Part shown: positions 1 to 64,000 of the stretch, in pieces
Layout of the letters: each line of letters starts with the position of its first letter
How positions within the stretch are numbered: the first letter of the stretch is position 1
Notes under the pieces: generated by a model
Told to the model about the DNA's origin: nothing
The model's database searches: none
The model's input: only the letters and a program-made list of their open reading frames with translations
Position numbers and translations under genes: made by a program
From: Enchytraeus crypticus
Taxonomy: Eukaryota > Annelida > Clitellata > Enchytraeida > Enchytraeidae
NCBI GenBank assembly: GCA_905160935.1
Contig: CAJHZI010000612.1
Location: 336,501 to 400,500 of the forward strand
Reading direction: 5' to 3'
Length of the DNA stretch: 64,000 nucleotides

Positions 1-6
1 TAGTGA

Positions 7-55
<49 letters not shown>

Positions 56-82
56 TGAATGATCGAATATATATATATATAC

Positions 83-140
<58 letters not shown>

Positions 141-180
141 TTTAGATATTTGATGTCATGTATATATATATATATAGTGA
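1..180. repeat. (AT)n microsatellite
   Basis: This is long alternating AT, interrupted by short non-repeat pieces. A second AT tract lies at 385-456. No coding potential is seen. Confidence 0.95.
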
Positions 181-384
181 ATTATCTAAGTTAAATCTCT
201 AAATTTAAAAAAATAGTTCAACACTGGAACATTGGATTAGTTTTTAATTAAAGCTTTTGTTAGCTAGCATTAGTTAGCAAGAGTTGCTGTTTGCATTTTT
301 CGAAATATTATTATAGTGTATTTGTATTATTTGTGCGTTTGTAATTTATTGGCTATATTGCTACCCAAATAATGGTGAAATGAA

Positions 385-390
385 GATATA

Positions 391-456
<66 letters not shown>
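385..456. repeat. (AT)n microsatellite
   Basis: Uninterrupted AT dinucleotides flanked by TGCATA on both sides. Confidence 0.95.
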
Positions 457-458
<2 letters not shown>

Positions 459-874
459 TGCATATTAGTTAATTGTTAATAAGATAGTGAGATCGCCAAT
501 CTTCACGATTAACATGTAATAGATGATTTTTAAAGTGCTATTAAATGTTATCTCGCCAATATCTAGGCCTAAATTCATCCTATACAATAACACATAATAT
601 TCTAGCTATAAGAATACGTAGATAAACTGTCGGTCACGCAGTGTTGTAATTGCTGGTCTATGCCGCAGAACTGGCCTATGGCAGAGCCGGCATGCTTGGC
701 TGTTGCAGCGCTGTTTTTATATATACAATGAGATTTGTGTTCTAGATTTCTACATTGACTAAATGGCATCAACCGTTATGGGCAGGACTCGCATAGAGGC
801 TTGTGTAACTATTCATGTGCCAATTGTAATGTGTATAGACTCCACTGCTCTGTTGGGTCACTAGTTGAAACCAC

Positions 875-1075
875 AACAACAACAACGGAATTAGAGTGCT
901 ACTGTCGTCAATGACAACATTGAGCACTATGGTACCCATATCAAATCCGATGAGCAGAGTGTGAGGTCCAAAAATAGTGCAAGCCAAAATCCGAGAGTTC
1001 AGTCCGAAGAAGGGTACTAGTGGAATGGAGGTTTACGTGTTGGTCTCAGTTCCTGTGCAATGGTTGAATAGGAGA
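875..1075 (+). mobile_element. Dispersed short retroposon, family E
   Basis: The copy begins after a (CAA)n tract with ATTAGAGTGCTACTGTC and runs through TGAGCAGAGTGTGAGGTCC to a stretch about cautionary text-like GTTTACGTGTTGGTCTCAG. The same sequence recurs at about 1966, 2098 (-), 13598 (-), 17470 (-), 42288, 43620, 43850, 52218, 55903 and 56120 (-). The association with a CAA/GTT microsatellite at one end and the high copy number suggest a SINE-like retroposon. I cannot assign its origin. Confidence 0.7.
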
Positions 1076-1084
1076 GGTCAAAGA

Positions 1085-1240
1085 GAATGTCTTAATAGCG
1101 TAGTGGTAACGTCAAGAAGTTTTAAATGACAAATCCTGAGGTGAATTGAACCCTCGTGAGTTCGAATCCCAGCCGCGCTGGTCTGAGAGTAAAATCTCTG
1201 ACATTCATTGGACTGGCTATACGGAAAATTGTCTAAATTG
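1085..1240 (+). mobile_element. tRNA-derived SINE, family D
   Basis: The copy contains an A-box-like TAGCGTAGTGG and a B-box GAGTTCGAATCCC, the two internal RNA polymerase III promoter elements of tRNA-derived SINEs. The body follows (CTGAGAGTAAAATCTCTGAC, then ATTGGACTGGCTATACGG). Other copies are at about 8755 (-), 26695 (+) and 49628 (partial). Confidence 0.75.
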
Positions 1241-1766
1241 CCAAATGGTTTAAACATGTGGTAATAAAAGTGATAGATATCAACATAGCTGATCATTTCA
1301 CTATAATGCATGTTTACTTTTTACTTTAAAAGCCTTCGACCGTCTATGAAACTGTTCATGAAAGTAAAACAATCAAAAACTGTACGTTTATTTTAAGATT
1401 AGACAAAATGCCGATGACTGAATGTAATGACGACAGTACCTTGTGTTAGCACAAGGTCTAGACCCAACACTACCTCAGCAATTGTGGCCTATGGTTGCTT
1501 CTCGACTCTTCATATTTCTACTGGTGCCGTAACATTTATTTTGACGAAGCGTTGTCTGAATTTTTTCTGATACGGTGACGTCAAGTCAAACAAACAGAGA
1601 AACTATAAAAATGAATGTTACAAATATTTACAATTTTATATAATAATTCTACTTTAAAAGCGAAAACGAAAATTAATACCGGTAATTGTCTAATGAGAGA
1701 GACCAAGATATTCCATATCCATAGCGATTACATTCACATTGTCAGCTAGGCCTATCTAATCGTTCT

Positions 1767-1877
1767 TTCCAGCATGCTGCTCCGCAGATCTGGAATTCTC
1801 TTCCAGCCACTCTTCGGAAGACTTCTTTTGATTATCATAAGCCTTTGCTTACCTATGAGCAGTTCATAAGCAGTTAA
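1767..1877 (+). mobile_element. LINE reverse-transcriptase C-terminus remnant
   Basis: The + strand reads [18 protein letters not shown] and continues in frame to a TAA at about 1877. The AAPxxWNSLP motif is the conserved C-terminal end of non-LTR retrotransposon ORF2 proteins of the CR1/Jockey/I type. The rest of the ORF is absent, as expected for a 5'-truncated insertion. A related fragment lies at 44079-44297 on the minus strand. Confidence 0.7.
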
Positions 1878-1965
1878 TGTCCATCTATTTGTCTTTTTTC
1901 CATCCAGTTTCAACGAATAAACGACCAGCACAAAAACCTCTTTTCTCTAATAATAACAATAATAA

Positions 1966-2235
1966 CAACAATTAGAGTGCTACAGTCATCAATGACATAA
2001 TCGAACACCATTGAGACAAAATCAAGCCCTCGAGCAAAAAGAAGGTCCAAAAACTGTGCAAATTCCAAAATCCAGAAATTCAGTCTAAATCTCTATCTTT
2101 GGACTGATTTTATGGATTTTGGGTTTTGCACCGTTTTTGGTTTATATTATTATATTTTGTTCATAGGCTTGGATTTAGTAAAATACTACTCTATGTTGTC
2201 ATTGATGGTAGTAGCATTGCTATTGTGGTTGCTTT
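1966..2235. repeat. Inverted pair of family E retroposon copies
   Basis: The + strand copy (1966-2092: AGAGTGCTACAGTCATC through GGTCCAAAAACTGTGC) is followed within a few bases by the reverse-complement copy (2098-2235, ending in ATTGTGGTTG). Together they form a large imperfect palindrome that could fold into a hairpin of over 100 bp. Confidence 0.8.
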
Positions 2236-2339
2236 TATCTGAAGTCTCTAATAGTTTGACAGCAATTGCATGCATTTTGTAGCTGGCAAACATGTTAATT
2301 TGGTTTGTTTTATAGTTTAATATTTTTCTACATCTTTGT

Positions 2340-2570
2340 AAGTGTGTAGGTATGCGCGTACGTGCATGTGTGTGCCACAGTGTGTGTATGTTCCTGTGTA
2401 TGTGTGTGTGTATGTGTGTGCAGGGTCACTGTATAGAGGTAGGATATCTCTGGATATACTTTTGCTACAAGGGAATGGTAGCATTCGGGTTCTCACAAAA
2501 AGCGAAATGTGTGCGCGCGCGTGTGTGTGTGTGCATGTGCGTGTGTGTGTGCATGTGTGTGCTTGTATGA
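2340..2570 (+). repeat. GT/GTGC-rich simple repeat
   Basis: Two TG-rich blocks with interspersed GC steps flank about 100 bp of unique sequence. Open frames here read only Cys/Val repeats and are treated as non-coding. Confidence 0.85.
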
Positions 2571-2699
2571 GTTAACGGTTTGTGCAAGTCAAGCCTGTTA
2601 ATAGAGAGGATTATTACTATTAATTAAATATATAATTTATTTTACGAAGCAGAAGCTGTATGATATATAGGTTTTTATATATAACTTATCAGGTACTGA

Positions 2700-3160
2700 A
2701 TATGAAAACTAATTTCTACAAAGCTACTAACAGCCAACAATAGCAGCTGCTAATATCTTACAGCAGCTAATAGCTAGCTCACAGCTCAGCTGCTAATAGA
2801 TAGCAGCTACCAATAGTTAGCATCTATCAGTAATTAGCAGCTGCTAATAGCTAGCTGGCAGCTCAGCTGCTAATAGATAGCAGCTACTAATAGATAGCAG
2901 CTACCAATAGCTAGCAGCTACTAATTAACAGCAGCTACCAATAGCTAGCAGCTGCTAATATCTAACAGCAGCTAATAGCTAGCTCACAGCTCAGCTGCTA
3001 ATAGATAGCAGCTACCAATAGTTAGCATCTATCAATAGCTAGCAGCTGCTAATAGCTAGCATCTACCAATAGCTAGCAGCTCCTAATAGCTAGCTGGCAG
3101 CTCAGCTGCTAATAGATAGCAGCTACTAGTAGCTAGCAGCTTCCAACAACTGATAGTAAA
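2700..3160 (+). repeat. AGCTGCTAATAGCTAGC minisatellite
   Basis: Degenerate tandem units of roughly 15-17 bp (AGCAGCTACCAATAGCT, AGCAGCTGCTAATAGCT and similar) run for about 450 bp. A higher-order repeat of about 190 bp is visible, because the block around 2745-2890 recurs at about 2955-3140. Confidence 0.9.
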
Positions 3161-3283
3161 TCTAACTGGGACGTAGATTGATCAGTAATTAGCAAGTGTT
3201 TAGTCTACAGCAGTTAAGCTAATCTCACGTCGACCAATAGTAGCGCTAGATTTAAATAAGACTCCGAGGTCATGTCGTGGTGT

Positions 3284-3422
3284 CACCTTTCATCAGGGGT
3301 TGAGCTTGAGTTATCAACCCATAGCTAATCCTTTCATCAGGGGTTGTGCTTTGAGTTATCAACCCATAGCTAATCCTTTCATCAGGGGTTGAGCTTGAGT
3401 TATCAACCAATAGCTAATCCGC
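3284..3422 (+). repeat. Three tandem copies of a 57-bp unit
   Basis: The unit runs CTTTCATCAGGGGTTGAGC, then TTGAGTTATCAACC, then CATAGCTAATC, and repeats three times. Related ATCAGGGG words recur at 3585-3690. Confidence 0.85.
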
Positions 3423-4194
3423 CCATCCGATCAGGGTGGTCAGCCAGATACATTTAGGTGATCAATCTATTATCTATTAAACGTTAGAGATAGGCGAAAT
3501 TTTCTGAGATATATTATCTTAGTCGAAACTCTGTCACTGACAAACAACAGTTACAGGTAAGTTTGATGGCCAAAAGCTTTTATCAGGGGGCCTTGATTCC
3601 ATATTAAAGACTTTATTTTAATCAGGGGGCCCTGCTCCACATTAGGGGCTAAGCTTTTATCAGACGATTGTTATCAGGGGCCTCCATCTCTCATCCCATT
3701 CCACCCCTCATCCCAAAGCTACTAAGCAGGCAGGCATGCCCCCCGCCTAACAACTATTTGCTAAATTTTCCACTTCCCTCTTTTTTATAACTCTGTGCCT
3801 CTTCTACTCTCCCCTCCTATTTTATCAACGACATTGCATTGTTGTTAACGTTGTGTGGACACCCCTGACTGTTATTAACTAACCAATTAAATGCTTTAAG
3901 AAATATTAATCTTAAGAAGTTGAATCCTGAATGATAAATAACAAAATTTTGAATGTTCTTTGACATCTTCCGTTGATTTCTGCTCAGGTTACAGAGTAGA
4001 ACTTCTAAATGAAAATATGGAAAATAATTAATAATGAAAATTGAAAATAGTTAATGAAAACTGAAAGCTGTTTTGGGCTGTAAACCCTGTCTTATTGGAA
4101 GCTAGCGCACACTACAAACGAGACGTCCGTTTTGATCACAGCTTACCTTTCTCCAGTCTCTCCACTGACACATACATCACACTGTCCTACGCTG

Positions 4195-4575
4195 TGATTC
4201 AGCTGCTGCTGTTGCTGCTCTTGTTGTTGTTGTTATAGCTGCTGTTGCTGCTTTTGTTGCTGCTGCTGTTGTTGCTGCTGCTGCTGTTGTTGTTGTTATT
4301 GCTGCAGCTGTTGCTGCTGGTGTTGTTGTTGTTGCTGCTGCTGCTGTTGTAGCTGCTGCTGTTGTTGTTGCTGCTGCTGCTGTTATAGTTGCTGCTACTG
4401 TTATATTTGTTGCTGCTGTTGTTGTTGCTGCTACTGTTGTAGTTGCTGCTACTGTTGTAGTTGCTGCTGCTGTTATATTTGTTGCTGCTGTTGTTGTTGC
4501 TGCTACTGTTGTAGTTGCTGCTACTGTTGTAGTTGCTGTTGCTGTTATTGTTGTTGATGCTGTTGCTGCAGCCAG
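4195..4575. repeat. GCT/GTT trinucleotide repeat tract
   Basis: About 380 bp of mixed GCT, GTT and GTA triplets on the + strand (AGC, AAC and TAC on the other). Minus-strand reading gives a 152-residue Ala/Thr frame. No splice or start context supports translation, so I annotate this as an expanded triplet microsatellite. Confidence 0.85.
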
Positions 4576-5795
4576 TGTGTAACTTGTACGTGTTGAGCTC
4601 AACCGTTCAGCAGTTGGACAAAGTCTTATCGTCAAGTTTCTTCTAAAGTTTTACGTTTTCTGAGGTTTTCCAAGTAATTTATTGGTTTTATTCAAAGTCA
4701 GATTATTTTGTTCTCTATTTAATTGACTCCTAAGTCGATGTATTTGGATAATTTAATTTACTGTTGTTATTGTAATAATTGAAATGTTTAGTTAATCCGA
4801 TTATAATTTAATAAACAATTGTTATTTTCAGAAATGATGTATCTAGAGTTGATGAGAATTTGGTGTCTTGATAGAACTAGGTGTTCTAGAAGTTAGATAT
4901 ACCCATGTACATATTTAACTGCTAAACTATTTAGAATCAAGATTGAATCAGATGAATTAATTGCTCTATAAAACATCTATTTTCGCTGTGGAATCTACAG
5001 CCTCTTGATTTAGTTAAATTAAACACATCTCACTTCTTTGTGAATTAAGTAAACTTAACTTAAACTGCCATACTGAGAACAGTGTAAGCGGTTCGTTCTT
5101 GGGCATCTTCACAGAAAGGCAGAGATTTATATAATTTATAATAATTTATCAATAATTAAATATTTATTATTTTGCGATCATTAGCTATTAATTACTAACA
5201 CTGAATTACCTATTAAATTCAGTGTCGAATTTTTCTATTTAAATTTGAAATGCTTTGAATGTAATGATTTATTTATTTTAAATTGGGTAATATCAAATGA
5301 TAGGTATATATACACCCGTTGGTGAAGATGTTTTGAAAGTTTTTGTGTACTTAAAAATAAACGTAGTTTTACATGTATATTAAGCTTGCTTATTAAACTT
5401 GCTTTTCGTGGGCTCATAGCCATATAATGTAATTGATAATATTATTTTGTTCCAGAAAAGCTAGACATTTAACAATACAAATACATCAAAGTAAAAAAAT
5501 TCTAACTGTTGCAAAATTAGTATTGATTAAAGTTAAAACTTCATAATTACATAGAGATACAATAAGCAAATACATGATAATAATTATTGTTCCAATTAGA
5601 AAATTAGTAGCAACAAAAACTGAATCAATCCAGTAAATATAAAATTTCAAGTCTCCGGTAAATGCAACTAAAGTTAAGAGACTGAAGCGAGGAGTACGAA
5701 CGAAAAAGAAAGCTTTTACGTGAAGAACTGAAGCAAGAAATATTGATATTTGACAACGTAAGAACTGGAAGAGATAAAATAACCTGTCATCCGAG
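4576..5795. other. Repeat-poor AT-rich stretch upstream of transgelin
   Basis: I see no exon-like open frame and no repeat family here. The last hundred bases before 5796 (GAGTACGAACGAAAAAGAAAG onward) are probably the 5' untranslated region of the transgelin gene. No TATA box or transcription start can be fixed by eye. Confidence 0.4.
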
Positions 5796-9441
<3,646 letters not shown>

Positions 9442-9583
9442 ACCGGAACTGGATTGCCTTGTATCTCATTCCATGCAGCTTTATCTGATGTTCATTGACA
9501 TGAGGTCTTCAATTTATTCACTTTTCTGACATTGCCCTATGGCGAGGAACCGGACGTTAAATTCTTATTGATTGATTGATAAG
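9442..9583 (+). mobile_element. SINE-like 3' tail (family B) in transgelin 3' region
   Basis: The tail TGACATTGCCCTATGGCGAG then GAACCGGACGTTAAATTC ends in (GATT)n. The same tail is at 27593-27652, 40951-41018 and 39428-39495 (-). It probably lies in or just after the 3' UTR. Confidence 0.65.
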
Positions 9584-10780
9584 AACTACAGATAGTAGAA
9601 ATTGAATTGATATCACTTAACTCGAATTCTGTTTGTATTTATGATTATATGCAAAAAGCTGTTTGTCTAATCAATTAATGAGTCTGAATTTAGTGTAGTA
9701 ATTAATTATTATGTATCATTGGTCCTAAGAACGTGTTTTATATAAGAGGTTTCAATGCAATGACAAAGCAAAATTTGTACTAATTTAGTATTTGTTGAAA
9801 TTATAGATTACAATCTTTAATTTAATTTAATCAATCGTAAATTAATCCTATATATTCCTAATTGATTCCTAATTGATCAGAGGCTTAGTCGGACGGATTA
9901 ATAGTTAATGCAATAGATTCACAAATTTAATTTAACTAATTAAAACGTAATAAATGGCATTCCTAGTATAATTAATTGTAGTTTAATAATTGAAGGAGAT
10001 TAGCAAGCATTTCAAGAATCAAGAACATTCTAACTTTTAACGATATATTGAAAGTATTTAATTTTAATTAAAAACTTCATCTCCATTCTACAATTATTAT
10101 CACAGCTGCATTTTATAATAATTAATTACCTATAGACAATTTTATACAATCTTGAACATTCTAAGAGTAAAAAATAAGTAGCCTAGTTACCACGTCTTAT
10201 TGATCATCCTGACTTACGCATCGTTTTGTTTATCATCATCGTCTTCTTCTTCTTCTCTTCAATAACAGTTTAAGTAGGACCGGGATACGAGTAGGACTTC
10301 TCCAATTCCCTTTGTGGGGTGGGATCTTTGACATTCGTTAGAAAACTTCCGCTCCTTTCGGTAGAAAATTTTGTAGAAATTTCTGGAGCCTAGGCGATCA
10401 TTAACCGAATCCCCTTTCTGACGTTTTTTTGAATCTTAGTCATAGTACTTTGTTACCTTTTACGACATGTGCAGTCTACGATTAGTCTATTCTTCAGCAA
10501 CCCTGACACAACCCAACGTTGTTCTATTTACTAATTCTTAAATATGGAAACAGGCACCAAGCTGAGTATTAAAGATCTTTACAATTTTTTTGTTAAGACC
10601 CATTGTCTTCTAAAATGATGCTTTGGCCCATTTGACGGCTGGAGAGCTCTACACGATAGATAAGGGTTCTATTATTAAGTCATTGAACATATCTACAGCG
10701 ATTAAGTGTTATCTATGTCTCAATTGATAGACTTGAGTACCTATGCTGTCTTGACCTCTTTATCTCATGTAGTTTTCCTT
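9584..10780. other. Intergenic, partly repeat-derived
   Basis: AT-rich sequence without an exon-like frame. The part at about 10260-10530 (CGATCATTAACCGAATCCCC, GTGCAGTCTACGATTAG) matches a dispersed repeat also seen at about 51420-51680 and, in the other orientation, 28800-29050. Confidence 0.5.
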
Positions 10781-10787
10781 GATAGCA

Positions 10788-11090
10788 TTCAGCAATTACA
10801 ATGTAATACCAAATCTTTTTAGCATTCAGCAATTACATTATAATACCAAATCTTGATAGCATTCAGCAATTACATTATAATACCAAATCTTGATAGCATT
10901 CAGCAATTACATTATAATACCAAATCTTATTAGCATTCAGCAATTTTTTATATATAGCTTTATTTCACCACTCAGGTAGCAAGACAAGAAATAAATACAA
11001 TACAATCATACAAGCAAACACAAAAATAGCGTTGAAAAATAATTCATCGTAATACTAAATATTGATAGCATTCACTAATTACTAATCAGG
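10788..11090 (+). repeat. 37-bp tandem repeat with an insertion in one unit
   Basis: Units of AGCATTCAGCAATTACA followed by TTATAATACCAAATCTTGAT repeat about five times. At about 10944 a unit is interrupted after AGCATTCAGCAA by about 105 bp of unrelated sequence, and TAATACTAAATATTGATAGC resumes at about 11050. Confidence 0.85.
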
Positions 11091-11509
11091 TTTCTTTGTA
11101 ATTACAAATTCTCGCCAGTTTCCTGTCCCAAGATGATTTCAGTGTCTATTCTAAGGATTAGTTTGAATGGCAGCCTATCAGAGGTCTAGACTGATATACT
11201 GATTGTGATCATTGGATGCTGTGGCTTCTTGAAACTGAGTTTTGTATTTTAGAGAATTTCATATTTAGTATGTGGTCAATTTCTAAATATCTCTATTTAT
11301 ATTCATAGGATTATGCTAGCAATGAATATTAACTGCTTGCTAAAGGCTGCTACTCGGAAGTCTTCAGAATCGATAATTAAATAGAGTCTAAAACTTTGAA
11401 AAGCACCTAAGTAAATACTAGACCCAAGAATGCGTGTATGAGGTAACTCTACTTCGAGGTCTTATGAAACTTTGGTATTGCATAAGCTACGCTTAATACA
11501 TATTGGCAT

Positions 11510-11605
11510 TAGAAAAAGAGAGAGAAGGAGAGAGACAGTCGCACACATACACAGAGAGAGAGAGAGAGAGGGAGATGGAGAGGGGGAGAGAAGGAAGAAA
11601 AATGG
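11510..11605. repeat. (GA)n microsatellite
   Basis: Imperfect GAGA tract with CA interruptions. Confidence 0.85.
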
Positions 11606-11771
11606 GCCTCATTTAAGTAAAAACTAAAATACAGATGCGGCTAAATCTGTCCACAGCACAGAATATCAAACAAAATATAAGCTAAACTAAAAGAAAACGG
11701 CAAATGAAAGACAATTAAATTGTTCTTGGTATTACCTGATAGGGCCCTCTGCACTCGATTCGTCTGTTCTT

Positions 11772-11856
11772 CGTTGTAAAGCGTTGTAAGGCGTTGTAAA
11801 GCGTTGTAAAGCGTTGTAAAGCGTTGTAAAGCGTTGTAAAGCGTTGTAAAGCGTGT
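11772..11856 (+). repeat. Eight tandem copies of a 10-bp unit
   Basis: The unit is GCGTTGTAAA, near-perfect over about 80 bp. Confidence 0.93.
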
Positions 11857-12087
11857 ACTGCAGATCTACTAAGAGAGGAAGAGACGTTCTGTTCTCTCAG
11901 TATCCTACACGTATTGTACTTACTTTGACATAGCGACCACATGGAGAACAATAAGTAAATATTGCATAAGATATATAATAATAAAATGAATTTTCTTTCA
12001 TAAATATCATATAAATGGACGTATAGGAGTAGCTCATGCAATAAACAGACTAATAATACGAAATTTTTACTTATCTCAAGGCCATAG

Positions 12088-12122
12088 AGAGAGGGAGAGA
12101 GAGAGACAGAGAGAGACACACA

Positions 12123-12195
<73 letters not shown>

Positions 12196-12196
12196 A

Positions 12197-12284
<88 letters not shown>

Positions 12285-12315
12285 CAGGGAGAGAGAGAGA
12301 GAGAGAGAGAGAGGT
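12088..12315. repeat. (GA)n microsatellite
   Basis: About 225 bp of GAGA with regular GACA interruptions. The Leu/Ser frame on the minus strand is a repeat artefact. Confidence 0.95.
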
Positions 12316-12860
12316 GTCATTAAAGCTTTTATAGCATACGTCTTTTAGCCTTCAACTTAAAACACAAAATAATTTAAGAGGCTACACTTTAGACAAGAGT
12401 TTTAGCCTTGTAATGTATTTCACATAAGATTTCTTTATTTCGCTAAACAATAGACTAGGATAACAAAAATCTTTTACAATGAAATTTTTTGCAGTACATA
12501 ATGCATGTAGTTAAACTGCTAGAAACACGATTATACTACTTGATAATAATAATAGTACAATAATATTTAAATAATAATAATAATAATTAAATAAATAACT
12601 AATAAAAATAATAGTAATAATAACAATAAGCATCATCATCGTGAGAATTTAGTCAATGCTTACATACAAATTGTCAAAGATAGACCTATGACGTGAATCT
12701 CTAAAAAGAAAGGTAGTAAAAATACCATGAAAAAACCAGAAGGAACAAGATAAGATAAATGCCAAGGAACTATGCACGGACATTAAATATATAATTTCTA
12801 TAGTTTTGTGCATAAATTATGAGTTCTTAAGCATTTAGCGTATTAGAAGTGTTAATTTGG
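12316..12860. other. Intergenic AT-rich sequence
   Basis: A short (AAT)n-rich patch lies at about 12540-12640. No coding or RNA feature is seen. Confidence 0.5.
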
Positions 12861-12982
12861 TAAAACTAATGTTAACGTCAGTTTCTTCACTCGAAAGTGA
12901 TGTCAGTGACGGGCGAGCCCAGGATTTGAATTCTGCACATACTGATCCGCAGTCGAATATCTTACCGCTATCGCCACTGGCC
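12861..12982 (-). mobile_element. tRNA-derived SINE, family A
   Basis: Reverse-complement copy: GTTAACGTCAGTTTCTTCAC, GACGGGCGAGCCCAGGATTT, and a 5' end reading CCAGTGGCGATAGCGGTAAG on the minus strand. Confidence 0.8.
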
Positions 12983-13345
12983 ATATCGACGTAACCTAAA
13001 TAATTAATCCTAACTAATTTCTTAAATAATCAATTTTTCGTCTGAAATTTCAGCTAAACAAAGTTTACTAAAGTTCTGACATAGTAAATCAACGTACATG
13101 TCGATATTTGTTTTGCAAAAATTAATTAAGTATCCCCTCGTCTTATTTCCTCACATACTTGAGCATTGAGTATGATCAAGTATTTAGATACTTGAAAGCA
13201 GTTTGCGATACGCGCTGATTTTTAAATCAAATGTGGCTGGGTTTCTGGGGGGAATAACACCCGAATTTTAATAGTTGGGTTAAAACCTTGGTTTTACTTA
13301 AAGCTTCCAGCTGTTCTACGAAATATCTTTGTGTTCTCTCCATGC

Positions 13346-13478
13346 AGATTGAGACTGCATAATTCTAGACCACTCTGGTATTGAGACTGCATAATTCTAG
13401 ACCACTCTGGTATTGAGACTGCATAATTCTAGACCACTCTGGTATTGAGACTGCATAAATTCTAAGCCACTCTGGTAT
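13346..13478 (+). repeat. Four tandem copies of a 32-bp unit
   Basis: The unit is ATTGAGACTGCATAATTC followed by TAGACCACTCTGGT. The first three copies are nearly identical and the fourth carries small changes. Confidence 0.93.
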
Positions 13479-13597
13479 ATTACCATTCACGTTATTAAAC
13501 CCTTGTGTTGCCTGAAAACTCATGCGGGCTAATAGTCTAAAAGCAAAACAGCGTAACCTATGTAACAGTGGTCAACACGATACTTCTGCTTCTTTCT

Positions 13598-13800
13598 CTT
13601 TTATCTCTCCTATTCAACCATTAAACAGGAACTGAGATAAACACGCAAACCTTCATTCCACTAGTATCCTTCCTCGGACCGAACTCCCGGATTTTGGCTT
13701 GCAACGTTTTTGGACCCCACACTCTGCTCATCGGATTTGATTTGGTACCACAGTGCTCCATGTTGTCATCTATAATTCTGTTGTTTTTGTTGCTAATACA
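13598..13800 (-). mobile_element. Dispersed short retroposon, family E
   Basis: Reverse-complement copy of the element at 875-1075 (CTCTGCTCATCGGATTTGAT, GTTTACGTGTTTATCTCAG-type end on the minus strand), terminating near GTTGTTTTTGTTG. Confidence 0.7.
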
Positions 13801-14339
13801 AAAGTAACAAAGCACATCACTGGGATTCCGATGTTAACGAAAGAGGAGTCTTACTGTTTTCAGTATTGTAAGACAACAGAGACTTTTTGAATCTGCTCCC
13901 CAATATTTTCAGTCCAAATTGCGCCCCTCTAAATTTCATTATTCTTTTACCGTTAATTGCCCATATCTTAACCTGTTATCTGCTATCTCATGGCTCTATT
14001 CATTTTCTAATTGTCAGTATGACAGCGCTGTAGTTTGTTATTCTGACTAGATACAGTTTAATGCTACATGTATAAATCACGTGGGTTTTCCTCGCTGCTT
14101 TCATGTAGATTTATAAAGATAGTTTACCGTTTGATTCACCTTCAGTGGATGTATCAGGAATGCTATTGAGAGTTTTGTAAAGCGAGATGTATCATATATA
14201 GGCCTACTCGTTGGTTTATTTTACATAGACATAGACAATAATGTAGACCATGTGCTGTAGCAGCTCTAAGAATGATAAGCTAATGACAGTTTGTGAACTG
14301 CTCGATAAGTGTAATTCTTACGACAATTATGGGTTATTT

Positions 14340-14761
14340 AACTACATATAAATAGGCATTTTTAATGCCCTTGGCTGTATAGGGCTAAAAAATAAGATAA
14401 AAGAAAGACTTTATTATTATTATTACTATTATTATCCTTCTTCTTTTTTAATTGCCCTGGGTTGTATTAGGCCCTGGGCTAAAATATAAGATAAAAAAGA
14501 CTTTATTTAATTAAAAGAAAGATGGAAAAAAATTTAACATAGTTCCTCTACGCTCTGGGAGGCCGCATTCGCCAATGTGCCACGAACGCAAACAGCACTA
14601 AGGCGCTGGAGTGCAATAGACAGGCGTTGCCATAGAAAGGCTTTTTCACGTTGGTCTCCTGTAATATCACTGGTTCTCCTGCCTAATTCGTTATGAATTA
14701 GGCAGGTTATTTATTCTTCTTCTTCTTCTTCTTCTTATTATTATTATTATTATTAGTATTC

Positions 14762-14790
<29 letters not shown>
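14340..14790 (+). mobile_element. Degraded retroposon copies with (ATT)n and (TTC)n tails
   Basis: Two related pieces (TTGGCTGTATAGGGC at 14370 and GGGTTGTATTAGGCCCTGG at 14459) both run into AAATAAGATAAAAGA and TTTATT. A similar copy lies at 35680-35790. A fully paired hairpin lies at 14678-14706. The family is not identified. Confidence 0.5.
14678..14706. repeat. Perfect hairpin, 12-bp stem and 5-base loop
   Basis: CCTGCCTAATTC pairs exactly with GAATTAGGCAGG across the loop GTTAT. It lies in a degraded repeat just before a (TTC)n tract. Confidence 0.85.
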
Positions 14791-14796
<6 letters not shown>

Positions 14797-14989
14797 AAAA
14801 ACAAAAACTTATATGTCAGTATCATGGCCGAAATAGGTCTTCTAGCCTACTTTAAAGGAAGAATTCATTAACATTATTTAAGTATTGCAAAAAAATAAAA
14901 TATGATTGGAATATTGCAAATAGTATGATATTGTAAACAGGGTAGATAAAGCATTTAGTAATATTTTGGAACCATCTAGAGAGCTCACA

Positions 14990-15098
14990 AAAAATCTAAT
15001 GTTAACGTCAGATTCCTCACTCGAAAGCGATGTCAGTGACGGGCGAGCCCAGGATTTCAACCCCGCACATACTAATCCGAAAGTCGAATATCTTACGG
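14990..15098 (-). mobile_element. tRNA-derived SINE, family A
   Basis: GTTAACGTCAGATTCCTCAC, then CGGGCGAGCCCAGGATTTCA. It resembles the copy at 12861-12982 but is truncated at its 5' end. Confidence 0.78.
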
Positions 15099-15267
15099 AC
15101 TTCGATGTCGATTGAATGATAGGGCCTACTGGTTTAGCCCTGCTTGATTATATTATGCAAATATGTAAAATAAACTACTTTAGATGTTTAATTAGTTTTG
15201 CCAGTGCATTAAAGTCAGTGGACACGGGTCAGTCAGGCATGTAAATGTATGCTAATAAACAACACAG

Positions 15268-15270
15268 GGT

Positions 15271-15315
<45 letters not shown>

Positions 15316-15372
15316 GACAGAGACAGTGACAGAGACAGAGAGCCAGACAGAGAGAGAGAGAGAGTGAGAAAA

Positions 15373-15410
<38 letters not shown>
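15268..15410. repeat. (GA)n microsatellite
   Basis: GAGA with GACA interruptions. Confidence 0.93.
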
Positions 15411-15411
<1 letters not shown>

Positions 15412-16105
15412 ACAGAGGTCCATAAAAACTTTCAATCCGTGTTTTAATACGTACTTCACAAACTCGTTCTTCTTATTAAACATTTCGATTGTAAACGTGT
15501 TACAGTAAATGCCAAGGCAGATCGAGTGTGAAAATATTGGTGTGAAAACATATACATGTACACTGTACATGTAGGTCTAGAAAATTTTGCAGCGGTGAAT
15601 GATGGAAACTCGGCGATAGTTGGCTTATTATTTAATTTATAAATTGCAAAGTGCGCGAAATATACTATGTACGACAACTAATGCTGCATTGCAGTCTAAT
15701 AAATCAACATATAAGATCCACACACATTCTTGTAGAGTTCAGTATATCTGACTCGAAGTGCTATTGTTAGCTCCGTGGCTAATCTACTAGTTACAAAATA
15801 AATTAAAATATATAACATAATCTTGCTCATTAATATAATTAACAATCAATAGCAAGGTATAATTCAACCAGTAAGGGTTAACAACTTCTACATAAAATGC
15901 ATACAGAGTTATCTAGAATCATACATGGTGTTGTTATTGTTTGTGAATGAGGTTTGGTTAATCGATCTGCTCTAATCGGTAGAGTTGTCGCAGTTTTCCT
16001 TTAGCAGCAATCTATTAGAAATAATACATTTGTTTTATTAAAACACCAAAATATATCATCAGTTATTTGCATGCAAGCTAAATCGTCAACATTTTAAAGG
16101 TCCAA
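15411..16105. other. Intergenic, nothing recognised
   Basis: AT-rich unique-looking sequence with no exon or repeat family I can support. Confidence 0.4.
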
Positions 16106-16445
16106 ACTACGGTAGGTTACAAACAAGTGACTTGCCAGTAACTTATTGTTGCATTAATCTTTGTGACGGTAGCTCCAGTGTGTCGAGTCGTCTTGAAGAG
16201 ACGTCTTGTCTTGTGCTTCTGAATCTTGACGTTAAACACACTACAACTCTTTTAAAGATACATTCTTTTGATATGGTACATAGCAGTTCTGGTTACGGCA
16301 TGGTTAGTTACAAATCAGTGACTTACCAGTAATTCACTGTTACCATAATCTTTGTGACGGTAGCTCGAGTGTGTCTAGTCGTCTTGAAGAGAATCCTTAT
16401 GTTTCTGAACCTTGACGTTAAACACAATGCAACCTACCTACCTTT
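16106..16445 (+). repeat. Two direct copies of a unit of about 190 bp
   Basis: TTACAAACAAGTGACTTGCC, ATCTTTGTGACGGTAGCTC, GTCGTCTTGAAGAGA and CTTGACGTTAAACACA at 16118-16245 recur at 16306-16430 with about 85% identity by eye. The 66-codon frame across copy 1 is not preserved in copy 2. Confidence 0.8.
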
Positions 16446-16721
16446 AAAGGTAGGGCTGAAACGATCATGATTTAGCATGGAAATGTAAGGTGTGCCATGT
16501 TTAGATATGTAGCACATGTCGACACATAAATCATGTGTCGCTGGTCACTGGCCTGTAAATGTGATACCACTGGCGCTATAAGCACACCCACTTTTGCTTG
16601 AAAGCGTCACGAGATATACATGCTACAGTTTTCCTGCTGTAACCGTTATACCGCTCTTCATTAGCTCTCGACGTGTCAAGTTTTACCTCTCATCTCTGAC
16701 TGAAGCGTTAAGTTAAATAAA

Positions 16722-16918
16722 GTTCCGTTGTAGAAGTTAGGTGTAAGAAAGATTTAAAGAAAAAGTAAGTGTTCAGTTGTAGAAGTTAAGTGAAAGAAAG
16801 TGTTCAAGAAGAAGTAAGTGTTCTGTTGTAGAAGTTAGTGAAAGAATGAGTGAGAGAAGAAGTAAGTGTTCCGTTGTAGAAGTTAGTGAAAGAATGAGTT
16901 AGAGAAAAAGTAAGTCGT
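16722..16918 (+). repeat. Four tandem copies of a unit of about 50 bp
   Basis: The unit contains GTTCCGTTGTAGAAGTTAG, GTGAAAGAA and AGAAGTAAGT. The copies diverge at internal positions. Confidence 0.85.
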
Positions 16919-17259
16919 CGATGAAAATTATTAGAGATTTAATAATAATTGTAAGATTTATAATTAGCCTACAGTGGTAAAGTTGTTATTATGACTAGAC
17001 AATAACTGCAGATAGGGTCGTAAATCTTGTTATTTTCTTATTCTTTGTTCTTATGTTAATTTCTCGAGATTGATTAGCAATTATTTTTCCTGATTTAAAT
17101 ACTACTCAGTATATCACGTGATCTGAGCTATTGCCTACTAGTAAGTATAAAATGACGTCGGCTCATAATAACAGTATTTACTAATATAATTATGCTTTTA
17201 ACAAAATCCTATTAGGGTTACTCATGCTACTCATAAACTCAAATTAAAGCATCAAGCCC

Positions 17260-17355
17260 AGGTTAACGTTGGCTTCTCGAAAGCATGTCAGGGGCGACGA
17301 GAACACTGGATTTGAACCTCGCACCTACAGTTTCACAACTTGCTAACAGGCTACC
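17260..17355 (-). mobile_element. tRNA-derived SINE, family A (diverged)
   Basis: The minus strand keeps GAGGTTCAAATCCAGTGTTC and the CTTTCGAGAAGCCAACGTTA block. Confidence 0.6.
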
Positions 17356-17464
17356 GACTCAGCGCAATTTGTGAATAGATAACGAAGATGTTCTCTCAGA
17401 CTGATTCATAAACCATAACTTAGGCCTACATGAGCTGAACTTAATAGTGTTCAGTTTGCATGGC

Positions 17465-17565
17465 TAAAGATATATTCATATTGCTCATCGGTTTGATTTG
17501 GTTCCACAGTGTTAAATGTTATTTTTGGATAACAGTAGCACTCAATTCAAATTGTTGTTATTTAG
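17465..17565 (-). mobile_element. Family E retroposon fragment (diverged)
   Basis: TTGCTCATCGGTTTGATTTG, CCACAGTGTTAAATG and ATTCAAATTGTTGTT match the minus-strand orientation of family E. Confidence 0.55.
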
Positions 17566-18350
17566 CATTGGTTTTGATATATAAGTTCATATCAAATCAT
17601 CGATACATTCTCAACTCACGGTGGCAAATATCGCTTTCGGCCCCATCGCCTCTTCACATCTCTCGCGAAATTCTAGAATTTCATAGAACATAGAACCGGT
17701 GTGATTTAACTGTCCACTGTAATGATATATTTGTTAGATATAGCACTGTGTAGCTCTTGTGATTGAAGCACTTTTGTCGATACGATTTCAGGGTAGCATG
17801 CAGCTCTTGTACCATAAGTTCTTCTATCAGATAGCTCTTGAACTCAAAAAAAGTTTTAAGTACCAAAACCAAGTGTCGATCATTCTGAGATCGTCATACA
17901 TATGATGCCACACAGTCCCTAGTGTTCGCACTTTGCATGCGGTATTTTAACTATGTTAATAGTGACGTCAACATAACGTCATTTTCAGCCTCTAAACTGG
18001 TTTAAATTATGCCACAAATTCGACTAAACACTAAACGATTGAACTATGTTTCAATCGTGCAGTAATCTGTTGCATGCAATGTAATGTGGTATGTAAAGTA
18101 GTCTTGTTACTGACTGTACATATTAATCTCTCTAGAATAGAGAGTTACGCTTTCATGTCAATATCTTCTCAAAATAACTCTAATAATTATCTCGTGGCAT
18201 CAGCACTGACGAGGATATGATGTTTACACAGATCTACTAGAAATTAGAAGAATATTCGAAAAGGTAAGTTCCACAAGCTATAACCTATAACTGTTTTATA
18301 GAATTAGTTAAAATAAGATTTTAGCAGTTCGTTGTGTGATGTAACCCTTC
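17566..18350. other. Intergenic, nothing recognised
   Basis: No supported exon. An exact TGACGTCA palindrome lies at 17963-17970. Confidence 0.4.
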
Positions 18351-18700
18351 TCTCTCTCTCTCTCTGTCACTCTCCCTTTCTCTCAGAAGTATCCTACCAA
18401 GTGGCTGGTTAAAGATACATATTATTTACTTTTACTAATATTTTGCTTTTGAGCTCAATAAAGAGCACTCCATTGATTAGCCAGTTGATCTTTTCATATA
18501 AAGCTCTGTCTTATCAACGTGTTAATGTAGCGTAGCTATAGCTTGTAAATAATACGGCTTCTGAGGTGATCTCCCTTTGCCCTCCTCAGTTCTTACTCAG
18601 TCGCTTCTTACGAAACGTGAATTGGAACGTTGGACTATTATTCAGCATCCCGGACACAACACGGGTAGTCCATTGATGTAATAATCTGTTTTGATGAACT
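18351..18700. mobile_element. Dispersed retroposon copy beginning at a (CT)n tract
   Basis: (CT)n is followed by AAGTGGCTGGTTAAAGATAC, AAAGAGCACTCCATTGATTA, GGCTTCTGAGGTGATCTCCC and CAGCATCCCGGACACAACAC. Matching orders occur at 41330-41460 plus 42360-42600, and at 50092-50410. Confidence 0.6.
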
Positions 18701-19067
18701 ATCATTCTAAAGATTAACTTACTTTTCCATAGACTTACGTTATCCTCAGTTTCTTGCCTTAAGTCTCTATCAGTGACAATAGAGCTCTGAATTTCAAAGC
18801 GCGCATCTGTGGAACCGATCGAGGGGGGAACTAATGTGCTATAATAAAAAATGTTAAAATTGTCTATAGAAAATTTCACATAGTCTATCAGGACATTGCC
18901 CTGGTTTTCCAGACTCTACGGCTCGTAGACCACAACAGAATCCTGAAAACTTTGTATTAATATAATAATTAGTACAAGACCATCATTAGAGGCTTATTAG
19001 AGTAGTCCTTCTATTCCTACATTCCTGGAGTTAAATAGTTCTTTTAATGATTCACTAGTTTTCTCGC

Positions 19068-19087
19068 ATTCTCTCTCTCTCTCTCTT

Positions 19088-19132
<45 letters not shown>
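19068..19132. repeat. (CT)n microsatellite
   Basis: Near-pure CT dinucleotides. Confidence 0.93.
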
Positions 19133-19138
<6 letters not shown>

Positions 19139-20150
19139 GCGCATCGTCAATCTAGGGATCCTTGATAAGTTATCTATTAGTTTCTGTTTTTTCTCTAATA
19201 TTTCTCTCGTATTAGTATTTTGTCTGTTAACGATTCATACTCTCTAAGGACACGCCCTTATACAACTTTCCAACTTCTTGTTTCATTCAAATGCATTAGC
19301 TGTTATTTGTCGTAAACTCTTCTATAATATCTTATTTTCTAATTTGATAGAAATTATAAGTTATACAAAATCAAGTATTCTTTTCATTCTATCGAGAGGT
19401 CAACATTTGCATGTTTAGTCAGAACTCATAAAACACATAAACCACTCCGACCTCTGTTGTTAGAGCCAAAACCCGTCACCATACAGAAACTTGTTGTTGC
19501 ACTGCCATGTTTACACATCACGCTACTCTTGGTTTGGCAGCGGTTTGATATCGAGGCCTAAAATTTCTTCATTAGCAATGACACAAAATATTGCACATTT
19601 AGAACTAATGCAGAATATTATACATTTCTAAATGGTAAAGATATGATGCATTTAGAGATAATAAAAAATACTTTACATTTACAAACAGTACAAAATATTA
19701 TGTGGTAGGCCTATTCTTCTGATATTTTAACGTTTAAAATGGAATCTCTTGAAATTTCTGTCACTGGTGGTTTCTCTCGGGTGACAAATGGGCGCAATTG
19801 AAATGGTACTGCAACATTTTTCTAAATTATTGGATGGAATATTTCATGTAGTCGGATATCTCGACGTCTTGTCTAATTCGACTTCCGAAGACAACAATAA
19901 ATAGGGTTATATAGACTTCCTTCAAAATGTTTAAGATCAGTTTTGAAGAAATTTTCAAAAGTGTTTGAAAGTTTTCAACATATTATTTTAGTAGTTTCAC
20001 TCTAAAGATTGCTGCTCTAGATTTGATAGTCTCCTATGATCCTATAAAAGCTCGTGCCTTTTGAGGTCTAGAATGTAGGGCCCAGAACTGTCTGTATGTA
20101 ACGAATGAGCGTCATATGTAATAAATAAAACAGCGAGCAAGTGATGATAG
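19133..20150. other. Intergenic, nothing recognised
   Basis: No exon-like frame or RNA gene is seen. A short run of related ATTTAGAACTAATGCAGAA and AAATATTA words lies at 19585-19700. Confidence 0.4.
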
Positions 20151-20261
20151 GTACAGGCTGACGAGCGCACATACATGCACACGTACGTGCACACATACGT
20201 TCACACATACATGCACACATACAAGCACAAATCAAGCAACAAGTATGTATAGTATGTATAT

Positions 20262-20355
20262 ATTCAATATGCGCGGGGTTCAAATCATGGGCTTTCCCGT
20301 CGCTGACATCAATTTCGACTGAGGAAACTGACGTTAACCTTAGCTTTACCAGCTT
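20262..20355 (+). mobile_element. tRNA-derived SINE, family A (5' truncated)
   Basis: B-box GGGTTCAAATCATGGGC, then GAGGAAACTGACGTTAACC and TTTACCAGCTTTTA. It lies next to a CA/CG-rich tract at 20165-20230. Confidence 0.75.
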
Positions 20356-20639
20356 TTACATACGTGCACACATTCGTGCACTGGCATTTCTAGACAAACA
20401 CGTTGACATCTAATGTGCATGTATATGTTTTGATTCAGATAAATGCTATAATTTTAAGTACAAATACAGCAATAATTATTGCGTTCTTTGATGTAGCACT
20501 GATGTATGACCGCTAAGAAATCGAAACACTAGAAGTTACAATACTGTAACGTTCGCTCCCTGTGAAGTACTACCTACGTTACGAGAGTTTCTAATAGTCA
20601 AATCTTGGTTTGGACCACGATATTATACGGATGTGCCAT

Positions 20640-21060
20640 ATAATAGCCGTGCCTTAAGGGAGGAAGATATCAGGAAACTAGAGGCATTGGAAGTGCGGAT
20701 ATGAGAATAATAGAATGGAATAGCTAGACTCAAAAGGTTAAAAATGAGGAAGTTCTGGAGAGAGTTGGTACAGATAGACAGCTGATAAATGTTTTAAGAA
20801 ATATAAAGAAGAGTTCGATAGACACATTCTAAGAGGGGAAGTCTATTAAAAGAGGTTATAGAAGACAGAATGGAAGGAAATAAAGGCAACGGCACGCCGA
20901 GATTAGGAATGTTAGATGATTTAAAGATCCACTCATATGTGGATATGAAGAGGAAAGCGGAAGATATAGAAGTGGAGGCTTTTTATACCATGGACCTGCC
21001 AGTATGTAGTGCACTAAGAGAGAAAGAGAGAGAGAGACAGAGAGAGAAAAGGAGTCAATA
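20640..21060 (+). mobile_element. LINE 3' end with (GAGA)n tail
   Basis: The broken frame reads [18 protein letters not shown], then LKIHSYVDMKRKAED, then TMDLPVCSAL. This matches the C-terminus of RTE-like non-LTR retrotransposon ORFs, as seen again on the minus strand at 30073-30230. The copy ends GTGCACTAAGAGAGAAAGAG and runs into a GAGA tract. Upstream frames contain several stops, so the copy is dead. Confidence 0.7.
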
Positions 21061-21564
21061 ACGTAAAAGCAGTTGTCAGACAAATGCTGTTGGCTAATGA
21101 CAAATGGTCAGTTTATCTGTTTTGATATGTTTAATTTCTAAAGTTAAATAACTTTACTGCTAGTTAAAATTTTCGCATGATCAGCTTGGCTGACTTGTAA
21201 AATTTTATTTCATTGATTTAGCAGGAGGTGAACTGAACACAAGCATAAGTTATTGTAGATATTCAATTACAATTTTTAAACGTGCTTACTATAGTTGCTA
21301 AAGAGAAAAATGAACGTTATTACGCCCTTACATTTAAGATTTATGTGCGCCATGGTGCATAATGGTTTATCATTTGTCTAAAAGGATTAAATTGTTTAGA
21401 ATCTATTACCGCTTTATTAGCTATACTTCACACGTAATTCAAGCTAGTCGAAACATTGCCATATGGCATTAGGGGCACATTTCACGAATCGCGAAACTGA
21501 AATTGTTACTCTTTAATTTTATTAATTTATTTTTAACCTACATTTTAGTTTCAATCCATATTTG

Positions 21565-21665
21565 GTTTCTCTGTCTTACTGCACTGCCTAATGGCAGGTC
21601 TATGGCATATAACTCCACATATTTCTATCCTCTGCTTTTCTATTCACATCATGATATCAACATAC
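21565..21665 (-). mobile_element. LINE 3' end fragment (same family as 20640-21060)
   Basis: ACTGCACTGCCTAATGGCAG then GTCTATGGCATATAACTCCA matches the LINE tail in reverse orientation. Confidence 0.6.
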
Positions 21666-21669
21666 GAAT

Positions 21670-22760
21670 TAGTTGAAGAATCATCCATTATTCCTTGTCT
21701 CTGTCTTCCTTTAGCCTTTTTTACTTCCTTTCTTCCCTCAGTTACCTCTTTCAGTAAACCATCCCTCTCAGTACATGACCCATCCAGTTCTTATTTCAAA
21801 TCCTTGTGATATTTATTAATTGTCTATACACGTATATGCCAACCCTAATCAACACTTCTATTTTATTTTTTCAGGCCATTTGATCTTCTATATTTTTTCC
21901 ATAGCCACATTTCTCATGTTTTCAGTTTCCTAAGATCCTCCATTCTTGAAGACCATGCTTCATATTTTATTATTTTACAAATATATTCCAATTATACAGT
22001 ATATCGTATGTTATTAATTCCAAAAGTTCCTCACCTTATTATTGCAACCAAAAGCATACATACAATTTTCTCGACCCCCTTGTCTCTTCCCTACCCCATT
22101 CCCCCGTCTCTTTCTCTTCCTCTCTTTTCTTGCCAGTTACTATCTCATTCTCTCTTTTTGTCTTCATTCACTCTTTCTCTCAACTTTAAGAGTAAAACAA
22201 AACAAGAGAAGCTCTGTTTTGTGAACCTTTAGAAATTAAACTACATTCGTTGATGTTAAACCAGTAATTAATTTTGATGGCGTCAGAAATCTGGCCGTGA
22301 TGTTGTTGTTGTTTACTGGGCTAAGTAGTTATGGGGTTCAACGTATCACACTGAAATAGCCGACATTTACCTAAAGCTATTTCAGTTCTTAGAACATATT
22401 TCGGGTGCCCGCATTGGATGACCGCAGATCAAAGGCGCAGGCCATTAGCGGCAAGGTTTCCAGAACAAAGTCTTCAGGATTTGTTTCTTTTTCCTTGAAA
22501 TCTGTCTTGATGACCCAGTATTATGCTCTTTAATCTTGAAATGGAATTAATTTATGATTGAGATAATAGAAAATAAAATTGAATTTGAAAGGCGTTTGAC
22601 GAATTTGTATAAGGTTTAAATGATATTGATCTGAATTCAAATCCAAAGCCAAACTGCAAATAAACTTCCGCTGAGAGGACGAAAGAGAGTTTTATTAGGC
22701 CTATCACATCGCGACGATAAACAACGTGAATCTAACGATGATGAACATACAAATATTGTC
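21670..22760. other. Intergenic, nothing recognised
   Basis: Pyrimidine-rich at 21680-22180. The short frames there are low complexity. No gene is supported. Confidence 0.4.
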
Positions 22761-22764
22761 ATAT

Positions 22765-22922
22765 GTGCCATTGAATCAACCTGTATTGATACTCACTGTA
22801 TCGATCCATTGATCAACCTGTATTGATACTCATTGTATCGATGTATTGATCAACCTATATTGATACTCATTGTATCGATGTATTGATTAACCTGTATTGA
22901 TACTCACTGTATCTATCCATTT
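22765..22922 (+). repeat. Four tandem copies of a unit of about 40 bp
   Basis: The unit contains TCAACCTGTATTGATACTC, then ACTGTATCGATCCATTGA. Confidence 0.88.
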
Positions 22923-23524
22923 AAAGATTACGAGACTTTCCTCCTTTAGTGCTTTACGCAGTTTTCTACAGGCCGCACGCATTGGCGCGGATACTCAATT
23001 AATATGTGCAAATTACTGCTGAGAAATATATCAAAATTTACTTTAAATTTAACGACGCATTAAAATAAAATCTGTCCCAAACAAAATCACTTAAATTATT
23101 GAAATTTGTTCTCAGTTGCGATGCTGTTCCTATCAAATTGCTTTGGAATTTTACCAATCGACGACATTTAAATGAACAAAAATCGGCCAAAAGAGCTACG
23201 CTGACCTTACAAGGTTGTATTTACATGTGAATTTAATATGAGTGGAGGTTTGTTAGTACTTGTAATGCACTGTAGAAGTTTTCCACTTGGCTTAGAGCCA
23301 TGTCCAAAACATCGCACTCTTCTGCTGATAGATTCCGTGAGACTAGTACTCGCTGTTCTATGGAGTCCTCTGCATTGAGTGTGGTAGTAAACTATAACTA
23401 GGAATAAGTATCGTGGACCTGCTGTTTTTCAGAGCTTACTAGAGACTAACTGTTCTTTAAAACAAATAAAAATTAATACGTAGGTCTAATAAGTAGAAAG
23501 ATCGCAACGTAAGTGCAAATAATT

Positions 23525-23670
23525 ATAATAAATTCATTGGTTGGTTGATTGATTGGTGGATTGTTTGATTGGTTGATTTAATAGTTGAATGTTTGATTGA
23601 TTTATTGTTTGATTGGTTGATTGATTGATTGGTTGATTTAATAGTTGATTTTTTGACTGATCAATTGATG
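23525..23670 (+). repeat. (TTGATTGG)-type degenerate repeat
   Basis: GATTGATTGG and GGTTGATTTAATAGTTGA words repeat. Similar GATT tracts occur at 39855-39905 and 45150-45510. Confidence 0.85.
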
Positions 23671-23965
23671 CTTTTCCCATCAGATTTTAAACAAATTCCT
23701 CTATTAAATAAAAGTGTAGTAAAAAAGTTCAATATATCTGGTTGAATACTGCGGGATGGAGACGGCTATTGTTAAGGGAAGCCATGAAGTTTAGCCTTAC
23801 TGCATGCATACTCCTAGAGACGCTTAGAGTTAAGGGAAGCCGCAGATATTTTGTAGGCTCCTGTAGAAGCCCGGCATCAGCAGCTGATCAGCTTTTAAAA
23901 CCTGAGCCGTTGAACGCGTGAATGACATTCAGTTTACGACTGTGAAACAAATGTTCTACACCTGA

Positions 23966-24770
23966 CAGCATGCTCGTTAAATACATAACCTAGGTTAATA
24001 CATCAAATAGACTGTTTATTAAATACATAACCTAGGTTAATACATCAAATAGACTGTTTATTAAATACATAACCTAGGTGAATATCAAGCGTTCTGTTCA
24101 TTAAATACATAACCTAGGTTAATAGCGGGTAGAATAGTTAAATACATAACCTAGGTTAATACATCAAATAGACTGTTTATTAAATACATAACCTAGGTTA
24201 ATACATCAAATAGACTGTTTATTAAATACATAACCTAGGTGAATATCAAGCGTTCTGTTCATTAAATACATAACCTAGGTTAATAGCGGGTAGAATAGTT
24301 AAATACATAACCTAGGTTAATACATCAAATAGACTGTTTATTAAATACATAACCTAGGTTAATATCAAGTTTAATTCTGTTCAATTAAGACTAACCTACG
24401 TTAATAGCAGTGATCGTAAAACATAACCTAGGTAATACATCAAGTAGACTGTTCATTAATACATAACCCAGGTTTATCAAGTATACTGTTCATTAAATAC
24501 ATAACCTAGGTTAATAGCAGGTAGAATCGTTAAATACATAACCTAGGTTAATAGCAGGTAGAATCGTTAAATACATAACCTAGGTTAATAGCAGGTAGAA
24601 TCGTTAAATACATAACCTAGGTTAATAGCAGGTAGAATCGTTAAATACATAACCTAGGTTAATACATCAAATAGACTGTTCATTAAATACATAACCTAGG
24701 TTAATATCAAGTATACGTTCTGTTCATTAAATACATAACCTACGTTAATATTAATATAATGTAATAATAA
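23966..24770 (+). repeat. Minisatellite with a conserved CCTAGG core
   Basis: About 20 units of 35-45 bp share the invariant block TTAAATACATAACCTAGGTT, joined by alternating spacers (AATACATCAAATAGACTGTT or AATAGCAGGTAGAATCG). A higher-order repeat of about 180 bp is visible at 23975-24300. The final units run into a family C retroposon tail. Confidence 0.93.
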
Positions 24771-24824
24771 TAAAGGGTTAACGTCCGTTTCCTCATACAA
24801 GGATGACGTAAGGGACGTCATCAA
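24758..24824 (-). mobile_element. SINE-like tail, family C
   Basis: (ATA)n, then AAAGGGTTAACGTCCGTTTC, CTCATACAAGGATGACG and GGGACGTC. It is the reverse complement of tails at 29416-29483 and 33028-33095. Confidence 0.65.
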
Positions 24825-25499
24825 GTATACTATAAGCCTACGTCTATAGACATGGATACAAGCTTTAGATAGTATTAGTAGTATGATATTAAATAAAACA
24901 ATAATATATAAATAGGAAATTATATGCCGTAGCCTAATAATCATAAATAGTTAAATTTACAAAATAGTTATAAGTATAGATACTAAATATGGTTACTAGT
25001 TAAAATATGGATAAAACCTATTTCCTCGTATAATGTCCGGGTCAATGAAGAATTGACCAACGATTAACTGCGCGTGTAGTAAGAGACGACTAAACAAGAA
25101 CTGAGGAATGAAACGGAATATCACCTCAGAGGCAATATATTTTTCATGATATAGGCTACATAAAGTATGGATAAAGCATGGCTCTTGGTGAAGCGATTAA
25201 CTTGTTGTGAAAGCAGACTCGGAATGTAAATATGTACGTTGGCCCCGCCACTAAGCCGAACATTAAAAAGAGAGAGAAAGAAAGAGAGACAAAGACAGAG
25301 ACATACAGAGCGTATACGGTATAGTAAAAAAAGATATGGATTAAATGCGGTACGTGTTCTATGAGTAGGCTAGTAATGACTATGGTACTATAGTGGTCAG
25401 ATATTGTGCTACACTGGTTGATCCATGAGCTTTGAGGGTCGGGTTTGGTTGAGGGATTGGGTTTGGTTGAAAGTTTTGTTATCGGCCAGTAAAGCGAGC

Positions 25500-25960
25500 G
25501 AAGCTGAGTTTCTAATTTAATGGGTTGAGTTGGGTTATTTATTTAATGGTTTTAGTTGGGTTATTTATTTAATGGGTTGAGTTGGGTTATTTATTTAATG
25601 GGATGAGTTGGGTTATTTATTTAGTGGCTTGAGTTGGGTTATTTATTTAATGGGTTGAGTTGGGTTATTTGTTTAATGGGATGAGTTGGGTTATTTATTT
25701 AATGGGTTGAGTTGGGTTATATATTTAATGGGATGAGTTGGGTTATTTATTTAATGGGATGAGTTGGGTTATTTATTTAGTTGGTTGAGTTGGGTTATTT
25801 ATTTAATGGGTTGAGTTGGGTTATTTATTTAATGGGTTGAGTTGGGTTATTTATTTAATGGGTTGAGTTGGGTTATTTATTTAGTGGGTTGAGTTGGGTT
25901 ATTTATTTAGTGGGTTGAGTTGGGTTATTTTATTAATGGGGTGAGTTGGGCTAGTTGTAT
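25500..25960 (+). repeat. 26-bp minisatellite
   Basis: About 17 copies of GGGTTGAGTTGGGTTATTTA followed by TTTAAT, with single-base variants (GATGAG, TTAGTG). Confidence 0.95.
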
Positions 25961-26569
25961 AATGGGCTGATTTGATAGGATTCAATGATTTATGCTTCTA
26001 TTCATTAATTGAATCACTCTTTTTTTATCTCGTTCATTCTATCACTAAACTCTTTGTTATTTCTTTTAACTTAATTTATTCCATTTTATTTATTTTATTT
26101 TATTTCAATTAATTAATTAATTAATTAATTTGGTTCACACAATTATTTGATTGATTGATTGATTTCAGTGAATTCTAACATGCACATTTTTAAACGTATA
26201 ATAACAACAACTAATGCAGTTGTGTTGAGCTGTTGCTATTGAGAGTAAGTTTACAAAAACCAGCGAGTCTTGTGTTATTTGCGTATATCTATGATTGACG
26301 GCTACCTCTCAGTTTAATTAATCCAAGCAGAAAATATTAATTAATTATTTGTGGATATCCCGCTTAACGCATCTGGAATCAGTCAATCTCTTCATGACAC
26401 AGGTAAGCTTAATTGCATGTAGGCGTATACAGATTCTGACAGCAAAATCATATGTAATCCTCTTTGATGTACTGTTGACAGGTTGTGTTCCGACAAAAAT
26501 AGCAAAAGGATTAACAGAAAATGGTACTGTCTTGAAATGCGAAAATATAAATAAATAAATAAATATACT

Positions 26570-26624
26570 GTATATGCATTGTGTATAATATATATATATA
26601 TATATATATATAGGCCTAATAGTG

Positions 26625-26656
<32 letters not shown>

Positions 26657-26660
26657 ATTA
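26570..26660. repeat. (AT)n microsatellite
   Basis: Two AT tracts separated by a short unique spacer. Confidence 0.93.
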
Positions 26661-26694
26661 TATTGAATGTCTCAACAGAATAGTAGTTGGAGGT

Positions 26695-26822
26695 GCAGAG
26701 AAAGTAAAGAAGTTTTAAATGACAGTTCCTGAAGTGAATTGAACCCTTGTTGATTCGAATCGCAGTCGCGCTCAGTCTGAGAGTGAAATATCGGACATTC
26801 ACTGGACTGATTACATGGTTCT
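26695..26822 (+). mobile_element. tRNA-derived SINE, family D
   Basis: AAGAAGTTTTAAATGACAG, TTGATTCGAATCGCAGTC, CTGAGAGTGAAATATCGGAC and ATTCACTGGACTG. Confidence 0.75.
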
Positions 26823-27076
26823 AGTTATCAAAATCATGATTGTAGAACAATCTTTTTGCTAATTTAGTTCTGATTATAAAACTAACTTCATATTAAATAC
26901 TTTTGATTGATTCATTAACTAATTGATTGATGATGAATTGACAGCCTGATAACTATAGCTGACTATAGTCATCAATTGACTGATTGATTGATCAATTGCC
27001 TGGTTGACTGGCTGTAATTACATGTAATTTTCAATCACCGATAAATGATTACACAGTACTACACTAGTGCAGTTCA

Positions 27077-27185
27077 GCTGGTCAGTGGTTAATGTGGGAA
27101 TTCAAAACTAGGGGAACGGTCAGAATATTTCGGACCCCCTCTGATGTATTTACAGATCTCCTAGTGTCTAATATGAACAACTCAC
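27077..27185 (+). mobile_element. Terminal fragment of a TIR element
   Basis: CAGTGGTTAATGTGGGAATT and GGGGAACGGTCAGAATATTT match, in reverse complement, the right end of the short TIR element at 47894-48071. The fragment abuts a family A SINE. Confidence 0.65.
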
Positions 27186-27187
27186 TT

Positions 27188-27278
27188 GGTGCTGGGTTCA
27201 AATCCTGGGCTCGCCCGTCACTGACATCGCTTTCGAGTGAGGAAACTGACGTTAACCCTAGCTTTACCAGCTTTTTTT
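27188..27278 (+). mobile_element. tRNA-derived SINE, family A
   Basis: GGGTTCAAATCCTGGGCTCG and GAGGAAACTGACGTTAACCC, then TTTACCAGCTTTTTTT. The 5' third is missing. Confidence 0.8.
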
Positions 27279-27299
27279 AACTCAGAAAAACAAGCTAGG

Positions 27300-27652
27300 A
27301 GAGCTGCGTTCCCCTTCGCCCCCACTTCATCAACTGCAGCCGGTACACATATAGATAGAGGTCAGGGACCCGTGAGGCCTACAGGCTCATCTTAGTGGGG
27401 TCAGATACTAACCTCCACCCCTCTCCCGCTGTCTACTGCCGCACCTCACCCCCTCCTCCATCACTCATCTAAAACATTTGAAATGCTGAGACTAACTACC
27501 TATCTGTCAAATTACTTGTCTCTTGTGGTCTCTGTGTACTCAGTCCTCATCGTGTGGTGCTTTGGCGCCTTATTGTGTATAGTCTGCAAGAGACGTCCCT
27601 GACATTGCCTTATGGCGAGGAACCGAACGTTAAATTCTTATTGATGGATTGA
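27300..27652 (+). mobile_element. SINE-like element, family B (longest copy)
   Basis: A GC-richer body (CCTCATCGTGTGGTGC, GGCGCCTTATTGTGTATAG) ends with CCTGACATTGCCTTATGGCG, AGGAACCGAACGTTAAATTC and (GATT)n. The 3' tail is shared with 9529-9583 and 40951-41018. Confidence 0.6.
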
Positions 27653-27721
27653 TTGACCTAATTTTGTGAGATCTTATTCTGACAAACACTAGAAATTAAT
27701 CTGAACAGGCCAAGTGATAAC

Positions 27722-28471
27722 CAGGGGCGGATCCAGGAATTTTTAAAGGGGTGGGCCCGAAATTTTTTTTGAGAGTGCACATTTTTTTGCTTACGCCCAG
27801 CCTCACCACTGCGTTTGGTTCATAGAGTGAGTGTATCCCCTTACCTAAACCCCCCCCCCCGCTCATACCCGTGCTAAAGTCAGGGGAAAACCTAAAATCC
27901 TACATTTTTTTGGAAAAAGAAGGTTAATTTTTTCACCTCGGAAGAAACTCTGCGGATCTCGACGAATTGCAAAAGTGACCTAATTTTGGCGGTGGGGAGG
28001 GGGGTCTTAAGCCCATCCCAGCCAAGGCTGATTGCACCACTGTTACGGGACAGAGTTCACATTTTTTACTTACACCCTTTTTCCTCCAAAGCATTGGTTA
28101 TGCATTGGTTCAAGTGAAAATTGAGAGCTAGTGAAACGGTCAACATTTTTCGGGCGCCTTCCATTACACAGGGCTCCTAATAAATCCTAGAAAAACATCG
28201 AACTATTGGAACTGCGTTCCCTGTCGTACCCCCCCCCCCCGATTTAACCACTGCCATTGCTAGCATATTTACACATCGAAATTGCCATAGAAACAATGAA
28301 AATATACCCTGTCTTATCTCCCCCCCCCCCCCGGCCCCCACCCTAACCACCATTACTAACATATTTAAACATCGAAATTGCCATAAAAACAATAAAAATA
28401 TAGTTTAATTTTTTTATCGGCGGACCTAAGGGGGGCCCGGGCCCCTGGCCCCCCCTCTGGACCCGCCACTG
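27722..28471. mobile_element. hAT-like MITE with 8-bp target-site duplication
   Basis: The element starts CAGGGGCGGATCCAG and ends CTGGACCCGCCACTG, imperfect terminal inverted repeats. It is flanked by GTGATAAC (27714-27721) and GTGATAGC (28472-28479), an 8-bp duplication matching at seven positions. An 8-bp duplication and a CAG start are typical of the hAT superfamily. The 750-bp body has long poly-C and poly-T runs and no transposase frame, so it is non-autonomous. A second copy lies at 58191-58742. Confidence 0.8.
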
Positions 28472-28799
28472 GTGATAGCCATGTCTGCTGACAAGCGAAG
28501 CGGGATTGCGTCAAAAGGTGTAAAACTTCAAATATAAAATGACGTGTCTATGTCGCTCGGTATTTCACTTATTCCAGTAATTGTTAGTCTAAAGTTCTGC
28601 TACTTTATTATGGCTTTTATTTCGAAAAAACGAGCAGTGTGTAGCTGCTAATAACAGAAAGTAGTTCATTGTTAAATGTTTTTAAATTTTTTTACATTGT
28701 TTTTAATTTTTTGTTCCAGTTTAATCTCCCCAACATAAGCTTCTTCGTGTCACTGTCTTTAGTTTCCTAGCTTTAACAAATTCTTGTTATTGCCGTGTG

Positions 28800-29055
28800 A
28801 TGCTGGATCCCCGTGTTGTGTCCGGGTTGTTTGAAGAATTGACCACCCGGTGACTGCACGTGTCGCAGAAGGCGACTAGAAAGGGCATTCGGTTGGTGAG
28901 CGCCTAGAAATTGCTGCAAAAATTTAAACTTATGAAAAAGTCTCAAGTAGGGGATTGGCTGGTGGTATGGTGTAGGACAGAGGATTTGAGACAGTCGATT
29001 TGTATCCCGTCCCTGGTTTAACTGGGATTCAAGGGAAGATGACGATGATGACTGT
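28800..29055 (+). mobile_element. Dispersed retroposon copy
   Basis: CCGTGTTGTGTCCGGGTTG, AAGAATTGACCACCCGGTG, CACGTGTCGCAGAAGGCG and CCTGGTTTAACTGGGATT are followed by a GATGAC tract. Related pieces are at 10260-10530 (-), 25030-25100, 48370-48440 and 51420-51680 (-). Confidence 0.6.
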
Positions 29056-29415
29056 GTAATGCTGGATAGATGATTAGATAGAAAGCAAACATTTTAAATA
29101 CTGAGAAAATCTACGTAATTTTTATTTGAGTTCTTATTTTGACAAACTTTACAAATTAATCTGAACAGGCTAAGTGATAACTTTTACGTTTTAAATTCGA
29201 TCGATTCTTCTGCTCTTCAAGCTCAATTTATTTATAAATTGATCAATTGTATGTTATTCAAAATCGATTTATTTATATACTATTCCATTTTAAATTACTC
29301 AGTAACGATTTATATGTATAATTGATCAATTTTGTGTTACCAAAGATCGATTTCTTTGTATATGATTGGTTTTTGTGTATTTGGTCTAGGTGAACTGATC
29401 TCCATTGATGTGTGC

Positions 29416-29483
29416 TGTGGGGACGTCCCTGATATCATCTATGAATTAGGAAACGGACTTTAAACCTTTATTATTTATTATTT
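29416..29483 (+). mobile_element. SINE-like tail, family C
   Basis: GGGGACGTCCCTGATATCAT, AGGAAACGGACTTTAAACC, then (TTAT)n. Confidence 0.65.
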
Positions 29484-29749
29484 TATTAATCGTATCGCTG
29501 TACTCAAATGCCCTAGATATAAAAATAAATAAGAATGCCTGAGAACTACATGCTCTAATATTTCCGCACATTGACACCGTGTAATGATCTGCGCTACTTC
29601 TTAACAATTAAACGATCGTTTAACTTCTTCGCTTTATTTCCCCATGGATCTGTTCTCAGCGCATTTATCTGTGACTTTGGACAAACTTATCGTGCACTAA
29701 CTAACCCCATGTACCAGGTCCTCAAAAGTTTTGCTGGAACTGTTGCATG

Positions 29750-29825
29750 ATAACATGATAACACCTCCAGAAGAGTTGTATGCCATGGACCTGCCGTTAG
29801 GCAGTGCACTAGAAGAAGAAGAACA
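29750..29825 (+). mobile_element. LINE 3' end fragment
   Basis: GCCATGGACCTGCCGTTAGG then CAGTGCACTAGAAGAAG is the same 3' end as 20640-21060, here with an (AAG)n tail. Confidence 0.6.
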
Positions 29826-30062
29826 ACCGTGATAGATCTAAAGTTGTCTGATAATATAAAGCTGTTGAGAAATTGGTAGGATATAGATAAATACTTTTTA
29901 AAGAAAGCTTAAAGCTGTACTCTTAAAAAGGTTGCTCTTATTTATGTAGTTTTTGTTAGCCTATTGTAAATGAGCGCGTCTTTTTCTCGCTACAATTATA
30001 CCAGAGACCCCACGATATGAACGTTAAACTGTGAATCACCCTGCAGAAGTCGCTTGTCATTT

Positions 30063-30357
30063 GCTCTTTCTCTTAGTGCACTGCATACTGGTAGATCCAT
30101 GGTATATAACGCCTCCACTCTTTTCTGTTTTCCGTTTTCCTCTTCATGTCCATATACGAGTGGATCTTTAAATCATATATTACATTCCTTTTGATATACC
30201 ATTTTTCTTTGGAGATTCTGCTTAGGACTTGGAAAAACAGGCTAGTTTTCTCCGGGAATGTCGCCTCTGTCCAGTAATTGTTAGTCGAAGCTGAGGATGG
30301 CATAGGGGACCCACCTCGTCCTCTGATATCAAATGAATTTTTAAAATTCTGGATCAT
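30063..30357 (-). mobile_element. LINE 3' end (RT-ORF C-terminus)
   Basis: The minus strand reads YDLKIHSYMDMKRKTENRKE then WRRYIPW, the C-terminus of an RTE-like LINE protein. It ends at GTGCACTAAGAGAAAGAGC. It matches 20846-21030. Confidence 0.7.
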
Positions 30358-30785
30358 TTCATACGACTCAAGGCTGTAAGTTCAACAGCGCGGTGGTTAG
30401 GAATAGACCCGTGGTTAAGCGTGACTTGTAGCAAGGTCTGTATATAAATACGACTAATGCAGGAATTATGCATGCGCCATGTTGTGTTGTTGTCGGCCTT
30501 GACAAGTCTACGCATAGATTAGCCCGGTCATAGAATGCTCATTAAAATGTTCACATAGATTTGCCTGGCCGTAGAATGCTCAGTAAACCTTTGGACTTTA
30601 CGCTCAATTTCAAATCAAATTCGCTAATAAACGTAATGAACTGTAGCGCATGTGTTGATATAAACGAAAACCCAGCAGAAGCTTCTCAATGTCTCGTGTT
30701 CAATGTATATCAGGTTACTGGGCCTTCTAACATTGAAAGTTCTGCTATTGGAACACCTTCGTGCGTGTGGTTGGGAGGGGGGACT

Positions 30786-31010
30786 TTATCTAAGTAATTT
30801 CAGTGGCATTGAATTGGAAGCCAAGTCAAGGAAAAAAGAAACGAGGAAGACCTAGAAGTACTTGGTTCAACACGATCAACAAAGATTTGAAACCTTTGAA
30901 CATATCATGAGATAATGCTGTGAGGGTTTCTAAAAGATAGAAAAGAATGGAGGAATGTTGCCGCCCTATGTTCTCTTCAGAACGCAAGGAACTGATGATG
31001 GTGATGATGA
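30786..31010 (+). mobile_element. LINE reverse-transcriptase C-terminal remnant
   Basis: The + strand encodes KKKRGRPRSTWFNTINKDLK, a stop, then VRVSKR and later SERKELMM. This is the KRGRPRxTW plus RSERK-type tail of RTE-like LINE ORFs. Internal stops show it is inactive. Confidence 0.65.
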
Positions 31011-31375
31011 ATTTCAGTGGCAATGAAAATAAATAAAATTCATCTTAGAGAATAGGCTTTCATTCCTCCCATTCTCACTCCCTGTGTCACCCTCCCTTTC
31101 ATTTATTTAATTTATTTAATTGATTTATTTACTGCTTTATCGGAAGATATTTATGAATCAGTCCCCACACCATATGTAAACTTTCTCCTCTATTTTCTTG
31201 GTGGAACACGTTGATAGACTTCAGTGATCCTGAAATTGTAATTTTCTTTTGTAGTAGCAATTAGAGCTAATGGGGTATTTTCTCAAGGTCTAGCTTTTAA
31301 AAGTCTACTAATCTTTTTATTGTTTGAATTTTAACCATCATTTCGTCATCTGCAGTAGGGATTACTAGTCAGCTC

Positions 31376-31383
31376 TGACGTCA
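31376..31383. promoter_or_regulatory. Exact CRE palindrome TGACGTCA
   Basis: Consensus CREB/ATF site by sequence only. It is the first of four within 3.5 kb upstream of the 888-aa gene. Confidence 0.35.
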
Positions 31384-31599
31384 CGTAGTACGCCCATTGT
31401 AATATCCCTGTTGAAAAATATAGTTGTTTTATCAAATACTAGGGTGGAGAGGGGGAGGAGGTAAATTACAGGTGATAACTTGGGGGTAGAGCCACCCTCC
31501 CCAACTAGAGAGGGCCATATTCTATAGACCGGCCGAGTTCTAGGTTGTCTACTAGATTGCAGTAGTGATGAAATGTATGAGTTTTTTTCATCACTACTG

Positions 31600-31680
31600 C
31601 TCTTGAAGGTCTAAGGTTTGTTGAAGAGATTAAAGTTTGTTGAAGAGATTAAAGTTTGTTGAAGAGGTTAAAGTTCTTAG
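31600..31680 (+). repeat. 19-bp tandem repeat
   Basis: TTGTTGAAGAGATTAAAGT, about 3.5 copies. Confidence 0.88.
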
Positions 31681-32164
31681 CTCAGCCGATCATCTCACGT
31701 GTTCGATATTGTCATGATAAACTCTTATTACCACGTGTCTAGAAGTCGCTGCGTCATAAACAAAAGATTATTTGATCGTATCACTTCAGTGTCGAATAGA
31801 GTGAGAGCGAAAATTGTTCAAGGCTTAAATTCTTAATGTTTTGAGGCGTGGAGAGAATGGGCGCCTCTGGATAAAGAGGCCGATGTTCAAACGCAAGAAT
31901 TGTCAGGAATGATTTACAACTCAATGATAGAAGATTATTCAGAATTTGTGCTAGCTATAACGTACGCTATACAAACTCAATGTTATACTAATATCATTTA
32001 CAGATCGAGAAGAAAATGAGAGGTACCAGAAGAGTAGACTGCCTCTTTTTCAAACTTGTAAACTTATTATGTCTATGTGTTTAGTGGAACACGTTAATCA
32101 CACAAAAGTTGTCGTCTTCATGTCATGCATTTGTCATGCGATTGAGTTGCGGTATGGACCATCC

Positions 32165-32360
32165 AGCTAGAACTGAGCAAAAAGAAAAAGAACTTAGTAA
32201 AAATAAAAATAACTGAGCAAAAGGAAAAGACAGCAAAAATAAAAAGAACTGAACAAAACGAAAAAGAACGGAGCAAAATGAAAAAGAACGGAGCAAAAAT
32301 AAAAAGAACTGAGCAAAAGGAAAAGAACTGAGCAAAATAAAAAGAACTGAGCAAAAAGTG
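32165..32360 (+). repeat. Degenerate GAGCAAAA/AAAAAGAAC repeat
   Basis: Units of 20-30 bp such as AACTGAGCAAAAGGAAAAG. Phe/Ser frames on the minus strand are artefacts. Confidence 0.88.
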
Positions 32361-32559
32361 GAAACTGGTCTCTCACAGGCGCGAACCTGTAACTTCCTTA
32401 TGGAGAGATAAAAGCGTTGAGCAAATCGTTGTGGCTGCTGATGTAGATTCTGAAGCTATTTGATTTTAGTCGAGAGGGAATAATAATGGGAGGCTGAAAG
32501 ACTGATTGAAGTTAAATCCCAGTCGAACGATTTACATTGAACTGATAGAGACCTGAGAG

Positions 32560-32747
32560 TGAGAGAGAGAGAGAGAGAGAGAGAATGAGAGAATGAGAAA
32601 GAGAGAGAGAAACAGAGAGAGAGAGAGAGAGAATGAGAGAATGAGAAAGAGAGAGAGAGAAACAGATAGAGAGAGAGAGAGAGAGAGGTCTGAGAGAGAG
32701 AGAGAGAGAGAAAAAGAGAGACCTTAGAGCGAGAGAGATAGTGAGGG

Positions 32748-32780
<33 letters not shown>

Positions 32781-32810
32781 GAGAAAGAGAGAGAGAGAGG
32801 CTTGAGATAT
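32560..32810. repeat. (GA)n microsatellite
   Basis: GAGA with GAATGAGA and GAAACAGA interruptions. Confidence 0.93.
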
Positions 32811-33027
32811 AGAAGTCTGAGAGAGAAATACAATAGAATAACATGGAAATATATTTTAGATAAACATGTAATAGAGAAGGATGCAAGAAATTTATCCAAG
32901 AGATGAGCGAAATATTTAACAACTATTTTTTTTAAAAGTCAATTTCTCTGCTTGATGTTGTATCACTACCGATGAGCCAGAAAATCGAACTTCGCCCCTC
33001 TTTATCAGCCTAACTTCATCATATTCA

Positions 33028-33095
33028 TGACGTCTCTGACATCATCCCTGAATAAGGAAACGGACGTTAAACCTTTATTTATTTATTATTATTAC
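33028..33095 (+). mobile_element. SINE-like tail, family C
   Basis: ACGTCTCTGACATCATCCCT then AAGGAAACGGACGTTAAACC and (TTTA/ATT)n. Confidence 0.65.
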
Positions 33096-33417
33096 TACTA
33101 CATGAGGGTGTTTGCTTAGTTGGGTACAGGTGGCTTAAAAGCTACAAAGAGGAAGTGTTACATATTTGACGATTTGTTACAAGCTGCTTCAATTTATGTA
33201 CAGAATTCCTAGTTAAAGTGTACGTTAGAATTATTGTGAGGCTGAAAGTATTTTAGGCCTATAATAAGTTAGATCAATTTTGAATGATCATCGAAATTAA
33301 TATAATTCTGGAAATTCTGTGCTTAGTTTGCTGAATAGTAAGAATAAGAGAAAGATTGTTGAAAGAATTGTTTTAATTCAGATTTGATCGTTAATTGAAT
33401 TTTAAATACTTCTCAGT

Positions 33418-33607
33418 TTTTATTTGCATACAAGGGAAATCAACAGCCCACTGCAGTACAATCCCCCCCTATCACCCCTACCTCCCATGTCTAGATATCC
33501 TCCACACCATGCATGTGCCAATTCCAGATCAATCAATACTTCGTCGAATCCCGCGTGACGTCACGTTACCGTGGAAAGCAACAAAACAAGTCCTCGTAAA
33601 AGTGTGA
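33418..33607 (+). other. Possible exon or promoter-proximal segment (unresolved)
   Basis: A pyrimidine-rich run ends in TTTGCATACAAG and is followed by GC-richer, proline-codon-rich sequence open in three frames (one reads EINSPLQYNPPLSPLPPMSR). No frame is clearly favoured and no strong donor follows. The segment contains an exact CRE. It may be a 5' exon of the 888-aa gene, but this is inference. Confidence 0.2.
33556..33563. promoter_or_regulatory. Exact CRE palindrome TGACGTCA
   Basis: Sits in GCGTGACGTCACGT, a 12-bp palindromic extension (CGTGACGTCACG). Confidence 0.4.
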
Positions 33608-34561
33608 CGATTCATTGTCAAGGTTGAACGATATTTCCAATAGGAAAAAAGTAAACAGACACTAGAAGGTGAAGGCCGGACGCCGTTTGTTGACACACAA
33701 ATGCTGTTTTTGCATTGTCGATCCTAGCATCTTAAAGCACAAAATAATCGTTTTCAATGTTTCTTTCTTATTAGAAGATAAAAAATGGTAAAATGCTTTT
33801 CAGCCGTATGTAATTATCATCTTCTACGGGTAAATACCACTATAAATGTCAATTTAAGGAACATTTTTTAATTTTTCTTGTATTTATCACTGTGTTCAAT
33901 GCATTGTTTGTCAACAATCGACTATCAGCTGTTGCTTCGTCACGTGAACGGTGACTTCATGACTTTTAAGCAGGATTTCCTCTTATGGCATCTGCTTTCT
34001 GCCGCGTTGACTCTTGTGTTCTATTTTCCTGCATTCCATGCTCAACCAGTTCTTAGATATTTTTCCTCCAGCGTGCAGACATTTTGTTATACTGACAGAC
34101 TTCCATAAGGATTTTGACTTGTTCAATCGCTGTTTCTAGAACAGTCGGGTTAATTAAAACGATATTGATCGTAGAATATAGACCGGACGCATCATCAAAG
34201 CTGCTTTCGGCTTCGAGCGATGTAATAATGTCTTTCTAAACAACAGCCTGTCCGGATGCTTTACATCCCTACTTCCAGACGGATCCGTGATCCCTCCTCC
34301 TCCTCTCCAGGATTCATTCCTCATTCCATCGCCACGATCTACCGCTTTACGGTCATGAGAAGAAGATATTAATTTGAGAACCTATAGATATGAAATTAAG
34401 GGATATCCTTAGTGTTCATGAAATTTAGTCGTGCTAAGGTCAGTCGTACTTCCATTATCCGCCTCAGTCTAGTGGTAGTGTAGTGTTGTCAATGTCTAAT
34501 GTTGTATCTTTTCAATAAACTTGACATTTTGCGAAAAAATTTCCAAAATTATGATATCCTA

Positions 34562-34565
<4 letters not shown>

Positions 34566-34599
<34 letters not shown>

Positions 34600-34642
34600 C
34601 TCTCTTTCTCTCTCTCTCTCTCTTTACTCTCTCTCTCTCTTC
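34566..34642. repeat. (CT)n microsatellite
   Basis: CT tract with two TTTACT interruptions. Confidence 0.93.
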
Positions 34643-34807
34643 ATTGTTCTCTATATTAATGTAATCTCCCAGGCTCTATAATTCTCTGGCTCGGCTGGTA
34701 CTGAGTTGACCCACAATCCTCAGATCCTCTAGATGTAGGTGTTAATTAACTCAAGCAATCACAGACAGGCGAGTTATAACAGTCATTCACAAACCTATCC
34801 GCAGCAG

Positions 34808-34827
34808 TGACGTCATGTATGACGTCA
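34808..34827. promoter_or_regulatory. Two exact CREs 12 bp apart
   Basis: TGACGTCA, TGTA, then TGACGTCA: two consensus CREB/ATF palindromes on nearly the same helical face, about 2 kb upstream of the 888-aa coding start. Confidence 0.45.
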
Positions 34828-35024
34828 TAGTGTGGAAGTGGGGAACTGAGCCAGATCAGGGTGGCGGTAGGATAACTAAGATCTGGGGCTATACCCTAGC
34901 CCAAACCTTACATTAATTATATCGCATCTGATCGTTTACTTGCATCTCTTTCGAGGACATTATTCTATCAAACCATAGAAACATTTCTATTTACTGTAGG
35001 TACATGTATTTGCAGTTTCATGGC

Positions 35025-35158
35025 AGGAGCCAGTGGCGATATAGGTAAGATATTCGACCGCGGATCAATATGTGCGGTGTTTAAATCCTGGGCTCGCTCG
35101 CCACTGACATCACTTTCGAGTGAGGAAACTGACGTTATCATTAGCTCTTTAGCTTTTC
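35025..35158 (+). mobile_element. tRNA-derived SINE, family A (full length)
   Basis: A-box-like TGGCGATATAGG, B-box region TGTTTAAATCCTGGGCTCG, then CACTTTCGAGTGAGGAAAC and TTAGCTTTT. This is the most complete copy in the window. Confidence 0.8.
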
Positions 35159-35679
35159 ATTGAATGAGCAATTAGATATTTCGATGTTGATCTATTCTCC
35201 TGAGTCTTTATTTACAATATCACAAATAAGAGTCATATCTCAGACAATAATCCGATCCTCTCTTTTCTGCTCTGTTCTGAAATTTATATTCTTCACTGTG
35301 GCATCGATTAACTGCAAAACTACTTCTGTCTGTTCTAATGAAATTAATATCGAGATTTTATTGTAGGAATGCAACAACTGTATTACAGGTAGAGAATTTC
35401 TGGAATATAGCTGAAGTGAAAGATAGTGGCGGGAAGCCTCGTGAGGATATTACTGTAGACGACAGGAATAACAAACAGAAATAACAATAAAACTGAGATA
35501 AAGCTTAGCAAGGGGCTGTTCGCTGAGAGGTAGGAGGGGGTGCCCTTCCTCCTAAAACCTAATATTCTTAGTTTGGACTCGCTGTAGCAGGCCTTATGAC
35601 AACCTGAGCCCAAGTGCCACAAGAAAGTCGCAAAATTATGCGAAGTAGTTTAATATGATTAATTTTCATTATTATTTTA

Positions 35680-35890
35680 ATTGCCTTGGGCTGTAAAGGG
35701 CCCTGGTCTAAAAAATAAGATAAAAGAGGCTTTATTTAATTAAAAGTTAAAAAGGAAGCGATTAAAATAATTCCTCTACACTCAATTCCTCTACACTCTA
35801 TTATTATTATTATTGTTATGATTATTATTATTATTATTATTAATATTATTATTATTATTATGCGAATTATTATTATTATTATTATATGAA
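35680..35890 (+). mobile_element. Retroposon copy with (ATT)n tail
   Basis: GCCTTGGGCTGTAAAGGGCC, then AAATAAGATAAAAGAGGC, running into ATT repeats. It is related to 14440-14540. Confidence 0.5.
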
Positions 35891-36652
35891 TTAACTGCAT
35901 AATATCTCTTAAGAAACTTTAGGTAATTGTTGTAAGCTTTTATTAATGTGAAATGCAATTAAACATTTACGTGATATCATATTGAGCGATTTAAACTCAC
36001 GTTAATTTCCATAGACCAAAAACTTTTCTCTCGAAGAGTGTGAAATATGTATACCCTGGATTATATGTAGCCCCTCCTCCTCCCCAAGCTACAAATCTTG
36101 GCCCCTCCCTCATAACTGTTCTTGCTCTCATCTCTGATCATCATGGTAACATTACGAGTGTGGAATAACTCTAAACTAGCTCAATCTACCACACCTATTG
36201 TTTCATCATGATAACACTGCGAGGAAAAGGAACAAGTTGAGATCATGCTTAGTCTGTACATGTATACAATAGTTTTCTGTAATAGTAGATATGTTGTAGA
36301 CTTCAATCAAGGAATGCAATTTGATTTCGGTAATACTGGTTTAGTGGCATATAGCGAAAGGACGTCCCTGACACCAGTATTGGTTTTACAAATTAAGGAA
36401 TAACGGTACAAGCATATTATGTACATTTTATTATTGTCTGTAGAGAAGCTTGCTATAGTTGCAGTCATCTTTTGTGACTACAGAAATTACAGATATTCTT
36501 GCTGTTGGACTAAATCACTGGCTAGATACCTGCTTGACTGTGTCTGGCATCAACCTCATGGTAGAAACAGACGTTAAACTGAATTTTTTGTTCAAAATAT
36601 TACAACGAAAAGTAAGTAACTTATTTAAGTCATTTTGTTTTTTGTTTTGTAG

Positions 36653-36831
36653 ATAAGCCTACCTTAAAAGAGGCGTTTAACAACACTCTACTGCACCCTA
36701 CCACACCCATTGCACCATACAACACTTCACAGCACTCCATCTCACTTCCCTGCACCCCGCTTTACCCCACTGCACCCCACTTCACTACACTTCACCCCAC
36801 CTCACTTCACTTCACCTCACTCCACGGCACA
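36653..36831 (+). other. 5' part of the large exon (UTR or extended N-terminus)
   Basis: The reading frame of the 888-aa gene is open upstream of its ATG to a plausible acceptor TTTGTTTTGTAG at 36651-36652. The segment is CACTTCACC-type low complexity and would encode His/Thr/Pro-rich sequence. I treat it as 5' UTR because ATG 36832 has a good context (A at -3), but an upstream coding exon is possible. Confidence 0.4.
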
Positions 36832-39399
36832 ATGACGACGATGCTTGGTGACGTATCACCAGGTCTCTCCAGCGGCTACGCCTCATCCGAGGAAGCCCTC
36901 CAGTCACCCTCCTCTTCCACCTCTTCCACCTCTCCTCCAGGCAGGAGGAGGTCTCTAAAGTCAATCTGCAGCTCTGAATCCCTCTCTCCACTTCCACTAG
37001 ATGACGACGACAAGTTCCTCTTAGATAACTGCACTTCCCTTGAACTCCTGGAAGGATTTCTTACTGATTCGAACCAGCAGCTCTCGGGATCGATTGAGAG
37101 AGACTTGAGGCTAATAAAAGAAGAGTATGTGACTGCAAACGTCCTGATCTTAAATCAAGAGGCTGCGCAGAAATATGACAGGAGAAGTAACATGGAGAGA
37201 CGTATGTCTGACATGAGTCTTGTGGACTTTGGTGACCTAATGGATTCAGCATCAAGTCCTGGTGTAAAGGATTGCAACTTTAGATTTGAAGTCAATGATA
37301 CTAACTTTGACATGGATGATGTAAGCGCTGAACTTTTTATGGAAATCTCAAAGGATTCTGCGAAAGAAGCAGCTAATGGTGTATATACCAGAGCTTCTGA
37401 ATCAACACTGGACGAAAATTCGAATGCTTTTGTGCTCGGAGAGGGAAACCAAACAAATGAACGGGAGATGGCGTATGAGATGAAGAAATGCGCAATGGAT
37501 ACTCCAGGTAAAGCTTCTCGACTGTTAGAACAAGAACAAGTTGATAGGATCAAGTCTCGAAAAATCTCCGAGGATGACTTGGCAGCTTTATTCGATCTCA
37601 AACACTCCAATGCGGTGGATAGAGCGGACATTGAGAAATCCACTTCAGTTCTGCTGGAAGAATTTGGAAGTGTCCTGGAAGCGTGCTCTCTTCCGCTTTC
37701 CAACGAATTTCCAAATGATAATTCGTTTCTTGAATGTCTAAAGATGGATGATAGAATTAGTGTTGATGATTTGACTGAGCTACTGACTGGCAGTGATTCA
37801 CTAGGGATCATGGACTCTACTCATTTATCACTTGAGAACGAGGTGGGTCTAAATAATAGTATTAACAGTTTTAACCAGAAAACACAACCGCCAAACACTG
37901 CGAACGTTCAAGAAGCCCCACAACCTCTTCACAGGTTCGCTGAAATTAAGAAGGTCGTTCTACAAAAGCCTCACTCTCGTGGTTGTGTCTATCGTGAAAA
38001 TGAATCAAAAAACAGTTTAAAAATTACTTCAGCCTCCTCAAAAATGGTGACTAATAACGACCTCTATTCTGCGTTAATTCATTCTCAATCACAACAAATT
38101 TATGGAGCAAATATCACACCAATTTCTTACTCCAGTCAACCTGTCAGACCATCTCAACCATCACTCGCTTGTGGGTCACAACTTATTCATACGTCAACCT
38201 CCTCGCCTAGCATCATCCACCCTCGAGGTGTCTTCAAAGTCAACGCAGCTCAGGCAGAACAAGAAAGATGGCCTCAATCGACATCTTCATCGATGATGAC
38301 TATGGTTGCCTTGGATCATCAGTATTATGGGCAGGCAAAGAACTATGCAGAAGAAAATTCTCCTGACATAGAAAGTCAGTTGAGTAGTGAAGCGGTTATA
38401 ACAGCTCCACCGGGTCAACTGCTCAAAACTCTGATGTTACAGCGACCTCGTGTTCCGCATGACGGGTCCAAACATTATAAACTTCCTCCTTCCTCCAACC
38501 CTCAACAGCTCTATAGGAATAACGGCAGAATCTCTGATAATATTTTAAACGTGGGTTCTTTAGGTGCTTCGTCATCTAGCAGGTCTCAACAGTTGAATGG
38601 TTACTCTGCGTCCAGCACTAGGGGTTCTCATTCAGGTTCACTGGTGAGTAGAGCCGTGTCTCTAGTAGATCAACCTCGAAGTTCTGATCTACAGGCAAGA
38701 CCACACATCCGAAGATCTCATTCTCAGCTAGACGATCACCGCTATTCTTCCCGTCTTTCACCAAAACCTGCTTCCTTCTCCGCCCGCCATTCCTACTCCA
38801 GTGGCTGCTCGGCCTCTACCTTCATGCCTCCTCCTAACAAGGCGGCCAGGTACTCATCAGCAGCCGACCCGTCCAGAGAATCCAGCTCTCTTCTGGAGAC
38901 ATTTCTCGCCATCAGTGAGCCTCTGAACGCCAATCTGGGCAGTGACATAATTCTACAGTCTGGATCTCAGAGATTCCACCAAAATACCCCTGACGCCCCT
39001 CGCAGAAAGTCAGAACTTTCTTGGACAAACTCACGGGTAAAGGCATGTGATAGTGTGAGGATGACCAAAGTAGATACTGGGGACAAAAGTGGTTCGTTTC
39101 TGGAACAACTGTTAACCGAGCATCCGAAGGAACCTTCGAGAACTGAAATATTTAATTCAGCATTGTCACCCAAAATCAAGGATGATACTGAAATGTGCCT
39201 TCAAGTGGGAAAGGTCGAGCCGGCTGATGAACTGTTGCAGGTAAAAGACGAAGATGTTTGGAAGAATGAGCTGCCAGGATTGAGAGCCGAAGCTGAGTTT
39301 AACTTATACAGTGATCACTTGATCACAGAGGCTAGTGGTGCCATCTCAGAGATAGGTCTGACTGAACAAACATGGACTCCTTCCTGCATGGATGATAGG
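36832..39399 (+). CDS. 888-aa gene, large exon
   Basis: A 2568-nt open frame, far longer than expected by chance in AT-rich DNA. The N-terminus is MTTMLGDVSPGLSSGYASSE. The donor AGG|GTAGGT is in phase 0. Confidence 0.85.
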
Positions 39400-39863
39400 G
39401 TAGGTTTAGATATTATCTGATTATCAATCAATCAATCAATCAGAATTTAACGTCCGGTTCCTCGCCACGAAGCAATGTTAGGGACGTGATAAAATTTAAT
39501 ATACCAGCTGTTAAAATAGAGCCTAATATATACAGTATTCAAACTGTATTGTATCAATCAATCATTAATCAGTGTGATATATTATCATTTAAAATTTTTT
39601 TGTGAGATTGGTATCTATTTGGTACAGACTTGTGAAAGTCTAGCTTACATTTATAAATTAGCCTTCAATTTCCAATCATTTGATTAATTATATACTGAAA
39701 ATGTATTGCAATTTTTGATTGAATAGTTAATTGATCAGTTTATTGCTTGCGTAATTGATTGAACATTTGATTAATCAGCTAATTCATTCATTTATTCGTT
39801 GATCGACTGACTGACTAACTGACCGACTCATAGACTGGCTGACTAACTGACTGACTGACTGAC

Positions 39864-39905
<42 letters not shown>

Positions 39906-40007
39906 CAGATACTATCGGTAGAGTTGGAAGAAATTTTGAAGAAGCAGGCACCTACGACATCAGAGGGAGATGTTTTGTTACATCTTCAGTTTTCTGAGCT
40001 ACTATAG
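36832..40007 (+). CDS. Serine-rich 888-aa protein with LxxLL motifs, family not recognised (2 exons)
   Basis: Exon 36832-39399 (856 codons) joins exon 39909-40007 (ILSVELEEILKKQ through LQFSELL, then TAG) by a phase-0 GT-AG junction (GATAGG|GTAGGT, GATTGCAG|ATA). If the junction is skipped, the frame stops at 39420 after seven more codons. The protein is rich in Ser, Asn and acidic patches and has no signal peptide, membrane segment or DNA-binding domain. It has two strict LxxLL motifs (LTELL 314-318, LEQLL 757-761), related leucine clusters (ELLEGFL, SSLLETFLAI, QLLKTLM) and basic-kinase sites (RRRS ending at 41, RRMS at 126, RRSHS at 629-631, RRKS at 727). LxxLL is the nuclear-receptor box of transcriptional coregulators, so a nuclear coregulator or transactivator is a reasonable guess only. 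Conventional homology was not recognised. Confidence 0.8.
39428..39495 (-). mobile_element. SINE-like tail, family B, inside the 888-aa gene's intron
   Basis: (AATC)n, then AGAATTTAACGTCCGGTTCC and TCGCCACGAAGCAATGTTAG, the reverse complement of the 9529-9583 tail. Confidence 0.65.
39855..39905 (+). repeat. (GATT)n / (GACT)n tract before the terminal acceptor
   Basis: GACTGACTGACTGATTGATT runs into the acceptor GATTGCAG, so the repeat forms the pyrimidine-poor 3' end of the intron. Confidence 0.85.
39909..40007 (+). CDS. 888-aa gene, terminal exon
   Basis: Thirty-two codons plus TAG. The stop lies inside the first unit of the following minisatellite (CTACTATAGCGCTAGATTAG). Confidence 0.65.
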   Translation: MLSVELEEILKKQAPTTSEGDVLLHLQFSELL

Positions 40008-40515
40008 CGCTAGATTAGACTTCCTCTCACAGCATTAGATTAGACTGCCTCTCATATAGCGTTAGATTAGACTTCCTCTCATATAGCGTTAGATTAGACT
40101 GCCTCTCATACAGCGCTAGATTAGACTGCCTCTCATATAGCGTTAGATTAGACTTCCTCTCATACAGCGCTAGATTAGACTGCCTCTCATATAGCGTTAG
40201 ATTAGACTGCCTCTCATATAGCGTTAGATTAGACTGCCTCTCATACAGGGCTAGATTAGACTTCCTGTCACAGCATTAGATTAGACTTCCTCTCATGTAG
40301 CGTTAGATTAGACTGCCTCTCATATAGCGCTAGATTAGACTGCCTCTCATACAGCGTTAGATTAGACTGCCTCTCATATAGCGTTAGATTAGACTGCCTC
40401 TCATACAGCGCTAGATTAGACTGCCTCTCATATAGCGTTAGATTAGACTGCCTCTCATATAGCGTTAGATTAGACTGCCTCTCATACAGCGCTAGATTAG
40501 ATTAGACTTCCTCTC
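39999..40515 (+). repeat. 27-bp minisatellite starting at the stop codon
   Basis: About 18 units of CATATAGCGTTAGATTAG followed by ACTGCCTCT, with CATACAGCGC and TTCC variants. The first unit contains the terminal codons and TAG of the 888-aa gene, so the array would form its 3' UTR. Confidence 0.92.
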
Positions 40516-40950
40516 GCCTCTCTCGCAAGCGATCAAATATCTTATTAAATCAAAACTCATTAATATCGCGTTACTGAAATATTTTTGCTATGTAATTTAT
40601 TACAATTGATATGTACAGTTATGTGTAAGCATTTCACATACTTCACTAAGTGATGAAAGAAAATAGACGGACGAGTGAATTTAATAAGGTAGAATATTTA
40701 GAGTTTAGAGTTTCAATGGAACGTAGCCTGTTTATATATGTATATTACAGTATGTGTAATTTGTTCTGCTATTGACAATGAACTTTCATATCAGTTTGCA
40801 TGGACGGAGTTTAACACTGACCACTGTCGGTTTAACATAAATGTAGCAGCGTCTAGAGTTTTGTTCCCATTGGTCAAGTTTTCAAGATTAAGGTTTATGA
40901 TTGGGGGTTTTGTTTAGGGCTTGGATTCGAAAAAATATAAACCAATGTTA

Positions 40951-41018
40951 ATTGACGTCCCTGACATTGCCTTATGGCGAGGAACCGGACGTTTAATTCT
41001 CATTGATTGATTGATTAA
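40951..41018 (+). mobile_element. SINE-like tail, family B
   Basis: TTGACGTCCCTGACATTGCC, TTATGGCGAGGAACCGGACG, then (GATT)n. Confidence 0.65.
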
Positions 41019-41158
41019 CAAAAGACTGCTGCGCTGTAACCACGTAAACCACGTGAGCTGCGCGTTAGTTAGTCACATTTTCTAGAATTCTAGACACAAG
41101 TGTTAACACTGTACGTGAGTGCTGGTCCAGTTGTGACCATATAGATATATATATATAT

Positions 41159-41193
41159 ATCTCTCTCTCTCTCTGTCTCTCTCTCTCTCTCTG

Positions 41194-41224
<31 letters not shown>

Positions 41225-41254
41225 GTCTCTCTCTCGCCCTCTCTCCTCTCTCTC

Positions 41255-41301
<47 letters not shown>

Positions 41302-41465
41302 GTCTCTCTGTCTCTCTGTCTCTCTGTCTCTCTCTCTCTATTCAGTGCACTTCCAAGTGGCAGGTTCAAGGTACATATTCATCATATTCATACTCAAAGT
41401 CTGCTTTCTCGCTCCATAAGAGCACTCCTTAGATCAACAAGTTAATCCAAGTAATCAAAGTAATT
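41159..41465 (-). mobile_element. (CT)n tract joined to a retroposon 3' end
   Basis: About 180 bp of CTCTGTCT repeats is followed by TTCAGTGCACTTCCAAGTGG, CAGGTTCAAGGTACATATTC and ATAAGAGCACTCCTTAGATC. The same order occurs at 50092-50195, so the GA tract reads as the 3' tail of a minus-strand element. Confidence 0.65.
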
Positions 41466-42280
41466 CCAGTTAATCGTACTGTGCATATACATGTTATACT
41501 ACGCAGTACAGCAAACTATAACTGCTCATTTCACAGAATATAAGATGAGGTTGTCGTTACAGATACCGCAGCTCTTGACCAAGTTCCGAGGACATGCTGG
41601 AGCTTTTGTGGCCAGTTTTACACTTTATAAATCGTTCCTTGGTCGTTCGTTGTATTGTCACTTATGATGGTAACATTTTAATTCTTGTTATTTTTATGTT
41701 TATTGGTATATTATATTCACTCCTCGTCTATTCGCTATATGAGGAGAGAATTTACTACGAGGATACTTTGTGAGTTGGTGATTTATACAGTGCAGTTTAA
41801 AGAAAACTGTATTAAAGATTATGTCTGTTTGAATTCATATTTAGTGTCCTGAACATTAACAAGTAGAGTGATTGACCAAGCATTGTTGTCAATCGCTAAA
41901 AGTAAATTGTTCTCAAGCTAGGCAGGTTCCTAGGTCATGCTTAGACCGTGCTTACTTCTAATTTAATGTTGCATCGGATTTGAACTGAAGGCTTCCATTG
42001 CTTTACATGTAGGCCTATATGATATCCATTCTTGTGTCTTACTTGAAACATATTTGAGCAGGTGCAATGTTGAGAGAATAGAGCTAAAGAGGTCAAGAAA
42101 CCTAAATTATAACACTATATCACACTAACATACAATAGGCCTACATGTAGGCAACCTGTGCAGTACAGAAACAACTTAACAAAACAAAATTAATGCTGTT
42201 AAAAAGAACAATATCAATTGCGCTGTAGACTCAAGAGGGTAATCATCACTTTACTAAAAAAAATCACTTCAGTAGCACGT
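41466..42280. other. Intergenic, nothing recognised
   Basis: No exon-like frame with splice sites is seen. Any 5' UTR exon of Max could lie here unseen. Confidence 0.4.
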
Positions 42281-42287
42281 GCATTAA

Positions 42288-42600
42288 CAATAACAATTAC
42301 AGAGTGCTACTGTCGCCCATAGCAACATCGAGCACAAATAATACCCCGTCCTCTCTATTGTTCTATTGGCAGATCTAAGGTATATATTCATACTCTTCTC
42401 TTACAGGGTCTGCTTGCACGCTTCAAAATGCCTTATCGTGGCCTTATGCATCCTACAGATTAAGATATAATTGGCTTCTGAGGTTGTTTTCCGTCCGTTG
42501 CCTTCCTCAGCGCTTACATAGTCACCTCATACGACACGTACAGTTAACGGCAGATCTTTTCTTCATCGTCCCGAACACATGATGAAACTTTCATTTATGT
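42288..42600. mobile_element. Family E fragment followed by another retroposon
   Basis: CAATTACAGAGTGCTACTGTC (42293) is the start of family E. It is followed by GGCTTCTGAGGTTGTTTTCC and CACCTCATACGACACGTACA, shared with 18540-18680 and 50255-50400. Confidence 0.55.
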
Positions 42601-43498
42601 ACCATATAATTTAAAGCTGTCAAGTTTAAAATCAAATCGTTATGTCTCGAAATGATATGAGTTGTTGCCAGACAATTTAATTTTAAATTGAAATGAGGTT
42701 AAGTTTTACTTTGCAGACCTAACCATATATAATTCTAAACATTTCTTGATTGTAATGGAGCCTAGATTCGACCTAATGGCCACATTTGTTTAATGGACTA
42801 ATAGAGTAGCGAAGCTGTCCGCCTTGTAATTGATACGATCTTTAATCTTTAGACAGTGCAAGACATTGAAATACATGTAACATATGAGTGCGCCTAATTG
42901 ACACTGCAAAAAATTGCCCGCAAAAGAGAATTCGGTACAAGCTGCAATCGATCAACCTCACAGTCAGGAAGTCTTAAAACAGGGAATTACAGTAGTCCAA
43001 AATGGATATGCACAAAAGCTGCACCAATAGTAGTAGAGCGCTCACGTGACACATTTAGCCGTATTCAACGAAGATCATGTGTAAGGAATTAGTAGGACGA
43101 AAGATTCCTGTAAAGTTCTAAAAGTACTGGCATTTACACTGTATTCGGGTTTTATGTCGCGATGTTACTGTTTAGCATTAGACGAAGTTGAAAGATCACT
43201 TAATATCAAGTTTTAAACACTAAATTCCTCTTTAAAAAGAATCCTTTAACAATAATTTGTGCCATATTCATTATTGGGTAATTTTGGACTAGTTCGTTGT
43301 CTTTGGGCTATATATTTTGCTAGAAGTTTGGCAACTTTGTTTGTTATTGTTTTCATCTGAGTTTTCATTGTCTAAGGATCAACGATCTCTCATTTAATCC
43401 TAATTTACTCCTGATTTCCGTCATATTTCTTCAATCCCTGATATCTAAAAGTTGTGAAGTTTTTGTTGGAGTCGTTTTGCGCAAAGTTTGTTAGAAGA

Positions 43499-43534
43499 AT
43501 GGACGAGGACAATGACGTTGATATCGACAGCGAG
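43499..43534 (+). CDS. max: Max exon 1
   Basis: The first ATG in frame, in the context AGAATGG. Twelve codons, donor CGAG|GTGTGT, phase 0. Confidence 0.85.
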
Positions 43535-43585
43535 GTGTGTATGAGGGCTAATCTCATTTCGTATTCTAGGCATGTTTTAATAATG

Positions 43586-43625
<40 letters not shown>

Positions 43626-46600
43626 TTAAGAGTACTACAGTCATGAATGACAACATCGAGCTCTAGTGAGCACTATTGTTTTTGTGAAATATTTACCAGT
43701 TTTGAGTGACCTCATCGTACTCATCATTTGCTTTCTCACAGGAGCATCGAAGAAGCTTTACGGTTATTTTATGTTTAGACAAAAATATGAATGATGTCTA
43801 TTAATGTTTCTTTGAGAGTATATCCAAGGTTCAATGAAGTGAAAGCAATAGTAACAACAATAGCTGGACAATTTAGTGCTACTATTGTCCATGATAACAT
43901 TGAGCACCATGGAACCAATCTAACCGATGAGCAGAGTGTGGGGGTCCAATAAACGGTGCGAACGAGAATCTGGAAATTCATTCCAAAGAAGAGTACTAGT
44001 GAAGTGAAGGTTTACATTCTGGTCTCGGTTCATGTATGTTGGATGGGTATAGAGACCGATTAGAAAAGCTTTAATCACTTATGAAACTGTGCATAAAGAA
44101 GTGAGGCTGATCGGGAGTAGATGAGGTGTGCACAGAGTGGAAGGAAGAGAATTCCAGATCTGCGGGGCAGCATGCTGGAAGGAGTTGCTAGACAGCTTGC
44201 TACATGAAAGAATGCTGGGTCTCTCTAGAGAAACTAACTTAGAGGACCTGGTAGACGACTGCTTGGAGGCTGCCCCACTTGTAGTGCGGCATGTCATCCA
44301 AACCTGGTGTAGTGATGGACTTGTACGTCAGAGAAACACTATTTAAATTTAGAAATATAATCGTGTGTAATTATATTTCATTCATTATATGGAGCATGTG
44401 TGAAAATAAGCAATGTCTTAACTTTTTATTTAGAGGCAGAATATTTAGCAAATTTATATCTGATAAATTATAGTACTCTTGCTTAGTGCGGCTTTGTTGC
44501 TGAATGATGGTGATAATTAATAAAACAATAACAGTAGTGCCGTGATGCTCTGATGCAGAATTCTAGCATTATAATGATGATAAGTAATGCCATTGATATG
44601 ATGTTTTTGACTACAGTTCGATGATGATGATGACTATGGGAACGACCAATCGGCTGCTTCTATCGCCAACATGACTGATGTGAGATAATCGCTCCTACTG
44701 TTTTTTATTTTTATTTAATTTTTTTATATTTTTGAATTGAATAATCTTATCCTCGTGACCCTTTTTCTTTAAAATTCTTCTTGGACCATTGTGAGAGTCA
44801 TTTCTTATTTACTCAGTCAGCTTTTCTCAAAATCAGTTTAATTTTAACCGTGCCAAATCAAAATCACAATATTGGGCAGCATTGTTAATCAGTGTAAATC
44901 AAAACCCCAAGCGCTTGCTGCTTTAGAAGTCTGCTAAGTGACTGACAGTGACACCATGTTTTCATTGATAAATGTAAATGTATGTGATGATGATGGATAT
45001 AAGAGCGAAAGATGATGAGGACGATGGGACGTGGTAACATTTAAATTGCTCTGCCTGGGGTGCTGTTATTAAATGTATGCAAATAAATTAAATCAAAGTT
45101 TTTTCAGTGGAATGAATGATTTCACTAATAGTGATTGAGTCATATATTGAAGGAATGATTGTTTGATTGAACAATTGATTGATAGATTGATCTGTTGTTT
45201 AGTAATTGATTGATTTAACCATTGATTGATGGATTGATCTATTGATTTAGTATTTGAGGGATTGTTCTATAGATTTAGTAATTGATTGATTGAACTGTTG
45301 ATTGGTGGATTGGTCTACTGATGGAATGATTGAAGTATTGTTTGATTGATTGAACTATTTATTAATGGATTGATCTACTGATTGATTGATCTACTGATTG
45401 ATTGAAGTATTGATTGATTGATTGATTGATCTATGGATTGATTGAACTATTGATTGATTGAACTATTGATTGATTGAACGATTGATTAATATATTGATCT
45501 ATTGATTGATTGCAGGCAGAGCGCAGGGCTCACCACAATAAGTTGGAGAGACAGAGAAGAGATCAGATTAAGGAGAGTTTTACCAGCCTGAGGGATGTCG
45601 TTCCTTCTCTGTCCCGCGAAAGAGTAATTAATCATAATTCTACAATACAACTTCTCTTTATCATAGTCTAGAATCATTTATTAATAAATATCCTTCATGA
45701 ATTGTGTTTTTGAATAGGACGAGTGTGAGCATTATTGTTTAGGATATCTGGAATGCTTTAAAGGTATTTTTGTTATACTCGTGTATTATAAAATCATTTG
45801 ACCTTACTGGTCTATCTCTTCTCTTCCAATCTACTATGTTATATCAAACCCTCATGGCATTTGTATCTTGTGCATAGTTGTAGTTGTTGTTGGCAGGCGT
45901 CGAGAGCGAAGATACTGCAGTCAGCGACTGACTACATCCGTCAGATGTCGTCTCGTAACCTGGCTGTCATTAATGACATCGACAATCTGAAGAGACAGAA
46001 CAGACAGCTGGAACAGCAGGGTAAGAACTCTTAGACTGCTATGTCTTATAGACTGCGATATCTGATAGATCATAGACTGCAATGTCTTATAGACCATAGA
46101 CTGCGATATCTTATAGACCATAGACTGCAATGTCTTATAGACCATAGACTGCGTTATCTCATAGACCATAGACTGCGATATCTTATAGACTGCGATATCT
46201 TATAGACTGCGATATCTTATAGACCATAGACTGCGATGTCTTGTAGACCAAAGACTGTGATATCTTATAGACTGTAAACTGTGTATTGTGTAGACCATAG
46301 ACTGCTATATCTTATAGACCATAGACTGCTATATCTTATAGACCATAGACTGTGATATCTTAAAGAACATAGACTGCGATATAGACCATAGACTGCGATA
46401 TCTTATAGACCATAGACTGTGATATCTTATAGACCATACACTGAGACGTCTTATAGACCATACACTGAGATGTCTTGTAGACCATACACTGAGATGTCTT
46501 ATAGACCATACACTGAGATGTCTTATAGACCATACACTGAGATGTCTTATAGACCATACACTGAGATGTCTTATAGACCATACACTGAGATGTCTTATAG

Positions 46601-47361
46601 ACCATACACTGAGATGTCTTATAGACCATACACTGAGATGTCTTATAGACCATAGACTGTAATATCTTATAGACCATAGACTGTAATATCTTATAGACCA
46701 TAGACTGTGATATGTTAAAGAACATAGACTGCAATATAGACCATAGACTGTGATTTCTTGTAGATCATACACTGCGATGTCTTATAGCCCATAGACTGCG
46801 ATATCTTATAGACCATAGACTGCAATATCTTATAGACTGCCATATCTTATAGACCATTGACTGCGATGTATCTTATAGACCATAGACTGCGATGTCTTAT
46901 AGACCATAGACTGTGTTATCTTGTAGACCATAGAGAGACCTGTTTTCAGGTAATCAGATGTAGATAGGTTATGATCTGTTGTTGATCTAGTGAGAGAGAT
47001 CTCAGGTAATCAGATGTAGATAGGTTATGATCTTTGTTGATCTAGTGAGAGAGATCTCAGGTAATCAGATGTAGATAGGTTATGATCTGTTGTTGCTCTA
47101 GTGAGAGCTGCAGAGAGGGACCTGTCTGCAGGTAATCAGATGGTGCCCAGTCTGCCAGACAATCAGTTCAGATCCTACGCTGCGGACCTGGGGAGGACAC
47201 CTTTGAGCAGTGACAGCTCGGATGATGACGACGATGTGGATTTGACTGGTGGTCTTGGTCCTAGTGCTCTGTCGCTAGGGGCGTCGCTTAGCAACCAGCG
47301 CCATGGCGACGGATCGTCATTATCAAGGCCTCGCAAGAAGCCCAAGCAGAGCTACTCTTAG
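43499..47361 (+). CDS. max: Max, bHLH-leucine zipper transcription factor (complete, 5 coding exons)
   Basis: Max is the obligate dimer partner of Myc, Mxd/Mad, Mnt and Mga. It binds E-box CACGTG in the nucleus. Exons 43499-43534, 44617-44679, 45516-45623, 45897-46020 and 47102-47361 join in frame (591 nt, 196 residues plus stop), all GT-AG. The N-terminus [12 protein letters not shown] parallels vertebrate SDNDDIEVESDE. The basic region [20 protein letters not shown] (34-53) has the H-N-x-x-E-R-x-R-R E-box residues H40, E44 and R48. Helix 1 and loop continue [16 protein letters not shown], helix 2 is [17 protein letters not shown], and the zipper is [20 protein letters not shown]. The C-terminus has an acidic patch [12 protein letters not shown] and a basic RPRKKPKQ (nuclear-localisation type), as in Max. 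The protein is longer than the 160 aa of human Max because of exon 2 and the C-terminal linker. AATAAA hexamers occur at 48176 and later, but the used poly(A) site is unknown. Confidence 0.96.
43580..43675 (+). repeat. (AAT)n tract and family E fragment in Max intron 1
   Basis: Thirteen AAT repeats lead into AGAGTACTACAGTCATGAATG, a 5' piece of family E. Confidence 0.75.
43850..44045 (+). mobile_element. Dispersed short retroposon, family E
   Basis: AACAACAATAGCTGG, TTAGTGCTACTATTGTCCA, CGATGAGCAGAGTGTGGGG and GTTTACATTCTGGTCTCGG, in Max intron 1. Confidence 0.7.
44079..44297 (-). mobile_element. LINE reverse-transcriptase C-terminus remnant
   Basis: The minus strand reads [16 protein letters not shown], a conserved CR1/Jockey/I-type C-terminal motif also present at 1767-1877. 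It lies inside Max intron 1, antisense to Max. Confidence 0.7.
44617..44679 (+). CDS. max: Max exon 2 (acidic insert)
   Basis: The acceptor is TTTGACTACAG. Twenty-one codons read [20 protein letters not shown] plus D. The donor is TGAT|GTGAGA, phase 0. It occupies the place of the optional short EEQPRFQSA segment of vertebrate Max, so skipping it would keep frame. Confidence 0.8.
45150..45512 (+). repeat. (GATT)n-type repeat in Max intron 2
   Basis: Units such as ATTGATTGATTGAACTATTG run up to the acceptor TGATTGCAG of exon 3. Confidence 0.9.
45516..45623 (+). CDS. max: Max exon 3 (basic region, helix 1)
   Basis: [20 protein letters not shown] and then [16 protein letters not shown]. The donor is AAGA|GTAATT, phase 0. 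Exon boundaries match vertebrate Max. Confidence 0.95.
45897..46020 (+). CDS. max: Max exon 4 (helix 2, zipper)
   Basis: [20 protein letters not shown], then [15 protein letters not shown]. The exon ends CAGCAGG|GTAAGA and contributes one base to the next Val codon. Confidence 0.95.
46034..46935 (+). repeat. 24-bp minisatellite in Max intron 4
   Basis: Units of about 24 bp (CTTATAGACCATAGACTGCG plus ATAT) fill most of the intron. At 46435-46655 nine units (CTTATAGACCATACACTGAG plus ATGT) are almost identical, giving an open frame with an eight-residue repeat that I regard as non-coding. Confidence 0.95.
46991..47005 (+). other. Candidate Max microexon (copy 1)
   Basis: TGAGAGAGATCTCAG is preceded by TTGATCTAG and followed by GTAATC. 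It is 15 nt and phase-compatible, so inclusion would insert VREIS without breaking the frame. Use is not shown. Confidence 0.3.
47046..47060 (+). other. Candidate Max microexon (copy 2)
   Basis: The sequence and flanks are identical to the candidate at 46991-47005. Confidence 0.3.
47102..47361 (+). CDS. max: Max exon 5 (zipper end, acidic and basic C-terminus, stop)
   Basis: After the split Val the exon reads [20 protein letters not shown], then an acidic block, ends [10 protein letters not shown] and stops at TAG. Confidence 0.92.
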
Positions 47362-47890
47362 TGTCTGTGGCTCTATCTGTGTCTGTCTGTGTGGATGTGC
47401 CTGTGTGGTTGTGTTTATATCTTTAGTTGTGTGTGTGGTTAGCAAAAGTTCTGTGCGAATATAGCTGCATCTCTATGAATGTATATCTACTTAACTCTTA
47501 CTGTATCAGTATATGTATCTCTGTCTATATGTCGTTATATCTGTGTCTATCTCTGGTTGTATCTCTGATCATATTGCTATGGATACTGGCACGTTAGTTG
47601 TGTGGTTGAATCTGATGCTGCCTGTGTTTTGATGTGCCAGGAACTCACATATTTCATACTAGAGGCTCTGTTTCAGTCTGTCACTTCACTGTATTATTGT
47701 GCTCCTGACCTCGTCTATCTTATTGTCTAACAGAAGGTTGTTGGGATATGATACCCACGTCTAGGTCCTGCTAATAGATAGGACATCGCAATGCCTGAGG
47801 TCTGTGTATACGTCTGTGACCATCAAGTCAGTTGAGTTTTGAAAAAGATAAATATGGTGGAGTTGAGTTGTCGAAGAGGAGTGGCAATAT
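47362..47890 (+). other. max: Max 3' untranslated region (inferred)
   Basis: The stretch is GT-rich (GTCTGTGTGGATGTG) and contains no competing frame. The exact 3' end cannot be seen. Candidate AATAAA signals are at 48176-48181, 48938 and 49604. Confidence 0.4.
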
Positions 47891-47893
47891 TGG

Positions 47894-48071
47894 CAGTGGT
47901 TAAAGTGAGGGGGGGACGCAGGGGAACTTAGTTCCCCTAGCTCTCATTTTTTCTGAGGTGCGTTCCCCTGGTAGGGGCCAATATTTGGATACTAGGATAT
48001 CTGTAAATACATTGCAGGGTCCCAAAAATTCTGACAGTTCCGCTAGTTCTCAATTCCCACGTTAATCACTG
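47894..48071. mobile_element. Short TIR element (MITE-like)
   Basis: CAGTGGTTAAAGTGAGGG at the left faces CCCACGTTAATCACTG at the right, imperfect inverted termini 178 bp apart. Its right half matches 27077-27185 in reverse. No clear target duplication was found. Confidence 0.6.
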
Positions 48072-48234
48072 GATGTAGGGATTGAAGAGAGGAAAGTAGA
48101 ACTCTAGGAGAGTGAAAGGAGAATCACGTAGAGGAAAGTTGAATGAAGGAGGTTAAGTTTTTAAATATAGTATTCAATAAAGGCATGCAGTAATTGAAGA
48201 TAAAATGTTATATTCATGTTTGATGAAATAGAGA

Positions 48235-48345
48235 TATTGATTCTGTGGAAATGAAGAGGATGGCGGAAGACAGAGAAGAGTGGAGGCGCTATATACCATG
48301 GGTCTGCCAGTAGGCGGTGCACTAACAGACAGAGAGAGGGAGATT
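48235..48345 (+). mobile_element. LINE 3' end fragment with GA tail
   Basis: GAAATGAAGAGGATGGCGG, GAGTGGAGGCGCTATATACC and GGCGGTGCACTAACAGACAG, then GAGAGGGAG. Confidence 0.65.
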
Positions 48346-48449
48346 CTGTCCTAATTTTATTATTTTAATTATTACGTCGTCTATTCGTATCCCGACCCTG
48401 GTTAAACTGGGATTTAAGGGAAGATGATGATGATGATGAATTATTACAC

Positions 48450-49620
48450 TAAGATGGATGCTCTTTATAATAATTATTATATATGTCTTTTGTGTGTAAG
48501 ATTTAAAAATGGTCTCTACTAATAAATTGGTTTAATAATATATTAATGAAATGAGTTTATGTGTTTAGTAGGCCTAACTTAATATCTATGAGAGAGAACC
48601 TTATATAGCGAGGCTGCGATATACATTTGGTGCCCAGACTCAGGATAGGCATGGGGACCTTAAGAAAATGTGACAGTGCTACCACTAAAAGACACTAACA
48701 AAGTTAAAGATGCTAACAAAACGACAACATATGGTACAGAAAATTGTCAAGCTTAAAAAATTGACAGAAAATACGAGTTTAAAATACTATGAAAAAAAAT
48801 ACTATGGTTATTTACATCTGGATATGTATATTATAGGCTAATGTTCAGCTAATGTTCAATGTAAGCGTTCATATATAGAAAATAACCTGTGTGGTGATGA
48901 GTACATGCAACTCCGTGAAATTTTAGTGCCTATGTAATAAATATACGATGATAGGTTTGTTTGTGTTCAATTTGTTTAGTACTGTTTGATTGATTGACTA
49001 CACGGTTCCTATTCATAGGCACTTCATTTCAGTAGTAAGTGCTTCAACGCGGCAGCATCTGCTCTGCTTCATGTTCCAAATCTAGTGATTTACTTCGATT
49101 TTTTAAAATAATTTACTTATTTTAGTTGTTGTGAAAGCTAATTTGTTAATAATTATCTTGGTTATGGTACGACAATATAAACGATTTTTTGGTTTCAGTA
49201 GTTGTCCATTCTACTATGTTGAGTGGTATTTTTTATTTGCCTGTGTATGCTAGTGTGATGGTTGATGTTGTGTATGACGGTTGATGTATTGTGTGGGTAT
49301 TTGTTTATGCTAGCACGCCTGTTGATGTATTGTGTATTTGCACTGTTCAACGTATTTGTTTGCTGTCTGTATTGTATCTCAGGATGGTTTAACTTTGGTG
49401 TTTTTATTCGGAAGATGGCACAGCAGTAGCTTACTTGATAGTCACACGTGTACTTTAGGTTGACCCCTGATGATTAAATATATGAGAAACGAGCCTTCGT
49501 CTGTGTGAATGCAACTAGTATGTTGCTATGATAATATACTAGAAACTAGCGTTATATTGAGGGAATATAACTCAGTGTGGTGATATGTTAATGTATTAAT
49601 TCGAATAAAAACTTTCAATA
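48450..49620. other. Intergenic between Max and CYP4, nothing recognised
   Basis: Unique-looking AT-rich DNA that may include the distal Max 3' UTR. TGTTGATGTATTGTGT words repeat loosely at 49255-49340. Confidence 0.4.
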
Positions 49621-49762
49621 TTTTATTTGATCGATTTTGATGTGAATTGGACTCGTGGGGGTACGATTCTTGATCGAGCAAGAATCTGATCTGACAGTAA
49701 AATCTTCAACATTCAAGTTTGATAAAAACAGATAGTAGACTAAACTTAAATTAAAATCTCTC

Positions 49763-49806
49763 TCTCTCTCTTAGTGCACTGCCTAATGGCAGGTCCATGG
49801 TAAACT
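49763..49806 (-). mobile_element. LINE 3' end fragment with (CT)n
   Basis: CTCTCTCTCTTAGTGCACTG then CCTAATGGCAGGTCCATGG. Confidence 0.6.
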
Positions 49807-50091
49807 ATCATGGCGCACGTATTTGCGTTTGTTCTGCGTAATGTAGGTGTACTGTGTTGTAAGAATTTGTATGTGTAAACATGGACTACTGAAATACAAA
49901 CGGGACTGTTCTCTTTATCTCAAATTATTTCTGATTTTGCTATTTCTTTTTAAGTAGATTAATTAAAGTACTTAATTATATTATATGAGGAATAGTTGAA
50001 GAAGAGACTAAATTAACGGCCGGTATAGAGAATCTTGAGTTGGTATGACGCATGAGGTAATGCTGTTACAATTGACTTTAATACACTGTCT

Positions 50092-50410
50092 ATCTCTCTT
50101 ACGTGCACTGCCAAGTGTCAGGTTCAAGGTACATGTTCATACTCAAAGTCTGCTTTCTCGCTCCATAAGGGCACTCCTTAGATCAACAAGTTAATCCCTT
50201 CACAATGTCTATGCCTTATCCCTACCTTATGTAGCCTAGCCTATAGCTTGGGAAAAGTATGGCTTCTGAGGTGGTTTCCCGTTGCCTCCTCAGTTAGATG
50301 GATTAATTACCATGTAATCCTAGGGAAAATATTTCATGATGAGGTGGGTCCCGTCTAGACATCCTCAGCTTCTGCCTTAGTCGCCTCTTACGTACACGCA
50401 GCTGATTGTT
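50092..50410 (-). mobile_element. Retroposon copy
   Basis: TACGTGCACTGCCAAGTGTC, GGGCACTCCTTAGATCAACA, GGCTTCTGAGGTGGTTTCCC and CCTCTTACGTACACGCAGC. Same order of blocks as 18351-18700. Confidence 0.6.
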
Positions 50411-51061
50411 TGCGGTTGCCCTATTCTGCAGTGGATGTTTTAATGGACATTTCGTAATATATGCTAACAGCTTTGTAGAGATTATAAACACAGCGAGGTG
50501 GAGCAGTGTTGGTGGTGCGGGGAGGGGTGTGTGTTTATATTGACGGCAGGCAATGTTTAATATATGCGCGTATATTTATTAGGTATTTCTTCATTTATTA
50601 ACAGAATGGCATTAAATAAATTCGAAAGGAAATCATATTTCAATTAATTATCTAATAATTATAAAATAATGTCGTAATTTACATTTAACATGTCTAGATA
50701 AAATATCCAGACAAGATACCTTACATTTGTGAGATATCTTAAATTACAGATGCCTGCCGTAAAACAGTCAACTGCTGAGTGCGCAGTGGTGCCCTCCAAC
50801 GAATAAGAAAATATACAACATGAATTTTTCAAAGTAAACAAGTTTTATGGAAGGTCTATAGACTTGTAGTTGCATGATGTGGCGGATGATATAGTATCAA
50901 TGATAACTGCAGCAGCTATAGGCCTACCTAACTTATGTATTAGAGTTCAGTACTAACTATTAACAGAAGTACTTGCAGCGTATCAATGTTTGTTTTCATA
51001 TAAGCATTGGCAGTTGTTGTCATTACTTTTAAAATACATTTTAAAGTCGAATTTCAGCTGC

Positions 51062-51240
51062 ATCATGGTAACAGCTTAAGCTACATTAGCTGCAGCAGCT
51101 GTATCAAGCTAATGCCGCTACTATACGGTGACAGCTGCAGCAGCTGAATCAAGCTAATACAACTACTCTACAGTAACAGCTGCAGCAGCTGAATCAAGCT
51201 AGTACAGCTACTCTACAGTGACAGCTGCAGCAGCTGGTAC
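51062..51240 (-). repeat. 45-bp minisatellite overlapping the CYP4 stop codon
   Basis: Four units, each with CAGCTGCAGCAGCTG at about 51087, 51132, 51177 and 51222, spaced 45 bp. The rightmost unit contains the last codons (PAAAAVTVE) and TAG of the P450 gene. The others lie 3' of the stop. Confidence 0.88.
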
Positions 51241-51346
51241 GCTAGAGTCACGACGGGTGGCTCTCATGTACATGCCGTTCTCTGTCTTCATCACCACGAC
51301 GATGCGGTGCTCTGGTATACGGGTGGGGTCAAGGGTCAGGGTGAAT
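51208..51346 (-). CDS. CYP4 terminal exon
   Basis: The acceptor is TCTGAACAG. The exon reads [20 protein letters not shown] onward to [17 protein letters not shown] and TAG. The last residues come from a minisatellite unit. Confidence 0.88.
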
Positions 51347-54300
51347 CTGTTCAGATCAATCAATCAAGTAGTCAAACAATCAAGAAAATAAGTTTAAAAT
51401 GTTATAAAGATCATAATCATCTTCCATTGAATCCCTGTTTAACCAGGGTTGAGGTACAAATACACTGTCTCAAATACTCTCTGTCTTACATCATACCATC
51501 AATCCCCTTATTTGAGACTTTACCATTCGTTTCAATTTTTGTAGCAATTTCTGGAGACTAGGCGCTCACCAACAGAATGCCTTTTCTGACGTGACGTTGG
51601 TATGGATCTTAGTGCTTTAGTCGCCTTATGCGACACGTACAGTCAGCGATTGGTCAATTTCTCAAACAACCCAGACACAGCACGGGGACAAAAGTTATTA
51701 AGATATAGGTTGAAATATATCTAAGTCTGGAACCGGTCTAATCGAAGCTGAGTTGTAGTCCTGGAATCAATTGTCAGTTATAAATTAATCACCTTAATCA
51801 CTACCGGCTGTGCAAACATTGCGCTACAACAAAATTAGCAGTGTGTAGAAAGAGAATCGTCATCAAATCTACTTATTAAGTTATATGAATCAATCACTGT
51901 TAGGTCAACTAATTACATCAAATGAGTCAATCACTGTTAGATCAAGTGATAACAACAAAAGAGTCCCTGTCAAATCAACTGTTCAAATCTAATGGAACAA
52001 TACCCAACCAACTCCTGAAATCAAATCAGCTTTAAACTGCATGTTTTAAATATTTAGTAAATAAGCACTGCGATGATATAGAGCAAGGAAAAAGTCAAAG
52101 TTTTAGATAAATCAGTGAATAAATCTTCAAATGAATGAATAAAAAATCAAATAATAATCCGAAGTTTCTTCCATTTATATCAAGTATATTTGAATTCATT
52201 TGTATTATCGACGTAGACCAATAACAACAACAACAACAACAAAAACAACAACAACGATATGATTGATTAGAGTGCTGCTGCTGTCCATGACAACATCGAA
52301 CAATAACATAAAGAGTAAAGTATATATTACATCTGTACCTGTGCAATGTCTTAGCAATGATCGTCTTCATCTCATGCATTGCAAAGTGCTGTCCAATACA
52401 GTTCCTACAAGAACAATACGTATAAATAGTTATAAAAGAAACGATGGATCTTCAAATACACTATATGCATCTTAAAACACCATACGCACGCTTAAAGCCA
52501 GTTTGCATCGATAACGCTTTGCAAGAAGGTGCAATTCATCAACTTTGGTATAAGGCACTAAATAGCAAATTTTGTTTTCTCAGAGTTACTTAGAAGACAG
52601 TCACAGTGTTTCCAACCGTTTCGGACATCAAATTGACACTAAATAGCCCAATTATTTGATTATTATCATATAGACCTGGACCCCTAAGAGACATTAATTG
52701 ATCATTGTCATACACACCTGGACCCCTATGAGCCATTATTTGAGTATTATCATATAAACGGAGGAGTTATATACCATGGACCTGCCAGTAGGCAGTGCAC
52801 TAAGAGAGAGAGAGAGAGAGAGATCAAACACACCTGGGCCCCGCAGAGAAAGGCACGAATGCGTAGTTGTCAGTCTCTGCTAATTTCTCTGAACTGAATC
52901 TTTCCGGACGGAATTCCTCCGGATCCTCCCAGACGAGTGGATTGTGGTGCAGGACGTAGAGGTGAATGTCCACGATTGTCCCAGCAGGAACCTTGCGTCC
53001 CTCAATCTCTAAATCCTTGGTGGTCTGACGTTGAATGAACGGAACTGGAGTATGGATGCGTAGGGATTCCTTGATACACATGGTTAGATAGGTGAGCTTA
53101 GGTAAATCATCCCTGTGCAATCAATCAATCAATCAATCTAGAGCATTATGTTGTCATGAAGTATTTTGTAATTTAAAAAATCATCAATTATTCGAAATAA
53201 AGTAATCATTCATTGTACTAGAAAACTTGCTTCAATTCACAATCTTTATCAAGTAGTCCTATAAGAGAGGGAAATCTCGAACATTCAGAAAGACCGATGA
53301 AATTGGCACTTTTTGCAAAAATCTAACCGTTGATTTAACGTTTTAAATTAGAATTTATAGGCCTAGAGATCATCTTGGACGATTTGTTTATTAGAAATAT
53401 CCAGCATGTACAATTTTCTTAGAATCTCTATTCACTGTATTTCTTGTACTGTTTTGTGACAATAGATCATAAATTCCTCTACCACTCGATGTCTTTGTTT
53501 TCTTTGCTAGCGAGCACCTCATCGATCTCCTGCTGACATCTCTCCTGATGCTCCGGGTGCTGAGCGAGCGAGTAGAGGGTCCAAGATATACCACTGGCCG
53601 TTGTGTCGTGTCCTACACAAATCAATCAATCGATTCGTAGTTGAGCTAACCATCATTTAACATTAATTAATAGCCTATCTCTCTCTTAGTGCACTGCCTA
53701 CTGGCAGGTCCATGGTACATAACGACTCCACTCTTCTCTGTCTTCCGACTTCCTCTTCATTTCCACATATGAGTGGGTCTTTAAATCATCTAACATACCT
53801 AATCTCGGCCTGCCCCTACCTCTTTTTCCTTCCATTCTACCTTGAAAGGAAAAAGAAACAGGGACAGGCCGAGATTAGGTATGTTAGATGATTTAAAGAC
53901 CCGCTCATATGTTGGTCTTTAAATATGTGGGTTTTTAATAGCCTATATGATCTTTATTTCACCAAAATACATGGCAGTATAAACAGAACAAGAAATTAGA
54001 AATAATGACAGAACAGAACAACAGAAACCAAGAATTAATCATCAAAGAGTCTACAAATAGAGAAATTTAAACTAAAATCGCCGTTTATCTTAGGATCGGC
54101 TTTCAATAAGCTAATTAGGTCAATATACCTTCAAAATAAGTCCAAACTTTGTATCTTATTTTGCCAATAGTAGCCTATCATCGTTCTGAATTGCATATTT
54201 ATTTTTAATATTAACATAATCCATATAATCAGACTTATCTAAATCTAGTTTACTATCCAAGCATCCAAAGTCAATTAGCTTATGTAAGAAAGTATATCTG

Positions 54301-56695
54301 TGATACTGACAGAGTAGTTCAAATGGCCAAAATACCACTGGCAATACGATATAGTACCTTTATCAAAGTTTCGAAAAAATTTATCGAACCTATATCGATC
54401 ATTTTTGTCATAATGAACTCAATATTTCATGCTAATTTATATATTAAATAGCTATAATTTATAGATATTTAGGCTGTAGCGTATTTAAGTCAAGCTTCAG
54501 ATGCACAGTACCTCTCTTCAAGACAACTTAGATATCGTCACAAAGATTCAGTTAACATCAAGGTAACAGTATCAACACAAAATCAGAGGGTATTACTATT
54601 TATCATAAACTTAGCGACATTAATTAATAGAATTAAACCTTCGAAAAGAAAGGTGTCGGCTTCATCACGTATTTCTCTGTCAGACAAACCGTTGCCACTG
54701 TCATCCCTGGCTGTTAGGAGAACATCTAGAAAATCCAGATATCGAGATTTTCTCACAGCCTCGATTCCCTGAGTTCTCTGTAAAACATAAGATTTATATA
54801 AAGCTACAATTTAGCAAATATCTCAATTATCATTGGTTGATAAGACACCTTTACATCTTATGTAAAGTTGCAATTAGTAAATGTCACCATTGTCATTGGT
54901 TGATAAAACACCCTCAAATCTTATGTAAAGTTGCAATTAGTAAATGTCAACATTGTCATTGGTTAAGAGAAACATCCTAAAATTTAAATACTTAAATCAA
55001 TTATTTTGATCTCCCGTGAGTTGTATGATTTACGTGAGAGCAAACAAGATTGTGAAATCAGAATATACGGACCGGTAAAATGGCTAATTATCTCAAAAGT
55101 ATCGATATTTAAACATATCTCATTGAAATGATGAATATCATCACAGATGGTCTTTGCATTATGGTGGCTTTTTTCATCATCACATAATAATGTAATATCT
55201 TAATTATGTAATATCTTAATTATGTAATATCTTAATTATGTAATATCTTAATTATGTAATATCTTACTTATACAATATCTTAATTATGTAATATTTTAAT
55301 AACGATTATGTAATATTTTAATAACGATTATGTAATATTTTAATAACGATTATGTAATATTTTGATACACTATATAATATTTTAGTAATGTATTGTAATG
55401 TTATATTTAATAACATAATATTGTAATAATGTAAGATTTTAATCATGTAATATTTAATAACGTAATATTATAAAAATGTAATACAAAGCCTATAGGCCTA
55501 ATAACGTAATATTTTAATTATGTAATATGATATAATTTAATATTTTAATAATGTAATATTTTACTAATATAATATTTTGATAATGTAATATGCATATTAG
55601 TGATGCTACCTGAAAGGTTTCTGACAGAGTCGTTAGATGATCAGAAAGTCGCTTTGGTATCCGATACGTATTTCGCTAATTTATTATAAATTATGTTTAA
55701 TAAAAACTCAGGTAATTATTAAATTACGTAGTATATTTCGTCGTATTGAAAACACCTCACCAGGGTTTCCTTTCTCTTTCTGATGATGTCCTCAGACACG
55801 TCATGTACGTAGTCGCAGTCCTTCTTGAACTGACGTCCCACTGGTGAGAGAGAAAACAGGACGTGCGGGTAGAGCCACGGTCTCCTGCAAGTGTAGCGAA
55901 TAACAACAATTAGAGTGCTACAGTCATTAATGCCAACATCGAGCACTATTGAGACATAATCAAGCCGGCAATTAGAATGGCGGTGTATTTGGCATAAAAA
56001 AATTAATATTCAAACCCATTTAAACATTTATTATGCATCAGAACTGCGCAATATTTATATCATCACGCTTCTCTCACCTACGTTGAATAGATCCTAAACC
56101 ATATGTGTAATGTTAAGTTTGCACCGTTTGTTGGGTTGTTTTTATTTTGTTCTTCGGTTTGGCTTTGATTTCATAGTGCTCGCAGCTGTCATCGACGCTT
56201 GTAGAACTCTAATTGTTGTTGTTAGTCCATTCCATCGTTATCATCCATCCTCATCTTAACTCGTTGGCCCTTATTCATTCCTTTTCGCTGCTCATAAAAC
56301 CTACGCTTAAGTTCGTCTAATCCATAGATAGATTCCAGTGTGTATCATTGAGTTCTGCTTGGTCAGTGTTTAACGGCAAATGTACAACATGAAAGTATGT
56401 GATGTTGTATATCAAGCTAGGTCCCACTTGGTCGTCTCTGATTTCTGCGTCAAGATAAATAACCGGACGTTAAATAGCTACAGTACCATTATAACATCGA
56501 GCTGTCTGTAATTTGACTATCTCAGGACCGGTGATTGAATGTTGTAATTGTGAACTGAACGCATGCAATACGTCGACATTAATGGCTAACCATCATCGTG
56601 GATGATAGACAGTGTGATACAACTGTAATAACGAGAGTTTAACGTCAGTTACATTGAAGACTACACGAGGGACATACCAGTAGAATTATAGATAT

Positions 56696-56735
<40 letters not shown>

Positions 56736-56949
56736 GACAGAGAGAGAGAGAGAGCGAGAGAGAGACAGATAGAGAGAGAGACAGACAGAGAGAGAGAAAG
56801 AGACATAGAGAGAGAGAGAGAGAGACAGACAGAGAGAGAGAGAGAGGACATACGGAGAGAGAGAGAGAGATAGAGTGAAAGAGAGACAGAGAGAGAAACG
56901 AGACAGAGAGAGCGAGAGAGATAAAGACACAGAAAGAGAGACAGAGAGA

Positions 56950-56981
<32 letters not shown>

Positions 56982-59900
56982 CATACAGCATTCTGTAGAC
57001 CACCGCCTCCCCCAGGTTTGTAATCGCTTGTACGTATGGGTTGCTATCACTGAAAGCAAAAGTTATTATATCAATAACGAAATATCGATAGAATTTCTTT
57101 TACTAAATTCAAAAGCTTCGAGATGGCTCTTCCGTGCTAATCCCATCAAAAGCTTCGCTGGAAAGTAGGACCGGATGTAGATTCCGCAAGAAAGGTCAAG
57201 TAGTGATAGGAAATGTACCAATGTACCAATAAGCTGGTAGCTTATTGGTACATTGTCCGACTGCGAATCAGTACGTGCAGGGTTCAAATTTAGTGGTCGC
57301 CTTATCGACTTTCACGCTTTCGATAGAGGAAACTAACGGTAATTTCGTCTTTATCCATTAACAACAAAGAACAAAATATAATTGAATGTCAATGTAATTA
57401 TTAGAGGTGATAAAATTATCCTAGTTGTTAAATACTCATAGTCTAACTAATGACATAGTAATTTACTAGAAAAAGATAGATCGAATGACGTCGTTAACAC
57501 ATTAAAATAGCAAGCGTAGTGCTAATACAAAAAGTCTAATCATTTATTTGAGATTGTTAATTACACACAACAATTTACTTTTGCAATCAATTTGAATCGC
57601 CTTCAGTCATAGATCCAATACGCTTACGCCTGCCAATGCAACCAGCTAACGACAATCAATGTTATTTAATGTTACCGAAGGTAAGTTAAAAGAGGTGTTT
57701 AACATTTGCCCTAACCCTTGTCTCTGACAATCTATTTCATAGGAGAAAGCACATCGCAGGATGACATCAAGCGTCAGCATGCTGATGTTGTTCATCATCT
57801 CAAAGTACTCACCGCTCGCGGCGTACTTATCCAGCTTCGACTAAAATGAGTTAATTTAAATAAATAAATAATTTAATAGGTAATATTCATCAATATATTC
57901 GTTAGGGACAATATAGAACTATGGATTTTACAGTTGCAATTTCTGAGAACTGGATCGTTACTCCGTTTAGTCTGACTGTAGTTGTATTGTTGTTGTTGTT
58001 GCTGTTGTTGTTGTTGTTGTTGACTGCTGCTTAGGTTGGTTGGTCAACCAAGGCCACGATTGGGTTTCACAGTTTCAGCGGTTTACACCAATGTACTCTT
58101 GACGTCTTAACATAAACATACATGACGGCACACTGGGTCAGGAAGCACAGACGCTTGTTTAAGTCCCATTTCCTCCTTCCTCTCCATTATCAGGGGCGGA
58201 TCCAGGAATTTTTTAAGGGGGGCCCGAAATTTTTTTTGAGAGTCACTAGAGTGTACATTTCTTTTTGCTTACTGCCTTCTTCGATACTGCCTTCTTCGAG
58301 ACATATGGCGCAACCAGACAAATTTCTGTTGGGGGGGGGGGCTGAAATTTGTTCACTACAGCATTCGGCTCATAGAGTGAGTGTATCCTCCGTACCTTAC
58401 CCCCCCCCCCCCGCTCCTACCCCCGTACTAAAGTCAGGAGAAAACCCTTTTCCTCCAATGCATTGGTTATGCATTGGTTCAAGTGAAAATTGAGAGCTAG
58501 TGAAACGGTCAACATTCTTCGGGCCCCTTCCATTATACAGGGCTCCTAGTATATCCTAGAAAAAATCGAGCTATTGGAAATGAGTTCCCTGTCGTATTCC
58601 CCCCCCCGCCCCCCCCCTAACCACTGCTATTGCTAACATATTTACACATCGAAATTGCCATAGAAACATTGAAAATATAGATTTAAAAATTTTATCGGCG
58701 GTCCTAAGGGGGAGGCCCGGGCCCCCCTTAGGTCCGCCACTGCTAACCACTACCCTTACAAACATACTGACACATCGAAATTGTCATCACCCGAACCAGC
58801 CTTACTTGAATATGTACTGTTAGATACTGTAAGACATGTAAATGTAAAAACTAATACATATTTGTATTGTTCTAATTATCTTTATTTAATATCAGGCTGA
58901 TGAAGAAGAAAGGAACTCCAAGAGTTTGGTTCAGTTCGGTTTGGACGAAGTCTGGGTTCTGGTTCGGTTTGGGTTCGGCCAGAGTCTGGGTTCGGGTTCG
59001 GTTCAGGTTCGGCCAGAGTCTGGGTTCGAGTTCGGTTCGGTCAAAATTCTAGATTTTAGGGTTCGGTTCGGGTTCGGTTCGATTCCCATCTCTAGTCAGA
59101 ACACGTTTCTTTGCAACAGTGTTAAATGACTAATAGAGCAGATATAGGCCTACAATTTTCTTCATAATATTTCTCATTAAACGGATTTCATTTATTTCTC
59201 TTACTAAGATTCTTACTGAACGATAGTTATGTTTTGCATTACATTGTCTGACTCTTAAGTGACTTTTACATTGCTAATGATAACATATGGAGGACTGTGA
59301 TAATGTTCAACTTGTTAATAATAATAATAACAATAATAATAATAATAATAAAGGTTTAACGTCCGTTTCCTCATACAAGGATGATGTCAGGGACGTTAGC
59401 AACAATTTGTTCACGGTACTGGCAGATGGTTTAGATACTAATCTGAGCACTGAATGCGCTGTCGGGGAACTAGCTCACATGGTAGAGCGCTCGCTTAGCA
59501 TGCGAGAGGTACGGGGATCGATACCCCGGTTCTCCAGGTCATTGTTCTTCATTTTTAATTGGCTGTAGATTTCTTTAAAACTAAGCTTTATCGTGATGAA
59601 CAAACCGCCCCTATAGCAAATTATGTACAATACGGTGCCAGTGGCTTTAGTTAACATTAGACCAGTTTTACATTAGTATTGCTCATACCAACCAGGAATA
59701 TGTCAGTTGCTCGGTTGTTGACCGTCATGTACGGTCTCAGAATATCAAAATGAAAAGCGGGGGTGAGAAGGCGACGGTTTCTGGCCCATTTTGAGCCCCC
59801 CGAGAGCAGCAATCCGTCCCCCAGCCATGGGTAAATATTTGTATACCCTCCCCATTGGCGCGGCTTTGGTTCTGAAAATAAATAAAAGTGCATTAAATAC

Positions 59901-62900
59901 ATGAAGTTCTATTTCTACGCTGAATTATATTAATAAAGTAGATTGAAAGAATAGCATTCGCAGGTTTTCAGTAAATTACAAATTAAAGAATGCATGAAAA
60001 CAGTTCAACGCCAATAAACCCTTTATGCAAATTTGTCGTTCGATGGTTTGATCCGTATTTGATCCGATTGCGGCCAGTAGGCCTACTCAAGTAGTCCAAG
60101 GTTCAAATTCAGTGTCACTGAAGGGCATTTGAGAAATGAAACTGAAGCTAAATCAGAGTTTTTCTTTTAATTCTAGTTTCATTAAAATATTATGGTATAA
60201 AGCACTAATGAAGCATTGTGTGTGTAAGTGTGTAAATTCTGATGCTCTGCAAGAGGCGGCTAATGCAGATTGTATCAAAGGTAACGAAAAACTACCACAG
60301 ACGCCGTATTATAGGGCCTAGCCTACACTTCAGGAGCGGTTTAATTCTCGTTACACAAGCATTTATGATTGTAGAAATACTTTGATCGACTGTGTGAGTT
60401 GATGAATTAGATAATTAATTATTATATAGAATTTGTGAAATGGACTTAGGATCGGACACTATGATTATAGTGGACTTTGAATGGAGAGGATTTAAGTCAG
60501 CACTGCAATGCTAATCAATCAATTGTTCAATTATTGAGCAGCGTCAAACACTCTATTTAGACGTCTGTTTTTAATCATCTAGCTCAATTAAGTTTTTGTT
60601 ACTTATTGCCGATAAAAATAAATTTTATTTACAGTAAATACGTTTAAATTGTATTTAGATATTGGTCCTATTATACTTCAATGGTAGGTATTTTACAATT
60701 CTACTCTTGTTCTACCATATAGTTCATATTCCTTCACTTTCACAACTTTGATCAATAGAACAAAATTTAACACAATATGTTTATGTCGTTGGACTATAGT
60801 AAAGAACTATGCCTACAGACTTAAATACTATGAATACAGCACAGCGAAGCATTAACTTTTGAAAGCATAACTTATAATTAATGGCAATCCTTAATCCATA
60901 ACGAAACCTTACTTCATAATTCATTAGTAGGTCTAATACTCGAATAAAATTCATCAAAATATCCCAAAGAAGAGCTATTGGTTGAAAGCAGGCTTCAAAA
61001 GCAATGATTTTATACCATAATAACTAATTTACTATACAAAAGCTCTTAACAAAAGCAAATAACTTAAACATACATATCATCGAGAAAACAAACCTTGTTA
61101 ACTTATCTAAGGGAAACGTAAAAAATGCGAGCTTTGTCTAACAAATTACTTCAGGAGTATGAACTGGTTGAAAATCAAACACAATTGATTTATTCAAGTA
61201 TCTAAAGCAGAATTATCAATTCCACAAAAAATAATAACCGAACAGTAATCATAAAACTGAAATCACAGAACTGAAGTATTAGAATTTAAATCAGTAACAG
61301 ACATAAAGCATTCCTAAAGACGGAGGGGCCTACGAACTATTAAGACGTTACATCACTTAATGCGATTTATTTCTGTAAGATTTTGAGTGGTGTGCAATAA
61401 ATTTCATGCCGTAATTCAATCATACTACAGTTGATTGATTGGTTAAATAATTTATTCATGGGTCAGAATATTGAAGAAACACTGAAGCTGAAGTAAATGC
61501 CATTCAATTATGGGGATAATTCACACTAACGTCATCAATCTAACGTAACTCATTTGAGCTTATATCGTACATCAGTATCAATAAATATCATACATCATTT
61601 GCCGTCAGTGATGCGCGGTCTGCACAGAGAAGTCCTTTTTATTCAAGTTAATAATTAAGTTGGATTTGAAACTCTCTGGAAAGTGTCTTTAGATCTGGAT
61701 CACACTATTTGTACTCAAGTGGTTATCTGTTGTTTTCAGCGGAGCTTATATTACTCTTTTATACATAGCCTATATAGGCTACTGTATAAAAAAGTCAATA
61801 GAAGGATGTCTGTTTTTAATTTGGCGCTTTACTATTTTATTTTTATTTTTTAATTTAGTAATTTAAAAACCTTTAAATGATTCCACCGTACATAAGGAGT
61901 ACATGTTACTGCTAATTTTCTTGAAATCTCGCTCGGTTAACTTTGTTTTTAATTGTTACTTTGAGTCGGGTATAGTTTTAATAACGGTATTACTATGTGA
62001 TTTAAATCTGATATTCCTTAGGCCTACTTTATAAATCAATTTAACTGCCCAATAGCTGAGGAAAGTGTTAAATTCAATTAATTATTTAGGCAGGTGATAT
62101 ATTCGGCTCATCGCAGGATATCAATTATTATTCTAGATTATTAGATAGATCGTTATTATACTTTACTTTCGTATATAAGAGAGTCTGCAGACCGTCAAAA
62201 ATCATTTTAAGAGATGTCGAGTATTGGCAGAAATCCAGTTTGGTAGGCCTTAAGACAAATAAAACATCTAGGTACGTAGACTTACATTGTACATGTAGTT
62301 CGATATTATAAAGAAAGCTCAAGCATCTTTATTACAAGTATCAGTCTTTTTAATAGTGACATGCGGGTTTTCTACTATAGAAGTAACCGCTTTTAACGCT
62401 AGCCTACTAGAGCTTGATTATGTGGGAGAAATAAAAAGCATATAAGAAATATTCCAGGAAGTTTCTATGAGGAGGATTGTGGACTTGGGATGCTGAAGGT
62501 GTTATGGATTAGAGATGGGTAGCTCCACAGCTAGCATTGGGGGGAGGTGTCTGCTCACAAGCAGGTGTCAGCTTAAATCTCGCTATACCTGATGATCTTA
62601 GAATGCTTTTGACAGTGTTGGCGTGAAAAACGTTAAGTATGGCAACATGGGCGACAAATACGCCAAACATCCCCTCAGGGGCTCGGGTTGCGTAGCCTCT
62701 GAAGTGAGCGAGCCCAGACTCGCCCGGGCCTGGTATCTGTCGTAGGCATTGTTAACAAGAAATATTTATATCCAAACACCTCACTTCTAACAGTCTAATT
62801 GGTGATACTTTGGTGACACTTCCAATAGTCTATTGGCGTTTTACTATGATTTCTACTTTGATTTTGCTTTTTTATGTTCGTGCTGTTTGATTATATTTTC

Positions 62901-63913
62901 TGCATTTTTCTTCCTGTTATACGTTGATGAATAAAGAGTAAATAGATAGGAGTGTTATGGCCAAAACTGGTCTTCGAGACTACTGCGGAATATGAATTTA
63001 AGGACTAACAGAATACAATGCATAAAGCAAACAGATTGGGGTCTGTCCTTTAAATGATATCAGGTGTGAAAAGTTACTTTATATTGACACCTTTGATAAT
63101 AATTTGTAAGTATGAATATGAAGCTTAAATAGCTCATTGTAGGCCTATGATTGAATAGCTAAAATTATGAAGATTGAAAATATATACCACATACTCAAAC
63201 TTGGGTAAAATGGTCCAGTCAATTTCATGCTGGTATGATCTTTTAACGATATGATAATTCGATTAGGGAGTGCTTTAGGTTTCCATTCGGCTATAGAGAT
63301 CATCATAGGTTGACCTCTTCTAGGAGATTCAGTTAGGGGATTCAGTGACTGAATTAAACTGATGTGTAACTGTTATTCTGCAAAGTGCTAGAATACAAAT
63401 GTACGGATTCAATAATGACTCTCACTTACGCTGGATAATGCAACAGAAACCTGCAATGTAATTTAACGTTTAGAAGCAGAAAAATATAGTCTCAGATTTT
63501 CTATTGCTCTATGCCGAACTCCTGAAATAGTCCTTCTTAAATGAAATTTTTTTTGAAGCCTGAGCACTTTAAACTTACAGGACATGAAAGTAAATTAAAC
63601 TTAAATATACTGCTCTATTTTCAGGAATAATAATTGAATCCTGGAAGCATCATAGCTAAGAAAGATTGAAATAAATAAGCTCGATGTCTACAGTGAAGCA
63701 ATACTCAGAGAGCTTATAGCTGCTTCTTGCATTATCATCTACAGCCTATAGTGTAGCGTTACCTGAAGTCTTAAGAATCATTTTAACAGCGTTTGGTTGG
63801 TAAACACCGACAACAGGAATTACAGGACCGTACCATCCTAACCCGTATCCAATCGGGTTTTTGTACATCCTGTCTTTCATCCATGCTAATCCAGCTTCGT
63901 TTGGCCCTGGAAA
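51208..63913 (-). CDS. CYP4-type cytochrome P450 (10 exons; 5' end beyond window)
   Basis: A microsomal heme monooxygenase; CYP4 enzymes typically hydroxylate fatty acids or eicosanoids at the terminal carbon. Minus-strand exons 63763-63913, 59693-59871, 57716-57840, 56987-57049, 55761-55884, 54639-54777, 53483-53612, 52834-53112, 52339-52404 and 51208-51346 join with matching phases (1395 nt, 464 residues plus stop). In this partial numbering, the C-helix is W79-x-x-x-R83 with [11 protein letters not shown]. The I-helix is [13 protein letters not shown] (E260), the Glu that forms the covalent heme ester in many CYP4 proteins. ExxR is E319-R322 in KESLR, followed by RPERF at 372-376. The heme loop is FSAGPRNCIGQ with ligand Cys399. 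Missing is the N-terminal membrane anchor of about 40-50 residues, which lies beyond 64000. CYP4F/4V-like by eye; subfamily unresolved. Confidence 0.95.
51420..51690 (-). mobile_element. Retroposon copy in CYP4 intron
   Basis: TTGAATCCCTGTTTAACCAG, CTGGAGACTAGGCGCTCACC, GTCGCCTTATGCGACACG and CAACCCAGACACAGCACGGG are the reverse complement of blocks at 28800-29055. Confidence 0.6.
52218..52310 (+). mobile_element. (ACA)n tract and family E fragment in CYP4 intron
   Basis: ACAACAACAACAACAAAAAC, then GATTAGAGTGCTGCTGCTGT and CCATGACAACATCGAAC. Confidence 0.65.
52339..52404 (-). CDS. CYP4 heme-loop exon
   Basis: The acceptor is TTCTTGTAG. With one base completing Arg it reads [20 protein letters not shown] then H. 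The donor is CACAG|GTACAG. It contains the heme-ligand Cys. Confidence 0.93.
52755..52823 (+). mobile_element. LINE 3' end with (GA)n tail in CYP4 intron
   Basis: GAGGAGTTATATACCATGGA, CCTGCCAGTAGGCAGTGCAC, then TAAGAGAGAGAG. It ends about 10 bp from the CYP4 donor at 52833. Confidence 0.7.
52834..53112 (-). CDS. CYP4 exon with ExxR, PERF and start of heme loop
   Basis: [20 protein letters not shown] onward, then [13 protein letters not shown] and [10 protein letters not shown]. The acceptor is ATTGCACAG and the donor CCCAG|GTGTGT. Confidence 0.95.
53483..53612 (-). CDS. CYP4 I-helix exon (3' part)
   Basis: [20 protein letters not shown], then [18 protein letters not shown] and KDIEW. The donor GAGTG|GTAGAG splits Trp. 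Confidence 0.94.
53680..53915. mobile_element. Head-to-head pair of LINE 3' ends
   Basis: A minus-strand copy (53680-53835, TTAGTGCACTGCCTACTGGC through AGTGGGTCTTTAAATCATC) is followed after about 10 bp by a plus-strand copy (53845-53915, AGATTAGGTATGTTAGATGA then TTTAAAGACCCGCTC). The two form an inverted repeat of about 70 bp arms in a CYP4 intron. Confidence 0.75.
54639..54777 (-). CDS. CYP4 exon (F-G to I-helix region)
   Basis: [20 protein letters not shown], then [20 protein letters not shown] and TFLFE with the first base of Gly. The donor is TCGAAG|GTTTAA. Confidence 0.93.
55195..55580. repeat. TATGTAATATCTTAAT tandem repeat in CYP4 intron
   Basis: Units of 15-17 bp change from ATATCTTAATTATGTA to AATATTTTAATAACGATTATG and decay further. 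Confidence 0.9.
55761..55884 (-). CDS. CYP4 exon (E-F region)
   Basis: [20 protein letters not shown] onward to [12 protein letters not shown]. The acceptor is CACTTGCAG and the donor CCCTG|GTGAGG. Confidence 0.93.
55903..56225. repeat. Inverted pair of family E copies in CYP4 intron
   Basis: The + copy at 55903-55970 (AACAACAATTAGAGTGCTAC) faces a - copy at 56115-56225 (ending CTCTAATTGTTGTTGTTAG), separated by about 145 bp. Confidence 0.75.
56697..56986. repeat. (GA)n microsatellite abutting the CYP4 donor
   Basis: About 290 bp of GAGA/GACA. On the minus strand the donor GTATGT is followed at once by CTCTCTCT. Confidence 0.93.
56987..57049 (-). CDS. CYP4 small exon
   Basis: [20 protein letters not shown] plus two bases of Leu. 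The acceptor is GCTTTCAG and the donor ATGCT|GTATGT. Phases match both neighbours. Confidence 0.88.
57252..57350 (+). mobile_element. tRNA-derived SINE, family A (diverged)
   Basis: GTGCAGGGTTCAAATTTAG, then CTTTCGATAGAGGAAACTAA. Confidence 0.5.
57716..57840 (-). CDS. CYP4 exon
   Basis: [20 protein letters not shown], then [20 protein letters not shown] and Q plus two bases of Gly. The acceptor is TCATTTTAG and the donor CAAGG|GTTAGG. Confidence 0.92.
58191..58742. mobile_element. hAT-like MITE, second copy
   Basis: Starts CAGGGGCGGATCCAGGAATT and ends TAGGTCCGCCACTG. Internal poly-C and poly-G runs match 27722-28471, but the body is about 200 bp shorter. I see no convincing target duplication. 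Confidence 0.75.
58925..59098 (+). repeat. GGTTCGGTTTGGGTTCG-type degenerate repeat
   Basis: GGTTCGGNNNGGGTTCGGCC units end at GATTCCCATCTCTAG. The end CTAGAGATGGGAATC (minus strand) resembles a transposon terminus, and TAGAGATGGG also occurs at 62512. Confidence 0.75.
59310..59400 (-). mobile_element. SINE-like tail, family C
   Basis: (AAT)n, then AAAGGTTTAACGTCCGTTTC, TCATACAAGGATGATGTC and AGGGACGT. Confidence 0.65.
59464..59536 (+). tRNA. tRNA-Ala (anticodon AGC)
   Basis: A 73-nt cloverleaf. The acceptor GGGGAAC pairs with GTTCTCC (one G-U). The D-arm region is TAGCTCACATGGTAGAGCG. The anticodon stem CTCGC/GCGAG has loop TTAGCAT (AGC). The T-arm is CGGGG/CCCCG with loop ATCGATA. The discriminator base is A, and a T-run follows at about 59552. 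It sits antisense in a CYP4 intron. The minus-strand frame over it ([16 protein letters not shown]) is an artefact. Confidence 0.93.
59693..59871 (-). CDS. CYP4 C-helix exon
   Basis: [20 protein letters not shown], then [16 protein letters not shown] and TDIFL. The acceptor is ATTTTCAG and the donor TTCCTG|GTTGGT. Confidence 0.94.
59872..63762 (-). other. Large CYP4 intron (3.9 kb), few recognised features
   Basis: Mostly unique-looking AT-rich DNA. A GC-richer patch at 62640-62760 (CCTCAGGGGCTCGGGTTG, GACTCGCCCGGGCCTGG) is compositionally distinct and probably a repeat, but no family was recognised. GGCCAAAACTGGTCTTCGAG at 62959 resembles GGCCGAAATAGGTCTTCTAG at 14826. Confidence 0.5.
63763..63913 (-). 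CDS. CYP4 first exon present in the window
   Basis: [20 protein letters not shown], then [20 protein letters not shown] and [10 protein letters not shown]. The acceptor is GGATTTCAG, so at least one upstream exon (anchor and proline hinge) is outside the window. Confidence 0.92.
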
Positions 63914-64000
63914 CTGAAATCCAATATTTTTGCTTAGTGAATTTTCTCTTCTAACTGTCAAAATGCTTATCGCATTTAAAATTCACCTTCTCAACGCGCA

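Follow-up and report, generated by a model that had tools for sequence, protein, structure and literature searches.

The Max gene and the tandem array before its last coding exon

The window, by which we mean the whole 64-kb stretch of Enchytraeus crypticus DNA that was analysed, carries on its + strand a Max gene. The identification, also made in the initial annotation, rests on two agreeing lines of evidence: an HLH match in Pfam at 7.5e-16, and matches of Max chains in the PDB at E values of about 3e-9, with LEQQ-VRA aligned across the exon 4/5 junction. Taken together with the spliced reading frame, the Pfam and PDB matches describe a Max-type bHLH plus zipper protein. Coding exon 1 (43499..43534; donor GAG/GTGTGT, with a slash here and below marking a splice junction or a copy of one) was placed from sequence, and exon 2 (44617..44679) from sequence and splice sites. 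Exon 3 (45516..45623; donor AGA/GTAATT), located by the HLH match, encodes the basic region and helix 1; exon 4 (45897..46020), located by the PDB chain alignment and by splicing in frame, encodes helix 2 and most of the zipper and ends in LEQQ; and exon 5 (47102..47361), the last coding exon, has an open frame to a stop at 47359-47361 and aligns with Max chains through VRA. Intron 4, bounded by its splice sites (46021..47101, 1081 nt), is filled for the most part by a 24-bp minisatellite of 38 copies (46048..46934) detected by Tandem Repeats Finder.

The Max exons have a single match in the assembly, with weaker bHLH matches on contigs C359, C760, C609 and C233. On C760 (5737-6883, - strand) there is a second bHLH-Zip-like gene, which matches Max in two pieces (54% and 45% identity) that divide at about the same place. 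A scan of genome contigs and viral contigs with the Max protein found no relative that encodes Max.

Directly upstream of exon 5 lie three units of about 56 bp (46930-47101) that repeat the end of intron 4 and the start of exon 5, an arrangement that had been proposed from inspection of the sequence and that both the repeat finder and alignment confirm. Tandem Repeats Finder defines 46946-47107 as a tandem repeat (period 55, 2.9 copies, 97% matches, score 310), and 46979-47033 is identical to 47034-47088 over 55 nt, a degree of identity far beyond chance. The repeat unit spans the exon boundary, with about 26 nt of exon start and 29 nt of intron end: that is, tandem units join the end of an intron (TAGATAGGTTATGATCTGTTGTTGATCTAG, with small changes) to a shortened start of the adjoining exon, ending GTAATCAGATG. 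Splice dinucleotides are present in the units, with AG at 46990 and 47045, and GT at 46950, 47006, and 47061.

Unit 1 (46930..46990, + strand), recognized by an 88% match and by alignment, comprises the exon-like sequence AGAGAGACCTGTTTTCAG/GTAATCAGATG and a copy of the intron end, with an acceptor copy at 46989-46990. Unit 2 (46991..47045, + strand, 55 nt) comprises TGAGAGAGATCTCAG at 46991-47005, a donor copy, GTAATC, at 47006, and an acceptor copy ending at 47045. Unit 3 (47046..47101, + strand, 56 nt) comprises the same 15-nt piece at 47046-47060, a donor copy at 47061, and the real acceptor, CTCTAG, ending at 47101. The pieces quoted in the initial annotation, and the junctions at 46020, 46991, 47005, 47046, 47060, and 47102, are correct; its description of the upstream unit as merely CAGGTAATCAGATG is wrong, since 46929-46960 matches a fuller exon start, 47111-47142, at 88%.

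The exon-like segment is 30 nt long in the real exon, about 20 nt long in unit 1, and 15 nt long in units 2 and 3, an order that suggests that the length of exactly 15 nt was reached through a series of deletions. Unit 1, which is older, carries a longer exon-like form than units 2 and 3. The identical in-phase 15-nt AG-TGAGAGAGATCTCAG-GT piece that had been pointed out in two units is indeed present in both, but one of these units was copied from the other, and therefore both pieces represent one event: the "two in-phase microexons" count as a single coincidence, for which the odds are about 1 in 3. The array sequence matches the assembly at one place only, so no second haplotype was found. 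With a looser, 5-nt overlap at the boundary, intron 4 was the only one of the four Max introns to show edge copies.

Hybrid assembly could in principle have placed extra units: the published assembly is described as a MaSuRCA hybrid (PMC8460440), and one array of comparable kind in lancelets is reported to have been mis-assembled in draft (PMC3087553). However, the Max units differ from one another by indels and substitutions, and the corresponding copies in the DNAH2 gene (see below) are about 4-20% off the exon edge, so most of those copies cannot be artefacts. We consider an assembly artefact extremely unlikely.

Strength and consequences of the copied splice sites

To score the copied splice sites we used a position weight model built on 38 introns of the DNAH2 gene of the same genome. 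The donor CAG/GTAATC scores 7.8, corresponding to the 71st percentile of the 38 real donors, and the own donor of exon 4 scores 4.96; the three GTAATC donor copies are the best-scoring GT sites in Max intron 4, and GTAATC also occurs once among the 38 DNAH2 donors. The acceptor copies at 46990 and 47045 score 6.37 and 6.09, and the real acceptor at 47101 scores 5.21 (21st percentile). The acceptor model discriminates poorly, because 12 of the 93 AG sites in intron 4 score at least as high as the real acceptor, which is itself counted among the 12. In signal strength, and in signal strength only, both splice sites of the candidate new exon lie within the range of the 38 real introns. By this model the copied sites are not obviously dead, and some use of them in Max is possible, given acceptors that outscore the real one and donors that score best in the intron.

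If donor and acceptor copies were used together, 46991-47005 and/or 47046-47060 would be included in the mRNA as 15-nt microexons that place VREIS at the zipper's end, as the initial annotation had suggested in proposing a nascent alternative exon. The proposal is sound as to frame and phase: joining 46020 to either or both pieces, and then to 47102, keeps the reading frame and inserts VREIS or VREISVREIS. The pattern is also uncommon in its strict form, with only three stop-free candidates of exactly 15 nt with a GTAA donor on the + strand of the window (25309, 46991, and 47046), two of them in the array. However, these two are one event, and looser candidates are common: with a YAG acceptor and a GTAA, GTGA, GTAT, or GTAC donor, the + strand of the window contains 163 phase-compatible, stop-free candidate microexons of 9-30 nt, of which 24 are exactly 15 nt. 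Because looser candidates are so common, the pattern alone provides weak evidence, although it is still better than the general run.

The introns implied by microexon use also argue against it. Splicing in the 15-nt pieces needs introns of 96, 41, or 40 nt, whereas the shortest of the 38 DNAH2 introns, all measured in that one gene, is 125 nt and the next is 196 nt. A real intron was gained by a comparable tandem duplication in the potato RdRp gene, where, according to the published account, the intron end and exon start were duplicated and a cryptic GTAAG donor was present (PMC4974935). The potato case, an instance of the Rogers model, is like Max in the duplication of an intron 3' end together with an exon start and in the availability of a cryptic exonic GTAA donor, but differs in that the new potato intron is reported to be spliced (106 RNA-seq reads), whereas the introns implied in Max are 40-96 nt long and the Max exon is a candidate only. 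Thus, of the nascent-exon proposal, the splice signals stand, but the implied introns are shorter than any measured and no Max-specific function is needed; we consider inclusion of the 15-nt pieces very unlikely. Two further suggestions gain no support: GTAATC in the real exon, which had been read as an old donor, is coding sequence (Gly-Asn-Gln) taken along in the duplication, and a 5-residue insert, which had been expected to change zipper length, is no heptad.

Use of the copied acceptors without the copied donors would have a different consequence. Were splicing of intron 4 to end appreciably often at the acceptors 46990 and 47045, transcripts would join 46020 to 46991 or 47046 and run on into GTAATCAGATGTAG, and both would read through to the same truncated C-terminus in the last exon, yielding a Max without its acidic and basic tail. 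Exon-junction nonsense decay spares an mRNA with a stop within the last exon, and, because the stop lies there, the truncated mRNA would not be removed by this route. Both acceptors score at least as high as the acceptor at 47101, and the truncated product would bear a likeness to human DeltaMax, which has a shorter C-terminus and an altered last zipper heptad (PMC5370111). DeltaMax is reported to arise by inclusion of an alternative exon, with Val and Leu of the last heptad becoming Gly and Glu, and the report indicates that a changed last heptad and a shorter tail can matter for Max (PMC5370111). We infer that the site of the DeltaMax change corresponds to the LEQQ/VRAL junction. The two would have in common a splicing alternative that leaves Max with a reduced C-terminus and a different last zipper heptad; the cases differ in that DeltaMax uses a separate exon that places Gly and Glu in the heptad, whereas here V and I would keep the hydrophobic positions. 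Against appreciable use of the copied acceptors stand the poor discrimination of acceptor scores noted above, published descriptions of arrays of this kind in lancelets that have normal mRNAs (PMC3087553, PMC3902484), and the very recent state of the array together with the finding, documented below, that its DNAH2 counterparts are dead ends (stops in 17/17), which argue for leakage rather than for a conserved isoform. We consider the truncated isoform unlikely.

Edge copies in the DNAH2 gene of the same contig

The contig that carries Max also carries, on the opposite strand, most of the axonemal dynein gene DNAH2, which lies in a 264-kb stretch that includes the window and of which separate pieces matched a 4424-residue PDB chain, from residue 165 to residue 4135. 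We placed its introns by use of a purpose-written spliced aligner with mammalian DNAH2 segments. The aligner made 49 intron calls, of which 11 (those in which one flank had fewer than 3 identities among about 9 residues, or whose length was at least 1500 nt) were dropped before counting, leaving 38. An edge copy was defined as a copy of at least 40 nt with at least 80% identity, including at least 8 nt on each side of the exon boundary, and located within 700 nt. All edge-copy statistics rest on this one aligned gene.

The results show that the anatomy seen in Max recurs in DNAH2. In the portion of the gene with edge copies (C519:236501-296500, - strand, by spliced alignment), copies are present at 12/38 acceptors and 5/38 donors, such that 15/38 introns have at least one; at one acceptor there are four extra units of 51 nt, and at another there are five of 40 nt. 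The copies are boundary-spanning tandem units, AG is present in 29/31 acceptor copies, and GT is present in 6/6 donor copies, which is what an array fit for splicing would be expected to show. At one of the five donors the copy is located upstream, outside the following intron, and two of the 12 acceptors are doubtful (34605, with 12-13 exonic nt in low-complexity sequence, and 11193, with an uncertain exon start).

Comparison with random positions indicates that exon edges are no special target. The same definition gave copies at 93/400 random intronic positions, and there is no excess at the edges relative to these (Fisher p 0.24 for acceptors and 0.22 for donors; p 0.69 for the 10/38 acceptors that remain when the two doubtful ones are removed). 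Exon centres had copies in 0/35 cases, as compared to 17/76 for edges (p 0.001), a difference that would follow if only copies removed by splicing persist. A previous version of the test gave copies at 5 acceptors and 3 donors of 18, at 79/300 positions in the gene span, at 51/400 positions in the 264 kb, and at 0/13 exon centres. Of the 264-kb stretch that includes the window, 19% is occupied by tandem arrays detected by Tandem Repeats Finder; the GC content of this stretch is 37.0%, and that reported for the E. crypticus nuclear genome is 35.4% (PMC8460440). The simplest reading is that short tandem duplications arise often and without preference for location, and that those remain which splicing can remove.

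The divergence of the copies has a neutral appearance. For 20 copies at 10 DNAH2 acceptors, identity is 0.895 in the exon part and 0.888 in the intron part; divergence is equal, and the exon copies therefore give no indication of constraint. At the same 10 acceptors, with offsets taken at the boundary and the two doubtful acceptors dropped, AG is retained in 17/19 copies, and no selection on AG is seen in comparison with the 50/63 retained for other AG pairs (p 0.50). For all 17 DNAH2 copies that keep AG, in-frame extension of the exon back to the copied AG brings in a stop ahead of the real exon, and productive exon extension is therefore unlikely at these copies; an ungapped version of the analysis, in which 15/20 copies were tested, also found stops in all. 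The spacing of the nearest copy is a multiple of 3 at 6/10 DNAH2 acceptors (p 0.08), which gives a weak hint that copied acceptors may sometimes be in use. Within the available power, we conclude that the DNAH2 copies are neutral.

Mirages in lancelets and in an annelid

Arrays of this kind have been described in lancelets under the name mirages: in Branchiostoma, in Adh3 and the globins BflGb6 and BflGb9 (PMC3087553), and in troponin C and PGBD5 (PMC3902484). According to these accounts, lancelet mirages are minisatellite-like duplications of 3' or 5' exon boundaries that retain AG or GT in many units, as in E. crypticus, and they are reported not to disturb splicing (PMC3087553, PMC3902484); the units of BflGb6 are described as 81-100% identical (PMC3087553). 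The cases differ in host, here an annelid, and in unit length, which is 55-56 bp in the Max array, as compared to a reported 150-160 bp in BflGb6 and 10-72 bp in Adh3. In human duplicated genes, minisatellites at exon-intron boundaries can reportedly create novel introns and splice patterns; those genes, by contrast, lie in primate-specific segmental duplications and come with transcript evidence (PMC2812944). Mirages by that name were found in lancelets only, in a literature search that was made on the theme, did not have annelids among its terms, and covered few subscription journals; the available portion of the E. crypticus genome paper makes no mention of boundary duplications (PMC8460440).

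We conclude that the Max array is very probably a mirage, and a silent one: a boundary-spanning, minisatellite-like duplication, essentially neutral, that is spliced out with intron 4. The observations that support this conclusion are the repeat itself, its recent, homogenised state, the same anatomy in DNAH2, and the neutral-looking divergence there. Because edge copies in 15/38 DNAH2 introns match the tandem-repeat background, no Max-specific origin or function is needed. Replication or recombination slippage would have generated the array, in a genome full of such arrays. The array would persist as a neutral feature of Max, since all sequence 5' of the last acceptor would be removed with intron 4, and the spliceosome would take the acceptor nearest the 3' end of the intron, for instance through exon definition, with low leakage to the copied sites.

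On its own, the Max case is ordinary, and a Max-specific interpretation is probably not right. What is new here is the presence of mirages, and of many of them, in an annelid: they are common in the DNAH2 gene and, judging by the repeat background, probably across the genome. Arrays of near-identical 3' splice sites provide a natural test of how the correct site is chosen, and annelid mirages provide a setting in which to look for the birth of exons and introns by tandem duplication; the spare splice sites left by an array could seed a new mini-exon. A more far-reaching proposal would be that mirages pervade this annelid genome, far from lancelets, so that about one-third of introns hold near-equivalent splice sites in arrays, that the rule by which the spliceosome deals with them is still to be found, and that units such as the VREIS piece are occasionally spliced in, making mirages a running source of microexons and introns. 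We regard this proposal as quite improbable.

Other features of the window and the contig include a P450 gene (52651-52837, - strand) in which an exon end and donor, GGGGCCCAG/GTGTGTTTGA at 52833, occur again within a 42-bp array, as GGGGTCCAG/GTGTGTATGA, some 115 nt downstream. The P450 array is likely to be a donor-side mirage, although a weaker case. In many DNAH2 introns (uncounted), as well as in Max introns 2 and 3, (TTGA)n or (TTG)n extends right up to the CAG or TAG, as if these repeats served as branch-site and pyrimidine region. DNAH2 donors are loose, with a pyrimidine at +3 in 23/38 and with GTCTGT as the commonest hexamer (4/38), a pattern to which aligner placement could contribute. 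Elsewhere in the assembly, the mitochondrial contig C802, located through COX1, reads TGA as Trp and, in a comparison with COX1 sequences made by eye, AGA/AGG as Ser and ATA as Met; its genes, also recognized by eye, run ND5-ND4L-ND4 and ND3-ND2-COX1-COX2 on a single strand, which is the arrangement of annelids, and the published E. crypticus mitochondrial genome is described as Lumbricus-like in gene order, with one exception (PMC8460440). A tRNA match (59464-59536, + strand, 52.5 bits) lies inside an open frame. Several open reading frames in the 264 kb share peptides, which suggests an abundant repeat, perhaps a SINE.
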